Position numbers and translations under genes: made by a program. A stretch of DNA of 64,000 bases. It comes from Candidatus Poribacteria bacterium. GTDB lineage: Bacteria > Poribacteria > WGA-4E > WGA-3G. The first letter of the stretch is position 1. Each line of letters begins with the position of its first letter. The stretch covers positions 124,001 to 188,000 of the forward strand of contig JAJEIE010000008.1 in the NCBI GenBank assembly GCA_022827625.1, given 5' to 3'. The notes under the pieces are model-generated. The model searched no databases. It worked only from the letters and a program-made list of their open reading frames with translations, and was not told the origin of the DNA. Below, one piece after another: positions 1 to 64,000 of the stretch.

Positions 1-1838
1 GATCTACCGCGGTCGGTTGAGCGATGAATGCCCCAGGGACCGGCTCTGTAAAAAGTATCTTTGTCCGCCTTTACAACCCCCAGTGGGAAGAACATTTCAT
101 TGGTGTTCGTTAGAAGTACCATACCAAATGCTGCATTCATAAAGGGGGATTCGTTTTCATCTGTTATCTCAGTCCATGACACTCCCAAGTCAGTCGAATG
201 TAAAATTCTGCTCGAATTTGTATCGTCAAGGATTGTCACATTATACGCTTCGTTTTGCTGCGACTCGATCGGATCCCATGGGAAGTGATTAGAACCTATT
301 TCAATGTAAAGGTTATTTTCAAATCTTGTCACGGCGTAGACAGCACCTGACAGACCCACATGCAATTGTTGCCAAACGTCTGAATTAAGGCGATGGAGCC
401 CCCTGTCTGTGCCAACGAACACCGTATCTCCGACCGCAGCCATTGCATAAACATTCTTGTTTACTAACCCATTCTGTAGATGATGCCATCCTGCACCAGC
501 ATCTGTAGATCGGAAAACGCCTTTGTTTTGTAGCGTGAGATACATTACAGGACGTGCGTGTAAACTATGCTGCTTCGGCGCATCCATGACAACGAGTCCA
601 GTCGGATGTCCTTTTGGACGGGAACAAAGGGCATGCCACGTCTCACCCTTATCGATGGAAGTGAATATCTTATCCATTGAAACAATATAAAGCGTGTCGG
701 CGTATTCTGCCATCGGCATTCGCAACCCTCCGATGGGTATATTCGTGTTGATGCGTGTCCATGTGGTTGCGTCTGCCGTGAATCTATGGATACCTGTTGG
801 TGCAGCAGCGTAAAGGGTCCTCTCGGATGTAACAAAGATATCATGTACAATACCGCCGTCGGGCCCATTTGTCGGTGTCCACGGTGAATCAGAGAGTTTT
901 GTAGAATCCGCCTGAGTATTAGATGTTAAAGTTGTCTCAGTCGTTGATAGACCGGTACCGCTGCTGTGTGTGGCGTTATTCGCTTGTCCTGCTTGATTCC
1001 GCACCGCTGGTTTTGAATCTATATCAAGCACGATAAAGGCATCAATGATTTCAATCGTGGGTTCGGATACCGCCTCAAAACTATACGGTTTTTGAAAACG
1101 GCGGATGTATTGATTGCTTGCACCTAACAGCAACAGCACTAAAAGGGTAGCCGCGCCAAAAGCCGCCCATGGGAGCAACGGCTTGCCAGTCGGAGTCGGA
1201 GACGGTTCCAGGTCAGCCACTTGTCGCATGATGCGCTCTATGAGGTGCGTCGGTAATTGGACCTTACCAAGCACCTCTTTGATGAGAAGTTCTTCTTCTC
1301 CTTGCAAACGCTTTCGTGCCCGATGGAGCCGACTGTGAATCGTCTTTACCGAGACCCCTACGAATTTACTGATTTCCTTTGCTGGCATCTCTCCGAGATA
1401 GTAGAGCGTCATGACCGTCCGTTCACTCTCTGGCAGTTTTGCGAGAAGTTTTTGGACAATTTCATAACGATGTTCAGTCGCCTCTGTTTCGCGATACGCC
1501 GATATAGAATGACCATAAGTTAGCGTGTCTATTTCTTTCACAGACATCTGCTCCAACGACAGCATCGCAGGTTTCTGTTTTCGCATCCAATTCAGGCAAA
1601 GTCGATTGGCGATGACGTAGAGCCACCCCGCAAACTGATTAGGATTCTTAAGCGTTGAGAGTTTTTCGTATGCTCGGAGGAATGTGTCTTGTGTAATCTC
1701 CTCAGCGTGGTGGAAATCGCCGATCTTCCGCCACGCCAACGCGTGAATGCCCTTTTGGTACTTTTGGATTAAAGTGCTAAATGCCAATTCGTCGCCTGAC
1801 AGGGTACTGCGAATCAGTTGTGCATCGTCTTTTGCCAT
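1..1838 (-). CDS. ECF-type sigma factor fused to TM segment and Asp-box propeller (partial, C-terminus off the window)
   Basis: The reading frame opens at ATG 1838 (MAKDDAQLIR...) and stays open to base 1, so about 612 residues are visible and the C-terminus is missing. Residues ~15-90 form a sigma-70 region 2 (DFHHAEEITQDTF, FAGWLYVIANR). Residues ~130-190 form region 4 (LPESERTVMTLYYLGEM, then a helix-turn-helix). A hydrophobic segment (LPWAAFGAATLLVLLLLGA, ~225-245) follows, then a Ser/Thr-rich linker and Asp-box repeats (SIDKGETW, STDAGAGW, STDLGVSW). By family knowledge regions 2 and 4 direct RNA polymerase. That the propeller is a sensor across the membrane is inference. It resembles the gene at 8266-10227 closely through the TM segment and linker. 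Confidence 0.85.
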   Translation of the reverse strand, partial: MAKDDAQLIRSTLSGDELAFSTLIQKYQKGIHALAWRKIGDFHHAEEITQDTFLRAYEKLSTLKNPNQFAGWLYVIANRLCLNWMRKQKPAMLSLEQMSVKEIDTLTYGHSISAYRETEATEHRYEIVQKLLAKLPESERTVMTLYYLGEMPAKEISKFVGVSVKTIHSRLHRARKRLQGEEELLIKEVLGKVQLPTHLIERIMRQVADLEPSPTPTGKPLLPWAAFGAATLLVLLLLGASNQYIRRFQKPYSFEAVSEPTIEIIDAFIVLDIDSKPAVRNQAGQANNATHSSGTGLSTTETTLTSNTQADSTKLSDSPWTPTNGPDGGIVHDIFVTSERTLYAAAPTGIHRFTADATTWTRINTNIPIGGLRMPMAEYADTLYIVSMDKIFTSIDKGETWHALCSRPKGHPTGLVVMDAPKQHSLHARPVMYLTLQNKGVFRSTDAGAGWHHLQNGLVNKNVYAMAAVGDTVFVGTDRGLHRLNSDVWQQLHVGLSGAVYAVTRFENNLYIEIGSNHFPWDPIESQQNEAYNVTILDDTNSSRILHSTDLGVSWTEITDENESPFMNAAFGMVLLTNTNEMFFPLGVVKADKDTFYRAGPWGIHRSTDRGR

Positions 1839-1908
1839 CGCGGTTCTCCATAGTTAATGAATAGGTTTAGTAGTCTGTCAACATTGAAATGAAAGGTAAC
1901 CCCTGCTT

Positions 1909-1996
1909 GTAGTAGTGCGATTTTGCGGCGTACTCGCTCAAATGCGACGTGCATTATCGCACGTCAAGAACGGGCAATGAATTGCCCTACTACGAA
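1909..1996. repeat. Two adjacent palindromic repeats with covarying stems
   Basis: The first copy has stem TGCGAT (1916-1921) with ATCGCA (1956-1961) enclosing a core GCGGCGTACTCG...ATGCGACGTGCATT. The second is a compact copy, GGGCAAT/ATTGCCC (1972-1987), in the opposite orientation with flanks CAAGAAC and TACTACGA. Related copies lie at 10484-10570, 27757-27817 and 36720-36750 with different stems. Confidence 0.75.
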
Positions 1997-2054
1997 CAAT
2001 CCATCTGTTTAGATGTGATAGACTATTAGTCGTTTTGAACACGCCCATTTATCC

Positions 2055-3491
2055 TCAAATATCTGCCTGGAAAAATTTCAGAAACGCAGCAGTTGTCAAT
2101 CCACCTGCGAAGAAGCAGAGCAAAAGGAGATCTAAAACGGCGTGCTGAAGAGTCTCTTCCAAGGTCGGTTCCACAACGGATGGCGGCGGCAGCGGAGACG
2201 GAGTCTCTTCTGAGTGGATCGCAGTTTCTGACATTTTGCTAAACATTTCCGCATCAAGCGTCTCATAATAGCGAGTCCCTGTTTGAAAATAGGCGTTTCT
2301 TTTCGCCTGACCGGTTTGCGTGGCATCGGTTGCTAAAGAGATGAAGGAGGAGGTCGGCGTAATGCGCGAAAGGTTGATGCCGATTTCTTCTTGGTATTTT
2401 CTTTGCTGCTGATACCGTTGGTCGAGCTCTGCCGCGAAGTCGCGATACGCTAACCGTGCTGCCTCTTCAAGGGGCGCCATCTTCTCATTCATTTTCTCGA
2501 AGTATTCCGGGCCACCTACTACCGCAGCGAAACCACCCGACGTCGGCTCTTCTGGCATGAGGTCTTGTATCATTTCAGAAAAGAGTGCGCTTCTTTCTTT
2601 GTCAAGACCTGCACGCAATTCTGCTTGCTTCGCTGCTTTCTCTCTGTAGACGCTCTCCGCTGTTGGTGTAGGCGCGACAATTTGTGCAGCGAGGAACCCG
2701 ACCCGCGGCAAGATTAGAACAGTGAACACCCAGATGGTAAAGGCAACAATCAGGGCAGTTTTGGAACTGTCGAAATAAATCGAAATTACCGACCCCAGCG
2801 CAAAAAAGACCGCAATATAGAGCAACGAGACGAGGATAAGGCAGAAAACGCGAGGATAGATGTCGGGTTCAGCCAATGGAAACCCTTGTAAGACAAGCAC
2901 GAGTAAACCGATGATTAACGAGACTAAGAAAGGGACAATGAAGACGAGATAGCCGCCGATGAGTTTACTCCACAAAAAGATATCGCGTGGTAACGCGTTG
3001 GCGAGGGTTATCCGAATGGTGCCTGCTTCCTTTTCTCCCGCGACCGCATCAAAGGTAAACAGCAGTGCCAACAGACTAAAAACCGTGCTAACCACAAACA
3101 CAAAGTCGAGATGTCCAAAGAGAAAGGCTATCGGTGCAGAAGACAGCACCGTATCCCCCTGTTTTATCCCATTGCGTGTCATCCCCAGGTAACGCGGAAT
3201 GATGGACTCTAAGCCCGTCGCAAACACACTTAAAGGCGTGGGTTTAAGAATCAGTTTGGAGACTTCAAAGTTTGGATCTGTTGTTTGTCTGTGTACCCAA
3301 GGTTCGTCCGCAGCTCCCTTATTGTTTTCCTTTTTGACGGCTTCTTGATAGTCAACTTGGCGTTGGAGATAACGCTGGTAGTTGATATGGAAATTGAGCG
3401 GGATAAGCAGGACGCACATCAGGAGTAGTGCCACAAACCGTGCGCTCAAAACATGAAGCATTATCTCTTTCTGAATTAAGGTTATTGACAT
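2055..3491 (-). CDS. ABC-2 type transporter permease
   Basis: A 479-residue multi-pass membrane protein. I place the start at ATG 3491 because GGAGG sits 9 bases upstream; an in-frame ATG at 3569 lacks such a site. The N-terminus (MSITLIQKEIMLHVLSARF) precedes TM1. A long extracytoplasmic stretch with a charged, coiled-coil-like region follows, and later helices include the ABC-2 signature region AGEKEAGTIRITLANALPRD. It resembles GldF/NosY-like ABC-2 permeases with a large soluble loop. An ATPase subunit is normally encoded next to such permeases, but none is present here. It sits between sigma-propeller fusion genes on the same strand. Confidence 0.8.
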   Translation of the reverse strand: MSITLIQKEIMLHVLSARFVALLLMCVLLIPLNFHINYQRYLQRQVDYQEAVKKENNKGAADEPWVHRQTTDPNFEVSKLILKPTPLSVFATGLESIIPRYLGMTRNGIKQGDTVLSSAPIAFLFGHLDFVFVVSTVFSLLALLFTFDAVAGEKEAGTIRITLANALPRDIFLWSKLIGGYLVFIVPFLVSLIIGLLVLVLQGFPLAEPDIYPRVFCLILVSLLYIAVFFALGSVISIYFDSSKTALIVAFTIWVFTVLILPRVGFLAAQIVAPTPTAESVYREKAAKQAELRAGLDKERSALFSEMIQDLMPEEPTSGGFAAVVGGPEYFEKMNEKMAPLEEAARLAYRDFAAELDQRYQQQRKYQEEIGINLSRITPTSSFISLATDATQTGQAKRNAYFQTGTRYYETLDAEMFSKMSETAIHSEETPSPLPPPSVVEPTLEETLQHAVLDLLLLCFFAGGLTTAAFLKFFQADI

Positions 3492-3886
3492 ATTGAAAGT
3501 GCCTCCATTCCTATGGAACGTCTTGTGAAATCGAATAAAAAGTGGATGTATAGGATTGGAAATTGCCAAAAAGCAGCTGCCGCGTGATTCTCTGCTTAAG
3601 GATACACCGTAGATACTGATAAGTTACGCGAACTCCTGTGGCAAGTCTCCATCCTACATAATAAAAATCCTGTTGTCCTTATTTGGAGAAACCGCGCTGT
3701 CAGGATCTTCGGAAAAGCGTTATTTGTGCCCCTCAATCGTTAAAGACACAATTTTCAGTGAAATGCTTGCATCGTATGAAAAAAATCTAAGTTTTTATTC
3801 AAAAACTGGCAAAACTACTCTGAATTACGGTGGATTTTGCGGGCGGGTATGTCTGCGCGTGCGGCTCGCGCGGCGGGTCAAACAAT
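3492..3886. other. Intergenic region with a conserved upstream element
   Basis: No gene is visible in this 395-base gap. Bases 3733-3790 (GTTAAAGACACAATTT, then TGCAT and AAAAAAATCT) match, with nearly the same spacing, bases 10362-10420 upstream of the kelch sigma-fusion gene. In both cases the element lies upstream of a minus-strand gene. Confidence 0.5.
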
Positions 3887-5161
3887 TTACTCGGTGTGTA
3901 ATGCTTCGATTGGCGACAGTTTCATCGCTTTTATTGCTGGGTATAATCCAAAAAGGATACCTATCATCGACGAAAATAGAACGGAAACCAATAACCAATG
4001 TGGCGTAATGACCGCGGGCCAGACAGGAATAATTTTGACAATTTTGACAGCAATATATGCTGCACCTTTACTAACGAAAACGCCTAAACCGATGCCGAGC
4101 ACGCCGCCAACGCTGCACATTGCCGTTGATTCAATCAGAAACTGGAGAAGAATATCTATGTTTTTGGCACCCAGTGCCTTTCGCAGACCGATCTCGCGCG
4201 TCCGCTCCGCAACAGCAACTAACATCATATTCATGATACCGATACCTCCCACAAGAAGTGAAAAGCCTGCAATACTTCCCAAAGCGATTTTAATCACTGC
4301 ACTGATTTTATCCAATTGTCTCATACCAGATTTCATATCCCAAGTGACAAAGAAATCGTCCTTACCCCTGTGTCGTTTTCGGATTGTCGCTTTTACCTCT
4401 TCCATTGCGCGGGGGATATCCGCTACAGTCTTAGTTTGAATTGAAAGCATCTGAATCTTATCAGAGCCAGTAAAACGCGTCTGGGTCGTTGTAATAGGGA
4501 TAAAGACCTGCGCGCTCAAACTGAATCCGAACCGTAGGTATTGCTGCCGAGGGGTCATCGTACCGATAACCGTCAAACGTTCCTTTTCTCGGTTATTTCC
4601 TGAACCTCTCGCAATTTTAATCTCTTTTCCAATAGGAGACTCATCGCCGAATAGACCAGCAGCAACATCGGCACCAAGGACACAGACTTTTGCACCTTTT
4701 TCAATATCTTCATCGGAGATAAAACGTCCGTCTTGAATATTCCAATCCATTGCTTTGGCAAAGGAGGCGTTCACACCGTTATAACTCGTGCGAATTTCAG
4801 CGCCTCCGGCGACCTGTGCAAGAACACCACCCCACGCTGGAATCTGTGGCACAGTTAGGGCAACAGATGGACACTCTGCCTCAATTGCTAAAACATCTCC
4901 ATATTTGAAGTATTCATTACTTCTATTAGCGATCCAGACATCGCCGACCTTTTTGATATTTATACAGTACATCGTGAACTGATTAACACCGCCTTGTTTT
5001 TCTGCTTCTTCAAGGACAACTGTTCTTGCTCCGTCTCCTACGGCGATCATCGCAAGCACCGAAGCAATCCCAATGATAATACCAAGCATCGTTAGCAATG
5101 AACGCAGCTTGTTAGCATAGATCGCAGTAAAAGCGACACATATTCCTTCAATCAGAGACAT
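3887..5161 (-). CDS. MacB/FtsX-family ABC transporter permease
   Basis: A 424-residue protein with the MacB permease layout. An N-terminal TM helix (NKLRSLLTMLGIIIGIAS, ~18-40) is followed by a large periplasmic MacB-PCD-like domain (~45-280). Three C-terminal helices carry the FtsX signature GGIGIMNMMLVAVAERTREIG. It ends with the usual KLSPIEALH tail. Such proteins are mechanotransmission or export permeases that need a cognate ATPase and often an HlyD-type adaptor. Neither is encoded nearby, so its partner must be elsewhere. The gene lies 160 bases downstream of the sigma-propeller gene ending at 5321. Confidence 0.88.
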   Translation of the reverse strand: MSLIEGICVAFTAIYANKLRSLLTMLGIIIGIASVLAMIAVGDGARTVVLEEAEKQGGVNQFTMYCINIKKVGDVWIANRSNEYFKYGDVLAIEAECPSVALTVPQIPAWGGVLAQVAGGAEIRTSYNGVNASFAKAMDWNIQDGRFISDEDIEKGAKVCVLGADVAAGLFGDESPIGKEIKIARGSGNNREKERLTVIGTMTPRQQYLRFGFSLSAQVFIPITTTQTRFTGSDKIQMLSIQTKTVADIPRAMEEVKATIRKRHRGKDDFFVTWDMKSGMRQLDKISAVIKIALGSIAGFSLLVGGIGIMNMMLVAVAERTREIGLRKALGAKNIDILLQFLIESTAMCSVGGVLGIGLGVFVSKGAAYIAVKIVKIIPVWPAVITPHWLLVSVLFSSMIGILFGLYPAIKAMKLSPIEALHTE

Positions 5162-5320
5162 CTCGCTTCTCCCACTGTTCTAAATAACGAGCGTTTGCTT
5201 AAAGGTAGTAGGCACACGCCGTGTGCCGTCGCAATCAGTTTTTTCGCAGCACTATTTGTTAGATTCTGTTTTCTTATCAAACTCACGCTAAATAACATGT
5301 TCTGAAAGAACGGACACCTG

Positions 5321-8056
5321 CTAATTAGAACGTTCAAAGCGAAGCACACCTCGCTGTTCCGTGCCAGCGTAAAACATATCCTTATCAACAACAAGAGAGG
5401 TCACAACTCCTGAAATTTCTGGCGCAATCTGCTCCCAAATACTTGTATCGCTCTGTAGGCGATAGATACCTCCATCGTTGGCACCATACACAACCTGTCC
5501 GTCTGTAGCTAACGACTTGATGATAACAGGCTCTTTCGATTTAGCAGTAAGCACATTCCAATTAATGCCATCTTTTGAACAAATAACCCCTTTATCAGTT
5601 GACACATGAACCGTTGAACCTACAAAGATTATCTGTATGAAATGCTCAACAGAAATTGGAAGATTCTGTGTAATGTCGTTCCAACCGTCTCTGCCGTCAA
5701 CGGATTGCATAAGATGTCCATCTCGCTTACCGACGTATACCGTTTCACCCGATGCAGCAAGTTTGAAGCCTCGCCATATATTATCAGGTGAGAGTTCGAT
5801 CGTTTCTTCTACACCCGTATAGAACCATTCAGTTTCCCCCGGTTTCCATCGGAAGAGTTTATAGTTGTATTCCATATAGGACGTTTTACCGCTAATGGCG
5901 AAGCTGCCCCACAAACCCTCCCATATCAATTCATGCGCGAATGACGCGTCGGCTTGTACTTGCATCAACTGTTTTAAAAACGATGCTGCCCCAAAATCTG
6001 GGTTTTCATGTATCAGTTCGCTTGACAAGGGGTCAATTTCAGGAGACAAGGCAATGTGAAACCCCTGTCCTAATTGTCGTCTGTCTTTGAACGGAAAATT
6101 CTGTCCACCTAACGTATGACACATGAGTTTTGCGGAATCAAAAGACGGAGGTGTTTCTGCAAGAGGGCTTAACGCATTACCATCGACAGATAATCGGAAA
6201 ATAGCAGTCTTGGTATTATTCCGAACGGCTTTGACGTAAAGCACACCGCCGGCTTCCACGACTTGAACGATACAGGGCGGTGCTTCCTTGTACTGGTGTT
6301 TTTTCGTCTCTGATGCTACGTTGATAGCGTCCCACGATCTACCGCCATCCCTCGATTTGACCAGATTTGGACCTACCCTCGCGTAAAGTGCGGTAGATGT
6401 ATTTGGTGCTGTACCTGTTGCGAAACTGACTAAACCGTCCACACGGCTTTCAAATCGTGTATTAAATCGGTGCCAAGTTTTCCCGCCATCGGTTGAGCGG
6501 TGAATTCCAGTGCTGCCACCAGTATAAAACCTGTTTTCGTTCAACGCCACGGTATTACGTACGCTGAACTGCATAGGGGTGATTCCTGACAATTCTGGTG
6601 GTGTCCATGTGTTTCCGCTGTCCTCCGAGCGCGCCACGACCCCATCATCCGTCCCGATTACCAAAAGCGTTTCTCCTGCAGCGAGTAGTGTTATCCGAGG
6701 TAGGATACCCATTAGATTTGATGGGTCTGCGGGTGTTATATCCCTCCAGGAATCACCACCGTCGATTGATCGGAGGATCCACCATGAACGTTTCTTACCG
6801 TTCCGCAACGGCTTGAAATTTTCTTCCGGTGTTCCAGGACCTTCTGAAATATTCACCAGGACCGCGACATACAGATAATCTTTGGAGACCGCCAAAGAAC
6901 TGACCCGCACCATATTGTCTACTGGCAATTGCAGGTGTTTCCAAGTTCCAGCGTCGAGTCGGTAAATTCCAAGAGAAGTTCCAGCAAACAGGGCACCCTG
7001 ACATATCCGTAGCGAGCCAATTCCGGCGTGTTCTTTCAATCGACTGTCCAAGCCATTACTGAGTGCTTTCCACGAATTGCCAGCATCATTAGACTGGAAA
7101 ATGCCCTCACCCAGGCAGAGGTAAAAAGTATCTTCTGTTATTATCAGTTCTTGTGTGTAGCCTTTTGGACAAGGACCGATTGAATGCCATGTAATACCGC
7201 CATCGGTGGAGGCGAACAATTCATCAGACGGAATAATATAGAGGGTGCCATCGCGCTCGGCTATCGGTATTGTGCCGTGTGGGTCCTGACGCAAGAAATC
7301 GACGTTGACAAGTTGCCACGCTTCTTCACCCGCGGGTAATTTGTAGATACTTTCGTCCCCTATAACCGTGTAAAGCGTATTTTCCGAAGTTGCAGATAGG
7401 ACGTTCACGGAACGCCGTACGCCAGGTTCATTCATCTGAATCCAATTCATGATGTCCTCCATGAGATCGCCTGAGCGTTGGAAATCGCCTAAGGTTTCCT
7501 GAACCGTAGATGCTTCTTTCTTGAGTCGATTCCGAGCGCGGTGCAGTTGGCTTTTAACCGTGTTCGGCGACACATCCAGAAAATCACCAATTTCTTCGCA
7601 CGTCATTTCACTAAGATAATGAAGTGCGACTGCTGTCCGCTCACGCGCCGGTAGTTTTTGAAGGAGATATTTGACCACTTCACGTTGCTTTTCTGTCGCT
7701 AATTTTTCAGTTTGCTCTGCCATGTACTCGGCATAGAACAGTGCCTCTATTTCTGCTTTGCTCATCGCTTCTAAGGATTGCATCGGGATACTTTTTTGCC
7801 CAAGCCATGTGAGAGAACGACGGGTGGCGATCATATAAAGCCATCCTGAAAAGTGATTCGGGTCTCTCAGCGTGCCAAGTTTTTCATAAGCCTGGAGAAA
7901 AGTATCTTGCGTAATTTCTTCAGCGATGTGATAGTCTTTTACCATCCGCCAGACGAAGGCGTGTATCTGCTTCTCGTATTTCTTGACGAGCGCGGTGAAA
8001 GCCTCTTCATCGCCTGCTATAACGCGTTTAATCCATTGAGCGTCGTCGTTTTTCAT
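5321..8056 (-). CDS. ECF-type sigma factor fused to a long Asp-box (BNR/VPS10-like) propeller, no TM segment
   Basis: 911 residues from ATG 8056, chosen over 8077 because GGGAGG lies 6 bases upstream. Sigma region 2 is at ~15-85 (YHIAEEITQDTF, FSGWLYMIATRR) and region 4 at ~125-185 (LPARERTAVALHYLSEM, VSPNTVKSQLHRARNRL). From ~225 to the end there are at least eight Asp-box repeats (STDGGITW, SNDAGNSW, SIDGGDSW, SEDSGNTW, STDGGKTW, SRDGGRSW and weaker copies). Unlike its two neighbours it has no obvious hydrophobic helix between the sigma and propeller parts, so it may be cytoplasmic. Canonical ECF sigma factors are ~180-200 residues. The function of the extension is unknown. Confidence 0.88.
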   Translation of the reverse strand: MKNDDAQWIKRVIAGDEEAFTALVKKYEKQIHAFVWRMVKDYHIAEEITQDTFLQAYEKLGTLRDPNHFSGWLYMIATRRSLTWLGQKSIPMQSLEAMSKAEIEALFYAEYMAEQTEKLATEKQREVVKYLLQKLPARERTAVALHYLSEMTCEEIGDFLDVSPNTVKSQLHRARNRLKKEASTVQETLGDFQRSGDLMEDIMNWIQMNEPGVRRSVNVLSATSENTLYTVIGDESIYKLPAGEEAWQLVNVDFLRQDPHGTIPIAERDGTLYIIPSDELFASTDGGITWHSIGPCPKGYTQELIITEDTFYLCLGEGIFQSNDAGNSWKALSNGLDSRLKEHAGIGSLRICQGALFAGTSLGIYRLDAGTWKHLQLPVDNMVRVSSLAVSKDYLYVAVLVNISEGPGTPEENFKPLRNGKKRSWWILRSIDGGDSWRDITPADPSNLMGILPRITLLAAGETLLVIGTDDGVVARSEDSGNTWTPPELSGITPMQFSVRNTVALNENRFYTGGSTGIHRSTDGGKTWHRFNTRFESRVDGLVSFATGTAPNTSTALYARVGPNLVKSRDGGRSWDAINVASETKKHQYKEAPPCIVQVVEAGGVLYVKAVRNNTKTAIFRLSVDGNALSPLAETPPSFDSAKLMCHTLGGQNFPFKDRRQLGQGFHIALSPEIDPLSSELIHENPDFGAASFLKQLMQVQADASFAHELIWEGLWGSFAISGKTSYMEYNYKLFRWKPGETEWFYTGVEETIELSPDNIWRGFKLAASGETVYVGKRDGHLMQSVDGRDGWNDITQNLPISVEHFIQIIFVGSTVHVSTDKGVICSKDGINWNVLTAKSKEPVIIKSLATDGQVVYGANDGGIYRLQSDTSIWEQIAPEISGVVTSLVVDKDMFYAGTEQRGVLRFERSN

Positions 8057-8102
8057 GCGTGTCCTCCCAGTCAACAACAGTGGCTTGTGACATGTGACAT
8101 AT

Positions 8103-8108
8103 ATTATA
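8103..8108 (-). promoter_or_regulatory. Possible -10 element upstream of sigma-propeller gene
   Basis: On the minus strand TATAAT (then ATATG) lies about 50 bases upstream of ATG 8056. No convincing -35 is seen at 17 bases, so the call is weak. Confidence 0.3.
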
Positions 8109-8265
8109 GGGAAGAAGGTTGCATATTCGTGAAGGAGAATATCAAAAGCGAGGGTAGGTGTGCAATTTTGGGAAGATCTGCAGAGAAGCAGTGCCTGAAA
8201 ATCAATTATTGAAGGAGGGTCTTAGGCACCGTCTGTTTTCTATATAATTATAAGATTAAAGGGGT

Positions 8266-10227
8266 TTAGTTTTGGTGTAGGGCTTTGAGTTCACCCCAGC
8301 ACACGGGCAGTTTGCCTATTGCATCGACGGCATGAAAATCGGTGTTAAACACCTCAACAGTTGGTAAAAACTCTCCATTTACGCCCTCGCCGCCGAAAAC
8401 ATAAATTTTGCCCTTAACGATCGCCACACCGAACGGGGTTTTTCCTGTTAGCATTGGCGGAATATCGCTCCACTCGTCCGTTTCTGGGGTATACACATCT
8501 ACAGTCGCAGGGTCCCGACGGAGTCCATCTTGCCAAACGAAGCCACCAATTAAATATATCTGATCGTCAACAGCAACCGTTGAGGAATAGAGTCTAAGGT
8601 CTAATATTTCGTTTTTCTTTCGCCATTGGTCTGTTTCCGGGTTATATTCCTCGATGACCGTAAGAAAGGTCCCACTCGGGTTACCCACTTGTGGCCACCC
8701 ACGTCCACCGATAACATAGATGCGGTTGTTGACGATCCCTACCCCGAAGTAATCGCGCCGGGTCGGCATTTTCGCGCGTGCTTCCCATGTATCCGTCTGC
8801 GGATCATAGACTTCAACGCGGTCTGTCCACTTCAGTGAATTCGAATCTTCCTTATTGGAGTCTGCTAAACCTCCGATGGTATAAACTTTTCCAGCAACCA
8901 CACCAATCCCAAAGTTGCTACAAGGAAAGGGCATATCCTGTTTTCTAACCCATGTATCCGTTTGAGGATTATATGCCTCTACGATATCCAGAAATTTGAA
9001 GTTTTCACCGCGATTATCTATCCCACTATAGCCCCCAAAAACATAGATGGTTCCGTTGACAACCGCTGTCCTGGCACCGGCACGGGGCGTTGGCATATCT
9101 GTGACCCGCTGCCAGTTGTTCGTTTTCGGGTCATAAACTTCCACGGTTGAGAGCCCAAAGGGTCCACGTCCATTTTCAAAGAGCGTGCCACCGATGAGAT
9201 AAATTTTCTCATCTACGACAACAGTGGAGAAATTCATGCGTTTGGTCGGGATTTCAGTTATCAGTTCCCAATGTGAAGTAGAAAAATGAGAGAAACCGAG
9301 CGGCGCGTTATATACTGAATCCTTCTCGGAAATTTGCGAGCCTGTATCCCCATTTTTACTCGTAGCTGCAGTCCGTCCACTCTGGTTGCGTACAGCCGGT
9401 TTTGATTCAACATCAAGAACGAGCGTGGTATCGATGATTTCAATAGTGGCTTCAGCCGCTGTGTTAAAACTGTATGGCTTCTGGAACCGAATGAGATGTT
9501 GATTGCTGCCGCTAAGCAGTAAGGCAATCAGGGCTGTGGCAGTGCCAAAAGCAATCCACGGGAGGAAAGGCTTGCCAGTAGAAGGAGGTGCTGGTTTCAA
9601 GTCGGCGACCTGTCGCATAATGTTCTCGGTCAGATTGACTGGGAGTCGGACGCTACCGAGAATTTCTCTAATCAGGAGTTGCTCTTCTTGCTGTAAGCGT
9701 ATGCGTGCGCGACGGAGCCGACTCTTAACCGTGTTCACCGACACGCCCAAGAAGTTGCCGATCTCCTTTGTCGTCATTTCACCGAGGTAGTAGAGCGTTA
9801 CCACTGTACGTTGGCTCTCCGGCAGTTTTTCGAGAAGCTTTTTGACGATTTCGTAGCGACGCTCGGCATTTTCTGTTTCGCGTTGTTCCGATATATAACG
9901 TGTGTAAATGAATTTCTCTATCTCTTGTGCGTCTGTGTTTTCCAAAGACTGCATATCGGTCTTTTTGCGTTGCACCCAATTAATGCAAAGCCGATTCGCA
10001 ATGACATAAAGCCACCCAGCAAACTGACTTGGATTTTTTAATGTCCCGAGTTTTTTGTATGCGTGGAGAAAGGTATCCTGTGTAATCTCTTCGGCAAAAT
10101 GAAAATCGCCAATTTTACGCCACACGAGTGCGTGAACACCCTTTTCGTACTTTCGGACTAAGGTGCCGAATGCATTGTCGTCGCCTAACAAAGTTTTCCG
10201 AACCAACTGGGCATCCTCTCTTACCAT
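8266..10227 (-). CDS. ECF-type sigma factor fused to TM segment and six-repeat kelch propeller
   Basis: 653 residues; ATG 10227 is preceded by GGAGGG at 7 bases. Sigma region 2 is at ~15-85 (DFHFAEEITQDTF, FAGWLYVIANRLCINW) and region 4 at ~130-190 (LPESQRTVVTLYYLGEM, GVSVNTVKSRLRRAR). A TM helix (PFLPWIAFGTATALIALLL) lies at ~220-243. A linker ~110 residues long is followed by six kelch repeats with double-glycine motifs (IYLIGG, IYVFGG, VYTIGG, IYVIGG, IYLIGG, IYVFGG), enough for a closed six-bladed propeller. The sigma, TM and linker parts are strongly similar to the gene at 1-1838, but the propeller type differs, which suggests module swapping. Confidence 0.9.
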   Translation of the reverse strand: MVREDAQLVRKTLLGDDNAFGTLVRKYEKGVHALVWRKIGDFHFAEEITQDTFLHAYKKLGTLKNPSQFAGWLYVIANRLCINWVQRKKTDMQSLENTDAQEIEKFIYTRYISEQRETENAERRYEIVKKLLEKLPESQRTVVTLYYLGEMTTKEIGNFLGVSVNTVKSRLRRARIRLQQEEQLLIREILGSVRLPVNLTENIMRQVADLKPAPPSTGKPFLPWIAFGTATALIALLLSGSNQHLIRFQKPYSFNTAAEATIEIIDTTLVLDVESKPAVRNQSGRTAATSKNGDTGSQISEKDSVYNAPLGFSHFSTSHWELITEIPTKRMNFSTVVVDEKIYLIGGTLFENGRGPFGLSTVEVYDPKTNNWQRVTDMPTPRAGARTAVVNGTIYVFGGYSGIDNRGENFKFLDIVEAYNPQTDTWVRKQDMPFPCSNFGIGVVAGKVYTIGGLADSNKEDSNSLKWTDRVEVYDPQTDTWEARAKMPTRRDYFGVGIVNNRIYVIGGRGWPQVGNPSGTFLTVIEEYNPETDQWRKKNEILDLRLYSSTVAVDDQIYLIGGFVWQDGLRRDPATVDVYTPETDEWSDIPPMLTGKTPFGVAIVKGKIYVFGGEGVNGEFLPTVEVFNTDFHAVDAIGKLPVCWGELKALHQN

Positions 10228-10605
10228 CAGAACCCTCCGTTTTCAAATGGGTGTTGCTAAACAGAAATCTCCCTGCACATAAATTCACGTTTGATATGAT
10301 TGTTCATCAAACTTTTTTATCTTTACCCTATTTTCCTTCTCTTCTTTTCTTTTTCGCCATTCCAATTGTTAAAGACACAATTTAGAGCCAAAAAGGGTGC
10401 ATAATCATAAAAAAATCTGATTTTATGGCGAATTGTAAAAATAAATGGAAATTTTGATAAACACCAAAACGCCCACCTCTGCTGGCGAGGTTTTGCAGCG
10501 TACACGCTCCGGGGAATGCCATACGGCATTCATACTGTTGATTCATGCGATGTGCATTCCTAACCTCGCCATTTCGTTCCTATAGTGTATAAGTAATTCT
10601 GGGAT
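10228..10605. other. Intergenic region with conserved upstream element and repeat
   Basis: No gene is visible. It contains the element at 10362-10420 shared with 3733-3790 and a long palindromic repeat at 10484-10570. Confidence 0.5.
10484..10570. repeat. Long palindromic repeat, stem GGCGAGGTT/AACCTCGCC
   Basis: A perfect 9-base stem (10484-10492 with 10562-10570) encloses GCAGCGTACACG and ATGCGATGTGCATT, which match the core of the copies at 1909 and 27757. A second palindrome, GAATGCC-ATAC-GGCATTC (10514-10531), is nested in the loop. A similar nested palindrome occurs at 21807-21824. Confidence 0.7.
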
Positions 10606-11247
10606 TTACTGCTGCGTTTGCGATCTTATATAAGAAGTTGCGCTGTCAAGGTCCTCTGGTGTATTGATGTTAAAAAAGGACATACCGTTTGGATCGAACC
10701 GCTGCCATATTTCAGGTGGGATACGCTTTATATGTGCCCATTCCTGTAAGGCATGGACACGTAACTCAGATGCTTGGAGCATTCGCTCAATGATAGATAG
10801 ACAGGATTTAGAATAGGCAGCGCATAGGGTTTGAAGCGTTAGGTGTGTTTTGTCGCGACTGGTGGTATAAGGCATCACCGCATCATATTCAGCCAGAACA
10901 GAGACAAGATAGGTAAGCAGTTTCGGTGCGAAAAACGGGCTGTCGCACGCGACGCAGAGCACCGGATCGTGTGAAGCGTGCGTCAAACCCGTATAGATAC
11001 CTCCCAACGCACCAGTGTTTGGGACGATATCCGCGTACATAGGTAGATCTAAATGCCTATATTCAGCAGGGCTGTTGGTGATAAGGAGAAGTTCGTCCGT
11101 GACAAGACGCATGCGACGGATAACATGCCCGATGAGAGAATCTCCGCCAAGCTGCAGAAGTGCTTTATTCTCTCCCATGCGTCGGCTCTTACCGCCTGCA
11201 AGGATGACCCCCGTCACCGGTGATATTTTAGGTGTTTTCAATGACAT
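10606..11247 (-). CDS. mobA: Molybdenum cofactor guanylyltransferase
   Basis: 213 residues, the usual MobA length. MobA attaches GMP from GTP to molybdopterin to form MGD in the cytoplasm. The N-terminal nucleotide-binding loop LAGGKSRRMGENKALL is at ~16-31, and the conserved ACDSPFF (metal/GTP site) is at ~100-106. The start ATG 11247 overlaps the end of the upstream peptidase gene by 20 bases, so the two are probably translationally coupled. No other molybdopterin gene is nearby, and the peptidase-sulfatase-hicB neighbours give no functional link. Confidence 0.9.
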   Translation of the reverse strand: MSLKTPKISPVTGVILAGGKSRRMGENKALLQLGGDSLIGHVIRRMRLVTDELLLITNSPAEYRHLDLPMYADIVPNTGALGGIYTGLTHASHDPVLCVACDSPFFAPKLLTYLVSVLAEYDAVMPYTTSRDKTHLTLQTLCAAYSKSCLSIIERMLQASELRVHALQEWAHIKRIPPEIWQRFDPNGMSFFNINTPEDLDSATSYIRSQTQQ

Positions 11248-12391
11248 CGGTAATTAACTCACCTACCTGTTGGAGACTTTCCACGTTGAGTAGGTCGGCA
11301 TTGTCTCGTTTTGAGTGGATTTTCAGGGCAACGCTGCCCACATCTCCTGCTGTTAGCGTAACCGTTTCAAATCCACGACTCGCAATCGGAATGCTGTCCA
11401 ATCCGACACCAATCGGCAGATACCGTTCCGATACCTGTACGCCGAGAGACGCACCTGATGCCCAAAACGTCTTAGCTAACTTACGCGTCGTGTGCACTGG
11501 TGGAATACCGTAGCGTGTGACGAGGTTTACGCCGTTCCCAACGCCGAGTCCGTCTAAATTGATAACGTAGGTGCGATTGCAGTCATGTTCATCAGCATGC
11601 TTTTGAATATAACGTAGCGCGCCGCACATACCGTACTCTTCCGCACCAGTAGCGAGAAATATAATAGACTTCTTCTCATCACGCGCCATCACCACGCGTG
11701 CCACCTCAAGCATGACCCCAACGCCGGAGGCGTTATCAAAACCGCCAGCGGAACGATTCTCCGTCAGATTGATTTGCAAGAGTAGCAAGCAAAAAGTTGT
11801 AATTCCGGCGATACTCCAAGCAATGGGATCGGACAACCAAACGAGAGTGATGACCTGAGTCACTGATATAACTGTTAAGAGAATAAGTCCAACGATGGCA
11901 ATACCGTAAGCCACTGCACGGACAGCGATCGGAAGAATTTGGGACTTGGAGTCGTAGTGTGTTACGAAGAGCAGCACCGGAGTATTACCAGCTTGTTTCT
12001 TGCCGTTTGTTGCGATAATATTTGCTGAGTTGTGCTTCCTACCTATATCATACAAGCCTTCAAACCGCTTCTGCCATTGGGTGAAGAGCATCGCTATAAA
12101 GAGACTGAGTACACAGACGATGCATACAGGTATGGGAAATCGTTCACCGAGCCACGGGACAGAGAGGACTACGGGGACGAAAAGACCACAAAGTATACGG
12201 GGCAACACTTCGGCGGGAAATTTTGTGAAGTGAAAAGGTTCCTTTACAACGTGCAGTCCAAGTTCAGTGAATTGCTCAACGATATACGCCCGCGCATCGG
12301 CTTCACCTGTGCTGCCCACCAGTCTTGGAAAAGCGAGTTGTCTGATGTGATGATACGCGCGTTTTGCATCATAACCGGGGTTTGCGTCCAT
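11228..12391 (-). CDS. M28-family metallopeptidase with embedded transmembrane helices
   Basis: 387 residues. The M28 di-zinc set can be followed: VTHYDSK (His), GGFDNASGV (bridging Asp), TGAEEYG (catalytic and metal Glu), NLDGLG (Asp) and ALKIHSKRDN (final His). M28 enzymes are aminopeptidases or carboxypeptidases. Unusually, two hydrophobic helices (~70-115) precede the His motif and two or three more (~160-215) lie between the His and Asp motifs, so the catalytic domain is split by membrane segments. The gene begins 6 bases after the sulfatase stop codon and overlaps mobA, consistent with one operon. Confidence 0.85.
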   Translation of the reverse strand: MDANPGYDAKRAYHHIRQLAFPRLVGSTGEADARAYIVEQFTELGLHVVKEPFHFTKFPAEVLPRILCGLFVPVVLSVPWLGERFPIPVCIVCVLSLFIAMLFTQWQKRFEGLYDIGRKHNSANIIATNGKKQAGNTPVLLFVTHYDSKSQILPIAVRAVAYGIAIVGLILLTVISVTQVITLVWLSDPIAWSIAGITTFCLLLLQINLTENRSAGGFDNASGVGVMLEVARVVMARDEKKSIIFLATGAEEYGMCGALRYIQKHADEHDCNRTYVINLDGLGVGNGVNLVTRYGIPPVHTTRKLAKTFWASGASLGVQVSERYLPIGVGLDSIPIASRGFETVTLTAGDVGSVALKIHSKRDNADLLNVESLQQVGELITDVIENT

Positions 12392-12397
12392 TGGAAA

Positions 12398-13777
12398 TCA
12401 ATCCGCGCCTAACTCTGAACGGAACCGTCGTCCCAAACGACCACTGAGTGTTCTCACGGTTTCGCGTTCCGAGGGGGCAATATTGTGCAGTTCTGAAGGA
12501 TCGTTTTCCAAATCGTATAATTCCGTTACATCGTTGTAGTTTTCGATGAGTTTATGTGTGGCTGTCCGTATGCAGCGGAAGTTTCGGAGCGCACTCACCG
12601 TCTCGGTGCGATGTGTTTCGGTTTCACCGCGAAGGACAGGCGCGATAGACCTCGCGTCTATACGTGGCAACACAGGCACACCCACCAAATCGCATATTGT
12701 CGGATTCAAATCAATGAGTTCAACCAGACTCTCTGAAATCTGGTTTCTGTCAATACCAGGTCCAGCAACAATGAGTGGCACCCGAAGCGACGCTTCGTAG
12801 GCGGTGCTTTTTGTGTAAAGCCCGTGGTCCCCAAGCATTTCACCGTGGTCGCTTGAATAAATGATATAGGTGTTCTCAAGCATTCCACGTTGTTCAAGCG
12901 CACGAAGCATCTCTCCGATTTGGTCGTCAATCAATTCCGTTGCAGCGCAGTACTGCTGTCGTGTTACAGTAATCTCCTCTGGACTCACATCGACAACGCG
13001 GCGTTTCACCCACGCCGGTTTGCCGTCCATATCGTCAACAATCGCAGGCGGCATCTCAGCGTGGCGATATTTGTCACCGTATTCAGTCGGCGGATCGAAC
13101 GGGTCGTGGGGACCAACAAAACTCACGAACATGTGCCACGGGAAGTCGTCAGGGATATTCTCGATAAATTCGGTTGCCCGTCTGCCGATATAGGTATCAG
13201 CAAAATCTTCTGTTGAGAGGACTGAATCGTGAGAACCGTTTTTAATCCAACCGCTGCCACTGCGTTTCCGATAATCTTCATGAAACGCCTTGAGCATGCC
13301 TTTTTCTTCAAGGTAGTGCGTATAAGGACCGATAGGGGTGGGTGAACTTCCAGCGTGCATCTTGCCTTCACACTCTTCTGGATGTGTGAATCCCCAACTA
13401 TAAGTGCGTGGACGGTCGCCGTAGCGTCCGTTATAGCCATCAGGTTTAGCGAGGTCGAGTTTTCCAACGCATCCGACGCGGTAGCCGTGATCGCGAAGTT
13501 GCTGGTAATAGGTCGGGACGTTAGCGGGCAGGAAACTCCCGTTGTCTACGGCTCCGACGCGAGAGGGTTGCAATCCGGACGCAAGGGCAATACGTGATGG
13601 CGCGCAGACTGGCGCGTTCACGGTGCAGTTTGGAAAACTCACACCCTGTTCTGCTAAGCGACGTAAGTTAGGCGTATTGAGTGCAGTCGGGGCATTTTCA
13701 TCGGTTTCCAGATAATCGTACCGGTGCTGGTCTGACATGATAAAAAGAACGTTCGGTCTATCGGTTTTTCGGGTCAT
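12398..13777 (-). CDS. Sulfatase (alkaline-phosphatase fold, Cys-type)
   Basis: 459 residues from ATG 13777, chosen because GAAGGAC lies 6 bases upstream and an upstream ATG at 13876 would overlap hicB. The metal-binding start NVLFIMSDQHRYD and the active-site signature CAPSR (in VNAPVCAPSRIALASG) are present. The Cys is expected to be converted to formylglycine. Further motifs are FVGPHDPFDPP and SSDHGEMLGDHG. The DQHR form resembles choline-sulfatase or polysaccharide sulfatases; the substrate cannot be told. No export signal is obvious. An FGE-like protein is encoded at 52511-53416, but its active-site cysteines are doubtful. Confidence 0.92.
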   Translation of the reverse strand: MTRKTDRPNVLFIMSDQHRYDYLETDENAPTALNTPNLRRLAEQGVSFPNCTVNAPVCAPSRIALASGLQPSRVGAVDNGSFLPANVPTYYQQLRDHGYRVGCVGKLDLAKPDGYNGRYGDRPRTYSWGFTHPEECEGKMHAGSSPTPIGPYTHYLEEKGMLKAFHEDYRKRSGSGWIKNGSHDSVLSTEDFADTYIGRRATEFIENIPDDFPWHMFVSFVGPHDPFDPPTEYGDKYRHAEMPPAIVDDMDGKPAWVKRRVVDVSPEEITVTRQQYCAATELIDDQIGEMLRALEQRGMLENTYIIYSSDHGEMLGDHGLYTKSTAYEASLRVPLIVAGPGIDRNQISESLVELIDLNPTICDLVGVPVLPRIDARSIAPVLRGETETHRTETVSALRNFRCIRTATHKLIENYNDVTELYDLENDPSELHNIAPSERETVRTLSGRLGRRFRSELGAD

Positions 13778-13793
13778 GTTGAGGTCCTTCGTT

Positions 13794-14006
13794 TCATATT
13801 TGGATCGGGATTGCCTGATACCCATTTTCAACGAGGTGGATGGCTTCTTTTTCGTTGATTTCCAGTATTTCACCAAGCGTAATTTTCAACGTATCCAGCA
13901 ACTCGGCACGCGTTCTTTCTTGACAATTTACGCTGGGGATTTCTTGGATCCGACCGACCCACCACTCACCTCGTTCTTGGATAAGGGCAGTATAAGTGTG
14001 TGCCAT
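13794..14006 (-). CDS. HicB-like antitoxin domain protein (orphan)
   Basis: 70 residues with the HicB fold pattern: MAHTYTALIQERGEWWVGRIQEIPSVNCQERTRAELLDTLKITLGEI is typical in spacing of the RNase-H-like antitoxin domain (written here in part only: YTALIQERGEWWVGRIQEIP). AAAGGAG sits 6 bases before ATG 14006. HicB normally neutralises the mRNA interferase HicA, encoded next to it. No HicA-size gene is present on either side, and the protein lacks a C-terminal DNA-binding domain. It is the first gene of the run leading to the sulfatase, 16 bases away. It may be a solitary regulator or a relic. Confidence 0.75.
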   Translation of the reverse strand: MAHTYTALIQERGEWWVGRIQEIPSVNCQERTRAELLDTLKITLGEILEINEKEAIHLVENGYQAIPIQI

Positions 14007-14036
14007 GAGATTCTCCTTTCAGTGTATTTTTAGGCT

Positions 14037-14065
14037 ATTATATCCGGTATTATACCAATTTTCAA
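14037..14065 (-). promoter_or_regulatory. Sigma-70-like promoter for the hicB-sulfatase-peptidase-mobA operon
   Basis: On the minus strand: -35 TTGAAA (14065-14060), a 17-base spacer, and -10 TATAAT (14042-14037). It lies about 30 bases upstream of ATG 14006. Confidence 0.65.
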
Positions 14066-14122
14066 GTAAAAAATAGCTCCTGATTTGAGGGGAATGTCTT
14101 TGAAAAGGTGCTGTCAATACAC

Positions 14123-14151
14123 TTGCTAAAAATTCCAAAGTACGCTATTAT
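14123..14151 (+). promoter_or_regulatory. Sigma-70-like promoter for the VOC-family gene
   Basis: -35 TTGCTA (14123-14128), 17-base spacer, -10 TATTAT (14146-14151), about 30 bases before ATG 14182. The 12-mer GCTATTATATCC here (14144-14155) also occurs at 14034-14045 over the divergent hicB promoter. Confidence 0.6.
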
Positions 14152-14181
14152 ATCCCCACAATTCTCAAAAGGAGATCCATA

Positions 14182-14601
14182 ATGGCAGTTTTTTTACATA
14201 CACGGGTTCGCGTCAGCGACCTTGACGGTTCTATTGATTGGTATTGCGACCACTTGGGGTTCAAAGTCCTCAGCCGGAGTGATAAGTCACCGGCAGGCAA
14301 CCAGATTGTCCATCTCGAACTCCCAGGAAACGCACACACCTTAGAACTCACCTATTCACCCGACTTCGACCTTCAGGTCCAAGAGGATCTGATGCACTTT
14401 GCTATCGGTGTACCCGATATTGTTGAATTTTGCGACGGATTAGAGAAAGCAGGATTAGAAATTTGGCCCGATGAATGGCGCGAACAGTTCACATCCGGCG
14501 GAATGAAAATGGCGTTCATTACCGATCCAGACGGTTATGAAGTTGAGATATTGGAGCGGGCGGATACCTCTGGCGATCCACTGGACGTTCTTGACGAATA
14601 A
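14182..14601 (+). CDS. VOC-superfamily (glyoxalase I-like) protein
   Basis: 139 residues preceded by AAGGAG. Both beta-alpha-beta-beta-beta modules of a glyoxalase/dioxygenase fold are visible. The first begins FLHTRVRVSDLDGSIDWYCDHLGFKVL (in part: VRVSDLDGSIDWYCDHLGF) and gives a His near residue 6 and a Glu in HTLELTY. The second has LMHFAIGVPDI (His) and DPDGYEVEILE (Glu), so a full H-E-H-E metal set can be proposed. Glyoxalase I (methylglyoxal detoxification) is the closest named family, but other VOC metalloenzymes fit. It converges on the M55 peptidase gene with 2 bases between stop codons. Confidence 0.85.
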   Translation: MAVFLHTRVRVSDLDGSIDWYCDHLGFKVLSRSDKSPAGNQIVHLELPGNAHTLELTYSPDFDLQVQEDLMHFAIGVPDIVEFCDGLEKAGLEIWPDEWREQFTSGGMKMAFITDPDGYEVEILERADTSGDPLDVLDE

Positions 14602-14603
14602 TT

Positions 14604-15419
14604 CTAAGCGTAGGGCCAGAATTGGTTCCACGCCGTGAGCCAATCCTTGGCACGGCTTTCAACACTGACAGGACCGGTTATCTCAACGCCTGCGCGCCCT
14701 TTAAAGTCAGCAAGTTTATCGACGCTTGAGAGTTCAATCTTAATTGTCGCCGGTGCTTCTGGGACGTAAGGTTTAACCCGACTTAAGTCTTTCAGCGCAT
14801 CCCGCGTCCCTTCTTCAATCAATTGGCGAGCACGGACGGGCGGCAACTGTCGCGCACTATATCGGCTGAGTCCTTGTTTAACTACGACCGTCGGCAGCGC
14901 GTCGCCGAGGAGTGCTTTCGCTTCTCGGCAGACTGCCGCGTCGCCGGTAACAAGCGCAACTGGCACGCCATAGGCACCGTTGAGCGCAGCGTTTACACCG
15001 GTTTCACCGACCAGATCGTTGTTGAACCATAGGTTCCGGTACTGTACGCTGGAAATGGTGTGACACAACACACCGTCAGGCGTGCCGTTGCGGGCGTGCA
15101 TACCGATGAGCAAGCACGCATCGCACCCGCTTTTCCACATATCCTCATAGCGTCCCCATCCGTGATGCGCCACCCATTCGCAATCTGGATGAATTTTATC
15201 AGGGATGAGTGAGTTGAAGGTCCAACCTTTCCCTGCCCCGTGGCAATCCACAACGACAATTTCTGTTGCCCCTGCAGCTTTCGCACCCCGCACCGCGGCA
15301 TTGATCTCTTCTGTGTAGAGATGCCTTCCTTCCTCGAACATCGGCGCGCCGCCGCTTACCTGATCCCACACGACGATACCGCTAACCCCTTCCATATCCG
15401 ACATAATCAGTACCCGCAT
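14604..15419 (-). CDS. M55-family D-aminopeptidase (DppA-like)
   Basis: 271 residues, usual for DppA. The di-zinc ligands fit: MSDMEG gives Asp8 and Glu10, DCHGAG gives His60, IGMHAR gives His108, and VGETGVNA gives Glu139. DppA-type enzymes release N-terminal D-amino acids and form decameric cytoplasmic rings. No dipeptide transporter (dppBCDE) is present nearby, so peptidoglycan-peptide recycling is possible but unproven. It converges on the VOC gene. Upstream DNA (15420-15570) belongs to the argS promoter side. Confidence 0.88.
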   Translation of the reverse strand: MRVLIMSDMEGVSGIVVWDQVSGGAPMFEEGRHLYTEEINAAVRGAKAAGATEIVVVDCHGAGKGWTFNSLIPDKIHPDCEWVAHHGWGRYEDMWKSGCDACLLIGMHARNGTPDGVLCHTISSVQYRNLWFNNDLVGETGVNAALNGAYGVPVALVTGDAAVCREAKALLGDALPTVVVKQGLSRYSARQLPPVRARQLIEEGTRDALKDLSRVKPYVPEAPATIKIELSSVDKLADFKGRAGVEITGPVSVESRAKDWLTAWNQFWPYA

Positions 15420-15570
15420 TATTATACCCCTTTTTTGTTCAAATTTGTTATAGAAAATCTTAGTTTTTGGAGGGTAGTATAAACCTAATATTTTTAAAAT
15501 TCAAGCAGAAAGTTGGGTGGCGGACTGCTGCTAATCGCTGACAGCCAATAGCCAACGGCTAAATGATTTT

Positions 15571-15599
15571 TTGACTTATGTGCGCTATTGTGCTATAAT
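15571..15599 (+). promoter_or_regulatory. Sigma-70-like promoter for argS
   Basis: -35 TTGACT (15571-15576), 17-base spacer, -10 TATAAT (15594-15599); about 60 bases before ATG 15662. One of the best consensus promoters in the window. Confidence 0.75.
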
Positions 15600-15661
15600 T
15601 CTATTATGCAAAAATTGTTGAATCTAAAAAAAATAACGGATACGAGATCTTAATTTTTCCT

Positions 15662-17371
15662 ATGGACGCAATCAAAACAGAAGTTTACAATATCCTTGAA
15701 AACGCAATCCGTGCCGCTATCATGGCAGGCGAACTCTCTATAACCGAAGTGCCGGATATCCCATTTTCTCCGACGAAGACCCCGGAACACGGCGATATCG
15801 CCACGCCAATCGCCTTAGGACTCGCAAAACAGGCACGGATGGCACCTCGCAAGATAGCCGAGATCATTGTTAAGCACATCGATCTTGAAGCACACCCAAC
15901 CCTCCACAAAATCGACATTGCAGGCGCAGGTTTTATAAACGTTCATCTCTCCAATGAATGGCTCTACGACACACTCCGAACGATCGCAGCGATGCAATCG
16001 CGTTATGGCACATCCGACAAAGGCGCGGGAAAACACCTACAGATTGAATTTGTCAGTGCCAACCCAACAGGACCGCTTAACATTGTGAGCGGACGCGCCG
16101 CAGCTGTCGGGGATACCCTCGTCAATCTTCTAAACACTATAGGCTATAAGGCAATCCGTGAATTCTACGTCAACGATGCCGGTGGTCAGGTCGAACGACT
16201 CGGTGAATCGATTGATGTTCGTTATCGGCAGGCACTCGGTGAAGAGAATCTGGAAATTCCAGAAGGCGGGTATCAGGGAGAATATCTCCGGGAATTCGCG
16301 GCGACTATTGTTGAAACCGAAGGGGATAAGTGCCTTCAACTTGAGATGGACGAGCGAATTGCCTACTTCCGAGATAAAGGTATCGACCACATCTTGGCAC
16401 AACAGAAAGCCTCTCTGGAACGTTTCGGTGTGAGTTTCGATGTCTGGTCGAGTGAAAAAGCAATTCGGGACAGCGGGAAACCCGAGGAAATCATCGAACG
16501 CTTCCGAGAGAAACAATACCTTTATGAAGCCGAAGGCGCGACGTGGTTTCGGACGACAGATTTCGGGGACGATAAAGACTGCGTGGTGATCCGTAGTAAC
16601 GGCGAATACACCTATTTCGTACCGGATGCTGCTTATCACCGGGATAAATTTGACAGGGGCTTCACAACAGCCATCGACCTGTTTGGACCCGACCATCAAG
16701 GGCACATTACGCGACTTAAAAGTTTCGTCAAAGCACTCGGTATGCCCGATGATTGGCTCGAAATTTCGATTATTCAACAGGTGAACCTCGTCGATGCAGA
16801 AGGCAAGCGGCAAGATATGTCAAAGCGGAGCGGTCAGTTTTATACGCTTGACACTCTAATCGACGAACTTGCAGAGACTGTCGGTGAGCAGTTTGCAGTA
16901 GATGTCGCCCGCTATTTCTTCCTCATGCGTGCTAACAATACACATCTCGATTTCAATATGGAATTGGCAATCACGCATGCCACCGAAAACCCAGTCTTTT
17001 ACATCCAATATGCACATGCGCGATGCTGTAGCATTTTTGAGCAGGGAAGTGAACAGGGCATTACGCCGAAGCCTATTGAAGCCGTCTCCCTAAAGCAACT
17101 CACGGAACCGATGGAGTATGAACTGATTCGGAAATTAGCCGAATTTCCAGCAGTCGTGCTGCTGAGTGCCGAGGCGCGCGAGGCACACCGTGTGCCGCAT
17201 TATCTACACGAACTTTCTGGAATTTTTCATCCATACTACAACCAACACCGAGTCCTCGATCCGTCGGACATGGAAAAGACCCACGCACGACTGACGCTGG
17301 TACAGAGCGTACAAACGGTATTGAGAAATGGATTGACCTTGCTGGGCATCTCTGCACCTGTATCTATGTAA
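15662..17371 (+). CDS. argS: Arginyl-tRNA synthetase with divergent HIGH motif
   Basis: 569 residues, normal for ArgRS, which charges tRNA-Arg in the cytoplasm. An N-terminal tRNA-binding Add1 domain occupies ~1-100. The Rossmann core starts at FVSANPTGPL (~131-139), and a C-terminal anticodon-binding DALR domain ends the protein (LPHYLHELSGIF-like segment at ~515-530). Where most ArgRS read HVGH/HIGH, this protein has Asn140-Ile-Val-Ser143 followed by GRAAAVGD. The KMSKR equivalent is DMSKRSG at 385-391. The frame is clean, so this is not a sequencing frameshift. No strong Shine-Dalgarno site precedes ATG 15662. Confidence 0.95.
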   Translation: MDAIKTEVYNILENAIRAAIMAGELSITEVPDIPFSPTKTPEHGDIATPIALGLAKQARMAPRKIAEIIVKHIDLEAHPTLHKIDIAGAGFINVHLSNEWLYDTLRTIAAMQSRYGTSDKGAGKHLQIEFVSANPTGPLNIVSGRAAAVGDTLVNLLNTIGYKAIREFYVNDAGGQVERLGESIDVRYRQALGEENLEIPEGGYQGEYLREFAATIVETEGDKCLQLEMDERIAYFRDKGIDHILAQQKASLERFGVSFDVWSSEKAIRDSGKPEEIIERFREKQYLYEAEGATWFRTTDFGDDKDCVVIRSNGEYTYFVPDAAYHRDKFDRGFTTAIDLFGPDHQGHITRLKSFVKALGMPDDWLEISIIQQVNLVDAEGKRQDMSKRSGQFYTLDTLIDELAETVGEQFAVDVARYFFLMRANNTHLDFNMELAITHATENPVFYIQYAHARCCSIFEQGSEQGITPKPIEAVSLKQLTEPMEYELIRKLAEFPAVVLLSAEAREAHRVPHYLHELSGIFHPYYNQHRVLDPSDMEKTHARLTLVQSVQTVLRNGLTLLGISAPVSM

Positions 17372-17532
17372 AAGTTTTTTGTCATTGTTTCTGAGATGCT
17401 GCGTCTGTTGTTCTTGTAGGTACTGAATTGTTAAGAAACCTTTGAAAATCTGGAGGCGGTTGGACTTAACCCAAAAACATCGTGAAACGAAGTGGAACGA
17501 TGACCAGATTTAATAGTTAAAAAAGGAAAAAT

Positions 17533-18885
17533 ATGACAAAAGATTATAGAGAAACAGATAAGGCACACGTATGGCATCCGTTGTTTCAGCACCAACGCCT
17601 TGAAGAAACATCACTCGCTGTTTTTGAATCCGCACACGGCACAACGCTCGTGGATTCAGACGGACGCGAGTATTTAGACGCATATTCGGCGTTATGGAAT
17701 GTCAATGTCGGTTACGGACGGCAGGAGATCGCAGACGCAGTCTACGCGCAGATACAGCAACTGCCCTACTATCCCCACTTGCAGATTAACGTTCCTGCCA
17801 CGGTATTAGCCGAACAACTCGCTGCATGTCTTCCGGGTGATTTGAATCACGTCTATTTCTGCAATAGTGGTTCAGAGGCGAACGAAACCGCTATCAAAAT
17901 GGCGAGGCAGTATGGGAGGCAGACCTACCCAGGCGAGAATCGTTATAAAATTATCAGTCGATATAGAGGGTATCACGGGTTTACATACGGGGCACTCTCA
18001 GCAACAGGGCAGGCGCGAAGAAGGAAAGCATTTGAACCGCTCGTGCCCGGCTTTCTACACGCACATCCGCCTTATTGCCACCGATGCCCCATCGGGTTGA
18101 ACTATCCATCCTGTGGCACTGAATGTGCTGATGAAATTGAACGGATGATTCACTGGGAAGGACCCGAAACCGTCATCGCTGTCATCGCTGAACCCATCAT
18201 TGGTGGTGGAGGTGTGATTATCCCTCCCGACGAATACCTGCCAAGACTCCGGCAAATCTGTGACGACTACGGCTTACTCCTCATCCTTGACGAAGTGATC
18301 ACCGGCTTTGGACGGACCGGAAAGATGTTTGCGTGTGAGCATTGGGACGTACAACCCGACCTTATCACACTGGCAAAAGGACTCACCAGCGGTTATATAC
18401 CTCTCGGTGCCTGTGTCGCTTCAGGGGAAGTCTTCAACGCGTTCCTTGGAGCGTCCGATGACGATAAGGAATTTGCACAAGTCTGTACCTACGGTGGACA
18501 TCCTGTGGCGTGCGCTGCAGGGATCGCAAATCTAAAAATCCTCCAAGAGGAACGCCTCTGGGAAAATGCAGAAAAAGTCGGTGCTTATCTACTCTCGAAG
18601 TTAGAGACGTTGTCCGACCTGCCTATTGTTGGTGATGTTCGCGGTAAAGGGTTAATGCTCGCCGTGGAACTCATTGAAGCCGATGGTGGGCATCTCGCAA
18701 CAGCAAAGACGAACCAAATTGTAGCGCGGTTGCGAGAAGAAGGTATTATCGTCGGGAAGATCGGTCATGCCATTGAGGAGCCGGAAAATATTATTTTCAT
18801 CGCACCACCACTGATTCTAAATGAAGCAGAGGCGGATAGAATCTTTGAGACGCTACGCCAAGTACTTGTCCAACAAGAGTTTTAA
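17533..18885 (+). CDS. Class III pyridoxal-phosphate aminotransferase
   Basis: 450 residues; AAAGGA lies 6 bases upstream of the ATG. Class III hallmarks are present: FCNSGSEANETAIKMAR (cofactor phosphate site, ~113-129), YRGYHG, ILDEVITGFGRTG (~255-268) and the PLP lysine Lys282 in LAKGLTSGY. These enzymes move the amino group from omega-amino acids, amines or taurine-like donors to pyruvate or 2-oxoglutarate. The sequence is most like omega-amino acid:pyruvate or taurine:pyruvate aminotransferases, but the substrate is unknown. The 3-prime end overlaps the convergent mtnP gene by 33 bases. Confidence 0.9.
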   Translation: MTKDYRETDKAHVWHPLFQHQRLEETSLAVFESAHGTTLVDSDGREYLDAYSALWNVNVGYGRQEIADAVYAQIQQLPYYPHLQINVPATVLAEQLAACLPGDLNHVYFCNSGSEANETAIKMARQYGRQTYPGENRYKIISRYRGYHGFTYGALSATGQARRRKAFEPLVPGFLHAHPPYCHRCPIGLNYPSCGTECADEIERMIHWEGPETVIAVIAEPIIGGGGVIIPPDEYLPRLRQICDDYGLLLILDEVITGFGRTGKMFACEHWDVQPDLITLAKGLTSGYIPLGACVASGEVFNAFLGASDDDKEFAQVCTYGGHPVACAAGIANLKILQEERLWENAEKVGAYLLSKLETLSDLPIVGDVRGKGLMLAVELIEADGGHLATAKTNQIVARLREEGIIVGKIGHAIEEPENIIFIAPPLILNEAEADRIFETLRQVLVQQEF

Positions 18886-19710
18886 CTGATGTCGTTTCGC
18901 AGGTGTTATCTTGTTTGGATCAGTGGCGAGTGCGTATTGAAGTGCTGTTGAACAGGCACACGTCCGTTTTCCGTCTGGGATTTGGGCGATAGTACGCCGG
19001 ACTATTTTCTTGGAAGTTTCGACGTTAAAACGGACGTTATCAAGGATCATCTCGGTAGTTACGTTATCGTGATCAGGGTGCCAGCAGTCATAATCCGTGG
19101 AGCATGCGAGAACGGCATAACAGATTTCTGCCTCGCGAGCGAGTTTGGCTTCAGGTGCTGCGGTCATCCCGATAATATCGAATCCGAAGTGTCGATAGAC
19201 ATTAGATTCCGCTTGTGTTGAAAACGCTGGTCCCTCCATACAGATGTAGGTGCCGCCGTTATGCACCGCCGCCCTGTTCTCCGAGGCGCCTGTAGACAAA
19301 AACTTGCTTAGCTCTGAACAGAAAGGATGGGCAAGACTGATGTGAGCGGCGATCCCCTCACCGAAAAAGGTGGATACTCGGTCTTTGGTGTGATCATAGA
19401 GTTGATCAGGTACAACGAAATGGCGAGGTTCAATATCTTGTCGGAGACTGCCGACTGCACTCACGGAGATAAGCCATTCGACACCTAACGATTTTAAGGC
19501 ATAAATATTCGCGCGGACATTAATCTCAGATGGAAGTATCCGGTGACCAACGCCGTGTCGAGGTAAAAAAACAACGGGTTTTCCGTCAAGGTTACCCAGA
19601 ATAAGCGCATCGCTCGGTTTGCCAAAAGGGGTTTCGACTTCGATTTCTTCGATGTCTGTTAAACCTTCCATCTGATAAAAACCGCTACCGCCAATAATTC
19701 CAATACGCAT
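18853..19710 (-). CDS. mtnP: S-methyl-5'-thioadenosine phosphorylase
   Basis: 285 residues from ATG 19710 (AAAGGA upstream); the ATG at 19731 is less likely. It starts RIGIIGGSGFY, has the purine-phosphorylase phosphate site LPRHGVGH (~55-62) and the substrate loop CMEGPAFSTQAES. The TAAPEAKLAREAE segment carries the Asp/Ala-type specificity region, and YDCWH follows. MtnP splits MTA to adenine and 5-methylthioribose-1-phosphate in methionine salvage. The rest of the salvage pathway is not in the window. The last 33 bases overlap the aminotransferase gene on the other strand. Confidence 0.92.
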   Translation of the reverse strand: MRIGIIGGSGFYQMEGLTDIEEIEVETPFGKPSDALILGNLDGKPVVFLPRHGVGHRILPSEINVRANIYALKSLGVEWLISVSAVGSLRQDIEPRHFVVPDQLYDHTKDRVSTFFGEGIAAHISLAHPFCSELSKFLSTGASENRAAVHNGGTYICMEGPAFSTQAESNVYRHFGFDIIGMTAAPEAKLAREAEICYAVLACSTDYDCWHPDHDNVTTEMILDNVRFNVETSKKIVRRTIAQIPDGKRTCACSTALQYALATDPNKITPAKRHQLKLLLDKYLA

Positions 19711-19828
19711 TTTTTTCCTTTCATGGGGCATAACTGATGAGTTGGCAGTGTGTGGTCAAGACAAAAAATTGATGAATTCGTCTATCGCCACGTCACTGAG
19801 AACCAATAACTAAAAACTGATAACTATT

Positions 19829-20650
19829 ATGGCACTGTTGCAATGTGATAATTTAACACTTGAAGGGAAATCCAGTTCCGCTGTCGCCACTTATATACGG
19901 GTGAAAGAACTTGATCTGGTTTTCGATTTAGGCAGATGTCCGATGAATTTCATCGGCACTAACAATGTCTTTATCTCGCATTTTCACCTTGATCACTACT
20001 TTGGGTTACCCATCTATATCAGCCAACGTTGGCTTTCTGGTATACCCCCCGGCAATATCTATGTTCCTTCAAGAGGGTCAAAGCAACTTATACAGATTCT
20101 TGATAGGATTTCCGCATTAGATACAGGGCGAAGTTGGGCATATCAAATCAATCCAGTCCGAGTAGGAGATGCGATACCCTTTCGCCAGAATCTGATCGCG
20201 CATATCTTGCCCGGTAATCATAGTGTCCCCGCCGTTTCTTATCTGATTTGTGAGGTTCGTAAGAAATTGAAACCCGAGTTTCAGCATCTGTCCGGACGCG
20301 ACATTGCCGAATTGCGAAAGTCAGGGGTTGAGGTAACAAGAGAGGTACAATTGCCGTTGATTGCTTATCTGGGGGATACGCGGAGCATTCCCCTTGAGGC
20401 GCATCCCTTGCTCAAACAGTGCAAAGTCTTAATCTGTGAATGCACATTTCTCCTACCCGAACATCGCGCACGTGCGAAACGGACAATGCATTTACACCTT
20501 GAGATGTTACCCGCGGTTTTGGCTAATGTTGGAAGTGAACATATTGTACTAACGCATTTCTCTCGGCGCTATACACCAGAACTTATCCGACAAAGAGTAT
20601 TTAACTACTTACCTTCCGAAGAACGCTCTCGGGTCCAACTGTTTCTCTAA
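19829..20650 (+). CDS. Metallo-beta-lactamase-fold hydrolase, tRNase Z-like
   Basis: 273 residues. The metal motif HFHLDH (His51, His53, Asp55, His56) follows VFISHFHLDH. Downstream ligands fit GNHSVPAVSYL and YLGDTRSIP (Asp), CECTFL, and the final LTHFSRRY (His). The THFSxR ending and GDT motif are typical of ribonuclease Z, which trims tRNA 3-prime trailers, but the flexible exosite arm is not obvious. Related plant and bacterial MBL proteins share this form, so the RNase activity is a probable rather than certain call. No clear ribosome-binding site precedes ATG 19829. Confidence 0.8.
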   Translation: MALLQCDNLTLEGKSSSAVATYIRVKELDLVFDLGRCPMNFIGTNNVFISHFHLDHYFGLPIYISQRWLSGIPPGNIYVPSRGSKQLIQILDRISALDTGRSWAYQINPVRVGDAIPFRQNLIAHILPGNHSVPAVSYLICEVRKKLKPEFQHLSGRDIAELRKSGVEVTREVQLPLIAYLGDTRSIPLEAHPLLKQCKVLICECTFLLPEHRARAKRTMHLHLEMLPAVLANVGSEHIVLTHFSRRYTPELIRQRVFNYLPSEERSRVQLFL

Positions 20651-20663
20651 TACTGAGACGCAA

Positions 20664-21689
20664 CTATCCTAAACCTTCCTGTTCAGGTATGCCTGCGCGT
20701 TCCATGTAAAGATATGTCGTCAAAATTGCCCAGATCGGTGCTAATACCGCATTTATCAGTGTGTTTAGTGCAACCATCACCCCGATTGCCCAAACAGGCG
20801 CACTCTGTAAGGTTATTTGGACCCTACCTCCGAAAAAGAGACCAAAGAATTTTCCTGATTGCAACACTTCACGCAGTGGCATAAACTCGGGCGAAACGAC
20901 GGAAAACAGTAGCAACGTTAAGCTGAGTACTGCAGTGGTGAACACCATTGTTCCCAAGGTAAGTAATAGATACATACCGAAAAACTGACCCCATCTCCCC
21001 TGAACAAGTTCACTGCTCCGACGAAGGGCAGAGATTGCCGATAGATTCTCAAGAATAATACCTTGATTGCAGAGACTCCATTTTACCAGAAAATAGACAG
21101 CAATAACACCAGCAATCAGCATGAATAGGATCGGGGCAGGGAATCCTGTGGGTGAATCCGGTATCACGAACTCGATAAATCCAGCCATGATAAGCGTGAG
21201 AATGATGAAAGGTCCCCCCACTACAAGTAGCATCAAGATACATGCCCCCAAAATAGAGCCTGCCTTGCGGCGTGTCTGTTGCCAAACTTCGCCGGAAGTG
21301 ACATTTTCCCCACGATGTCGATGGACTATGATCAAAGCCAGTGGACCCATTGTTAACCATAGTAGACCAATGTCAAAGGAAGAGCCGTTGAAACCTACTG
21401 ATGACTGCACACCCGTTGGTTTGGGAGAAGACTGAGAGGTCTCAGAAGTTGATAAAGACCGCGCCCCGACTCCTTGGGATGTGCCGAAAGTCCACTGAGC
21501 CTCAGGAACCCTCAATTTAAAAAACAGAAATATGGCACTATTGAGTACGAGACTGACAATAATAACGGGGAACATTACGCGCCAAAACAGACCGAAATGG
21601 TTTCGATATTCCCTGAATATCATTGGCACAAGCCTTTGTCGACGTGGGATCCCACTTACATTACTGTTGCTTTCTAATACATGTTGCAT
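20664..21689 (-). CDS. Six-TM membrane protein of unknown function
   Basis: 341 residues from ATG 21689 (AGGGT 7 bases upstream). A positively charged N-terminus (RRQRLVPMIFREYRNHFGLFWRV) leads to TM1, then a Ser/Thr/Gly-rich extracytoplasmic loop. Five more hydrophobic segments include SILGACILMLLVVGGPFIIL and MYLLLTLGTMVFTTAVLSL. Layout and the RRSSELVQGRWGQFFGMYLLL stretch (written in part: RRSSELVQGRWGQFF) resemble the glycerophosphoryl-diester-phosphodiesterase membrane-domain or DUF975-type proteins. No catalytic motif is visible. Confidence 0.7.
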   Translation of the reverse strand: MQHVLESNSNVSGIPRRQRLVPMIFREYRNHFGLFWRVMFPVIIVSLVLNSAIFLFFKLRVPEAQWTFGTSQGVGARSLSTSETSQSSPKPTGVQSSVGFNGSSFDIGLLWLTMGPLALIIVHRHRGENVTSGEVWQQTRRKAGSILGACILMLLVVGGPFIILTLIMAGFIEFVIPDSPTGFPAPILFMLIAGVIAVYFLVKWSLCNQGIILENLSAISALRRSSELVQGRWGQFFGMYLLLTLGTMVFTTAVLSLTLLLFSVVSPEFMPLREVLQSGKFFGLFFGGRVQITLQSAPVWAIGVMVALNTLINAVLAPIWAILTTYLYMERAGIPEQEGLG

Positions 21690-21779
21690 GTTTCTACCCT
21701 GAAAAAAATAGACTGAAGTACAAGGACCTCGTTGAACAGAGATTAGTCGGGATTTGGAAATAATCAGAATCAACGGTAT

Positions 21780-21824
21780 AAAGCCTATAAAGGCTTTACC
21801 GGGTATGAATGCCGTATGGCATTC
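21780..21824. repeat. Paired palindromes including GAATGCC-GTAT-GGCATTC
   Basis: AAAGCC/GGCTTT lies at the start and a perfect GAATGCC...GGCATTC palindrome at 21807-21824. The second matches the nested palindrome at 10514-10531 except for the loop. It lies between the LamG stop codon and the six-TM gene start. Confidence 0.55.
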
Positions 21825-21859
21825 ACCGTCCTACAGGAGTACTAAATGTCTATAGCCAG

Positions 21860-22651
21860 CTAACGAGAACGCTTGATTCTGCCCCAGGTCGTTGTTAGTT
21901 TATTCAACGCTTCAACGGCGAGTCCTTGTGTCGCGAGTTTTTCGATCTCATCTTCAGACAACGCTCGATCAAATATCATCACCTCATCAATAATACCTTT
22001 AAAGTAACGATTGCCACCACAACAGTCAACCCACCCGATATTCAATGGACCAATCTGCTGTTCGACATGTGGAATGTCATTAATGCCTTTTGTTAACCCA
22101 TCGGCATCACTATAGATATAAAGTATCGCGTGCTTCGGTTCAATCGTCATCGCGGCGAGTGCCCACTCCTCCATCGGAATCTCTGGGCCACCGTCCCAGC
22201 GCCACGTCTCAGCGTTATTATTGTTCCAGACGTAATGGAGCAGGTCGTTGTCTCCGAATATGAGTTCCGTAGCAGTTGGCGTGCGAGACCCAACAATACC
22301 CGCCCAATCCGAGGCTTTCCAGCCGTTAATCCATGCAGCATAAGTCGCGGTTTCGGTAATGACCTTGTAATCGGGAATATGGATCTTCTGTGATCCTCCG
22401 TCCAATTCAACACCTTTACCGACCCGTGCGTTGACCCATGCCGGACCCCCAACGACTTCTCCGTCGTGTTTGCCAACGCTATCCGTGGCATCACCATCAA
22501 GCGGCCAGTAGTTGATGAGCCCTTCCGTGAGGTTGGCAGTACTGGGGACACTGAATAACATAACCACACAAAGCGAAATGAATATATAACGGAACGGAGA
22601 TTCAATACAACATTCTGACTGCGTTCGAATACCCAATATTTTCCTAAACAT
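21860..22651 (-). CDS. LamG-fold (concanavalin A-like) exported protein
   Basis: 263 residues from ATG 22651 (AGGGG 8 bases upstream). Extending to 22963 would overlap the upstream gene and add atypical sequence. A signal peptide (RYIFISLCVVMLFSVPSTA) precedes a LamG jelly roll that begins LTEGLINYWPLDGDATDSVG and ends with IIDEVMIFDRALSEDEI. LamG domains bind glycans or proteins outside the cell. The last residues, KLTTTWGRIKRSR, match the C-terminal ends of the LamG proteins at 37946 and 38839, suggesting a shared tail signal. Confidence 0.85.
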   Translation of the reverse strand: MFRKILGIRTQSECCIESPFRYIFISLCVVMLFSVPSTANLTEGLINYWPLDGDATDSVGKHDGEVVGGPAWVNARVGKGVELDGGSQKIHIPDYKVITETATYAAWINGWKASDWAGIVGSRTPTATELIFGDNDLLHYVWNNNNAETWRWDGGPEIPMEEWALAAMTIEPKHAILYIYSDADGLTKGINDIPHVEQQIGPLNIGWVDCCGGNRYFKGIIDEVMIFDRALSEDEIEKLATQGLAVEALNKLTTTWGRIKRSR

Positions 22652-22773
22652 GGCAATCCCCTTACCTAATGTGTTTGTAAGACGAGATGACTTGTCTGCT
22701 AAACCGCCTGTAAATCTTGGTAAAGTCCTGAAATCAGTCCTATAGCGCAGATAGGAAGACAGAGACCTAACGG

Positions 22774-22831
22774 AATATCCTCGTTTAAAAGGATATAGGG
22801 AAACCAAAACACGAGGGCATGGTTTCCCTAT
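22774..22831 (-). terminator. Hairpins downstream of the TPR lipoprotein gene
   Basis: ATAGGGAAACC (22795-22805) pairs with GGTTTCCCTAT (22821-22831), 20 bases after the TPR stop codon. ATATCC/GGATAT (from 22774) forms an overlapping alternative. No long T-run follows, so it may instead be a dispersed palindrome. Confidence 0.45.
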
Positions 22832-22850
22832 AATTCCGGTTGGTCGGGAA

Positions 22851-24248
22851 TTAACTTCCCATACCGGGATGAGAATTGGCGTCCTGATCAGATGTTCCAG
22901 CTTCTTGTTCTTGATAGAACAGATATCCATCTTCATCTTGGTCGAGTTCGTATTGGCGCACAATCTGCTCTGCTTCGCGAAGGTACGGGGTATCTCCCTT
23001 TGTAATGCTCATATAGGCTTTGAATCCTTCATAAGCAGCACCGAATTCACGGATGGAACGATAACAGACCGCTTGTTGGTAAACGGCTTCGTTTCGCCAT
23101 ACCGACTCCGGCGCATTTTCAAACAGATTATCGTATGCCTGAATTGCCCGTTCATATTCAGCACCTTGTTGATAGAGCGTACCGATACGATACATAGCGT
23201 CTGCAGCGGCGAATTTCTTATGCGATAAATCTCGGACCAACGTACTATACGCATTAATAGCACGCGGGAAATTGCGAAGTCGCTCCCAGTTGCCCGCAAT
23301 CTGTTGGAAATTTTGGACAACCTGATCACTATACCCCATCACCCACATATCAGCGGGTGTAATCTTTCGACCCGTCTTTTGGTATTCCACCGCTTTCTTA
23401 TTGCGGAACTTATCGATTTCGTCCATCAGGAAGCTAATTTCCGTCAAGACTTCCGATGTCTGCTTTAGGAGGGTGCCGGCTTGTGAGGCTTCGTAAGAAT
23501 CCGGGAATTTCTCCACCACTGCCGTGTACGCAGGCCAACCGCCGATATAATCATAAATCTTGTAGAAATAGAGGTTACCGATTTGGAATTGGGCTTGTGG
23601 TGCTTTCGGATGCTCAGGAAATTCTTCGACCATTCGCTCATAGTTACGGGTGGATTCCGTGTAATTCTCTAAGCTTTCATAGGCACGGGCGACTTCATAG
23701 AGCGCCTCTGCAGCAATATTAAAGGTTTCATCTGTCGGTTCACTATCATAAATAGCTTTATAGTTTTGATATTCAGCACGCTTTATCTTAATGATGTCGC
23801 GATTTTTCCGAATATTCGCTGTGCCACCTTTTGCCTCGTTGGCGTAGTATCCAGTGGGATCCAGGGCAACAATGGCATCATAATGCTCAATCGCTTTGTC
23901 CCAATCATAACGGCGCTTATAGATTTTAGCAATCTGGTAATGTGCGCGCTGTGCCCATTTTCCCTTCGTGTCGCGTTCAATAACCTCTAAATAAAGCGTC
24001 ATCGCTCTATCATAGAGTGCCCGTTGCTTCGCGCGGTTCTCCTCCATTTTTGCGGGATCATCGTCGCGGATATCCATAGTTTCTGCCTCGTCAAACGCAC
24101 TATCGGCATTCTGGATCTTTGCACCGATCGGAACGATATTAAAACCGCCCCCGCATCCGAGAATCGTCACAGACAGAAATGCGAAGGCAAGGATGAGAAG
24201 GTAGGCTCGACCTATTCGGAGATCGAAGCCGTATGTGAAACGGTTCAT
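22851..24248 (-). CDS. TPR-repeat lipoprotein (BamD/YbgF-like)
   Basis: 465 residues. A signal peptide ends in a lipobox with SVTILGC, acylated Cys at about residue 32. Tetratricopeptide repeats fill most of the protein (e.g. AHYQIAKIYKRRYDWDKAIEHYDA; QFQIGNLYFYKIYD; AMYRIGTLYQQGAEYERAIQAYDNLF; each quoted in part: YQIAKIYKRRYDWDKAIEHY). The C-terminus is acidic and Asp/Gln-rich (DQDEDGYLFYQEQEAG). This arrangement suits an outer-membrane or periplasmic scaffold such as BamD, but it is much longer than BamD (~250), so an assembly-machine role is only inferred. Confidence 0.8.
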   Translation of the reverse strand: MNRFTYGFDLRIGRAYLLILAFAFLSVTILGCGGGFNIVPIGAKIQNADSAFDEAETMDIRDDDPAKMEENRAKQRALYDRAMTLYLEVIERDTKGKWAQRAHYQIAKIYKRRYDWDKAIEHYDAIVALDPTGYYANEAKGGTANIRKNRDIIKIKRAEYQNYKAIYDSEPTDETFNIAAEALYEVARAYESLENYTESTRNYERMVEEFPEHPKAPQAQFQIGNLYFYKIYDYIGGWPAYTAVVEKFPDSYEASQAGTLLKQTSEVLTEISFLMDEIDKFRNKKAVEYQKTGRKITPADMWVMGYSDQVVQNFQQIAGNWERLRNFPRAINAYSTLVRDLSHKKFAAADAMYRIGTLYQQGAEYERAIQAYDNLFENAPESVWRNEAVYQQAVCYRSIREFGAAYEGFKAYMSITKGDTPYLREAEQIVRQYELDQDEDGYLFYQEQEAGTSDQDANSHPGMGS

Positions 24249-24913
24249 CGTGAGTCCTGTTCCTAAAAACCTATGCTTTTCTATGAGTCTTTATGAAAAG
24301 CGTTTGGTTTTTAGAGGGATTCCTTAAGTCCCATGATTAAAACCTGCGGATATTTCTTACGAAATACCGCGATTTGCACGCTGCAAAGACTACACAGCGT
24401 GGAAGAACCTTCAAAGCCAGTCCTCGGGGACTTGGCGCATTTGTTTCTTGGACTGCCATTGTCGGAATTTTCTATACCGCTTCGACGTCGCGGGTGGTGC
24501 GGGTTGCGTGGCATCTCTGCTAACGCCTGACGTGGTCCGTATTCAGACGACACAACAACACTTCGCCCACATGGACAAAGATTACCCATTTTTTAGGCGT
24601 TTCCGCGAGTAACCTACGAAAAACAAAAAAAACAGAAAATTACCTATTTAGAGAATGCTCCTTAGGAATATAAAAATCTGCTGGTATGTCTCTAAATTGT
24701 TCAGCAGCCGTTCGTTGTTATCCACATTATACTAAATTTGCAAAAAAAGTCAATATTTTTTATTTTTTAAAATACGAAAAACTTGACAAACATCGAAAAG
24801 TATGTAAGAATTGAACTTGCGTAAAGGATTGATACGCCAATTGCGATATTATTGTTAGGGTAAATTTAGAATCTGAAAATTAGACATAGGAAGGACAAGG
24901 AAAGGAAATAAAG
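24249..24913. other. Long intergenic region, mostly AT-rich
   Basis: A 665-base gap between divergent genes. Bases 24311-24590 are more GC-rich and open on the minus strand for 92 codons, but show no ribosome site and no recognisable protein. Bases 24600-24880 are AT-rich. The only signal I can support is the weak promoter near 24783. Confidence 0.5.
24783..24810 (+). promoter_or_regulatory. Possible promoter for the dehydrogenase-GT2 operon
   Basis: TTGACA (24783-24788), 16-base spacer, TAAGAA (24805-24810). The -35 is perfect and the -10 weak. About 100 bases before ATG 24914. Confidence 0.45.
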
Positions 24914-25816
24914 ATGGCGAATGCAGACTACAAAGTTGGTGTTGTAGGGGTCGGCAGAATGGGAGCGAACATCGCTCGACACCTCAACGATGAAGGGTTT
25001 GATGTCACTGCTGTATACGATGTCGCAAGCGAACGCGCACAAGAACTCGCAGCAGAAATTGGGGCAACCGCAGCCGGAGAACTCGCGAACGTTACCGCGC
25101 TCGCTGACTATATCATCACCGTGGTTACGGACGACGCAGCAATGCGAACAATTTTCTCCGACGCTGCCGATGATAACCTACTCAAAGATGCATCAGGCAA
25201 AGTCTTTATTAACTGTGCAACGCTGAGTCCACAGATTCACGTAGATATCGAACAACTCGCAGCGAAGCATGGGGCTGAGAGCCTCGAAGGGTGTATGGCG
25301 AGTAGCATTACACAAGCACGGGAAGGCACGCTCTACCTCATGTGCGGTGGTAAACAGGCTACATTCGACAAGGCACTCCCAATTCTGGAGTCGATGAGTG
25401 TTTCCCTCCGCTACGTCGGTGAAGCCGGTCAGGCGGCACAGGTCAAGGCACTCGTTAACATGGTCATGAACATCAATACAGCAGGACTCGCCGAAGGACT
25501 CGGCTTGGGTGCCGCACTCGGGTTGGATTTGGCGATGTTACAGGACGTTTTCTCACAAACCGGGGCAAACTCCCGCGTCTTGGAGACCGATGGAGAAGAC
25601 ATGGAAGCACGGGATCACGAGTGTTATTTCTCGGCTGCGCATGCCTCTAAGGATTCAGGCATCGCACTTGACTTGGCAAACGCTGAGGGTATTTCGTTAC
25701 CTCTCGCAGAAGCAACCAAGGCGCAGTACGACCGCATGATTGAACTCGGATTGGGTGAGTTGGATAAGTCGGGTGTCGCTGAACTCACTTTCCCCGACCG
25801 GGGAGGGAAGAACTAA
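24914..25816 (+). CDS. Beta-hydroxyacid dehydrogenase (3-hydroxyisobutyrate dehydrogenase family)
   Basis: 300 residues; AAGGAAAGGA lies upstream of ATG. The N-terminal NAD(P)-binding motif GVVGVGRMGANIA is at ~9-21. The active-site pieces are CMASSITQAREGTLYLMCGG (quoted part: ASSITQAREGTLYLMCGG), matching the DAPVSGG region but altered, and GQAAQVKALVNMV with the catalytic Lys (~177). The family oxidises 3-hydroxyisobutyrate, tartronate semialdehyde, D-phenylserine or related acids. It is the first gene of a three-gene operon with a sugar nucleotidyltransferase (3-base gap) and a glycosyltransferase, an unusual pairing. Confidence 0.85.
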   Translation: MANADYKVGVVGVGRMGANIARHLNDEGFDVTAVYDVASERAQELAAEIGATAAGELANVTALADYIITVVTDDAAMRTIFSDAADDNLLKDASGKVFINCATLSPQIHVDIEQLAAKHGAESLEGCMASSITQAREGTLYLMCGGKQATFDKALPILESMSVSLRYVGEAGQAAQVKALVNMVMNINTAGLAEGLGLGAALGLDLAMLQDVFSQTGANSRVLETDGEDMEARDHECYFSAAHASKDSGIALDLANAEGISLPLAEATKAQYDRMIELGLGELDKSGVAELTFPDRGGKN

Positions 25817-25819
25817 GTC

Positions 25820-26548
25820 GTGCTTAAAGGCGTAATTCTCGCAGGCGGACTCGGTACCCGTTTGCACCCTCTTACCAAAGTCACCAGTAAACACCTCCTG
25901 CCCGTTGGTAATGAACCGATGGTGTTTCACAGCGTCAAGCAACTCACCACAGCAGGCATCACCGATATTCTTATCGTGACGAATCCGCAATACGTCGGCG
26001 ACTTTGTGAACGCCCTTGGCAGTGGAAAAGATTTCGGATGTGAATTCACGTATCGCGTGCAAGAGGATCCCAAAGGCATCGCGCATGCACTCGCATTGGC
26101 GGAAGGATTCGCCAATAACGGTAGAATCGCCGTTTTGTTGGGCGACAATATCTTTGAAACCTCAATTCGGCAGGCAGCCGACGATTTCCAAGCACAACCC
26201 AAAGGGGCTCGCGTTCTGCTCAAACAGGTACCCGACCCAGAACGTTACGGGGTCGCGGTTTTGAACGGAGATGACCGTATCGTTGCAATTGACGAGAAAC
26301 CCGAGCATCCGAAGAGTAATTACGCTGTCGTAGGTGTCTATTTTTACGACGCATCTGTGTTTGATGTCATCCGTACGATTGAACCTTCGGCGCGTGGAGA
26401 GTATGAGATAACCGCCGTCAATAACGCCTATATACACCGTGGCGAGCTGGCATACAGTTTTGTGCAAGGAAAGTGGGTTGACGCAGGAACCTTCGATTCA
26501 CTCAGCGAAGCGCATCAAATCCTTTTAAATGCTTCGGATTGGTGCTAA
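25820..26548 (+). CDS. Sugar-phosphate nucleotidyltransferase (RmlA-like, short form)
   Basis: 242 residues with a GTG start 3 bases after the preceding stop codon. The nucleotidyltransferase signature LAGGLGTRLHPLTKVTSKHLLPVGNEPM (quoted part: LAGGLGTRLHPLTKVTSKHL) starts at ~6. LLGDNIFE supplies the metal Asp, and GEYEITAVNNAYI and GKWVDAGTFDSL are typical of glucose-1-phosphate thymidylyltransferases. Short ~240-residue members make dTDP- or UDP-sugars. The product probably feeds surface glycan synthesis together with the downstream GT2. Stop and next start overlap as TAATG. Confidence 0.9.
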   Translation: MLKGVILAGGLGTRLHPLTKVTSKHLLPVGNEPMVFHSVKQLTTAGITDILIVTNPQYVGDFVNALGSGKDFGCEFTYRVQEDPKGIAHALALAEGFANNGRIAVLLGDNIFETSIRQAADDFQAQPKGARVLLKQVPDPERYGVAVLNGDDRIVAIDEKPEHPKSNYAVVGVYFYDASVFDVIRTIEPSARGEYEITAVNNAYIHRGELAYSFVQGKWVDAGTFDSLSEAHQILLNASDWC

Positions 26549-27726
26549 TGGACGAGAGACCCATGCTATCCATCGTGGTCCCTGTTTATAATGAAGAAGA
26601 GAATGTCCGTCCGTTGTTTGAAAAGATTCAGGCGGTCTGTGAGACGATCGGTGATACTTACGAAGTCTTATTCGTTGACGATGGGAGTAGCGATGCGACT
26701 TTTGCAGTGCTCTCAGAACTAAGTAAACGGGTTCGGCAAGTAGTCGTCATTCGATTCAAAGAGAATGCCGGTCAAACAGCAGCGATGGCAGCAGGGTTTG
26801 AATTCGCACGCGGCGAGCGGATTGTTAGCATGGATGGCGATTTACAAAACGATCCCATTGATGTTCCGAAACTCCTTGAAAAACTGGACGAAGGCTACGA
26901 TTTGGTGTGCGGGTGGCGCAAAGAGAGACAGGATAAATTCTTGACGCGGCGCGTCCCCTCTATCGTTGCGAATTGGATAATCGGTAAGGTGACGGGCGTG
27001 CCGATCCACGACAACGGATGCTCCCTGAAAGCATATCGCGCCTCGGTTATCAAACAGGTGCCGCTTTATGGTGAAATGCACCGGTTCATTCCTGCGATGT
27101 CCACTGTGGCTGGCGCGCGTATCGCTGAAATCGTCGTCACACATCATCCGAGACGTTTTGGTCAGAGCAAATATGGACTCGGTAGAGTATGGCGTGTAGC
27201 GTTGGATATTATAGCCTTCAAGCTGATCATCTTCGTCTTCGCGCTACGTCCTGAAATACAGGAACCTTCACGCTGGCAACGGTTGTCCAATGTCCTTTTT
27301 AGGCGAAAGCAGAAAGCCCTTCAAGCTGCATCGTTCCTCAGTCTCCCTTTCTTCGTCTTAGGACGCGTTTTGTTTGGCAGTGCGAACACCGCAGCACTTA
27401 GCTGCATCAGTTTGGCCATCGCGTTGCTGGCACTTGGATGGATAACGGAAAATAAAATTCGGCAGGCGAACCAAGAACTATCAGACCTGAGTAAACTTGC
27501 ACGCTTCTTTATCTTCCGATGCAACCGGCGACCTATTCGATTTTTTGGGCCTGTCGGAATTCTGTTGTTTATACTCGGTGGGGTTCTCTCTCTGAATCCA
27601 ATTGTCATGGGGATCGGGATTTTGGTATTCTGCTTCGGGCTGTTCGGTGAGCTCATCGCCTTCGCTAACGCCAAACACGTAAAAGATTGGACTGTCGAAA
27701 CACTTTTAAATACAGATGGACTGTAG
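26548..27726 (+). CDS. Family 2 glycosyltransferase, GtrB/DPM-like, with C-terminal TM helices
   Basis: 392 residues from ATG 26548, which overlaps the upstream TAA by one base. The GT-A nucleotide-binding start SIVVPVYNEEENVRPLF and FVDDGSSD are at ~8-45. MDGDLQNDP gives the DxD-type metal site (~94), and YGEMHRFIPAM and RRFGQSKYGLGR are typical of dolichyl/undecaprenyl-phosphate sugar transferases (GtrB, ArnC). Two or three TM segments follow (FKLIIFVFAL; LSLPFFVLGRVLF; VGILLFILGGVLSL). Probably it charges undecaprenyl phosphate with a sugar at the inner membrane. Confidence 0.9.
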   Translation: MDERPMLSIVVPVYNEEENVRPLFEKIQAVCETIGDTYEVLFVDDGSSDATFAVLSELSKRVRQVVVIRFKENAGQTAAMAAGFEFARGERIVSMDGDLQNDPIDVPKLLEKLDEGYDLVCGWRKERQDKFLTRRVPSIVANWIIGKVTGVPIHDNGCSLKAYRASVIKQVPLYGEMHRFIPAMSTVAGARIAEIVVTHHPRRFGQSKYGLGRVWRVALDIIAFKLIIFVFALRPEIQEPSRWQRLSNVLFRRKQKALQAASFLSLPFFVLGRVLFGSANTAALSCISLAIALLALGWITENKIRQANQELSDLSKLARFFIFRCNRRPIRFFGPVGILLFILGGVLSLNPIVMGIGILVFCFGLFGELIAFANAKHVKDWTVETLLNTDGL

Positions 27727-27756
27727 TAGTCTGTCCCATCTAACCTGAAGGAAGGT

Positions 27757-27817
27757 TCGTAGTAGGGCAATTCTGCGGCGTACTCGACCAAATGCGAAGT
27801 GCATTATTGCCCGTTCC
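27757..27817. repeat. Palindromic repeat, stem GGGCAAT/ATTGCCC with conserved core
   Basis: The stem is 27765-27771 with 27806-27812. The core TGCGGCGTACTCGACCAAATGCGAAGTGCATT matches the copy at 1909-1970 (stated here for position; key parts are GCGGCGTACTCG and GTGCATT) while the stem differs. Confidence 0.7.
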
Positions 27818-27954
27818 GACGTGCCAGAATGAGTGGAATCAACGTTTATCGCACAGAATACTTTACTTTTTCAAGCAGCTTGAATCTTCTGGAGTGCCAT
27901 CGAAATCCAACGCTTCAACGTATGTTGGACTTACGTTACTATCAATATTGATAG

Positions 27955-29121
27955 ATGTCATGTAATGCTATGGATAATGCTACGGGTTACAAACTTCCTC
28001 AGAATTGGCGCGCCGAATTTCCGGTAACCGAGACCTATATCTATATGAACCACGCCGGGGTCGCACCCCTCTCGCGTCGAGTGCAAGCTGCGATGACCAA
28101 TTTCTTGGAAGATGCGACTGTGAATGGTGCCGTGAACGCCAAACTGTGGGAGACGGAAGCTGAAATCTGCCGAAGCGCAGCGGCGCAACTCCTCAATGCC
28201 AACACAACCGAGATCGCCTTTATGAAGAATACAACACAAGGTGTCCTCATTGCGGCGAACGGTATGGATTGGCAAGCAGAGGACAACGTTGTCACAACAG
28301 CTGTAGAGTTTCCTGCAAACGTCTATCCGTGGTGGAGTTTGAAGGAACGCTATGGGGTCCAAACGCGTATGGTCCCAGAGCGAGCAGGACGTATCCACGT
28401 CGAGGATGTGGCTGCCGCAATCGACGAGCGCACGCGGGTTGTGACGATTAGCCACGTAGAATTCGCCTCCGGCTTTCGGAACGATATTCAGGCACTCGGT
28501 GAGATTTGCCGAGAACGCGATATCTGGTTCGTTGTGGATGCTATTCAGAGTCTCGGGGCGATTGAAGTAGACGTCAAATCCGCTAACATTGATATTCTCG
28601 CCGCTGATGGACATAAATGGTTGTTGGCACCAGAAGGTGCGGCGATTTTCTACTGTACTGACGCGAAACGGGAACGCCTGATTAACACCAACGTCGGTTG
28701 GGCAAGTGTCGTAAACCCACGCGATTTCCTCAATTACGACCTCACGCAGAAACCGGATGCAACCCGCTTTGAAGAAGGCTCCTACAACAGCGTCGGATTG
28801 TATGGACTCCGGGCTGCGATCGAATTGCTCCTTGAGATCGGTATCCCCACAATCGAAGGACATATTTTAGCACTTACCGGACACTTAATAGCCGGGTTGG
28901 AAGCCAAAGGCTACCGCGTCATCACACCGCAAGCGGATTCAGAACGGGCTGGGATTGTCATTTTTGACAGCGTCCGGTTAACACCGACTGAAATCTATGA
29001 AATATTGCACACTGAAAACATAATCACTGCCGAGCGTGGAACCGGGGTCAGGGTTTCACCCCATTTCTACAACACCACATCTGAAATTGAACGGCTCCTT
29101 GAAGTGTTACCAGACCTTTAA
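27955..29121 (+). CDS. Class V pyridoxal-phosphate aminotransferase (cysteine desulfurase-like)
   Basis: 388 residues. TYIYMNHAGVAPLSRRV is the usual class V start, FMKNTTQGVLIAANG is the cofactor-phosphate region, and AADGHKWLLAPEG carries the PLP Lys at about 221. The SufS-type active-site Cys loop is not recognisable, so isopenicillin-N-epimerase-like or uncharacterised aminotransferase roles fit as well as desulfurase. ATG 27955 and ATG 27970 are both possible; neither has a good ribosome site. The next gene starts 25 bases after the stop. Confidence 0.85.
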   Translation: MSCNAMDNATGYKLPQNWRAEFPVTETYIYMNHAGVAPLSRRVQAAMTNFLEDATVNGAVNAKLWETEAEICRSAAAQLLNANTTEIAFMKNTTQGVLIAANGMDWQAEDNVVTTAVEFPANVYPWWSLKERYGVQTRMVPERAGRIHVEDVAAAIDERTRVVTISHVEFASGFRNDIQALGEICRERDIWFVVDAIQSLGAIEVDVKSANIDILAADGHKWLLAPEGAAIFYCTDAKRERLINTNVGWASVVNPRDFLNYDLTQKPDATRFEEGSYNSVGLYGLRAAIELLLEIGIPTIEGHILALTGHLIAGLEAKGYRVITPQADSERAGIVIFDSVRLTPTEIYEILHTENIITAERGTGVRVSPHFYNTTSEIERLLEVLPDL

Positions 29122-29146
29122 CGCCAATCTAAACTTAGGAAAAACA

Positions 29147-30646
29147 TTGGAAACGCTACATATACAAAATAATATCCAGAATGATAGAGTAAGACCGGTT
29201 TCAAGAATTTGCCTGTCCCTTCTTCTTGTTTCGCTACTAATGCTTGGTGCGTGTACAATGCCGGGTGGCAATCAGAAGATTAGCAAGATTCGTCTCTCTA
29301 TTCAAAATACGCTGCCCCTCCACCGAAAAAAAGTCCCGATTGTGCTGACTGGCGCGCAACTCCGAAAAGTGAACCCTGATTTCACTTTCAAAGCGTACTC
29401 TGTTGTCACGGGGCAAGCACCACGAGAGGTGATGATTCCTGCCCAAGCAGATGATTTGGACTATGACGGTGAACGCGATCAGCTCTGCTTCTTGCTGGAC
29501 CTGGAGCCGGAAGAAACGAAAGAGGTCTCAATCCTTTACGACCCCAATGTCAAGGCGACCTTAACACTCGACATCAATAAACAGACGCGTGCCGCAATCC
29601 TTCCTGAACTGAATGCTGTCGCAGCAATGGAATCGAATTTAATTGCGTATCTCCTAAAACCAAACGGCGCCTTCGTTGCGTATGGCAAAAAACGGTCGGA
29701 ACTTTTTAGTGTCGATATAATGTTCCAGCCTGAATTAGATTACGAGCGCCCAATCTCGCCGGAACTCAGACACCATTTTGAGCAGAACGGGATCACGCTC
29801 TCCCAACAGGTGCAAATAGAGATAGAGAAGCCAGAGCAACAGTGGATCGCACGGGACCTTGAGAACCAAGAGGTCTACTTTATCCGAAAATCCTATAGCA
29901 GTGAGGTCTCCGAACTCGGACAGGAAACTGAACCGGAAGAACAGTTGAATGTTTCTGAATCGATTGGTTTATCCCTAAATGAACTCCTCAAATCTGAAAC
30001 AGAGAAGATGGTTGCACTAACACCCTCGGAGGGGCTAATAGGCTGTGGTGGAATTGCGCTTTGGCATAAGGGAGACGAGAAAATGGTTCCGTTGCCTACT
30101 GAAGGCGATTACGTCCGAATTCTCGCTGACGGTGCCATCCGTTCGATCGTTCAACGGATTCTGCCAGCGTGGAACATTCAGGGCGAGGTCCATCGGTTCA
30201 TATCAACCACGTTTATCTATGGCGAAAATCCCTGGATTGAGCATCATATCCATGTTGATGGAGACCTACCGACGGATTACGCCTTTATCACAGGTATTCC
30301 GTATCCGAACGGTGCTTATAATGAGGATGTAGGACAGGGGTGGGTCTGGGGGTGGGGAACGGATCCGAGAGGCATAGACACACTCGGTGTTGCGCTCATC
30401 ATTCTCACTGGTGGCGATCCAGAGAATGCCGGACTTGATGCATCACAAACCGACTTTTCGTCTTTACCGGTTATCCTAACCCCCAATGCCGATGGCAGAC
30501 TTACCTATCGCACATTTGCTATCTGGGGCGGTGGTATTGATGGCATTGAGACCGAGACAGAATTCGCGCAGCACGTCCAGATTACGACAACCGCCCTGAA
30601 AACACCGCCGCAAATTAAGTTCCTACCGCCAGAAGAAGAGCAGTAG
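29147..30646 (+). CDS. DUF4861-like lipoprotein
   Basis: About 499 residues. I prefer TTG 29147 because AGGA lies 7 bases upstream and it gives a normal lipoprotein signal (CLSLLLVSLLMLGAC, Cys ~36). An ATG at 29036 would overlap the aminotransferase by 86 bases. The mature part begins with a DDLDYDGERDQLCFLLDL segment. Later VAYGKKRSELF, EVHRFISTTFIYGENPWIEHHIHVDG (quoted part: FIYGENPWIEHHIHVDG) and GQGWVWGWGTDP agree with my memory of DUF4861 carbohydrate-linked proteins. It is probably exported and membrane-anchored; catalytic activity is unknown. Confidence 0.7.
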   Translation: METLHIQNNIQNDRVRPVSRICLSLLLVSLLMLGACTMPGGNQKISKIRLSIQNTLPLHRKKVPIVLTGAQLRKVNPDFTFKAYSVVTGQAPREVMIPAQADDLDYDGERDQLCFLLDLEPEETKEVSILYDPNVKATLTLDINKQTRAAILPELNAVAAMESNLIAYLLKPNGAFVAYGKKRSELFSVDIMFQPELDYERPISPELRHHFEQNGITLSQQVQIEIEKPEQQWIARDLENQEVYFIRKSYSSEVSELGQETEPEEQLNVSESIGLSLNELLKSETEKMVALTPSEGLIGCGGIALWHKGDEKMVPLPTEGDYVRILADGAIRSIVQRILPAWNIQGEVHRFISTTFIYGENPWIEHHIHVDGDLPTDYAFITGIPYPNGAYNEDVGQGWVWGWGTDPRGIDTLGVALIILTGGDPENAGLDASQTDFSSLPVILTPNADGRLTYRTFAIWGGGIDGIETETEFAQHVQITTTALKTPPQIKFLPPEEEQ

Positions 30647-30668
30647 TCTCAGAAGATTGGAGAACCTT

Positions 30669-31268
30669 ATGATTAACAAAGAAGAGTGCCTACAACTTAT
30701 CGCAAACCAGCGGACAGATGAAATCGTTGTTACAACCATGGGGACAACCGTGCCGTGGGGCAAAATATCAACACATCCGTTGGACTATGCCTCCGTCGGC
30801 AGTGCTATGGGACACGCCGCTGACTTCGCGCTCGGTATCGCACTCGCGAAACCGGATAAGAAGGTTATCGTGCTTAACGGTGATGGAAGCATGCTGATGT
30901 GTTTAGGCACATTAGCGACAATTACTGCCCTAAACACACCACCGCCCAACTACCTGCTTTTCGTCTGTGATAACGGGACGTATGAGGTGACAGGCAATCA
31001 ACCTGTCCCTGTTGGCAACGGCGGTTTCAGCTGGACTATGATTGCGAAAGGTGTCGGTTTTCAGCAAGTTTATGAATTTGACAAGGTAGACCAACTGGCA
31101 GCAGCACTCCCCAAAATCTGGAATGAAACCGGACCCATTTTTGTGAGTTTGAAGATTGAAGAAGCATACGAACCACCACCTGATCGATGGGGCGGTTTTC
31201 CCTATCCCTACCTACAGGAATCCCTTGCCGAATCCACACATAAACTCAAACAGGCACTTGCAGGTTAA
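30669..31268 (+). CDS. Thiamine-diphosphate enzyme, C-terminal-domain subunit (sulfopyruvate decarboxylase beta-like)
   Basis: 199 residues from ATG 30669 (GGAG 8 bases upstream). It is only the TPP-binding half of a decarboxylase. The ThDP/Mg motif starts at NGDGSMLMCLGTLATI and ends at CDNGTYEVTGNQ, and ASVGSAMGHAADFALGIAL precedes it. Such free-standing subunits (ComE, phosphonopyruvate decarboxylase beta) pair with an alpha subunit that carries the pyrimidine-binding Glu. No alpha gene is adjacent, so its partner and substrate are unknown. Confidence 0.8.
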   Translation: MINKEECLQLIANQRTDEIVVTTMGTTVPWGKISTHPLDYASVGSAMGHAADFALGIALAKPDKKVIVLNGDGSMLMCLGTLATITALNTPPPNYLLFVCDNGTYEVTGNQPVPVGNGGFSWTMIAKGVGFQQVYEFDKVDQLAAALPKIWNETGPIFVSLKIEEAYEPPPDRWGGFPYPYLQESLAESTHKLKQALAG

Positions 31269-31299
31269 ACTGTAGATTTCATGATTCGGAAGCATTTTG

Positions 31300-31352
31300 T
31301 AGCGTAGGCTGTTAGCCTGCGTACTAAGATGCACAATCTAACAGATTGTGCT
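31300..31352. repeat. Two CTGTTAG-centred palindromes
   Basis: AGGCT-GTT-AGCCT (31306-31318) is followed by GCACAATCT-AAC-AGATTGTGC (31331-31351, a perfect 9-base stem). Both share CTGTTAG, read on opposite strands, with different outer stem bases. Related copies occur at 48655-48675, 50551 and 50589. Confidence 0.7.
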
Positions 31353-31400
31353 ACAAGTGGCAACTCAGGTTATCCTATAACAAAGGAAGAGATAACAATT

Positions 31401-32300
31401 ATGGGAACCCAGAAATTAGAAACTCGACGGATGGGACGTACAGGGATGCGTCCAAACGCACTCGCGCTCGGTGCCGCATGGCTCTGGCAGAAACCCGATG
31501 CTGAAGTTATCGGTGCAATCCGACACGGTGTTGAACTCGGCATTAACTATATTGACACCTATCCCGGACATGCCGAGCATCTCTGGGGTGAAGCACTCGC
31601 TGGTGGATTGCGAGAAGATATTTATCTGCAAGCAAAAGTCGGCACGCACCCGGAACGCCGAAAAGACTTCTCCGCAGATGGCACTCGCTGGAGCATCACG
31701 AATAGTCTCAAATCCCTCCGTACGGATGTCCTTGATGCCGTGCTTATCCACGATCCGCTTGATATGGAGAGCGTGTTAGCACCCGGTCAAGCGTTGGATA
31801 CGCTTTTAGAGATGAAGGCAGAGGGGGTTGTCCGACATATCGGGGCAGGTGTCCGTTCTCATGAATTCCACAAGGAACTCATTGAAAGCGGACATATTGA
31901 TATTATCCTTACTTTCTTGGACTACACGCTGTTATCACAAGCGGCAGCAGAAACGACCTTGCCGTTGGCGCGCCAACACGATGTCGGCATCATCCTTGCG
32001 AGTCCGTTAGGTATGGGCAGTCTGACGGGTGTAGAGCCGGATGTCGAAACCGAACGCCGCCGTAATCCAGACGCTGAACCGAAAGCACACGCCATGTGGA
32101 AGTGGTGTCAGGAACGCGAAATCAATATCCGTCATCTCGCGATGCAGTTTTGCCTCGCTGCGCCAATAGACGGTGTTGTTATGTTCGGTCCTGCCGACAA
32201 AGCGCAGGTGGAAGATGGATATGAGGCAGCGACAGCTGATATTCCTGAGGACGTTTGGGAAGCATTTGAGGCGGAATTTGGGATCAAGCGCGGGATGTAA
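31401..32300 (+). CDS. Aldo/keto reductase family protein
   Basis: 299 residues from ATG 31401 (AAGGAAGAG upstream). An in-frame ATG at 31329 would read through the palindromic repeat and is unlikely. The TIM-barrel core shows RRMGRTGMRPNALALG, NYIDTYPGHAEHLWGEAL, LQAKVGTH (catalytic Lys), VLIHDPL (catalytic His) and LASPLGMGSLTG. The usual Tyr in DTAxxYGxSE is not at its normal place: the stretch reads DTYPGHAEHLWG, so catalysis is uncertain. NADPH-dependent oxidoreductase is the family role; the substrate is unknown. Confidence 0.85.
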   Translation: MGTQKLETRRMGRTGMRPNALALGAAWLWQKPDAEVIGAIRHGVELGINYIDTYPGHAEHLWGEALAGGLREDIYLQAKVGTHPERRKDFSADGTRWSITNSLKSLRTDVLDAVLIHDPLDMESVLAPGQALDTLLEMKAEGVVRHIGAGVRSHEFHKELIESGHIDIILTFLDYTLLSQAAAETTLPLARQHDVGIILASPLGMGSLTGVEPDVETERRRNPDAEPKAHAMWKWCQEREINIRHLAMQFCLAAPIDGVVMFGPADKAQVEDGYEAATADIPEDVWEAFEAEFGIKRGM

Positions 32301-32317
32301 AAGACGGGTCCACGAAC

Positions 32318-33118
32318 CTAAGCCTTTACGCCAGCAGCCAGTTCTGACGCGAATCGTTTCACCGCAGCGAGCAATTTCACCTCATCGTCCATATTCTCTT
32401 CAATAACATTGACAATCGCACTGCCCACAATCACACCATCAGCGATCTTTGCCACCTGTTCTGCCTGCTCAGGCGTTGACACACCGAAACCGACACTGAT
32501 TGGTTTGTCTGTATGTTTTCGCAGCTCGGCGATTGTCGGCGCGATTTCGTCTGACAACATTGCCCGCGCCCCTGTTACACCTGTTACTGAGACACAATAG
32601 ATAAATCCTGTGCTAACCGATGCGATTAATTTCATCCGTTCCGGCGGACTTGTCGGGGCAACCATGAAGATCGTGGCGAGATTATAATTAGGTGCGATTT
32701 CAAGGAGCGACTGCGCCTGTTCTGGTGGTAGGTCCGGGACAATTAAACCATCAACCCCTACTTCGTGTGCAGCCTTGCAAAACACCGCTTCCCCCATCCG
32801 GAAAATCGGGTTATAGTAGCTCATCAAAGCGATCGGAATTTCCGTCCGTGGACGGAGGTCTGCCACTATTGACAGGATCTGCTCAAGTGAGATGTGATGT
32901 GTAAGGGCGCGTTCACTTGCGCGTTGGACAGTAGGTCCGTCTGCAATCGGATCAGAGAAGGGGACACCGAGTTCAATCAGGTCTGCCCCAGCTGCCTCAA
33001 GTGAAAGGAGAAGTTTGTCGGTAAGTTCGGGATGTGGATCCCCAGCACAGAGGTAGGGCATAAAAGCACTGGCACCTCGGTCTCGGAGTTCTTGAAATTT
33101 TTTGTCAATTCGATTCAT
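32318..33118 (-). CDS. trpA: Tryptophan synthase alpha chain
   Basis: 266 residues, as in E. coli (268). Catalytic Glu49 and Asp60 fall in IELGVPFSDPIADGP at exactly the E. coli numbering. YCVSVTGVTGAR and ISVGFGVSTPEQA (phosphate-binding loops) are intact. TrpA cleaves indole-3-glycerol phosphate to indole, which is passed to TrpB. No trpB or other trp gene is adjacent, so the pathway is dispersed. The gene converges on the aldo/keto reductase, and a promoter would lie in the short AT-rich gap after 33118. Confidence 0.95.
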   Translation of the reverse strand: MNRIDKKFQELRDRGASAFMPYLCAGDPHPELTDKLLLSLEAAGADLIELGVPFSDPIADGPTVQRASERALTHHISLEQILSIVADLRPRTEIPIALMSYYNPIFRMGEAVFCKAAHEVGVDGLIVPDLPPEQAQSLLEIAPNYNLATIFMVAPTSPPERMKLIASVSTGFIYCVSVTGVTGARAMLSDEIAPTIAELRKHTDKPISVGFGVSTPEQAEQVAKIADGVIVGSAIVNVIEENMDDEVKLLAAVKRFASELAAGVKA

Positions 33119-33223
33119 AGATATGATTAAATTCCGGCTTTCTGTTAAGATGTTTTCTCAATTATATCCTACATGAGCCGAATTGTCAAGTGAGTGTACC
33201 AAGTTAAAGGGCCATTCAGTGAA

Positions 33224-33475
33224 TCACCGCCGTCCACCTTTCCAAAGATAGGCTTCATAGCCGACGCGTTCAAAAAAAAGCGGAGAGGTCAAGCCTTCAG
33301 TTTCGCGTTTCTTGACAATCTCCAATGCAGTGTCGCCGAACCAAATCTTGCCGCTTTTCGGATCAATGCCAGCAGTCTGTCCAATCCGCTCGGTGATATC
33401 ATGCTGTTTCTGATATTCTGCCCAAATCTGCTTGCATCTGCGGGAATCGGCGTCCGTCCACTCTGGATGTTTCAT
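33224..33475 (-). CDS. Small conserved-looking protein of unknown function
   Basis: 83 residues from ATG 33475; a TTG at 33514 would add 13. It reads as a compact basic protein: HPEWTDADSRRCKQIW, QKQHDITERIGQTAGIDP, KIWFGDTALEIV, LFFERVGYEAYLWKGGRR. The codons and sequence look like a real protein rather than an antisense shadow, and I recall similar small uncharacterised proteins in cyanobacteria and related genomes. No function can be assigned. No strong ribosome site. Confidence 0.6.
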   Translation of the reverse strand: MKHPEWTDADSRRCKQIWAEYQKQHDITERIGQTAGIDPKSGKIWFGDTALEIVKKRETEGLTSPLFFERVGYEAYLWKGGRR

Positions 33476-33572
33476 CTTGTTCTTCGGTGTGGAAACCCCG
33501 TGCTTTAGAATCAACGGTATTCAGGTTTCCTTATGGGCATGAACCGGGGGAGGAACACCGCTCCTTTTTTTC

Positions 33573-33601
33573 TTGACGAACTTTCCAATCTCTGCTATAA
33601 T
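33573..33601 (+). promoter_or_regulatory. Near-consensus sigma-70 promoter with no intact gene downstream
   Basis: TTGACG (33573-33578), 17-base spacer, TATAAT (33596-33601). The next intact plus-strand gene is thousands of bases away. The expected transcript would run through the IS605/TnpB relic. Confidence 0.65.
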
Positions 33602-33915
33602 CCATATTGGGAAAGTTCGATCACACGGAGAACCGTCGTGTGTGAGGTTGTCCGCAAACTCTGGTGGATATGTGCTTGCGGCGCGTAAAACTAAAAAAAA
33701 ACATATACACTTTCACCGCCAGAGTAAACACTTGAATGTAATGAACGCCACATGTAAAAACGTGGGTTCGTAAAAGCATTCTCAAAAATAAATAGTCAAC
33801 TTTTAGTTGAGTGGGTTGCTTGGACCCCACTGTGGAGCAGAGGTAAGACCAAAGATGGCAAACTGTTATGAAGCACAAGCCCCAACCTTTAGGTTGTGGG
33901 TGCCTTGACTGTTAA
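33602..33915 (+). mobile_element. Decayed IS200/IS605-like element with tnpB tail and right-end hairpin
   Basis: An imperfect hairpin near 33617-33643 (TCACACG...CGTGTGTGA) could be a left end. In one frame (codons in phase with 33738) VMNATCKNVGS, stop, KHSQK, stop, IVNF, stop, LSGLLGPHCGAEVRPKMANC... can be read, which matches the DVNAxxNI tail and post-zinc-finger end of TnpB broken by three nonsense codons. It is followed by a right-end-type hairpin CCCCAACC-TTTA-GGTTGTGGG (~33879-33901). TnpA and nearly all of TnpB are missing. The TnpB assignment is inference from motif memory. Confidence 0.55.
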
Positions 33916-34022
33916 TGCCTCCTGCGGTTTCTGTTTTCCTGCTTTCTAGGTAACAAAGTTCCTGAACTGATTCCAACTATAGCATACCATGAAACCTGGA
34001 CCCATGTCAAATTTATATAGAA

Positions 34023-34050
34023 ATAGGCGAGGCATAGATACCTCGCCTAT
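34023..34050 (-). terminator. Hairpin terminator of clpB
   Basis: Perfect 10-base stem ATAGGCGAGG (34023-34032) with CCTCGCCTAT (34041-34050), 11 bases after the clpB stop codon. On the minus strand it is followed by TTCTATATAAATTT, a weak U-tract. Confidence 0.65.
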
Positions 34051-34060
34051 GATGATCAAA

Positions 34061-36643
34061 CTACACCTTCCTGAAAACGAATTCTCCATTCTCAAAATCG
34101 ACAGCAATCGCATCACCGTCCTGGAAATTGCCTTCCAACATCTCAATAGCCAGTGGGTTGAGAATATCCCGCTGGATTGTCCGTCGGAGCGGACGCGCAC
34201 CATAGACAGGATCAAATCCACGTTTTACCAATGCCGCGTTCGCAGATTCAGTGAGTACCAAGGTCATCTCCTTCTCCGCAAAGCGAAGACTCAGCTGCAC
34301 CAGTTCCAACGTGACAATCCGCTGCAACGCCGCAATGTCGAGTCGATCGAAGATAATCAGATCGTCAATACGATTCAAGAATTCCGGTGGAAAATGTGCC
34401 TGCACCGCTTCCATCACCTTACGCCGAATTTCCTTGCCATTTAAGAGCGCGTCGCTAATCCACTGACTACCAATATTAGAGGTCATAATAACAACCGTGT
34501 TCTTGAAATCGACCGTGCGTCCTTGTCCATCCGTCATTCTACCGTCGTCGAGCATCTGGAGTAAGACGTTGAATACCTCTGGATGTGCTTTCTCTACCTC
34601 ATCAAGTAGAATGACGCAATACGGGTGTCGTCGGACTGCCTCCGTGAGCTGCCCGCCTTCATCATAACCGACGTATCCCGGCGGTGCTCCAATGAGTCTG
34701 GAGACCGTGTGTTTTTCCATGTACTCGCTCATATCAATACGCGCCATAGCGTTTGCGTCATCGAAAAGGAACTCGGCAAGCGATTTAGCGAGGTGCGTCT
34801 TGCCGACACCCGTCGGACCCATGAAGAGGAAAGAACCGAGCGGACGATCCGGATCACCGAGACCGACGCGGGCACGCCGGATCGCGTTAGAAACAGCACT
34901 CACAGCCTCATCCTGTCCGATAACCTGTTCGCACAGACGCGCCTCCATGTGGAGGAGTTTTTGCGTCTCACCTTCCATGAGCCGAGACACAGGAATACCC
35001 GTCCATTTCGCTACGATCTCGGCAATATCCTCCGCACTCACCTGCTCTTTCAACATCTGTGTACCTTGCGCATCTGTTTCCAGTGCTTCTCGGATAGTGT
35101 TGAGTTGTGATTCCAGTTCCGGTATTTTGCCGTATTCCAGTTCTGAGGCTCTACCGAGATTGCCCGAACGTTTGGCTTGCTCCGATTCAATGCGGAGTGC
35201 CTCGATCTGCTCCATCAACGCACCAATCTGCGTCAAACTCGCTTTTTCGTTCTGCCATGCCGCTTTGAGAGCATTCGCTTTCTCTTTGAGTTCAGCGAGT
35301 TCAGCAATCAGTTTTTCAAGCCGTTGTTGTGACGCAGCGTCCTCTTCCTTTTCCAATGCTTGCTGCTCGATTTGGAGTTGGATGATACGGCGTTCTACCT
35401 CGTCGATTTCCTCTGGTACGCTATCAATCTCGATCCGCAGGCGCGATGCCGCTTCGTCCACCAAATCCACCGCTTTATCCGGTAAGAACCGTTCCGAGAT
35501 ATAACGTTTTGAAAGCGTCGCAGCAGCAACAATCGCATTGTCCTGAATCTGCACACCGTGATGCGTTTCATACCGCTCTTTCAGACCCCGCAGGATCGCA
35601 ATTGTGTCTTCAACCGACGGTTCTTCAACCTGTACGGGCTGGAATCTGCGTTCCAAAGCAGCATCTTTTTCTATGTGCTTACGATACTCATCAAGCGTAG
35701 TCGCACCGATACATCGGAGTTCACCGCGCGCCAGTGCCGGTTTGAGCATATTCGACGCATCAACGGCACCTTCCGCGGCACCCGCACCGACAATGGTATG
35801 CAGTTCGTCAATAAACAGGATGACCTGTCCTTCCGCCTGTTCTATATCAGCAAGGACGGCTTTCAATCTGTCCTCAAATTCACCGCGATATTTACTACCG
35901 GCGATGAGCGCGCCTAAATCCAGTGCAATCAGCCGTTTCTCACGAAGGCTTTCTGGAACATCGCCATCAGCGATACGTTGTGCCAGTCCTTCCACAATTG
36001 CCGTTTTCCCGACACCGGGTTCACCGATGAGCACGGGGTTGTTTTTCCGTCTGCGGGAAAGCACCTGCATCACACGACGGATTTCATCATCACGTCCGAT
36101 AACCGGATCGAGTTTCCCTGAAATCGCTTCTTGCGTCAACTCTCGACCAAATCGAGTGAGTGCCTGATACTTATCTTCTGGATTCTGATCGGTTATCCGT
36201 TGGTTGCCACGGATGTCAACGAGTGCTTTGAGGATTTTATCTTTCGTTACGCCTGCTTCCCGAAGGATTTTACCGACTTCGGTTTGCTTGGTTTCAGCAC
36301 ACGCGATTAGAAGATGTTCTGTGCTAACGTACGCGTCTTTAAGTGAGGTCGCTTCTTTGAAGGCACTGTCTAATACGGATTGCAGCGCGGATGCAATACG
36401 CATTTCAGCTGCCGGACCTTGCACCTTCGGTGTCTTTTGCGCAGCGGCTTCCACAGATGACGTAATTCCCGGAATATCGGCACCTAATTTCTGGAAAATT
36501 GGCATCACAATTCCGTCAGTCTGTCCAATGAGAGCCAACATCAGGTGTTCAACACCCAGTTCAGGACTTTGGGCATCTGCGGCTAAACTTTGTGCCGTCT
36601 GGAGTGCTTCTTGCGCTTTAATTGTAAATCTATCAAATCTCAT
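34061..36643 (-). CDS. clpB: ATP-dependent disaggregase ClpB
   Basis: 860 residues, full length. An N-terminal Clp_N double repeat (~1-145) is followed by AAA-1 with Walker A GEPGVGKT (207-214) and Walker [11 protein letters not shown]. The long coiled-coil M domain (~400-520) distinguishes ClpB from ClpA and ClpC. AAA-2 has [12 protein letters not shown] (~605) and [13 protein letters not shown], then the C-terminal D2 cap. ClpB works with DnaK to resolubilise aggregated proteins. AGGGGAG sits 8 bases before ATG. No CIRCE or sigma-32 promoter is visible upstream, where a MITE begins 37 bases away. Confidence 0.97.
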
Positions 36644-36679
36644 AATCTATCTCCCCTGTTGTATCTATTTTATTTGCAT

Positions 36680-36798
36680 AGGACTTACGCAGTTTTCTCA
36701 ATTGCGTGCGATCTTTGGTTCGTAGTAGCGCAATTCATTGCGCGTTCTTGGGGCTGAACAATTGATTTCGGCGTAGGATACAAATTTGCGTAAGTCCT
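36680..36798. mobile_element. MITE with AGGACTTACGCA terminal inverted repeats
   Basis: AGGACTTACGCA (36680-36691) and its exact complement TGCGTAAGTCCT (36787-36798) bound a 119-base element. TTGCAT lies just outside on the left (36674-36679) and one base outside on the right (36800-36805), a possible target duplication. A covarying palindrome (36720-36750) is nested inside. The ends resemble those of cyanobacterial IS-derived MITEs, from memory. Confidence 0.65.
36720..36750. repeat. Compact palindromic repeat, stem GCGCAAT/ATTGCGC
   Basis: Bases 36728-36743 form GCGCAAT-TC-ATTGCGC, flanked by TCGTAGTA and GTTCTTG. It is the inverted counterpart of 1965-1996, where the stem is GGGCAAT/ATTGCCC, so the second stem pair covaries. 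Confidence 0.7.
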
Positions 36799-37075
36799 GT
36801 TGCATTCAAATCAGTTCTACATATAGTGGTGTAGCAATATCTATGCCACTTTTCTCTTTATCGTCCGACTTGATGGAATCATGAATCAGAGGGGTTTGCC
36901 GAAGCACATGAGAAGCGTCCACATAGAATTACCACGGATAAATCGCTTCTACGAGATAACCGCGACAGAAAATATGGTGCCACGAGTGCCGTGACACTTT
37001 GGCATCCAGTATGCTGATTTGGCAGGGCAAATAGATGAGATAAGGACAATTTGGTATGGGTAAGTTGTTGCGGGA

Positions 37076-37864
37076 TTAATTATCGACCGTCCGATACATC
37101 TCTCGGATGAGTGCTACAATGTCTGGCGCTTTGGGCAAGAGGAAACGATTTTCTGCTTCTGCTTTAATAGCTTCGGGAATGCCGTGTAGCGCTTCAGCGA
37201 TCGCACCTGCGATTGCACCGAGCGTATCCGAATCACCCCCTAAAGAGATCGCATTGCGCACAGCGTCTTCGTAATTTTCTGATTCCAAAGCACACGTGAC
37301 GGCTGGCGGGACTGTCCCTTGGCAGGTCATATCAAAAGCATAATCAGATCGGATCTCGTCCACCGTCTGCGTCAGGTCATAGTCGTATTGGGTCGTTATA
37401 ACTTCACGGATATAGGCAGCATTTTCACCTCGGTAAGCAAGCCAAATGGCGTGCGTTGTCGCTTGTGCACCTTTGACCCCTTCCGGATGATCGTGGCTGA
37501 TAACGGTTACTTTTTCGGCATCGAGGAGTGCGGCGTTGAGATCATCTCGGTTCAGAAACCCCGCGGGTGAGACACGCATTGCTGCGCCGTTACGGAAGGT
37601 ACAGTTAGGGGCATCTGCCTCGGAGGCGATCCACTCTTTGAATATCTGGCTGAAACCGCAGTTCGGATACCGGCGACCCCATTTACGCATCGTCTCTGCG
37701 GGTGGAAGGTCGTGTAAAAGGGTATCAGCAACAGCCGTCGTGCAAACAGAGTCGTCTGTGAAACGGCAATTCTCACTGAAGAGCGGAAAATCTTTGGTTT
37801 TGATTCGGTGATCCTTCGGTTCATAGATAGAGCCGACAATGTCTCCGATAATCGCACCTAACAT
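37076..37864 (-). CDS. ADP-ribosylglycohydrolase family protein
   Basis: 262 residues. It starts MLGAIIGDIVGSIYE, and the metal motif CRFTDDSV (Thr36, Asp37, Asp38) and C-terminal GGDSDTLGAIAGAIAEA with further Asp ligands are all present. DraG-type enzymes hydrolyse ADP-ribosyl bonds on proteins or free ADP-ribosyl compounds using two Mg ions. No ADP-ribosyltransferase is encoded nearby, so the target is unknown. A strong terminator of the upstream LamG gene (37882-37920) separates the two. Confidence 0.9.
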   Translation of the reverse strand: MLGAIIGDIVGSIYEPKDHRIKTKDFPLFSENCRFTDDSVCTTAVADTLLHDLPPAETMRKWGRRYPNCGFSQIFKEWIASEADAPNCTFRNGAAMRVSPAGFLNRDDLNAALLDAEKVTVISHDHPEGVKGAQATTHAIWLAYRGENAAYIREVITTQYDYDLTQTVDEIRSDYAFDMTCQGTVPPAVTCALESENYEDAVRNAISLGGDSDTLGAIAGAIAEALHGIPEAIKAEAENRFLLPKAPDIVALIREMYRTVDN

Positions 37865-37881
37865 ATTTTAAACCTCTTCCT

Positions 37882-37920
37882 AAAAAATGTAGGGCGAAGG
37901 CGGACTGCCTTTGCCCTACA
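37882..37920 (-). terminator. Intrinsic terminator after LamG gene
   Basis: Stem TGTAGGGC.AAGGC (37888-37900) pairs with GCCTT.GCCCTACA (37906-37920). On the minus strand it is followed directly by TTTTTTA. It lies 26 bases after the LamG stop codon at 37946. Confidence 0.75.
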
Positions 37921-37945
37921 GCATAAACACAAATGATAATAAGTG

Positions 37946-38782
37946 CTATCGCAGTGTCCGTTGTGCTTTGAGAGTTGCCCACGTCGTGGTGAATTTATCT
38001 TGTGGTTCAACACTCACGACTGCTTCAGCGTACTCAGCCAAATCGGCTGCATCGAAAGCAGAATTGTAGACAATGACCTCATCTACCGCACCACCGAAGT
38101 AGTGGACATCGGTGCCCGAAATCACTTCATCGTGAAAAACAGTGTCAGCATTGACATAACCTATACCGATAGCGGCACCGTGCCCATAAAGTGCCCCGCC
38201 GTCTTCACTCGCGATGAGTTCGCCGTTAAGCCACAGCTCGTATTTGTCGGCTTCAACTGCGTTTGTAGTGTCGCGGAGCACCATAGCCACGTGATACCAC
38301 ACTCCCGATTCTATGGCGACAGAGGGCCACGCGCCATCCCAGTTGTATTCTGCCCGGTTCCATGCGCCGACATAAACCTCTCCATCGAAAACATAGAGAT
38401 TAAAGCCGCGCGTTGCACCGCCTTCCTCATAAAGCGTCTGCTTATGGTCAGCGATATCCACATCATCGCAGTTAAAGTAGCAAGCAATCGTCCGATCCGT
38501 GTAGAAATCAGGCTGTGCGATGGTATTAATACCCACGTCATTAGGAAGTTGGACCCCATCATCTATGCCGTCAAAAAGGAGTGCTGAGCCGACGGGCCCC
38601 TCAACGATCTCAGGGTCTCCTACAACTGTCCCATCCAACCCTTTGCCAGAGGTATCCGCAACATCCAAGTCTTCAAGTTTCCATTCCCCTTCAACGGTCG
38701 CGTCGTCTTTCGCCGCGTAGGTAACTACAGCGATACACATGAGTAAAATACTAAATAGAAAAATAAAACGATATTTCACCAT
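37946..38782 (-). CDS. LamG-fold exported protein, tandem copy A
   Basis: 278 residues. A signal peptide (KYRFIFLFSILLMCIAVVTYAA) precedes a short Asp-rich stretch, and the LamG domain (~30-255) begins EGEWKLEDLDVADTSGKGLDG and ends AVDEVIVYNSAFDAADLAEYA. Glycan or protein binding on the cell surface is the expected role. The tail KFTTTWATLKAQRTLR is nearly the same as in the neighbouring copy. Copy B (38839-39675) has the same length, so this is a tandem duplication. A T-tract terminator follows. Confidence 0.87.
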   Translation of the reverse strand: MVKYRFIFLFSILLMCIAVVTYAAKDDATVEGEWKLEDLDVADTSGKGLDGTVVGDPEIVEGPVGSALLFDGIDDGVQLPNDVGINTIAQPDFYTDRTIACYFNCDDVDIADHKQTLYEEGGATRGFNLYVFDGEVYVGAWNRAEYNWDGAWPSVAIESGVWYHVAMVLRDTTNAVEADKYELWLNGELIASEDGGALYGHGAAIGIGYVNADTVFHDEVISGTDVHYFGGAVDEVIVYNSAFDAADLAEYAEAVVSVEPQDKFTTTWATLKAQRTLR

Positions 38783-38838
38783 TATGGTAAATCTCCTTCG
38801 TAGATTGTTATTGTGGAACCTCAGTTTGAAATTTGAGG

Positions 38839-39675
38839 TTACCGTTCAGTGCGTTGGGCTTTCAGGTGTCCCCAAGTTGTTGTGGATTTGCCTTGCGCTT
38901 CGACGCTCAAGGGTGAAGCGAGTTCGGCAAAATCCGCCTCATCAAAAGCGGAGCCGTAGACAAGAACTTCGTCAATGATACCACCAAACCAGTCCACATC
39001 CGTTGCACCGGCACCTGCACCATCATGATAGACAGTGTTCTGGTTGAGATGACCGATGCCGATATCGTCGCTATGGGCATGGAGTTGACCGCCCTTTTCT
39101 TGGGCAATCAGTTTCCCGTCAAGCCACATCTCGAACTTGTCGTTTTCTACCTTAGCAGCTGCGTCGCGGATGACTATACCGACGTGATACCAGCGTTTTG
39201 ACTTCACTTCCGCAAAGGGCCACGCACCGTTCCAATTATATTCGGCGCGATTCCAACCAGCACCATAAAGTTTCCCATCGTGGACATAGATAACTAAGCC
39301 GCGTGTTGCGCCACCTTCTTCAAAAATTACCTGCTTCCGATCATCAATCTTCACATCGTCGCAGTTGAATAACGCCGCAACCGTCCTGTCGGTATAGGGA
39401 CCACCGGTATTGATGTCTGCGGAATCTGGAAGTTTAATACCGTCACTTTTGCCGTTGAATTTCAAGGCTTTTCCAGAAATACCATCAACCGCTTGCGGCT
39501 TTCCAGTGAAATTGCCATTTACCCCTTTTTTCGAGCTATCTTTGGCATTTCCATCATTAAAATCCCAAATTGCAGCAACTGTTCCTTCGTCGCGCTGCGC
39601 GTCTACTTGCGTGATCGGGAGCAACAGAGAAAAAAGTAGTGCGATGCATCCCATAGAAACAAATATACGAATCAT
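38839..39675 (-). CDS. LamG-fold exported protein, tandem copy B
   Basis: 278 residues from ATG 39675, where AGGAGGAAGAAT gives an ideal ribosome site; the ATG at 39819 is rejected. A signal peptide (FVSMGCIALLFSLLLPITQVDA) is followed by a LamG domain closely similar to copy A (TDRTVAALFNCDDVKI, EEGGATRGLVIYVHDGK, NRAEYNWNGAWP). It ends KSTTTWGHLKAQRTER. Copies A and B are 56 bases apart and probably co-transcribed. A perfect 19-base inverted repeat lies 88 bases upstream of the start, between this gene and the divergent LRR gene. Confidence 0.88.
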   Translation of the reverse strand: MIRIFVSMGCIALLFSLLLPITQVDAQRDEGTVAAIWDFNDGNAKDSSKKGVNGNFTGKPQAVDGISGKALKFNGKSDGIKLPDSADINTGGPYTDRTVAALFNCDDVKIDDRKQVIFEEGGATRGLVIYVHDGKLYGAGWNRAEYNWNGAWPFAEVKSKRWYHVGIVIRDAAAKVENDKFEMWLDGKLIAQEKGGQLHAHSDDIGIGHLNQNTVYHDGAGAGATDVDWFGGIIDEVLVYGSAFDEADFAELASPLSVEAQGKSTTTWGHLKAQRTER

Positions 39676-39762
39676 ATTCTTCCTCCTAAATACTTCCCCC
39701 TTTTTCGTGTAGAGGTCAAAGTTTTTAAGGCAGTTGTGCTGTGCCTTGAACTTATTTATAAT

Positions 39763-39781
39763 ATTTTCAATTATTGAAAAT
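39763..39781. promoter_or_regulatory. Perfect inverted repeat between divergent LamG and LRR genes
   Basis: ATTTTCAAT-T-ATTGAAAAT, 9-base arms around a single base. Its position between divergent surface-protein genes fits an operator. No regulator is identified. Confidence 0.5.
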
Positions 39782-39843
39782 TGTAAAAATTTTGTCAAGT
39801 TAAAACTATAAAAAAACAAAAGTCGAAATAAAAATAAAAGGCA

Positions 39844-39873
39844 TTGACACTAATTCGTATTTTAAGATATTCT
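39844..39873 (+). promoter_or_regulatory. Candidate promoter for the LRR/dockerin gene
   Basis: TTGACA (39844-39849), 18-base spacer, TATTCT (39868-39873). It implies a leader of roughly 140 bases to ATG 40019. Confidence 0.55.
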
Positions 39874-40018
39874 ATACTCATAAAATATGAGAGAAGTTAC
39901 ACAAATCCCGTCTATTTTTACTATCAAAACAGATTATCGGCCATCTACATCAACTATAGAAAAGGAGCTGAACCTAAATTTTGTCCATACGCAGAGAGCC
40001 AAATTGGATTATGTTATT

Positions 40019-42163
40019 ATGGAAGTTAAAAAAACAAAACAGATATTAACTTGCACACTCTTGTTCAGCCTAATGATGTGCTTGATGTTTCCAACAACGA
40101 CACCGGCGCAGATCGTGAGTATCCCTGACGTGGGTTTGCGTGCTGCTATTAATGATGCACTTGATAAAGCACCTAATGCCACAATTGCAGCGCATGAGCT
40201 GGCGACGTTAAGAAATTTTGAGGCGCATAATGCTGATATTAGTGATTTGACAGGACTTGAATTTGCAACAGGATTAGAAGAGATAAGATGTAATAACAAT
40301 TTGATTTCTGACTTATCGCCACTTGAAGGTTTGATAAGATTGCGTGTTGTAGAATTCCGAGAAAATGTGATATCGGACCTCTCCCCGATTGCGGAATTAA
40401 TTAACGTGGAGTGGGTAATTGTTAACCATAACTTGATATCTGATCTATCTCCGCTTTCGGAATTAATTAACTTGCACGGGTTAGAGATTTCGGATAATGT
40501 CATCTCTGACTTATCACCACTTGCAGGTTTGATAAAACTTCAACGAATATGGATGAGTGAGAATCCGTTGGGGGATCTATCACCCTTGACAGGGCTAACC
40601 AGTCTAAGGTATTTTCGTTCTTGGGGCACGCCTATACTAAACCTTGCCGCGCTTGCAGAATTGCCGAAACTGCAGGTTTTAGATATTTGCGGGGGCGATT
40701 TATCCGATCTCTCGGTTTTGGAAGGGTTCACAACTTTGAATGAGCTCTATCTGGCAGGCAACGAGATTTCAGACATCTCTCCGTTAGCGAGTTTAACGGG
40801 ATTAACACGTCTGAATCTTGAAAATAACCAGATATCCGATGTTTCTCCACTCGTATCTTTGTCCAATTTGACCCGGATTGACCTTAATAATAACGAGATA
40901 GTGGACTTTTCGCCTTTAGATGTCTTCCCTGAGAGTGTCGCTATCGTTAGAAACGAGAATCCTGGCTTCACAGGCACTGCTCCAAAAATAGACGGACCTT
41001 GGTTGTGGGTTATAGTACCGACAAATGGGCTATCGGGTTCAAGAGCCGCTGCTTCTCGAACAGATTTTCTGGCGCAAATCAGTGGCGGCGCGGTGACAGA
41101 GGCACGGATTGCCAGACAAGGGGCAGTAGAGAGAGATGCCGTTGGCGATAAGGTGTGGACATTGGGTAGAATCTCAAAGAGTGGCGGCAATAACATAAAT
41201 GAACTCGTGAATACTATCGGTTTAGGAACCGGCAATGTCGATCACCATGTCGCTTACGGTTCGATCAACTTGGATTCACCCAGGCAACAGTCCACAAGGA
41301 TGTTTGTTGGAAGTGGGGACGCTGTGAAAGTCTGGCTCAACGGTGTAGTGGTTCACAACAACGCTATAGACAGAGATGCTGACGGTTTCCAAGAGAATTT
41401 CCCTGTTACACTAAGAGCCGGGACGAACACGCTCTTGGTCGCTGTTTACGAAGGCGACGGTTGGTGGAGTGGCTTTTTCGGATTTGAGCGTGGGACGGAC
41501 TACGCCGTATGGACCCAAAGTCCGCCAATCGCCATAGGGATCTCACGGGTGGCGGATGTAAATGAAGATGGAAGCGTGAGTATTTTAGACCTCATTTTTG
41601 TGGCGCGGGATTTTGAAAGAAACAAACCATCTAATCCAAGAACGGATGTGAACGGTAATGGACGGGTTAACATCTTAGATCTTAACTTCGTCGCAAGTAA
41701 TATAGACGCGACAATACCCGCCGCGCCTTCTGGCTTTGGCTTAAGCAGTCGAGTATCTTCAGAAACGATACAAGCATGGATAGAGCAAGCACATGCTGAG
41801 AGCGACGGCTCCCTTGTTTTCCAACAAGGTATCGCGAGTCTCCAACGGCTTTTAGTCTCTCTAATTCCGCGTGAGACACGGTTGTTCGCCAACTACCCAA
41901 ATCCGTTCAATCCAGAGACATGGATACCTTATCAACTCGCAAAGGATACCGAGGTCAAAATCCATATCTATACAGCAAATGGTGCTTTAGTTCGAACACT
42001 GGATTTGGGACATCAGTCTGCGGGACGCTATCAGGAACGCAGGCGGGCGGCATACTGGGATGGCAGAAATGGGATCGGTGAATCCGTCGCCAGCGGTGTC
42101 TATTTCTATACACTCACCGCCGGCAACTTCACGAAAACACGGAAAATGCTGATAAGGAAGTAG
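40019..42163 (+). CDS. LRR surface protein with dockerin and C-terminal sorting domain
   Basis: 714 residues from ATG 40019, which gives a clean signal peptide (ILTCTLLFSLMMCLMFPTTTPA). An upstream ATG at 39887 would add 44 residues that hide it. About ten internalin-type leucine-rich repeats (SDLSPLxxLxxL pattern) span ~74-305. A beta-sandwich-like domain (GPWLWVIVP ... VKVWLNGVVVH ... GFFGF) occupies ~325-500. A dockerin with two Ca-binding loops (DVNEDGSVSILDL, DVNGNGRVNILDL) lies at ~512-570. The sorting domain (ANYPNPFNPETWIPYQL to KMLIRK) runs from ~624 to the end. Probably exported, surface-anchored and able to bind a cohesin partner. Confidence 0.9.
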   Translation: MEVKKTKQILTCTLLFSLMMCLMFPTTTPAQIVSIPDVGLRAAINDALDKAPNATIAAHELATLRNFEAHNADISDLTGLEFATGLEEIRCNNNLISDLSPLEGLIRLRVVEFRENVISDLSPIAELINVEWVIVNHNLISDLSPLSELINLHGLEISDNVISDLSPLAGLIKLQRIWMSENPLGDLSPLTGLTSLRYFRSWGTPILNLAALAELPKLQVLDICGGDLSDLSVLEGFTTLNELYLAGNEISDISPLASLTGLTRLNLENNQISDVSPLVSLSNLTRIDLNNNEIVDFSPLDVFPESVAIVRNENPGFTGTAPKIDGPWLWVIVPTNGLSGSRAAASRTDFLAQISGGAVTEARIARQGAVERDAVGDKVWTLGRISKSGGNNINELVNTIGLGTGNVDHHVAYGSINLDSPRQQSTRMFVGSGDAVKVWLNGVVVHNNAIDRDADGFQENFPVTLRAGTNTLLVAVYEGDGWWSGFFGFERGTDYAVWTQSPPIAIGISRVADVNEDGSVSILDLIFVARDFERNKPSNPRTDVNGNGRVNILDLNFVASNIDATIPAAPSGFGLSSRVSSETIQAWIEQAHAESDGSLVFQQGIASLQRLLVSLIPRETRLFANYPNPFNPETWIPYQLAKDTEVKIHIYTANGALVRTLDLGHQSAGRYQERRRAAYWDGRNGIGESVASGVYFYTLTAGNFTKTRKMLIRK

Positions 42164-42182
42164 GTTTTGCCCATTTTTCGTA

Positions 42183-42203
42183 GGGGCGAGGTTACCTCGC
42201 CCC
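42183..42203. terminator. Strong GC-rich hairpin between the two LRR genes
   Basis: GGGGCGAGGT-T-ACCTCGCCCC, a perfect 10-base stem 19 bases after the first LRR stop. No T-run follows. It belongs to the GTAGG-type dispersed palindromes, so a repeat origin is as likely as a terminator. Confidence 0.5.
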
Positions 42204-42234
42204 ACCATTTTACATAAGGAGAAGGAGATTGACT

Positions 42235-45200
42235 TTGAAGACTCATAAATACTGCTTTCTAATAATCTTAATATCCCTCATTTTAGGATATAGTACAGCG
42301 TCTGCCCAACAAGATCTTGCGCAACAGGCGTATCTTATTTTTCAACAAAACTGTCTCGGTTGCCACGGGCCCCACGGGGCTTTCACCGAGGATCTCATCA
42401 TTGAACACGGGGGGCTCATTGATACGGGGGTCGTTATCCCAGGGAACCCTGATGCCTCTGAATTCTATAAGCGGCTAATTGAAGATACACCAGAGAAACC
42501 GCAGATGCCGTGGGGGGCACCGCCGCTTACCCCCGCAGCACTTGACACCATTCGACAATGGATTCAAGTCGGCGCGCCCAATTGGACTGTTCAACACGAC
42601 ATCGATTTCATCACAACCGATGCGATGCTGACGGCTATCGAGAACCATCTCAACGCACTTGATCCTTTTGACCGCCCCTTTGTCCGTTATTTCACAACGG
42701 CACATCTCTATAATGCCGGTGAAAGTCCTGAAGCACTCGGTGCGTATCACATCGCGCTCTCGAAACTCGTCAATAGCCTTTCCTGGGGATCTGATATTAT
42801 TAATCCACACCCCATTGATGCAGCAGAGACGATTTTTTATATTGACCTACGCAACTATGAATGGGATATCCGTGACGCATGGACACAGATTGAAAATGTA
42901 TATCCCTACGCTATTGAATTTGATCCCGATACCCAAGCAGGGTTACTGGCAAAACTGGCGGATCTCCGTCAAGAAATGGCGTGTGAGGTACCATTTGTGC
43001 ATGCGGATTGGTTTCTCGCCACAGCGTCCCTGCCACCGCTCTACCACGATATTCTGGCACTCCCTGCCACAGAACGTGAACTGGAGCGAGAGTTGGGTAT
43101 AGATGTAGAGCGGAATCTACGAACTGCTCCGGGCAATCGCGTCTGGCGTGCGGGCACGAACAATTCTGGCGTATCGACGAACAACCGAGTTGTGGAGCGT
43201 CACAGATCTCCGCATGGTGCGTATTGGAAGAGCCACGACTTTGCGAGTAGCGTTGATGAGAAAAATATCTTCACACATCCGTTGTTTTTCGAGCGTGATG
43301 GGGGTGAAGTAATCTTCAACCTACCGAACGGTTTGCAGGCGTATTACATCTCGGATGCATTAGGGAATCGGATAGATGTTGCGCCTACAGAAATCGTTTC
43401 CAATCCTGCGGCGAGTGATCCTGCGGTTCGTAATGGTATCTCCTGCATCGGTTGCCACACGGAAGGCATGAAGGAGTTTGAAGATGGTGTTCGGTCTGTG
43501 ATAGAACAGACGGAGAATCCGAGTTTCGATAAGGACCATGCCTTGCGCCTGTATGTATCAAAAGTGGAGATGGATCGTTTGGTGCGTGAAGATACACAAC
43601 GTTACCGCGATGCGCTTGAAGCCACTGGCGGTGTGTTCGGTGGTATAGAACCCGTGCATCGTTTCTACGAAGCGTTTCAAGATGCGCTTGATGCAGCACA
43701 CGCTGCCGCCGCTGTCGGTTTAGAAACGGAGGCGTTCCTTGGCGAAATTCGAGAGAAGTCAAGTTTACAGCGTTTAGGTTTGGCGGGACTGCTCAGTGGT
43801 GGTAATGTGAAACGCGACGCATGGACAACGCAATTCCATCAGGTGATTTTGGCACTCAATTCTGAAGATACGCCCACCCCACCACCAGTGGTTATAGTCC
43901 CTCCGCGGCCAAGACCCACGCCTTCTGATGGTCTCATCCCTGATTCAAACCTCCGTACCGTAATTGCAGAAATACTCGGCAAAGCACCTACTGACGCAAT
44001 TACGGAGACGGATTTGGCACGGTTGACGCGTATTGATGCCGATGAAAGAGGCATAACGGATTTGACAGGGCTTGAGCATGCCACAAGATTGGAACGGATA
44101 GAATTCCGGAACAACTCAATATCAGACCTCTCGCCACTGCAGAACTTAACACGACTCAATAACATCAAGTTGCGCGGGAATAATATCACCGATGTGTCGC
44201 CACTTGCTGACTTAACCAACGTGGATTGGCTCGGACTTGAACAGAATGCAATCACCGATTTATCCCCGCTGAGAAGATTAATAAAATTGAATGGGATCGG
44301 GATTGATGGCAATCCTATATCGGATGTGTCCCCCCTTGCCAATCTCATTAGTCTGGAGCGTCTAAACGCTTGGCGTACGCCTATTACAGACTTTTCTGCT
44401 TTGGCGAATTTACCCAGACTCCGCTGGATAGAGTTTGGCAACGATAGGTTAATATCAGCGATGCCAACCCTGAAGGGGTTAAGAGCACTGGAACGGCTGG
44501 TGATCCACGGCTGCAGCATTTCAGACCTATCCTCACTAACCGAGCTAACACAACTGGAATGGTTAGAGTTGGTGAATAATCTTATCTCTGATGTGTCGTC
44601 GTTAACGAAATTAACAGATTTGAGAATACTGAATCTTGATGCCAACATCATATCGGATCCATCTCCCCTCGCAGCCTTAACAGACTTGGAAGTACTTTAC
44701 CTTGAAAACAACGTTATATCCGATGTGTCGTCTCTCGCAGGATTCAAAAACTTAGAGCGACTTGACCTCCGCAATAACGCCATATCCGATTTTTCGCCGC
44801 TGAGCGTATTGCCTGACGAGACCTTTGTCCGGATGGAGGGCAACCCTGGATTCCCCGCAGGCGGTCCGAAAATTGCGGGTCCCTGGTTATGGGCAATTGT
44901 CCCTGGAACGCGGCTTGAGGACAACGTAGACTTTCTGGCATTGGCGACTGATGGCGCAGCAACGGAACTAAAGGTGTCTACCAACGGTGCTAAGGAAGGA
45001 AAGGCGGTCGGGAATAGTAAATGGACGCTGCATCGGCTTTCTACTTCTGGCGGTGATAACATAAACCGGATGACCGCTGCCCTCGGTTGGGGGGAACGGG
45101 AAGAGATATATGACCATATCGTCTACGGTTCGGTCGTCTTGGATTCACCGGAAGAACAACAGACCACCATGCTCGTCGGGAGTGATGATGCCGTCAAAGT

Positions 45201-46446
45201 CTGGCTCAACGGTGAGGTAGTCCACCAAGCATTTGTTGCACGTGGGGCTGGCGATTACCAAGACTTTTTCCCTGTCACCCTGAAACAGGGGCAGAATGTC
45301 TTATTAGTTGCCCTTGACAACCACGGTCATGGGGGGTTTAGTGGTTTCTTTGGCTTCGCACCTGATGCCAAATATGAGGTCTTCCAACCCGGTATTAATT
45401 TCACCTTTTCTACAGAGGCAACACAGGTTGAGGTCGGGGACATCTTCACTGTGGATCTGATAGTGGAGAATATCGACAATTTAGCAGGTTGGCAGACAGA
45501 TATCGTGTTTAACCGGACTGTTCTAAGGGCACTGGGTGTCACCGAAGGTGATTTCTTAGAGCAAGGTGGTGGGGATACCTTCTTTAAGAACGGTACGATT
45601 AATAACACCACCGGTAAAGTCACAGGTGTGCAGGGGGTACAACTCTCCAAAGGCGATATGAACAGATACGGAACACTCCTCTCTGTGAGATTCACAGCCG
45701 TCGCAAACGGAGAAAGCCAACTCACAGTGGATAACTTCCAAGCGGGTTCGAGCAGGGGAGAGAAGATTTCCGCAACGCCATCGGAGATTACGCTTATTGT
45801 TGGCGGCGACGCATCTGCAACACCGGCGTGGGATGTGAACGGAGATGGCACAACAAATATTCTTGATCTTGTTCTTATATCCCAAGACCTTGGAAAATCT
45901 GCCTCGCTAAACTTACGGAATGACGTGAATGGTGATGGTATTATCAATATCTTGGATTTAATCATTGTGGCACAGCATCTCGGTGAGTCTACCGGAGTCG
46001 CAGCACCTTTGCATATCGCTATCAGCGATTTAGAACTAAATCCAGCGACCATTCAGGCATGGATTGAGCAAGCACAGGCTAAAGATGACGGATCCATCCG
46101 TTTCCGGGAAGCCATCGCGAACCTCCAACAACTTTTGACATCACTGATTCCAGAGGAAACCGCGCTTCTCCACAACTACCCGAATCCCTTCAATCCAGAG
46201 ACGTGGATACCTTATCAGCTCGCTGAAGCTGCCGAGATCACGGTGCGTATCTATGCTGCGAATGGCGTATTAATCCGAATACTCGCCTTAGGACATCAGA
46301 CTCCGGGTACCTACCAGAGTCGGAGTCGGGCAGTGTATTGGGATGGCAAAAATGAGGTCGGTGAGTCGGTCGCAAGTGGTGTCTATTTCTATACGCTGAC
46401 TGCCGGTGATTTCACTGCTACTCGCAAAATGCTTATTAGGAAGTAA
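42235..46446 (+). CDS. c-type-haem / LRR / cohesin / dockerin surface protein with sorting domain
   Basis: 1403 residues. I choose TTG 42235 because the GAAGGAG ribosome site lies 7 bases away; TTG 42229 is too close. Order: signal peptide (1-24); haem motif CLGCH (Cys40-His44); an all-helical domain of unknown role; second haem motif CIGCH (404-408); LRRs (~600-858); the GPWLW/WLNG beta-sandwich module shared with its neighbour (~881-1045); cohesin (FTFSTEATQVEVGD to the ITLIVGG region, ~1056-1190); dockerin (DVNGDGTTNILDL, DVNGDGIINILDL, ~1199-1250); a conserved helical linker; and the PNPFNPETW sorting domain (~1310-1403). Cytochrome, scaffold and adhesion modules are combined in one exported chain. 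Redox function is inferred only from the two haem sites. Confidence 0.92.
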   Translation: MKTHKYCFLIILISLILGYSTASAQQDLAQQAYLIFQQNCLGCHGPHGAFTEDLIIEHGGLIDTGVVIPGNPDASEFYKRLIEDTPEKPQMPWGAPPLTPAALDTIRQWIQVGAPNWTVQHDIDFITTDAMLTAIENHLNALDPFDRPFVRYFTTAHLYNAGESPEALGAYHIALSKLVNSLSWGSDIINPHPIDAAETIFYIDLRNYEWDIRDAWTQIENVYPYAIEFDPDTQAGLLAKLADLRQEMACEVPFVHADWFLATASLPPLYHDILALPATERELERELGIDVERNLRTAPGNRVWRAGTNNSGVSTNNRVVERHRSPHGAYWKSHDFASSVDEKNIFTHPLFFERDGGEVIFNLPNGLQAYYISDALGNRIDVAPTEIVSNPAASDPAVRNGISCIGCHTEGMKEFEDGVRSVIEQTENPSFDKDHALRLYVSKVEMDRLVREDTQRYRDALEATGGVFGGIEPVHRFYEAFQDALDAAHAAAAVGLETEAFLGEIREKSSLQRLGLAGLLSGGNVKRDAWTTQFHQVILALNSEDTPTPPPVVIVPPRPRPTPSDGLIPDSNLRTVIAEILGKAPTDAITETDLARLTRIDADERGITDLTGLEHATRLERIEFRNNSISDLSPLQNLTRLNNIKLRGNNITDVSPLADLTNVDWLGLEQNAITDLSPLRRLIKLNGIGIDGNPISDVSPLANLISLERLNAWRTPITDFSALANLPRLRWIEFGNDRLISAMPTLKGLRALERLVIHGCSISDLSSLTELTQLEWLELVNNLISDVSSLTKLTDLRILNLDANIISDPSPLAALTDLEVLYLENNVISDVSSLAGFKNLERLDLRNNAISDFSPLSVLPDETFVRMEGNPGFPAGGPKIAGPWLWAIVPGTRLEDNVDFLALATDGAATELKVSTNGAKEGKAVGNSKWTLHRLSTSGGDNINRMTAALGWGEREEIYDHIVYGSVVLDSPEEQQTTMLVGSDDAVKVWLNGEVVHQAFVARGAGDYQDFFPVTLKQGQNVLLVALDNHGHGGFSGFFGFAPDAKYEVFQPGINFTFSTEATQVEVGDIFTVDLIVENIDNLAGWQTDIVFNRTVLRALGVTEGDFLEQGGGDTFFKNGTINNTTGKVTGVQGVQLSKGDMNRYGTLLSVRFTAVANGESQLTVDNFQAGSSRGEKISATPSEITLIVGGDASATPAWDVNGDGTTNILDLVLISQDLGKSASLNLRNDVNGDGIINILDLIIVAQHLGESTGVAAPLHIAISDLELNPATIQAWIEQAQAKDDGSIRFREAIANLQQLLTSLIPEETALLHNYPNPFNPETWIPYQLAEAAEITVRIYAANGVLIRILALGHQTPGTYQSRSRAVYWDGKNEVGESVASGVYFYTLTAGDFTATRKMLIRK

Positions 46447-46557
46447 ATCGGGACTTACAGATACAGAATGTTCCAAAGTCTGTCAAGTTGCGAAGTTGTT
46501 TCAAAACAGCAGCCAACTTTACAGACTTGCGAACTTTAGAACACTTGCAAACTTTTT

Positions 46558-46935
46558 TTAGGTGGTGCTATAATAACCCAGAAAGGCGATATCGCGTAAA
46601 CCGCGGAAAAGTTGGCGGCGGATGCCGAAACGACTCTGCGCCCAACTGTCTATATATCTCACTGCGTCTCCCGTGTCGAGGCGTGTAAAGACGCACAGTT
46701 TCCCGATGAAAAGCGGCGGACCCCATTGAAATAGATGGATGCCAAGGCGGATCCGAGTCCGTAGAGGTTTGGGCAACTGCTGAACGAACGCATCAATCCT
46801 AATGATCGGTAGCTCCAATGTCGGGTCGTTTGGGACCCCTATCATATAGTAACACACGGATCTGAGGATAGCGTGTTCAACTTGCGTGAAGAAATAGGTG
46901 TCGTTTAGAGTTGCTTTAGCCATCGGCTTGCTCAT
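46558..46935 (-). CDS. Small GMC-oxidoreductase-associated subunit-like protein, probably truncated
   Basis: 125 residues. HAILRSVCYYMIG, LPKPLRTRIRLGIHLFQWGP and RFGIRRQLFRGLRDIAFLGYYS resemble the small protein that accompanies GMC-family or gluconate 2-dehydrogenase-type oxidoreductases. In those proteins the chain usually continues 15-20 residues past the YY motif; here it stops at YYSTT. No GMC oxidoreductase gene follows; the next feature downstream is the convergent LRR gene. It overlaps the upstream isomerase gene by 20 bases. Function unassigned; it may be an orphan or relic. Confidence 0.6.
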   Translation of the reverse strand: MSKPMAKATLNDTYFFTQVEHAILRSVCYYMIGVPNDPTLELPIIRIDAFVQQLPKPLRTRIRLGIHLFQWGPPLFIGKLCVFTRLDTGDAVRYIDSWAQSRFGIRRQLFRGLRDIAFLGYYSTT

Positions 46936-47833
46936 TCGATAGCGATTCGCACAATTCGCGTGCTTCTGTCACCGGTGCTGCTTCACAAGGACGGATTTCC
47001 AACACCTTCAACATCTCCGCGGGCAGCGCCGCAAAGATTTCGTCCCATTCGAGGTCCCCTGTTCCTGGTGGATGGTATGCCCGGAGCCCTTGCAGGTCGT
47101 GCAAGTTCACACCAACGAGGTGTTCCGAGTAGTGCTCAAGCCATGTATCCGCCCAACAAACGCCGAGTCTTTCCTGTAACGCGGCGTGTCCAACATCGTG
47201 CCAGTAGCGCATCGGGCTGCCGTAGAATTTCTCAAAGAACAATCCAACTTCGTCGAAATTCGGGATTTGGTAGTAGCGCGGACGGTTTTCAATAGCGATA
47301 CAGAGTTCCATCCGCAGCGCAGATTCATTGAGCGCGTCGAGACTCCGTAGAACCGCGTCTTGGTGTTTGGCTTCTTTGCGCTTTCGCCATTCAGTGGCTT
47401 CTGTCACTTTCTGACCAAAGGCTTCAAATTCACGCTCACCGTAATCGTAAAGTTCAGTCATCAGGTATGACCGGTCGTAAGTATCCACCTCGCCGAGGTG
47501 CAGAACGACGATTGGCGTTTCCAATTCAACGGCGAGTTCCATTGTCTGGATCGTGCGTCGGACCGCTTCTTGTCGTTCATCCGCATTCAGACTGGAAAGT
47601 GAAATTTTGTCCGTTTCTGCCGCTGTTTGAGACGTTCCTGGAAGGATGGGACAAAAATTGTGAATCGAGCAGGGCGAGTTTTCACGAAGGTATGGCTTGA
47701 GTTGTTCCACCTGATCCGGTGTAAGATGTCTACTCAGTTCGAGTTTCTCAAAACCCAGCGTTTTGAGTTCATCAAAGAGTGCGGCACCGTCTGACTGGTT
47801 CAAGGCATTCCACATTGTCGAAATTGCTAACAT
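46916..47833 (-). CDS. Sugar phosphate isomerase/epimerase-like TIM barrel
   Basis: 305 residues from ATG 47833; ATG 47860 is possible but lies in low-complexity GTTGGTTGTCGG repeats. The xylose-isomerase-like (AP endonuclease 2) fold is shown by LAISTMWNALN, KLELSRHLT, IVVLHLGEVD, CIAIENRPRYYQIPNFDEV, WHDVGHAAL and GVNLHDLQGLRAYHPPGTGDLEW (quoted part: GVNLHDLQGLRAYHPPGTGD). The His and Glu residues at strand ends fit a metal site. Family members isomerise or epimerise sugars or inositols, but the substrate is unknown. It probably shares a transcript with the GMC-associated fragment. Confidence 0.82.
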   Translation of the reverse strand: MLAISTMWNALNQSDGAALFDELKTLGFEKLELSRHLTPDQVEQLKPYLRENSPCSIHNFCPILPGTSQTAAETDKISLSSLNADERQEAVRRTIQTMELAVELETPIVVLHLGEVDTYDRSYLMTELYDYGEREFEAFGQKVTEATEWRKRKEAKHQDAVLRSLDALNESALRMELCIAIENRPRYYQIPNFDEVGLFFEKFYGSPMRYWHDVGHAALQERLGVCWADTWLEHYSEHLVGVNLHDLQGLRAYHPPGTGDLEWDEIFAALPAEMLKVLEIRPCEAAPVTEARELCESLSNEQADG

Positions 47834-47971
47834 ATTTATTGGTTGTTGGTTGTCGGTCATCGGTTGTCGGCATTCATACCATTGATTTTCTAAAATTGTT
47901 AAAAAACCTATTTGAGGTTATGAGAGGTTTGTTAACGATTCAATATCTGCAAGGACAACGGACGCAGCAGC

Positions 47972-48583
47972 TCAGAAGCAATCGTTAAAAATAACTTTCC
48001 GTCCTTTGACTTGCAATCTACCTTGTGCGTACCATCTAATCACTTGCGGGTAGAGTTTATGCTCCTCAATCTGAATTCGATTGTGTAAGCGCTCCTCGTC
48101 GTCCGTATCCAAAACCGGGACAGCCGCCTGCGCGATGATAGGTCCAGAATCGACTCCTTCATCAACAAAATGAACGGTGACACCCGCAATTTTTACACCA
48201 TAAGCCAAGGTGTCAGCAACCGGATGTGCCCCTGGAAATGCGGGTAAGAGCGTTGGATGGACGTTAATAATGCGATTCTGGTATTTTCGGACAAACGGGG
48301 GTTGGAACAACTTCATGAAGCCTGCAAGCACAATCAGTTCTGCAGCGTAATGTTCGATAAGTTTTGAAATTTCTGCATCAAAATCGACGCGATTCTCAAA
48401 ATCTTGGGTCCTAACAACGTGTGTTGGTATACCAGCACTTGCTGCACGTGTAAGGGCATACGCCTTCCGCCGGTCACTAATGACAACTGCTATGTCAATG
48501 CCGCTGGTTTCGTCTTGATGTAACTGCTCAATGAGAGTTTGGAGATTTGTTCCGCTCCCTGAAGCAAGGACTGCGATTTTCAA
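47972..48583 (-). CDS. purN: Phosphoribosylglycinamide formyltransferase
   Basis: 203 residues. PurN transfers a formyl group from 10-formyl-THF to GAR in purine synthesis. The nucleotide start MKIAVLASGSGTNLQTLI, the catalytic triad Asn107 and His109 (INVHPTLLPAFPG) and Asp145 (VDEGVDSG) are all intact, and the length is normal. It is isolated from other pur genes. The ATG has no strong Shine-Dalgarno. Upstream DNA (48584-48740) contains a palindrome and an IS605-like right end. Confidence 0.95.
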   Translation of the reverse strand: MKIAVLASGSGTNLQTLIEQLHQDETSGIDIAVVISDRRKAYALTRAASAGIPTHVVRTQDFENRVDFDAEISKLIEHYAAELIVLAGFMKLFQPPFVRKYQNRIINVHPTLLPAFPGAHPVADTLAYGVKIAGVTVHFVDEGVDSGPIIAQAAVPVLDTDDEERLHNRIQIEEHKLYPQVIRWYAQGRLQVKGRKVIFNDCF

Positions 48584-48654
48584 TTTTTTAATTCAATTGC
48601 TCCTGAGCTGCCCTTCCATTGTCCGGGCAGATGTTCAATTGTTACTGTGTTGTA

Positions 48655-48675
48655 GCATAGGCTGTTAGCCTGTGC
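48655..48675. repeat. CTGTTAG-type palindrome GCATAGGCT-GTT-AGCCTGTGC
   Basis: Nine-base arms with one mismatch. It shares the frame TGTAGC.TAGGCTGTTAGCCTG with 31300-31320. Confidence 0.65.
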
Positions 48676-48689
48676 CACGCGACGGACGG

Positions 48690-48742
48690 TCTTTAAGTTG
48701 CTACGAAGCCGAAGCCCATGCCTTTGGGTGTTGGGTAGTATC
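48690..48742 (+). mobile_element. Possible IS200/IS605-like right-end relic
   Basis: GCTACGAAGCCGAAGCCCATG then CCTTTGGGTGTTGGGTAGTATCACC looks like an IS605 right-end subterminal hairpin followed by its cleavage region. It abuts the stop codon of the VWA gene (48741). No transposase or TnpB sequence can be read. Evidence is motif memory only. Confidence 0.35.
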
Positions 48743-50522
48743 ACCAATACAGATTGTTTGTTGTGTGTCCTTCCGGGATAGGCACCCAAACGCCGCCAGT
48801 TTTGTTCGCGACTTGCTGCTGGAAATCGTCGTAAGTGCCAACGACGCTGACGAGAACACGTTTTTGCTGTAACATTTGGATAATTGCCAATGGTGAGTAT
48901 TCACCATCTGCAGGTTCATCTGTAATTAGGATGAAATACGGCTGCGCATTCGAGCGGAGTTTAAGCCGCCGGAGTCCCTCAGCAACAGCGTCTAACAACA
49001 TTTCGTTTTCTTGGCACGGCAATTCGACGATTTTCCGAATCTGGTCGAGTGTCTGTGGCGGGTTGAATACATTCACAATGTTCACCGATGCCCGCGATCG
49101 GAAACGCACCACACCTATCTGGTAATCTATAAAGGCATTGTCCCAATCACGAACGATGATGTCGAGTTGTTGCAGAAAATGTGGCAGTTTTTCGTCCATA
49201 CTCTTGCTACTGTCAACGAACAAGACAATATCGACCGGTGTGCTGCTACCATGCCGGAGTAGATCGCTGCCGATTTTTGACACATTTGCCCATTGTGCGT
49301 GGCGGAGGGATGCCGCTTTACTGCGCGGGGTCTTTTGCACAGGGGTTCGCTGTGCTATTTGGGGCTGCTGTTCTTCAGGAATGACATGCCACTTACCACC
49401 TGTTTTCGCAGCAAGGATTTGATGTTCATCAATAGGAAGCCCAAGCACATTCACATAAATCCCGAACTCTCGGCAATACGCAATGGCATCTTCGACCGCC
49501 AATCCGTCTCGACTCGTCAAAGCTTCATCGGTAACAAGAATAAAGTGCCTTTTAGATGTCGGACGGAATCGGAGTTCCTTGATGGTTTGTGCAATAGCGT
49601 CCAGTGCGTGTTCGTCTTGATGTACGTCAATCGCTTGAAGCGTCCGTTTGTATTCGGTGAAACTCTTTGTGAGTTGAAAAACACTGATTCTGTTTCGGTT
49701 TTTGTTCGCCCAGAATTCCGTTACACCCAGAGCGTAGTCTATTTTGGCGGCTTTGTATACATCTACCATCTCCTTGAGATGCTCCACGACGGATTTAATA
49801 TTGTCACGCATACTACCGCTGGCATCGATAACGAAGACGACATCAATGGGACCCCCATCGCTTGTTTCAACAATCTCCCGCGCCAATTTTTCCATAAGTC
49901 TTGAAAATGGGATGTGTGGGAGTGCTTTCCGCCTTTCGCGTATTTCTGCCAACTGTGCCGGAGAGAAACTTACCTCTTCTTCGATGATTTTAATCGGTAC
50001 AACCTCTGTAGCACGTTGGGCACGCGGAGGACCCGGACGTCTCACACCGAAAGTCTTGTTCCCTGCTGGACTTGAGGCTTCCGTTTTGGACAAATTTCCC
50101 TTGATATCCCGAAGGTGCCGAGTCTTCGTGCTGACCTCGTTCCAGTTCTGTTCTGCTATATCAAGGGACGTTGGGGATTCTTCTTTTTCAATTTCGGCTT
50201 GCAAACTACGTCCTAAGGCAGGACGTGGCACTTCAGTGGTTACCGAGACAGGGGCTGCTAAAGATGGAACGGACGCACCGGTACTGGACTGCGGAGAGAC
50301 AGGGTTTACCAATTCGCGTGTGGGCGCGCGAAAACGCGGTGAGACCTTTTTCAGCAACGGTTTCGGTTCGACAGTCTGTGCTGTTGAAATCAGTTCCACC
50401 ACAAAGTTTGCTTTCTCCGACGCTATCGGCTGGTTCTGGACAGCGATGTAGAACGTCGTGATAAAGAAAAAGAGATGAAATATTAGCGAAATGAATAACG
50501 CTTTCCGAGTTACAGATTTCAT
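48741..50522 (-). CDS. Membrane-anchored protein with two von Willebrand factor A domains
   Basis: 593 residues. An N-terminal TM helix (LFISLIFHLFFFITTFYIAV, ~9-28) with a TonB/TolA-like start is followed by a long Pro/Ser-rich extracytoplasmic linker (~50-200). VWA-1 (~226-395) carries a MIDAS DASGS (233-237), and VWA-2 (~430-585) carries DSSKS (437-441). Both have the later Thr/Asp positions (VTDEAL, ITDEPAD). Both copies end with an AAKTGGKWHVIPE / VANKTGGVWVPIPE motif, showing internal duplication. VWA domains bind metal-dependent protein partners. It lies downstream of an ECF sigma/anti-sigma pair. Confidence 0.88.
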   Translation of the reverse strand: MKSVTRKALFISLIFHLFFFITTFYIAVQNQPIASEKANFVVELISTAQTVEPKPLLKKVSPRFRAPTRELVNPVSPQSSTGASVPSLAAPVSVTTEVPRPALGRSLQAEIEKEESPTSLDIAEQNWNEVSTKTRHLRDIKGNLSKTEASSPAGNKTFGVRRPGPPRAQRATEVVPIKIIEEEVSFSPAQLAEIRERRKALPHIPFSRLMEKLAREIVETSDGGPIDVVFVIDASGSMRDNIKSVVEHLKEMVDVYKAAKIDYALGVTEFWANKNRNRISVFQLTKSFTEYKRTLQAIDVHQDEHALDAIAQTIKELRFRPTSKRHFILVTDEALTSRDGLAVEDAIAYCREFGIYVNVLGLPIDEHQILAAKTGGKWHVIPEEQQPQIAQRTPVQKTPRSKAASLRHAQWANVSKIGSDLLRHGSSTPVDIVLFVDSSKSMDEKLPHFLQQLDIIVRDWDNAFIDYQIGVVRFRSRASVNIVNVFNPPQTLDQIRKIVELPCQENEMLLDAVAEGLRRLKLRSNAQPYFILITDEPADGEYSPLAIIQMLQQKRVLVSVVGTYDDFQQQVANKTGGVWVPIPEGHTTNNLYW

Positions 50523-50550
50523 TGTTTTCGGTTGCCAGTCTTTGTGCCCT

Positions 50551-50604
50551 AAACTGTTAGTTTGCGGATGCTGTTCTATTTGTACCGTAAACTGTTAGTT
50601 TGCG
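50551..50604. repeat. Direct repeat of palindrome AAACTGTTAGTTT
   Basis: Two copies of AAACTGTTAGTTTGCGGATGCTG start at 50551 and 50589, 38 bases apart. The central CTGTTAG is the same as in the 31300 and 48655 palindromes, but the arms are AAA/TTT in place of AGG/CCT. Confidence 0.7.
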
Positions 50605-50632
50605 GATGCTGCTACAGAGGTAGCAGCTTAGG

Positions 50633-51247
50633 TTATTTCTGCTGAAGGGCGGTTGTCAGTAGACGTTTAGGCGGATCGCGACGAATTACCTCAAAGGATA
50701 TTAACTTCTCGTTGTGCATCGCATCCGACTTCTTCCACGCATGTGCCGATTGTCCAAATCTGTCACTGCGCGATGGATAGAGCGTCACACCCACCATCGT
50801 AAAGACACAAAAGGTTAGGGCAAATATGTAAAGCGGGCTGCGCGTCTGAATATTCTGACGCAGTTTGTACGCCAATATTGAGACATGTCGGAACCATTTT
50901 GTGGGGGAGGTCTCTAACCCCGGTACCAAACGTTGCACGACGCGAGACCAAAGGGACGCTTGTTGTTGATGGTGTGTCGTCTCTGATACACGCGTCAGAA
51001 CACCCGCTAAAAAGTCAGTAGAGACTTCTACTTCTCCGCTTTGACGTAGGAATGTGTCGGTTTTTTGCAATCGCTGGACGTAACCGGCACAAGTTCTACA
51101 TTTTTTGAGGTGCTGTTGGATGAGGTAGCGTTTCCATGCTGGCAGCTCTTTATCAATATAAGCGGACAGCTCATCTTGACTCGCAATTTGCGCTTCACAT
51201 GCTGAGTTGTGCGAATGTGGGAATTCGGTGTTTTTATATTTTCGCAT
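50633..51247 (-). CDS. Anti-sigma factor with zinc-finger domain and TM helix
   Basis: 204 residues. SAYIDKELPAWKRYLIQQHLKKCRTC contains the ZAS pattern His46-x3-Cys50-x2-Cys53 (quoted part: YLIQQHLKKCRTCAGY), which holds the sigma factor on the inner face. A TM helix (LYIFALTFCVFTMVGVTLY, ~139-157) leads to a short ~45-residue periplasmic tail. It overlaps the end of the sigma gene by 14 bases, the usual arrangement for translational coupling. The short tail contrasts with the large propellers on the sigma fusions at the left of the window. Confidence 0.88.
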   Translation of the reverse strand: MRKYKNTEFPHSHNSACEAQIASQDELSAYIDKELPAWKRYLIQQHLKKCRTCAGYVQRLQKTDTFLRQSGEVEVSTDFLAGVLTRVSETTHHQQQASLWSRVVQRLVPGLETSPTKWFRHVSILAYKLRQNIQTRSPLYIFALTFCVFTMVGVTLYPSRSDRFGQSAHAWKKSDAMHNEKLISFEVIRRDPPKRLLTTALQQK

Positions 51248-51836
51248 TGATGTTCTCCTCCCCTATTCCCGCTTTAATGAGTAATTTTTTCATTTTTTGC
51301 CGAGCACGGTGGATAAGTGCTTTCACGGCACCCACTGAGCAGCCGAGAATTTCTGAGACCTCTTCATAACGCAAATCTTGGTAGGTGACGAGTGTGAGTG
51401 CCACCCGCTGATTTTCTGGTAACTGTGCGAATGCTTTGCGTATTATTTGTCGCTGTTCCTTTTTCTCTAACAACACATCCGGCATATAGCGAGTATCGCG
51501 CATTATGTCTGTATGATAGATATCTTCGCCTTCCTCAACGAGGTCTTCAAGGTAGTACGTATTGCGTCGCGAACGGTTTCGCACCTCGTTTCGACACAAA
51601 TTAGTAGCGATCGTGTAGAGCCAGCTTTTAAACGACGCTGTCGGTTCATAGCGATTCGCGCTTTTAAAAACCCGTAGAAACGTTTCTTGCGAGAGGTCCT
51701 CGGCGCGGTGATAATCGTTAACGGAGCGATGAATGTAGTTAATCAATGGGTTTTGATAGCGTCTGACCAACAACTCGAACGCGCTCATATCCCCTTTACG
51801 GCATTTCATCATCAAATCTTCGTCTGAAACAAACAT
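51234..51836 (-). CDS. ECF sigma factor (RpoE/SigW-like)
   Basis: 200 residues, canonical size. Region 2 (FELLVRRYQNPLINYIHRSVNDYHRAEDLSQETFLRVF; quoted part: NDYHRAEDLSQETFLRVF) and FKSWLYTIATNLCRNEVR are followed by region 4 (LPENQRVALTLVTYQDLRYEEVSEI, GAVKALIHRARQKMKK). It is coupled to the zinc anti-sigma gene downstream. A probable target is its own operon, including the VWA protein, but no matching promoter can be verified by eye. Confidence 0.93.
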   Translation of the reverse strand: MFVSDEDLMMKCRKGDMSAFELLVRRYQNPLINYIHRSVNDYHRAEDLSQETFLRVFKSANRYEPTASFKSWLYTIATNLCRNEVRNRSRRNTYYLEDLVEEGEDIYHTDIMRDTRYMPDVLLEKKEQRQIIRKAFAQLPENQRVALTLVTYQDLRYEEVSEILGCSVGAVKALIHRARQKMKKLLIKAGIGEENINAKI

Positions 51837-51908
51837 TTTTCTAATGTTCCTTGCGGTTCGTTTAGGCGTGATTTACAGTAAGACACCTTTCCGTAGACCC
51901 AGCCCGGG

Positions 51909-52466
51909 CTATGCGTTCTGATCAATATCTGAATGAAGGTTCAACTTAAGGCGCATCGCCGTTTTATAGGCACTCACTGCCTCACGTCGCTTCCCTTGGA
52001 ATGTGTAAACTGCCCCAAGTTCGGAGTGCAGTTCCGGGTGATCTGGGATGAAACGGATGGCGCGTGTATAAACGTCAACCGCCTCATCGTAGCGTTTAAG
52101 CAAACGATAGGTTGCCGCAAGATTTAAGTGTGCTGTTGCTTCCCTCGGTTCGCATGCCACCGCCATCTTGTAAGCGTCTATCGCGTTTTCGTACGCCTCA
52201 ATCATAAAATAAGCCAGACCGAGATGGAAATGTGCCTCCGCCGATTCACGATTATGTTGAATTACCTGCTGAAATTCTTCAATCGCTTTTCCGAAATCTC
52301 GTGCTTTTAAGGCATCCGCACCCTGTTTCAGATGTTTCGCGACGGTTTGGTGCGCGTGGATATCAACACGTCCCCGCTGGATGAGTTCCTTTTGCAAGCC
52401 GCTGGAAGATACCTTCGCCTCATCAGGTGTGAGTGCACCCCCCGCATCAGTTTTTCTGTCTTTCAT
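51909..52466 (-). CDS. TPR-repeat protein
   Basis: 185 residues. At least three tetratricopeptide units are visible: GADALKARDFGKAIEEFQQVI, AHLNLAATYRLLKRYDEAVDVY and LHSELGAVYTFQGKRREAVSAYKTA. They cover ~65-180, after a charged N-terminal region. No signal peptide or TM is seen, so it is probably cytoplasmic. TPRs mediate protein-protein contacts. It lies between the FGE-like gene (44-base gap) and the sigma gene, and may belong to either transcript. Confidence 0.82.
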   Translation of the reverse strand: MKDRKTDAGGALTPDEAKVSSSGLQKELIQRGRVDIHAHQTVAKHLKQGADALKARDFGKAIEEFQQVIQHNRESAEAHFHLGLAYFMIEAYENAIDAYKMAVACEPREATAHLNLAATYRLLKRYDEAVDVYTRAIRFIPDHPELHSELGAVYTFQGKRREAVSAYKTAMRLKLNLHSDIDQNA

Positions 52467-52510
52467 GCTTCTCTCCCTATGAGCACAAGGCTGGATTTAC
52501 CTGTCTAAGC

Positions 52511-53416
52511 TTACCGCGCGATGCGGAATCCAATCACGAACTCTGCGTATGCGTTGCTGAAGAAATCGTAACTCGTGCAAGTACTATAGTCGTGATTGTA
52601 ATACCAGGCACCGCCACATGCGACACGAAAATTCCCATCATCATCGTAAGCCGTGTCTGTCCACTCCCAGACGTTGCCGACCATATCGTAGCATCCAAAA
52701 GGACTCACGCCGTCTCTGAAGGCAACGACCGGGGTTGTCGTTCCCGCGCCGAGTTCAGCGGTATTGCATCGCGGTTTGTCAATTTCATAGCCCCACGGAA
52801 AGAGCCTATCATCGGCACCACGTGCAGCGTATTGCCACTCCTGAAACGTCGGCAGTCTACCGCCAATATAACCGGCGTACGCCTCCGCATCTTCACACGT
52901 AACCCAAGTGACCGGATGATCACCTCTATTTTCTGGATACCTACCGTCTGTCCAGTCCTGCGGAGGTGTATATCCAGTATCCTGAACGAACCGTTCATAT
53001 TGAGCGTTGGTTATAGGATAGACCCCTATCCGAAATTCATCGACTGCTAACGGGGCGCGTTCCTCACCGATACAGGCGATGCCAGCAGGGATATAAACAG
53101 TTGCATCTAACGCCTGTAGTGTAGCATCGCGAACGTTCTGATCCTCGTGTGCAAGCGCATAACCCAGAGGTGAGATAACTTCACCGACCGGTGGCGTTGT
53201 CAGTTGCGGCATCGTCTCCCAACCGAGATCTGTGCTGAGTAGCAGCCGGGCTGCGTCAGACAGCGATGCGTCGAAATGCCAGGTCCAGTAATCTTGACGT
53301 AATTTTTGGAAGGCATCCGGCGCGTTGCTTTCTAAGAGTGCCGTTCGAGATGCTTTGGGCTTTGTGATATTCAGGATATTTTTCGTTGAAACGCCATTCG
53401 TGCTTTCCATGTGCAT
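52511..53416 (-). CDS. SUMF1/formylglycine-generating-enzyme-like protein, catalytic cysteines uncertain
   Basis: 301 residues. The FGE-sulfatase fold is clear from PAGIACIGEERAPLAVDEF, YPITNAQYERFV, HPVTWVTCEDAEAYAGY, GRLPTFQEWQYAARG, LFPWG, DMVGNVWEWT and CGGAWYYN...IGFRIAR. True FGEs use two cysteines in a CxxSYCxRYR-type segment; here the region reads DYSTCTSYDFF, with one Cys and no paired Cys or Arg. It may be a non-catalytic or EgtB/PvdO-like relative rather than the sulfatase-maturase. A second N-terminal ~110 residues resemble the extension of peptidylprolyl- or HEAT-like proteins, but this is not certain. Confidence 0.78.
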   Translation of the reverse strand: MHMESTNGVSTKNILNITKPKASRTALLESNAPDAFQKLRQDYWTWHFDASLSDAARLLLSTDLGWETMPQLTTPPVGEVISPLGYALAHEDQNVRDATLQALDATVYIPAGIACIGEERAPLAVDEFRIGVYPITNAQYERFVQDTGYTPPQDWTDGRYPENRGDHPVTWVTCEDAEAYAGYIGGRLPTFQEWQYAARGADDRLFPWGYEIDKPRCNTAELGAGTTTPVVAFRDGVSPFGCYDMVGNVWEWTDTAYDDDGNFRVACGGAWYYNHDYSTCTSYDFFSNAYAEFVIGFRIAR

Positions 53417-53473
53417 TATGATAGCATAAAGAAAGCACTTTTTGCAAGCAGAAGGCGCATTCAGTTTTGTCCC

Positions 53474-54163
53474 CTATAGTCCTAAAATTACTGGAATTTC
53501 AGCCAATGAAGCCACTTCATAGTCAGGTTGAATCTCTGTATCATTTGGTACGCCTTCGCGATTCAGCCAAACAGAAGGCGCACCAACGTTCCGTGCACCC
53601 ATGACATCATTTTCAAGAGAGTCGCCTACATGGAGCATCTCCGTAAGTTCGCAGCCCGCGCGTGCCGCTGTAATCTCAAAGATTCTTGGGTGAGGCTTCT
53701 CAACCTGTACATCTTGAGAAAAGACGACAAAAGCAAAACGTCCATCAAGGCCACAACGTTCCGGATAGGTGTTACCGTTCGAGAGCAATCCGAGTTTGAA
53801 ATGCGATGCCAGAATATCGAAAGTCGGAATGACATCAGGATATAACTCTATATCTTCAAACCGATGCTTCCGATATATCGCATTCAAATGGGCAGCGAGG
53901 TCTTTATCTGGACACCCCACGTGTTCGAGCGTCCGTTCAAAGGCACCTCGCCGGATTTCTTCCAAATTCCAGACTTTACCTTTCACCGCTTCGGCAAATT
54001 GTTCACGAATAGCAATCATTTCGTCGATTGTCAGGTTTAGGACGCGCGGCGTTGGCCGTTGTCTTTGCAGTTCCGCCAACGTATGTTTGAGTGAACGACG
54101 CATCACCTGATGAAAATCCCACAAGGTCATGTCGCCATCAAAAGAGATGCTTGAAATGTTCAA
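53474..54163 (-). CDS. HAD-superfamily hydrolase
   Basis: 229 residues. Motif I SFDGDMTLW has Asp9 (nucleophile) and Asp11, motif II GLLSNGNTY, motif III with Lys in VEKPHPRIFE, and motif IV HVGDSLENDVMGA. An alpha-helical cap lies at ~20-100. This is a subfamily IA phosphatase, like 5'-nucleotidase or pyrimidine-nucleotidase YjjG types. Substrate unknown. It stands alone between the FGE-like gene and the purine permease. Confidence 0.88.
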   Translation of the reverse strand: MNISSISFDGDMTLWDFHQVMRRSLKHTLAELQRQRPTPRVLNLTIDEMIAIREQFAEAVKGKVWNLEEIRRGAFERTLEHVGCPDKDLAAHLNAIYRKHRFEDIELYPDVIPTFDILASHFKLGLLSNGNTYPERCGLDGRFAFVVFSQDVQVEKPHPRIFEITAARAGCELTEMLHVGDSLENDVMGARNVGAPSVWLNREGVPNDTEIQPDYEVASLAEIPVILGL

Positions 54164-54247
54164 GGAAGTTCCTTTCCAAAGTGGGGTCGAGAGTGTTGTT
54201 TATGGTGAATCCTAAAAATAAATACACACTTTCGTCCCAGGTCCGGT

Positions 54248-54270
54248 AGGTGCGGTTTGCAACCGCACCT
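54248..54270. repeat. Palindrome AGGTGCGGTT-TGC-AACCGCACCT
   Basis: A perfect 10-base stem 25 bases after the permease stop codon at 54295 (minus strand). No T-run; it is one of the GTAGG-type palindromes. Confidence 0.6.
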
Positions 54271-54294
54271 TTCTAATTTAGGAGAAAGTTTCTT

Positions 54295-55623
54295 CTACAG
54301 ATCCCCAATATAACAGGCGATGAAGAAGAGAGCGAAGTAGTATATGACCGGATTTACCTCTTTCCCACGACCTGTCACTAACTTGAGAAATGCTAATGAG
54401 ACGAGTCCGAAGCCGATGCCGTCTGTAATGCTAAAGGAGAGTGGCATCATTATTATTGTAAGGAATGCAGGGATCGATTCTGTGATGTCTTCCCAATCAA
54501 TCTGGCTGACATTTCTGAGCATTAATCCCCCGACAACGATGAGTGCTGGTGCGATTATCGGATAAATCGTAGTGGTTGGGTTAATTGCATATCCACCGCC
54601 AACAATTTTAACAAGTGGATAGAGAACAAGAGACAGCAACATAAAGATTCCGGTAAAAACAGCCGTGAGACCTGTCCGTCCACCTACAGCAATACCCGTC
54701 GCGCTTTCGATGTAACAAGTAACAGTTGAGGTGCCGAGGAGCGCACCGCCGACAGTTCCTCCCGCATCCGTCAGGAGGGCTCGCCTTGCTTTTGCGAGTT
54801 TCCCCTCTTCAAGCAACTCCGCTCTATAGCCGATAGCAGTGAGCGTGCCGATGCTATCGAACATATCAATCGCAAAAAAAACAAAGAGAACAGAAATCAG
54901 CTCCAACTTATCGAAGATATTCGGCATTTGCAGCTTGAAGAATGTTGGTGCCATAGATGGTGGGGGCGCGACGACTCCTTCAAACTTGGCAAGCCCAAAG
55001 ATAAGGTCGGCGACAGCGGCGACAAGAATACCGATAAGAATTGCGCCGCGTACCTGGCGCGCCATGAGCGTGAGTATGACGGCAATACCAAAAAGGGAAA
55101 GCAATACAGGAGTCGATAAGAGATCCCCTCGTGTCACATAAGTCGCCGAATGCCTCACAATTATTCCGCTCCATTGCAAGCCGATGAAAGCGATAAAGAG
55201 TCCGATCCCAATGGCAATCGCATTCTGAAGCGACGGCGGAATGGCATTCATAACGGCTTCACGGATGCCGACGAACGAAAGTATGAAGAACAACAAACCT
55301 GATATGAAGACAATGCCCAATGCCTCCTGCCAGGGCAAGTTTAAACCTTGGCAAACGTCAAAAACGAAATAGGCGTTAAGCCCCATGCCGGGTGCTAAGA
55401 CGACGGGATAATTGGTTAAAAATGCCATGAAGAACGATGCGATTGCACTGGATAGGCAGGTCGCAACCATGACGGCACCATAGTCCATACCGGATAATGA
55501 AAGCAGTGAGGGTTGAACGAAGATTATATATGAAATTGTCATAAAATTCGTTAACCCCGCGACCAGCTCGCGCCTCACCGAGGTACCGGCTCCCTTTAAG
55601 TCAAAGAATCTCTCAAGTAGCAT
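54295..55623 (-). CDS. Purine permease (AzgA/NCS2 family)
   Basis: 442 residues with ~12 hydrophobic segments. FFDLKGAGTSVRRELVAGLTNFMTISYIIFV (quoted part: GLTNFMTISYIIFVQPS) and APGMGLNAYFVF are AzgA-type signatures, and later TSTVTCYIESATGIAVGGRTGLTAV is the central motif (quoted part: TCYIESATGIAVGGRTGLT). The family imports hypoxanthine, guanine or adenine by proton symport. AGGAGATA lies before ATG 55623. The leader region carries a long palindrome but no recognisable purine riboswitch. Confidence 0.92.
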   Translation of the reverse strand: MLLERFFDLKGAGTSVRRELVAGLTNFMTISYIIFVQPSLLSLSGMDYGAVMVATCLSSAIASFFMAFLTNYPVVLAPGMGLNAYFVFDVCQGLNLPWQEALGIVFISGLLFFILSFVGIREAVMNAIPPSLQNAIAIGIGLFIAFIGLQWSGIIVRHSATYVTRGDLLSTPVLLSLFGIAVILTLMARQVRGAILIGILVAAVADLIFGLAKFEGVVAPPPSMAPTFFKLQMPNIFDKLELISVLFVFFAIDMFDSIGTLTAIGYRAELLEEGKLAKARRALLTDAGGTVGGALLGTSTVTCYIESATGIAVGGRTGLTAVFTGIFMLLSLVLYPLVKIVGGGYAINPTTTIYPIIAPALIVVGGLMLRNVSQIDWEDITESIPAFLTIIMMPLSFSITDGIGFGLVSLAFLKLVTGRGKEVNPVIYYFALFFIACYIGDL

Positions 55624-55701
55624 ATTATCTCCTTGAATAGTCGTCAGTTGTCAATTATAGTAAATTATGTAAATAAGTTTACATATCTTCTGTAGAAGCA
55701 C

Positions 55702-55758
55702 TCTCCGAATCGCGACCCAACCGCTGTGAGTCGGGAATCGGAGTTCCCTCCTACAGTT
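55702..55758. repeat. Long imperfect palindrome in the permease leader
   Basis: CTGTAG...CTACAG ends enclose GGGAATCGGAGTTCCC and CCGAATCGCGACCC arms. It lies 80-135 bases upstream of the permease start. It may be a dispersed repeat; it does not match riboswitch structures I know. Confidence 0.45.
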
Positions 55759-55844
55759 CAGATGTAAAGTTAATTGTAGAATCCACTATAAGAACAGGAC
55801 TTATGCAAATTTAATGGAGAGTGTGGAATTTTATTCATAATCAT

Positions 55845-56813
55845 CTAAAAGTTCGGTTGCAGCACGCCATAGGGCAACTGTTCTCCCTTCAACCCTGCGA
55901 GCAGATTCTCCATCGCCATAGTTGCCATTTTCATCCGTGTTTGAATAGTAGCACTGCCGAGATGCGGTGCTATAATAACGTTATCTAAACCGAGGAGTGG
56001 ATGGTCAATGTTAAGGGGTTCGGGTTCCGTTACGTCAAGGGCAGCACCCGCAATCTGACCTTCTCTGAGGGCATCGTATAACGCATAGTGATCGACAACA
56101 GGACCTCTGGCGATGTTCACAAGGATTGCAGTGCTTTTCATCAACGCAAGTTCGGCTTTGCCAATCATGTGCGTCGTCTCATCTGTCAAAGGAACGTGGA
56201 GCGTCACGAAATCGGAATCTCGAAGGAGGTGTTCCATGTCAACATATTTGATACCGAGTTCTTCCTCCCAATCGCGTCTGCGTTCGCGTTTGTAATAGAG
56301 GACGCGCATGTCAAAAGCCAGGGCACGTTTTGCGACGGCATAACCGATGCGTCCCATACCCACAATACCGATTGTCGCATGGTGTACATCGTAGCCCCAC
56401 AGGATATTCGGATCGTAGTATAGCCACTGTTTGGTCTGAACGTGTTTATCCGCTGGAACAATATTTCGCGATGCGGCGAGCAGGAGTGCCATCGTCATAT
56501 CTGCAGTGGTGTCGCTAAGGACACCCGGTGTATGCCCGACTGCAATCCCTCTTTCTCTACAAGTCTCAACATGGACATGATCATAACCCACTCCAACGAC
56601 AGAGATAACTTTGAGATTTGGGGAAGTCGCGATCATCTCTGGTGAGACGGGTTCGTGCCCATAGGTCATTAGCCCATCAAGCGGTGGAATCTTCTCAGCG
56701 ATAGGGGGTAGGATTGCACTTGTATGCCACATATCGACTTCACATTCCGCCGCGATTTTCGCTCGGATTTCTTCTGGTATCGGTCGTGTGATGAAAACTT
56801 TAAGTTGTGCCAA
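55845..56813 (-). CDS. D-isomer-specific 2-hydroxyacid dehydrogenase (glyoxylate reductase-like)
   Basis: 322 residues. The NAD motif is GIVGMGRIGYAVAKRA (~149). The catalytic set is Arg236 (NIARGPVVD), Glu265 (VTEPEP) and His284 (APHLGSAT). It also has GVGYDHV and DTTADMTMALLL. The family reduces glyoxylate, hydroxypyruvate or related 2-oxoacids with NAD(P)H. It starts 11 bases after der and is third in a run with the AI-2E-family gene and der, with no obvious functional link. Confidence 0.9.
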   Translation of the reverse strand: MAQLKVFITRPIPEEIRAKIAAECEVDMWHTSAILPPIAEKIPPLDGLMTYGHEPVSPEMIATSPNLKVISVVGVGYDHVHVETCRERGIAVGHTPGVLSDTTADMTMALLLAASRNIVPADKHVQTKQWLYYDPNILWGYDVHHATIGIVGMGRIGYAVAKRALAFDMRVLYYKRERRRDWEEELGIKYVDMEHLLRDSDFVTLHVPLTDETTHMIGKAELALMKSTAILVNIARGPVVDHYALYDALREGQIAGAALDVTEPEPLNIDHPLLGLDNVIIAPHLGSATIQTRMKMATMAMENLLAGLKGEQLPYGVLQPNF

Positions 56814-56824
56814 AATTGCTCTCC

Positions 56825-58240
56825 TTACGATTGGCGATAAAAGATGCGTATGGGGGTGCCGTTGAATCCGAATTCCGCCCTGATGCTGTTGACAAGGTAC
56901 GCCTCGTACGGTGGACGTATCCGACGCAGGTTGCGTCCGAATATGAGAAACGTCGGGGGCTTGCTCTCCACTTGCGTGATATATTTAAGTGCGGGGCGTA
57001 CACCCTTAACCCGTGGTGGTGGATGCGCAGTCCGTAATTCAAGAAGGAGTTGGTTGAGGTCCGGGGTCGGGATACGGGTGCAATACTCGCGATAAACCTC
57101 AAGGGCTATCTCCAATATATGGGTAACGCGTTGACCTGTAAGCGCAGAGACGAAAACCCGCGGCACATAATGAAGTTGTGGGAGTTGGGCATCTATTCTA
57201 TCCATAAATGCTGGATGCGTTGTGTTATCCTTTTCAACCAGGTCCCACTTGTTCAACACCAAAACCGAGGCTTTCCCCTGTCGTTCGATGAAATTAGCAA
57301 TAGCCTTATCCTGTTGTGCGATCTCCTGGGTTACGTCAAGTACAAGGACAGCAATGTCACTTTGGCGGATGCTGTGTATCGCGCGTTGGACGGTTACGGA
57401 TTCGAGTGCGTCGTTAATAGCCGATTTCCGACGCATTCCCGCCGTATCCACCACTTCAAACGGAATGTTATCGTGAACGATCCGAATATTTACGGCATCT
57501 CGCGTCGTGCCCGGTCGGTCATCAACAATCATTCGCGCTTCCCCTAACAAGTTATTAATAAGCGAAGATTTTCCGACATTCGGTCTACCAACGATTGCGA
57601 TTTTCATTGCGGCAGCTCCGCCCTCCGACGTTTCGTCGGTATCGGGTAATTCCTCTACCACCCGATCAAGGAGTTCCCGAATGCCGTCGTTTTGGACGCA
57701 CGATGTCCACGTCGGTTCTGAGAATCCAAGCGAGTAAAACTCCGCCGCCTCATTGCGGAACCGATCACTATCCACTTTGTTGACAACAAGGAAAATAGGT
57801 TTACCAGCAGTTCTGAGTTTATCCGCAACAGTTATATCGTGTGGCATAATGCCGGTTCGAGCGTCGACAACGAACAGGACGAGGCTCGCTTCATCCAAAG
57901 CCGCATCCACTTGTAATTGGACGTTATCAATAAGACGGTCATTTGGATCGACATCCAAGCCGCCGGTATCAACAATTGTAAAGGTCCGGTCATTCCATTC
58001 AACATCGGCGTAATTCCGATCGCGCGTCACGCCGGGTGTATCATGAACGACAGCAAATTTACGCGATTTTTTGGTCTTTCGCGGTCTGACCGGCTGCATC
58101 GGCTCGTCTCCATTACCTTCAAAATCGGTGTGTCCCTGTTTCGGTCGTACAGGGGCAGCTGCGGTGATTCGGTTGAAGAGCGAAGATTTCCCGACATTGG
58201 GTCTGCCGACAATCGCGACAGTCGGATATCCGGTTTCCAT
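56825..58240 (-). CDS. der: GTPase Der with an insertion in the first G domain
   Basis: 471 residues from ATG 58240; the stop of the upstream gene overlaps as TAATG, and GGAGGA precedes it. Der helps 50S ribosome assembly. The first G domain has GRPNVGKS (12-19), then ~32 extra basic residues between the P-loop helix and DTPGVTRDR (inserted roughly at 27-60; for example PVRPRKTKKSRKF). The second domain has GRPNVGKSSLINNLL, DRPGTTRD, DTAGMRRK and NKWD. The C-terminal KH-like domain ends KPPTFLIFGR...IRIFYRQS. The insertion may affect the switch-I region; no stop or frameshift is seen. Confidence 0.95.
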   Translation of the reverse strand: METGYPTVAIVGRPNVGKSSLFNRITAAAPVRPKQGHTDFEGNGDEPMQPVRPRKTKKSRKFAVVHDTPGVTRDRNYADVEWNDRTFTIVDTGGLDVDPNDRLIDNVQLQVDAALDEASLVLFVVDARTGIMPHDITVADKLRTAGKPIFLVVNKVDSDRFRNEAAEFYSLGFSEPTWTSCVQNDGIRELLDRVVEELPDTDETSEGGAAAMKIAIVGRPNVGKSSLINNLLGEARMIVDDRPGTTRDAVNIRIVHDNIPFEVVDTAGMRRKSAINDALESVTVQRAIHSIRQSDIAVLVLDVTQEIAQQDKAIANFIERQGKASVLVLNKWDLVEKDNTTHPAFMDRIDAQLPQLHYVPRVFVSALTGQRVTHILEIALEVYREYCTRIPTPDLNQLLLELRTAHPPPRVKGVRPALKYITQVESKPPTFLIFGRNLRRIRPPYEAYLVNSIRAEFGFNGTPIRIFYRQS

Positions 58241-60450
58241 TAGTTTTCCTCCAATGCATCGGTTTCTGCAGACCGGTTCTCGATGGGTTGATCTGTTGCT
58301 AACGTCCGCGAAACGGCAATAATGGATTTTATCACAACAATAATAGGAATTGCAAGCAACACTCCCCAAAAACCGAGTACTGTTGCCCCAACGATGACGG
58401 CGAACATAATAAGTAACGGATCTACATCGACAGCATCGCTCATAACTTTGGGCGAAACCAGTGAGTTGTCAATAGTTTGGACACCAAGAACAACACCGAC
58501 GACAACTGCGGAACGGACAAGAAATTCAACGAGACTAAAATCCCCAGCTGCCAACCCCATCAACATCGCCAGAAGTGCAAAACCGCCGCCAATAAAGGGA
58601 CCAAAGGTTGGTATCGCATTACAGATACCGGCGAGTAGACCGACAACGAGCGCGAAGGGTACACCAATAACACTATACGCGACACACGAAATTGCTGAAA
58701 TAATGGCGATAACCGTGGCTTGTCCTTTGAGAAACTCTTGGAGATTCTTATCAATTTCGCGTAGATAACTCTTGGCGGCATCGCGACGGTGCTCTGGTAA
58801 GAGTAAGATCAGTTTATGAAAATACGCGTCAAAGGATTGATTGGCATAGACAAACACAATGAATGCAAGCAAGAGTGTTGCCAGAAATCCACCGAATCCG
58901 AATGCGATGGAGCCGATGAATCCTGAAACCCACTTCACTGCTACCCCACCGGTTTGGGCGATTGTAGGTATCCGTTCGGTAAGATAGGTCCGAATCTGCT
59001 GAACAATAGGTTCGTCCCTATAGGTATCGGTAATACCTTTCTTATTTACAGCAAACGATTTCCATCGAGCGGTCGATTCGATACGATGTCGGATAACGGT
59101 CGAATCTCCGGCGTATAGTCCTGAAGGTGCAGATGCTAAGAGTATATTTCCTGTCGCGCCTCCTACTTTTTGCCAATCATCAAGTCGATTCCATGCATAG
59201 AGACCATCGGGTGTGCCAGCGTATAGTTCAGCGCGAGCGTTAGTCCTAAGGTCGCTGTCCTTTGGTTCTACGACTGCGAGTGTGTAAACGATTTGGGGTA
59301 TCGGTGGTAATGGTTCCCAACCAAGAGACGTCCCTTCCAGGTGCCAATGTATCGTTGTTTCTATAGGCATCAAAGATTCTGGATCAGGCTGCGGTGTGCT
59401 GGCGACATAGGTTATTCTGCTACCATCGCTCTCTTCAATAGAGGTGATGCTGACGATAGATCTTTCGTCAAAAATCATAGGTTCAACTTCACGCCAAGTG
59501 CGTCCAGAATCATTGCTTGTGTAAAGTCTATTTTGTGTTCCAACGTAGATGTGGGCACTATTCCAATGCGGTGTATTGACAGCTTGGATGGTTGCGGTAT
59601 CAAAAGGCGTGCCTTCTACCTTGTGCCATGTTTGTGATTGAATTCTCCGAATGCTTCCATCCGCCCGAATCATCTCAATCCCGCCGCGGGGTAGGATTTT
59701 ATAATATCTGTATAATCCTTTTGTAGTGCCAGCGTAGATAATATTTCTGCTGGTTGTCAGGGTTTGTATCTGTTTGCCGAGGAGCGCGCCGTTTGTAATG
59801 CCGACACGGACAGCGGTATCTTTGGTATCCGCTTGAACGCTGTAAACCCCGTGGTTTGTAGCGACATAGAAGGTTTCTACTTGCCGTTTTTCTCCGTTGG
59901 CAACAATCGGATTAAGACCGATTGTGATAGCACTAAAGGTCTCTCCATTGACATAAGGCAAAACGGTTTCGTGATAAAATTTGATTAACCCAGTGCCCAT
60001 TTGTCTGGCTTGTCTACTCACCTGTCTGCCGGTGTAGAAAAGCGCACCGCCACAGATGACGAGAATCAACAGTGTAGCAATGGCACGTTGATACTCCTTT
60101 TTAAAGGGAAGTGCATTCCAGAGAAAGCGAAAAATATAGGCGAAACCGAACCCTAAAAGGAAGGGGGTCAACGCCCCCAAAAGGCGAATAAACAGCCATA
60201 TACCAATCATCAGGATTTCTAAAACAACAATGCTCTTTATGTCGATCCAGCGGTAAATGCGTGTGAGCAGCACAATCAGTAATATTGACACGATAGGATG
60301 TAATAACAATATCCGAGCACTATCGTTTGTGCTGCCTTTATAGTAAGCGAATGCTATCCAACCTGCGGCAAACACAACACTAATAATTGCGAGAATAGCT
60401 GTCCCAGTAAGTACGGGTTGCTGTGGGTTCGGTTTGTTTTGCGTATTCAT
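58240..60450 (-). CDS. AI-2E-family transporter with an inserted Asp-box propeller
   Basis: 736 residues from ATG 60450; the ATG at 60522 adds a stretch that reads like intergenic repeat. N-terminal TM helices (~15-140) and a C-terminal group (~525-720: GFGGFLATLLLAFIVFVYA, GVPFALVVGLLAGICNAIPTFGPFIGG, TVLGFWGVLLAIPIIVV) match the AI-2E/PerM family, normally ~350 residues. Between them, ~190-480 reads as a soluble propeller with repeated YAGTTKGLYRY-, YVGTQNRLYTSNDSGRTWREV- and LYAGTPDGLYAW-type units, one with a full Asp-box (SNDSGRTW). It would lie in the extracytoplasmic loop. Transport substrate unknown. Confidence 0.88.
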   Translation of the reverse strand: MNTQNKPNPQQPVLTGTAILAIISVVFAAGWIAFAYYKGSTNDSARILLLHPIVSILLIVLLTRIYRWIDIKSIVVLEILMIGIWLFIRLLGALTPFLLGFGFAYIFRFLWNALPFKKEYQRAIATLLILVICGGALFYTGRQVSRQARQMGTGLIKFYHETVLPYVNGETFSAITIGLNPIVANGEKRQVETFYVATNHGVYSVQADTKDTAVRVGITNGALLGKQIQTLTTSRNIIYAGTTKGLYRYYKILPRGGIEMIRADGSIRRIQSQTWHKVEGTPFDTATIQAVNTPHWNSAHIYVGTQNRLYTSNDSGRTWREVEPMIFDERSIVSITSIEESDGSRITYVASTPQPDPESLMPIETTIHWHLEGTSLGWEPLPPIPQIVYTLAVVEPKDSDLRTNARAELYAGTPDGLYAWNRLDDWQKVGGATGNILLASAPSGLYAGDSTVIRHRIESTARWKSFAVNKKGITDTYRDEPIVQQIRTYLTERIPTIAQTGGVAVKWVSGFIGSIAFGFGGFLATLLLAFIVFVYANQSFDAYFHKLILLLPEHRRDAAKSYLREIDKNLQEFLKGQATVIAIISAISCVAYSVIGVPFALVVGLLAGICNAIPTFGPFIGGGFALLAMLMGLAAGDFSLVEFLVRSAVVVGVVLGVQTIDNSLVSPKVMSDAVDVDPLLIMFAVIVGATVLGFWGVLLAIPIIVVIKSIIAVSRTLATDQPIENRSAETDALEEN

Positions 60451-60557
60451 AAAAAAAATAGATTCTTGTTTGGAAGGTAGCAAGGATGGAAGATTGGGGT
60501 GCCCGTCCTTCCTCTCTTCCATCCGAGCAGCTTTCAGACTTCCTGTACCAAAAGTCG

Positions 60558-62159
60558 TTATGTTGTTGCCGGTGCTTCAGTTGAATCAGCGGATTCATAT
60601 CTTTCAATTACACCCGCACCGATGCTGTCGCCCCAGACGTTAATTGTGGTTCGGAATCGATCCAGAAGCCAGTCGATAGAGAGAATCAGCGTTATCCCTT
60701 CAACGGGAAGGTCAACAGCTCTGAGCACAATAACCATTGTGACGAGCCCTGCTTCAGGGATGCCTGCCGCGCCTATAGCCGCGAGGGTCGCCGTCAACAC
60801 GACAACAATTTGTTGTGCTGGATCCATGTTTATCGCATAGACCTGAGCGATGAACATGACAGCAACTGCTTCATAGAGGGCAGTGCCATCCATATTGATC
60901 GTGGCACCCAAGGGCAGGACGAAACTGGAGGTGCGTCTGGAAACCCCGTTCTGATTCTCAACGCCTTCCATTGTCAAGGGTAAAGATGCACTGGAACTCG
61001 CTGTTGAGAAAGCATTTAGTAAGGCTGTTGCCATGCCTCTGAAGTAGTTGAGCGGATTTCTACGTCCGAGCAGCAATAAGAGCATCGGCAAAACGATAAT
61101 ACCGTGTACGCCGAGTCCAAGTACGACTGTGGCACTGTATTTACTCACAGCAACGAGTTCGGGCCAGAAGCCTGCGAACCCCTTCGCTTCACCAATCCTG
61201 CCTGCGATTAAGCCAAAGATACCGAAGGGCGCGACGAACATTATCCAGTGGACGAGTTTCATCACTGCCTCATTGAGTCCTGAAATCACAGTGATAATAG
61301 GTTTGCCAAGTTCACCGAGTGTAGACAAAGCGGCACCGATGAGAAGTGAAAAAAAGATGAGCGGCAGAATGTCGGTGCGTACCATTGCCTTGAAAACGTT
61401 TGACGGAATCATCCCCTCCTTGCCGGTCTCTTCGTTGCCGAGGAATACCTCTTTGATCGTGCTGCCCATAGTCCGTTCCATTTTGCCGGAGACTCTGGTA
61501 GCGATCGGCAGACTAATGTTAATACCTGTTCCGCTGTTTCGGGGTTCTATTGTTACAAGCCGTCCATCAACGAATAAAAGGCGTTCACCACCTTCTGTTG
61601 AAACGTAACGGGCATCCGTGGCTAAGGGGTGCCACGCTTCTACTGTGGCTGTTGTCCCGGAAATGGATTTGACTTCGCCCTGTATGTTCTGGTCAACGAG
61701 GGTGATGACATATTTATTGTTATAGGTGCGGTTAAATTCTCCGCTCATCTCAAGCGTGAGCATTTCAGGACCAGAAAGCGTGTAACTCAATTCAGGACGT
61801 TCTTCGCCTTGGGATAACCCTTTCCCCGGCGTGATGATGTTGACGAGAATTATCCCGATGAGAACGGAAATAGCAGTTGTCGCCATGTAATAGAGAACGG
61901 TTCGTCCACCGATGGAACCGATGTTGCGGATATCCCCTAAATTGGTTATTCCGACGATCATGGACAAGACGACAAGCGGGACGACGATCATCATCAGTAG
62001 GTTTAAGAAGATCTCACCGAGTATTGTTGTGTGGATTGCGATGTTTGGTGCGAATCCCCCAATGAGTGCGCCGGCAACAATGGCAATCACAATGCCATAA
62101 AGCAGCCCGAGACTGACTTTTGGTTTATTTTCGTTTTCATTACTTTCGTTTTCATTCAT
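60558..62159 (-). CDS. Dicarboxylate/amino acid:cation symporter with a ~110-residue insertion
   Basis: 533 residues. The DAACS (GltP/DctA) core is shown by LLMMIVVPLVVLSMIVGI, FSTASSSASLPLT and LGATINMDGTALYEA, the substrate and sodium site. Normal members have ~430 residues. Residues ~115-228 hold an extra soluble, Thr/Gly-rich segment (from GKGLSQGEERPELSY to IKEVFLGNEETG) between TM3 and TM4, on the outside. The start region MNENESNENENK is unusually acidic and Asn-rich. Import of aspartate, glutamate or C4-dicarboxylates is expected; the insertion may be a ligand-binding or gating element. Confidence 0.92.
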   Translation of the reverse strand: MNENESNENENKPKVSLGLLYGIVIAIVAGALIGGFAPNIAIHTTILGEIFLNLLMMIVVPLVVLSMIVGITNLGDIRNIGSIGGRTVLYYMATTAISVLIGIILVNIITPGKGLSQGEERPELSYTLSGPEMLTLEMSGEFNRTYNNKYVITLVDQNIQGEVKSISGTTATVEAWHPLATDARYVSTEGGERLLFVDGRLVTIEPRNSGTGINISLPIATRVSGKMERTMGSTIKEVFLGNEETGKEGMIPSNVFKAMVRTDILPLIFFSLLIGAALSTLGELGKPIITVISGLNEAVMKLVHWIMFVAPFGIFGLIAGRIGEAKGFAGFWPELVAVSKYSATVVLGLGVHGIIVLPMLLLLLGRRNPLNYFRGMATALLNAFSTASSSASLPLTMEGVENQNGVSRRTSSFVLPLGATINMDGTALYEAVAVMFIAQVYAINMDPAQQIVVVLTATLAAIGAAGIPEAGLVTMVIVLRAVDLPVEGITLILSIDWLLDRFRTTINVWGDSIGAGVIERYESADSTEAPATT

Positions 62160-62299
62160 ATTTTGACTCCTTTTTATTGGTTGTCAGTACGCCTGCTATG
62201 CAGGCTTTCAGTTATCAGTTTTCGGTTAGAAATGAGGTTTGTGAAATTCTCATAATATACAACTGTCACAAGGTTTAACTGGCAACTGATAACCGAGAA

Positions 62300-64000
62300 C
62301 TATTTCCTTATCAACATCTTCCGAGTAGCCGTGAAGTCGCCTGCGGTGAGGGTGTAGAAATAGATACCACTTGCAACAGGTTCACCGACTTCGTTTTTAC
62401 CGTCCCAATACGCCGCACGGCTCCGGTATTGATAGATACCCGTCGGTTGATGTCCCAAGTCCAAGGTCCGCACCAAGGCACTATTTGCTGCGTAGATGTG
62501 GAACGTCACTTCAGCAGCTTCAGCGAGTTGGTACGGTATCCAGGTTTCGGGGTTGAACGGGTTTGGATAGTTATGGAGCAAGGCGGTTTCGTCAGGCTGC
62601 AAGGGCGGTGCGGCGGGGGTATTCCCTACAGCAATAGTAATCTCCGGCAGTGTAGATGGGATTGTCTGACCGTCACTGTTACCTGCTCGGAAGTTACGAA
62701 ACACCACGCGCCCCTGTCCATTGGCAAGTGCGGTAAATCTTATGGATAGGAGTCTGCCTGCGCCTGTGGCACCGCCTCTGGAGATTCGCGCCGATTTTAT
62801 ACCCGTGACGCTACCTTGCTTATTTTTAATTGTACCTTTCTGGAAGAAGGTGCGTCCGTTGCCTTGCTTCAGAAAGTTGCCTTCGTTGATGCCGCTGGCA
62901 CCGTTCACTTTTAGGAGTGCCGGGTCAAAAGCAATATCGGTTTGCCAGCCTGCTAAATCGGTAATATCTGCAGCATTGAGACGGAGGGTGAAGGCATCCC
63001 CCTTCCGAATCTGCGTTGGATTTGTGGAGAGATTGAATCTGGTACCAGGAGATAAAACGGTATATTCAGCATCGGGTGCGAAGCCGAAATACCCGCTTAC
63101 CCAACCATCCCACTTCCAGACTGCAACCAATAAGACGTTTTTCCCTTGTTTCAATGTGACAGGGAAAAATTCTTGGTAATCGTGGCTTGAATTCCAATAG
63201 AGTTTCTCGTTAACCAACTCTCCATTAAGCCAAACCTTGTGCCAATCAGCACTTCCAGCAAACATCTTGGTCTTCTGCTCTCGTGGTGAATCCAAGGTAA
63301 CTGAACCGTAAAATGTCTTTGAGGCATCACCGCTAGCTCCTAACATTTTTCCAATATTATTCCAACCTTCCGAGTTAATTTTCCCAGATGTCCAAACGCT
63401 ATCACCAACGGACTGTCCTTCCGTTGCCCCGTTTGTAGCAATCTGCAACTCTGTGGCCTCTCTCCCGCTTGCGCCTGCAAGCACATCTTTCTTAAAGTCA
63501 TTGGCTTCTAATCCAGGAAACTGCACCCATAACCAGGGTCCCGTTATTTTGGGACCACCTTGCCGTAGCGTCCCTGGATTGTTGGAGACGTGGATATAAA
63601 TCTTCTCAGCTAACCCTTTTAGAGGCGAAAAGTCGGCTATGGCGTTGTTATTAAGGGAGAGTTGCTTTAAGTTAGTTAACCCCGCAAGCGGGGATACATC
63701 CGATATGATATTGTTCCGGAGGTGGAGGTGCTCTAAATTGGTTAACCCCGCAAGCGGAGATACATCCAATATAGTATTGTTGACAAGCTCCAACGATTCT
63801 AAACGCGTTAACTTCGCAAGAGGCGATATATCTTTTATCGAGTTATCGTTGAGTTGTAGGCGGGTCAATTGCGTCAATTCTGCCAGTCCGGAGAGATTCG
63901 AGATATTGGAACGATCCATTTCCAGCCATCGGAATCTGGCTAACTTTGCTAAAGCAGAGAAATCGGAGATGGCAGTACGTCGGGCATTTATACCTTCTAA
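62300..64000 (-). CDS. LRR / cohesin surface protein with sorting domain (partial, N-terminus off the window)
   Basis: The frame is open from the right edge (upstream codons continue LRR text ISDFSALAKLARFRWLE before MDRSNIS at 63919), so the start lies outside. Visible order: LRRs of the SDLSPLAGLTNL type; the GPWLWVQFPG / KVWLNGELVNEK / GYFGFAPD sandwich module; a cohesin (FNLSTNPTQIRKGD to PEITIAVG); then directly the sorting domain (LHNYPNPFNPETW to KMLIRK). It has no dockerin in the visible part, unlike the proteins at 40019 and 42235. Part of its LRR is likely to continue rightward. Confidence 0.88.
   Translation of the reverse strand, partial: LEGINARRTAISDFSALAKLARFRWLEMDRSNISNLSGLAELTQLTRLQLNDNSIKDISPLAKLTRLESLELVNNTILDVSPLAGLTNLEHLHLRNNIISDVSPLAGLTNLKQLSLNNNAIADFSPLKGLAEKIYIHVSNNPGTLRQGGPKITGPWLWVQFPGLEANDFKKDVLAGASGREATELQIATNGATEGQSVGDSVWTSGKINSEGWNNIGKMLGASGDASKTFYGSVTLDSPREQKTKMFAGSADWHKVWLNGELVNEKLYWNSSHDYQEFFPVTLKQGKNVLLVAVWKWDGWVSGYFGFAPDAEYTVLSPGTRFNLSTNPTQIRKGDAFTLRLNAADITDLAGWQTDIAFDPALLKVNGASGINEGNFLKQGNGRTFFQKGTIKNKQGSVTGIKSARISRGGATGAGRLLSIRFTALANGQGRVVFRNFRAGNSDGQTIPSTLPEITIAVGNTPAAPPLQPDETALLHNYPNPFNPETWIPYQLAEAAEVTFHIYAANSALVRTLDLGHQPTGIYQYRSRAAYWDGKNEVGEPVASGIYFYTLTAGDFTATRKMLIRK

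Follow-up and report, generated by a model that had tools for sequence, protein, structure and literature searches.

The 434-bp element, its ends and its promoter

The window is a stretch of 64,000 nucleotides, positions 124,001 to 188,000 of contig JAJEIE010000008.1 of a Candidatus Poribacteria bacterium. On its forward strand, positions 33476-33909 hold a gene-less element of the IS200/IS605 type, PATE-like and 434 bp long. A close relative (genome G022) has the empty site, which fixes the ends exactly; by sequence comparison it reads TTTCAT|TGTTAA, without target duplication: the uninterrupted G022 site is ...ATGTTTCAT|TGTTAACGCC..., the occupied site here ...ATGTTTCAT|element|TGTTAATGCC.... 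The two longest flank alignments with G022 have identities of 94% (trpA side) and 93% (clpB side). At a second location in G022 (C91), a copy of the element is present at 97% identity, with the left flank TTCAG instead of TTCAT. Because of the empty site and this copy elsewhere, the element is a mobile unit and not a remnant; it is complete and has transposed recently. The original prediction had placed a decayed TnpB element at 33573-33915, a span that is too narrow and covers the inner and right part of the real unit.

The element carries near-terminal palindromes akin to IS605-type ends (a left palindrome and a right-end hairpin) and, at 434 bp, is too short to encode a transposase. Terminal inverted repeats were not seen among the repeats detected in it. 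The longest ATG-initiated ORF in the span read has 52 amino acids and is not conserved, and the longest ORFs of the gene-less elements vary from copy to copy (in the copy comparison the lengths of L087 and L090 are overestimated, owing to false left ends). A pattern derived from a related element retrieved 12 contigs among the named genomes, all from Poribacteria, and the search for spread of the element gave no matches to phages or plasmids.

The left flank ends in the target motif TTTCAT (33470-33475, forward strand), a putative TAM that is also present at the G022 empty site. The left end could be identified in 26 copies, some of them fragments; their flank reads TCAT in 20, TCAC in four and otherwise in two. 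All four TCAC copies carry the second right-end type, so that, as far as these copies indicate, the target motif shifts with the omega type. TTTCAT at 33470-33475 is also the reverse complement of ATGAAA, the start codon of a small ORF on the opposite strand; this insertion and several others lie immediately upstream of a start codon on the opposite strand, the native ribosome-binding region being replaced.

The left-end palindrome, followed by a T-run, occupies 33485-33567 (forward strand), an arrangement repeated in other copies. Its arms are CGGTGT (33485-33490) and ACACCG (33555-33560), with CCCC / CGGGG within, and a terminator-like site is located at 33546-33567. A small palindromic repeat with own-genome matches is lodged inside it at 33507-33549, much as SMR-A repeats sit inside IS605/PATE palindromes of Haloquadratum; 31 of 37 own-genome matches of the element are to this repeat or to left ends bearing it. 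Copies of the repeat also border a Y1 transposase gene (L095, L096), a hint that the two form a REP/RAYT pair.

A sigma70-like promoter, TTGACG-17-TATAAT, is found at 33573-33601 on the forward strand, as the original prediction had stated. It matches 11 of 12 consensus positions, has TG before the -10 box, and stands against 0.7 promoter-like sites expected in shuffles. A similar promoter lies directly upstream in most related copies; the pattern searches for promoter and ends skipped several copies (one read 20 of the 29 loci, the 434-bp element not among them), and the skipped copies were judged from their sequences. The -10 box is flanked by a 10-bp inverted repeat, CGAACTTTCC/GGAAAGTTCG (33577-33619; arms 33577-33586 and 33610-33619), which is recognisable in type A copies and possibly resembles an operator for some regulator.

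RNA domains and their conservation

The RNA predicted for the element is about 300 nt long, of which the last 100 nt or so would form an omega-RNA scaffold. Downstream of the promoter, all on the forward strand, are a type A 5' RNA domain with a hairpin and pseudoknotted helices (33610-33728), a domain C hairpin (33734-33781), a hairpin GTCAAC...GTTGA between domain C and the scaffold (33796-33810), and the omega-RNA (reRNA) scaffold itself (33811-33909). The scaffold comprises a pseudoknot (33817-33821/33871-33875), the right-end hairpin CCCCAACC/GGTTGTGGG (33880-33900) and TTGAC (33905-33909). The hairpin had been named in the original prediction and is backed by covariation.

Related elements were collected from 84 sampled genomes of the phylum, 38 of them in the host's genus. 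They are spread across one genus of Poribacteria and carry two alternative 5' RNA domains. Type A copies are L078, L079, L080, L081, L082, L084 and L088, with fragments in G003 and G001. A second set has a different 5' domain, type B, whose conservation is high (mean column identity 88% over 15 aligned sequences); 4 of its 16 predicted pairs show double changes, and its model finds at least 32 loci in 21/84 genomes of the phylum. Domain C is common to types A and B, and its model finds at least 29 loci in 19/84 genomes, both counts being lower bounds as part of the candidates was scored. No TnpB motif was found within about 420 nt of any of the 29 domain C loci. Model R3 retains only six base pairs and is thus mainly sequence-based. 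Some type B elements (L119, L124-L126, L128 and L129) carry a different omega end, and the 5' RNA and the omega end are therefore taken to be exchangeable modules.

Covariation is strong over domain C and the omega scaffold. In 18 gene-less copies (17 distinct), 97.3% of 692 cells are paired and 19 of 41 pairs show double changes. None of 500 shuffles reaches any of five measures, sliding the partners lowers pairing to 30-47%, and RNAalifold, given no structure, recovers most of these helices. Left out of these counts (alignment A3) are L132, the copies with the second omega type (L124-L129), and L041, which lacks its right end. Helices 1 and 2, in the domain C hairpin, are 94.1% paired with double changes in 7/13 pairs; helix 3, the following hairpin, is 100% paired with double changes in 2/5. 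For the type A domain (eight copies) 93.9% of cells are paired and 5/25 pairs show double changes. Its covariation score exceeds that of all 500 shuffles, but 30/500 shuffles reach its count of doubly changed pairs and 297/500 its count of further pair types, so that support for this structure is moderate. Folded alone, the RNA of the 434-bp element lies 2.5 standard deviations below shuffles. The wobble test of RNA against single-stranded DNA gave G-U versus A-C counts of 15 to 8, 4 to 5 and 5 to 6; covariation alone fits either RNA or folded single-stranded DNA.

No Rfam match was obtained up to E 5 in the element region, nor in ten related loci searched up to E 1. An IStron (a group I intron joined to an IS605 element) and a HEARO / IscB omega-RNA were considered and set aside on these searches, in which neither the group I intron nor the HEARO family was matched; Rfam includes both.

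Relation to tnpB elements and the predicted flanking guide

Homology to the 3' ends of tnpB elements is confined to about 33811-33909, at 77-88% identity. The tnpB elements inspected match from about 33811 onwards, some of them also at the left palindrome, while the part from the promoter to about 33810 is common to other gene-less elements and was not found in the tnpB elements inspected. TnpB relatives with the same right end, which the original prediction had proposed to look for, do exist: at 14/14 loci with the shared 3' end, an ORF with the TnpB zinc-ribbon motif has its stop codon within the shared stretch, directly after ...EQM or EQI. The corresponding frame of the 434-bp element reads GCLDPTVEQR-stop. 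The account of a TnpB tail broken by stops was not confirmed: VMNATCKNVGS lies in RNA domain C and is absent from the inspected tnpB elements, and CGAEVRPK is in the frame of VMNATCKNVGS, out of the TnpB frame. On the sequences compared, the interior is a separate conserved RNA domain and not tnpB wreckage.

As in a TnpB omega-RNA, the scaffold is homologous to a tnpB 3' end and its fold is conserved, and the right flank supplies a predicted guide (33910-33929, forward strand) that adjoins the right end. In the G022 empty site, TTTCAT is followed by a sequence that differs from the guide at two of its first 20 nt, so the flank guide matches the empty site beside the target motif, as predicted for its natural target. 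For the first 16 nt of the guide, no second site was found in the own genome at 0-1 mismatches; at up to 3 mismatches the guide has 34 own-genome matches and its reversed control 45.

Searched with the TnpB TNB domain, the own genome yields 18 matches above the cut-off. L099, on C31 of this genome, encodes a protein of 374 amino acids with OrfB_IS605 and TNB domains, which resembles solved TnpB chains (E 6e-42); its omega end is 87% identical to that of the 434-bp element. A cognate tnpA was not found in the own assembly; at three loci of the genus (L172, L174 and L175) tnpA followed by tnpB is found with like ends. At a further locus (L199, G007:C47) a Y1 tnpA gene is split by a tnpB element and its leader.

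Between promoter and start codon, the tnpB elements here carry a 5' leader of their own (L099:635-726, and the leaders of L100, L103, L105, L044, L050, L051 and L057). In it a closing stem encloses an H-type pseudoknot, and the stem's 3' strand occurs in two copies, the second immediately preceding the ATG. In the eight sequences (alignment A5, which excludes L102 and L106, misaligned in A4), 95.8% of cells are paired with the first strand copy and 96.8% with the second, with double changes in 14/27 and 15/27 pairs, respectively. The leader model finds 46/84 genomes, all 38 of the genus among them, with up to 48 copies per genome, and Rfam gave no match in the scanned tnpB loci L099, L100, L102, L103 and L106. 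Because the two mutually exclusive pairings adjoin the start codon, the leader may possibly act as a translational switch. By eye, the 5' domains of the gene-less elements resemble this leader (GGTTG motif, pseudoknot), a likeness that the models do not support: the best match of R1 among gene-less elements has E 1.5 and that of R2 among tnpB leaders and type A has E 1.6, neither being significant. No claim of homology is therefore made.

Proposed function and known systems

The reading favoured here, to which we give moderately better than even confidence, is that the sequence represents a non-autonomous PATE-like IS200/IS605 element, a single transcription unit, whose product would be a stand-alone omega-RNA for TnpB acting in trans. 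The element probably borrows TnpB and transposase from other elements in order to persist and spread. The sequences show where the element ends and where its guide would lie, that it is mobile, and that it has a promoter-like sequence, a conserved structure and an omega scaffold; transcription, TnpB binding and cleavage we infer, and co-resident TnpBs are putative acceptors of its scaffold. From the promoter, an RNA of roughly 300 nt would run past the right end into the flank. TnpB from tnpB-carrying elements would bind and trim this RNA, leaving the flank as guide. TnpA in trans would excise the element, the TnpB-RNA complex would cut the empty donor site at TTTCAT plus guide target, and repair from a sister copy would restore the element. 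The 5' domain might protect, fold or regulate the precursor, which is the least certain step of the proposal. The suggestion in the original prediction of a stand-alone structured RNA holds up, as does its link to TnpB and omega-RNA.

Were it instead an ordinary PATE, only the DNA ends would matter, with TnpA provided in trans; the interior would be a passenger and its structure that of single-stranded DNA hairpins formed in transposition or replication. The element does fit the definition of a PATE, and the compensatory changes fit folding of single-stranded DNA equally well, the G-U and A-C counts not separating the two. We nevertheless regard this as unlikely, given that covarying helices reach about 175 nt inside the right end, where we know of no IS605 transposase signal so far, that a promoter lies directly upstream in most copies, and that tnpB 3' ends retain this very omega scaffold. 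The RNA might also be regulatory and use no guide: it would titrate TnpB, or hold down tnpB elements as an antisense or decoy, and the flank would play no part. Such a function would agree with the absence of tnpB beside the omega scaffold, with an extra 5' domain that differs from the tnpB leader, and with the occurrence of one 5' domain alongside two omega types. However, the right ends keep a TTGAC-type boundary beyond which the flank, the potential guide, differs per copy as in normal tnpB elements; we consider a guide-free role improbable. Debris of a tnpB element after internal deletion, as the original prediction allowed, could account for the short TnpB C-terminal trace (GCLDPTVEQR-stop) and for the lack of a conserved ORF. 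This view is contradicted by the covariation and the empty site, the element being complete and recently moved, its RNA structure kept by compensatory changes in many copies and its interior not found in the inspected tnpB elements; we rule it out for practical purposes, leaving it very little credence.

PATEs (palindrome-associated transposable elements) have been described from Haloquadratum walsbyi (PMC3119063) and Halanaerobium (PMC7290912). According to the excerpts of these papers available to us, they share with the 434-bp element its shortness, lack of genes, subterminal IS605-like palindromes and absence of target duplication, and are likewise thought to be moved in trans; Haloquadratum PATEs also have small repeats lodged in their palindromes (PMC3119063). 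Those excerpts present PATEs as non-coding ends or deletion products and do not mention a promoter, conserved RNA or an omega scaffold (PMC3119063, PMC7290912). In its ends, its size and its lack of genes and of target duplication, the element is thus of a known kind; its own promoter and conserved RNA, including a complete omega scaffold, are new relative to those descriptions as excerpted. In the ISDra2 model, as outlined in an extract, TnpB cuts the donor joint (PMC8612924), and TnpB of Alicyclobacillus is reported, in the portion seen, to process its own mRNA into omega-RNA (PMC10278001). As far as those two extracts go, the element resembles TnpB omega-RNA/reRNA in its right-end 3' scaffold, pseudoknot, flank guide and TAM-like motif beside the target (PMC8612924, PMC10278001). 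Unlike TnpB omega-RNA, the RNA of the element does not form the 3' portion of a tnpB mRNA: a promoter of its own precedes it, and two 5' RNA domains are added. A literature search, mostly of open-access coverage, revealed no paper recognised as describing the RNA of the element or the tnpB leader. Stand-alone IscB omega-RNAs and gene-less IS605 relatives in Geobacillus have reportedly been found, likewise guide-type RNAs without an adjacent nuclease gene; to our knowledge these have a different effector, or are not known to carry conserved 5' RNA domains.

In a broader proposal, which in our estimate stands at an even chance, the lineage would have been reduced to a promoter-driven omega-RNA plus an exchangeable 5' RNA, using the transposase and nuclease of its neighbours and switching nuclease partner by swapping the omega end while the 5' RNA is kept. 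One 5' RNA paired with different omega types would be a direct handle on TnpB-RNA specificity. If the reading is true, the selfish benefit of RNA-guided homing would be separable from the nuclease gene, guide RNA and ends being sufficient. Trans-use of TnpB would become testable in natural sequences, natural extended omega-RNA precursors would be supplied, and the persistence of gene-less IS605 relatives in the face of excision would have an explanation.
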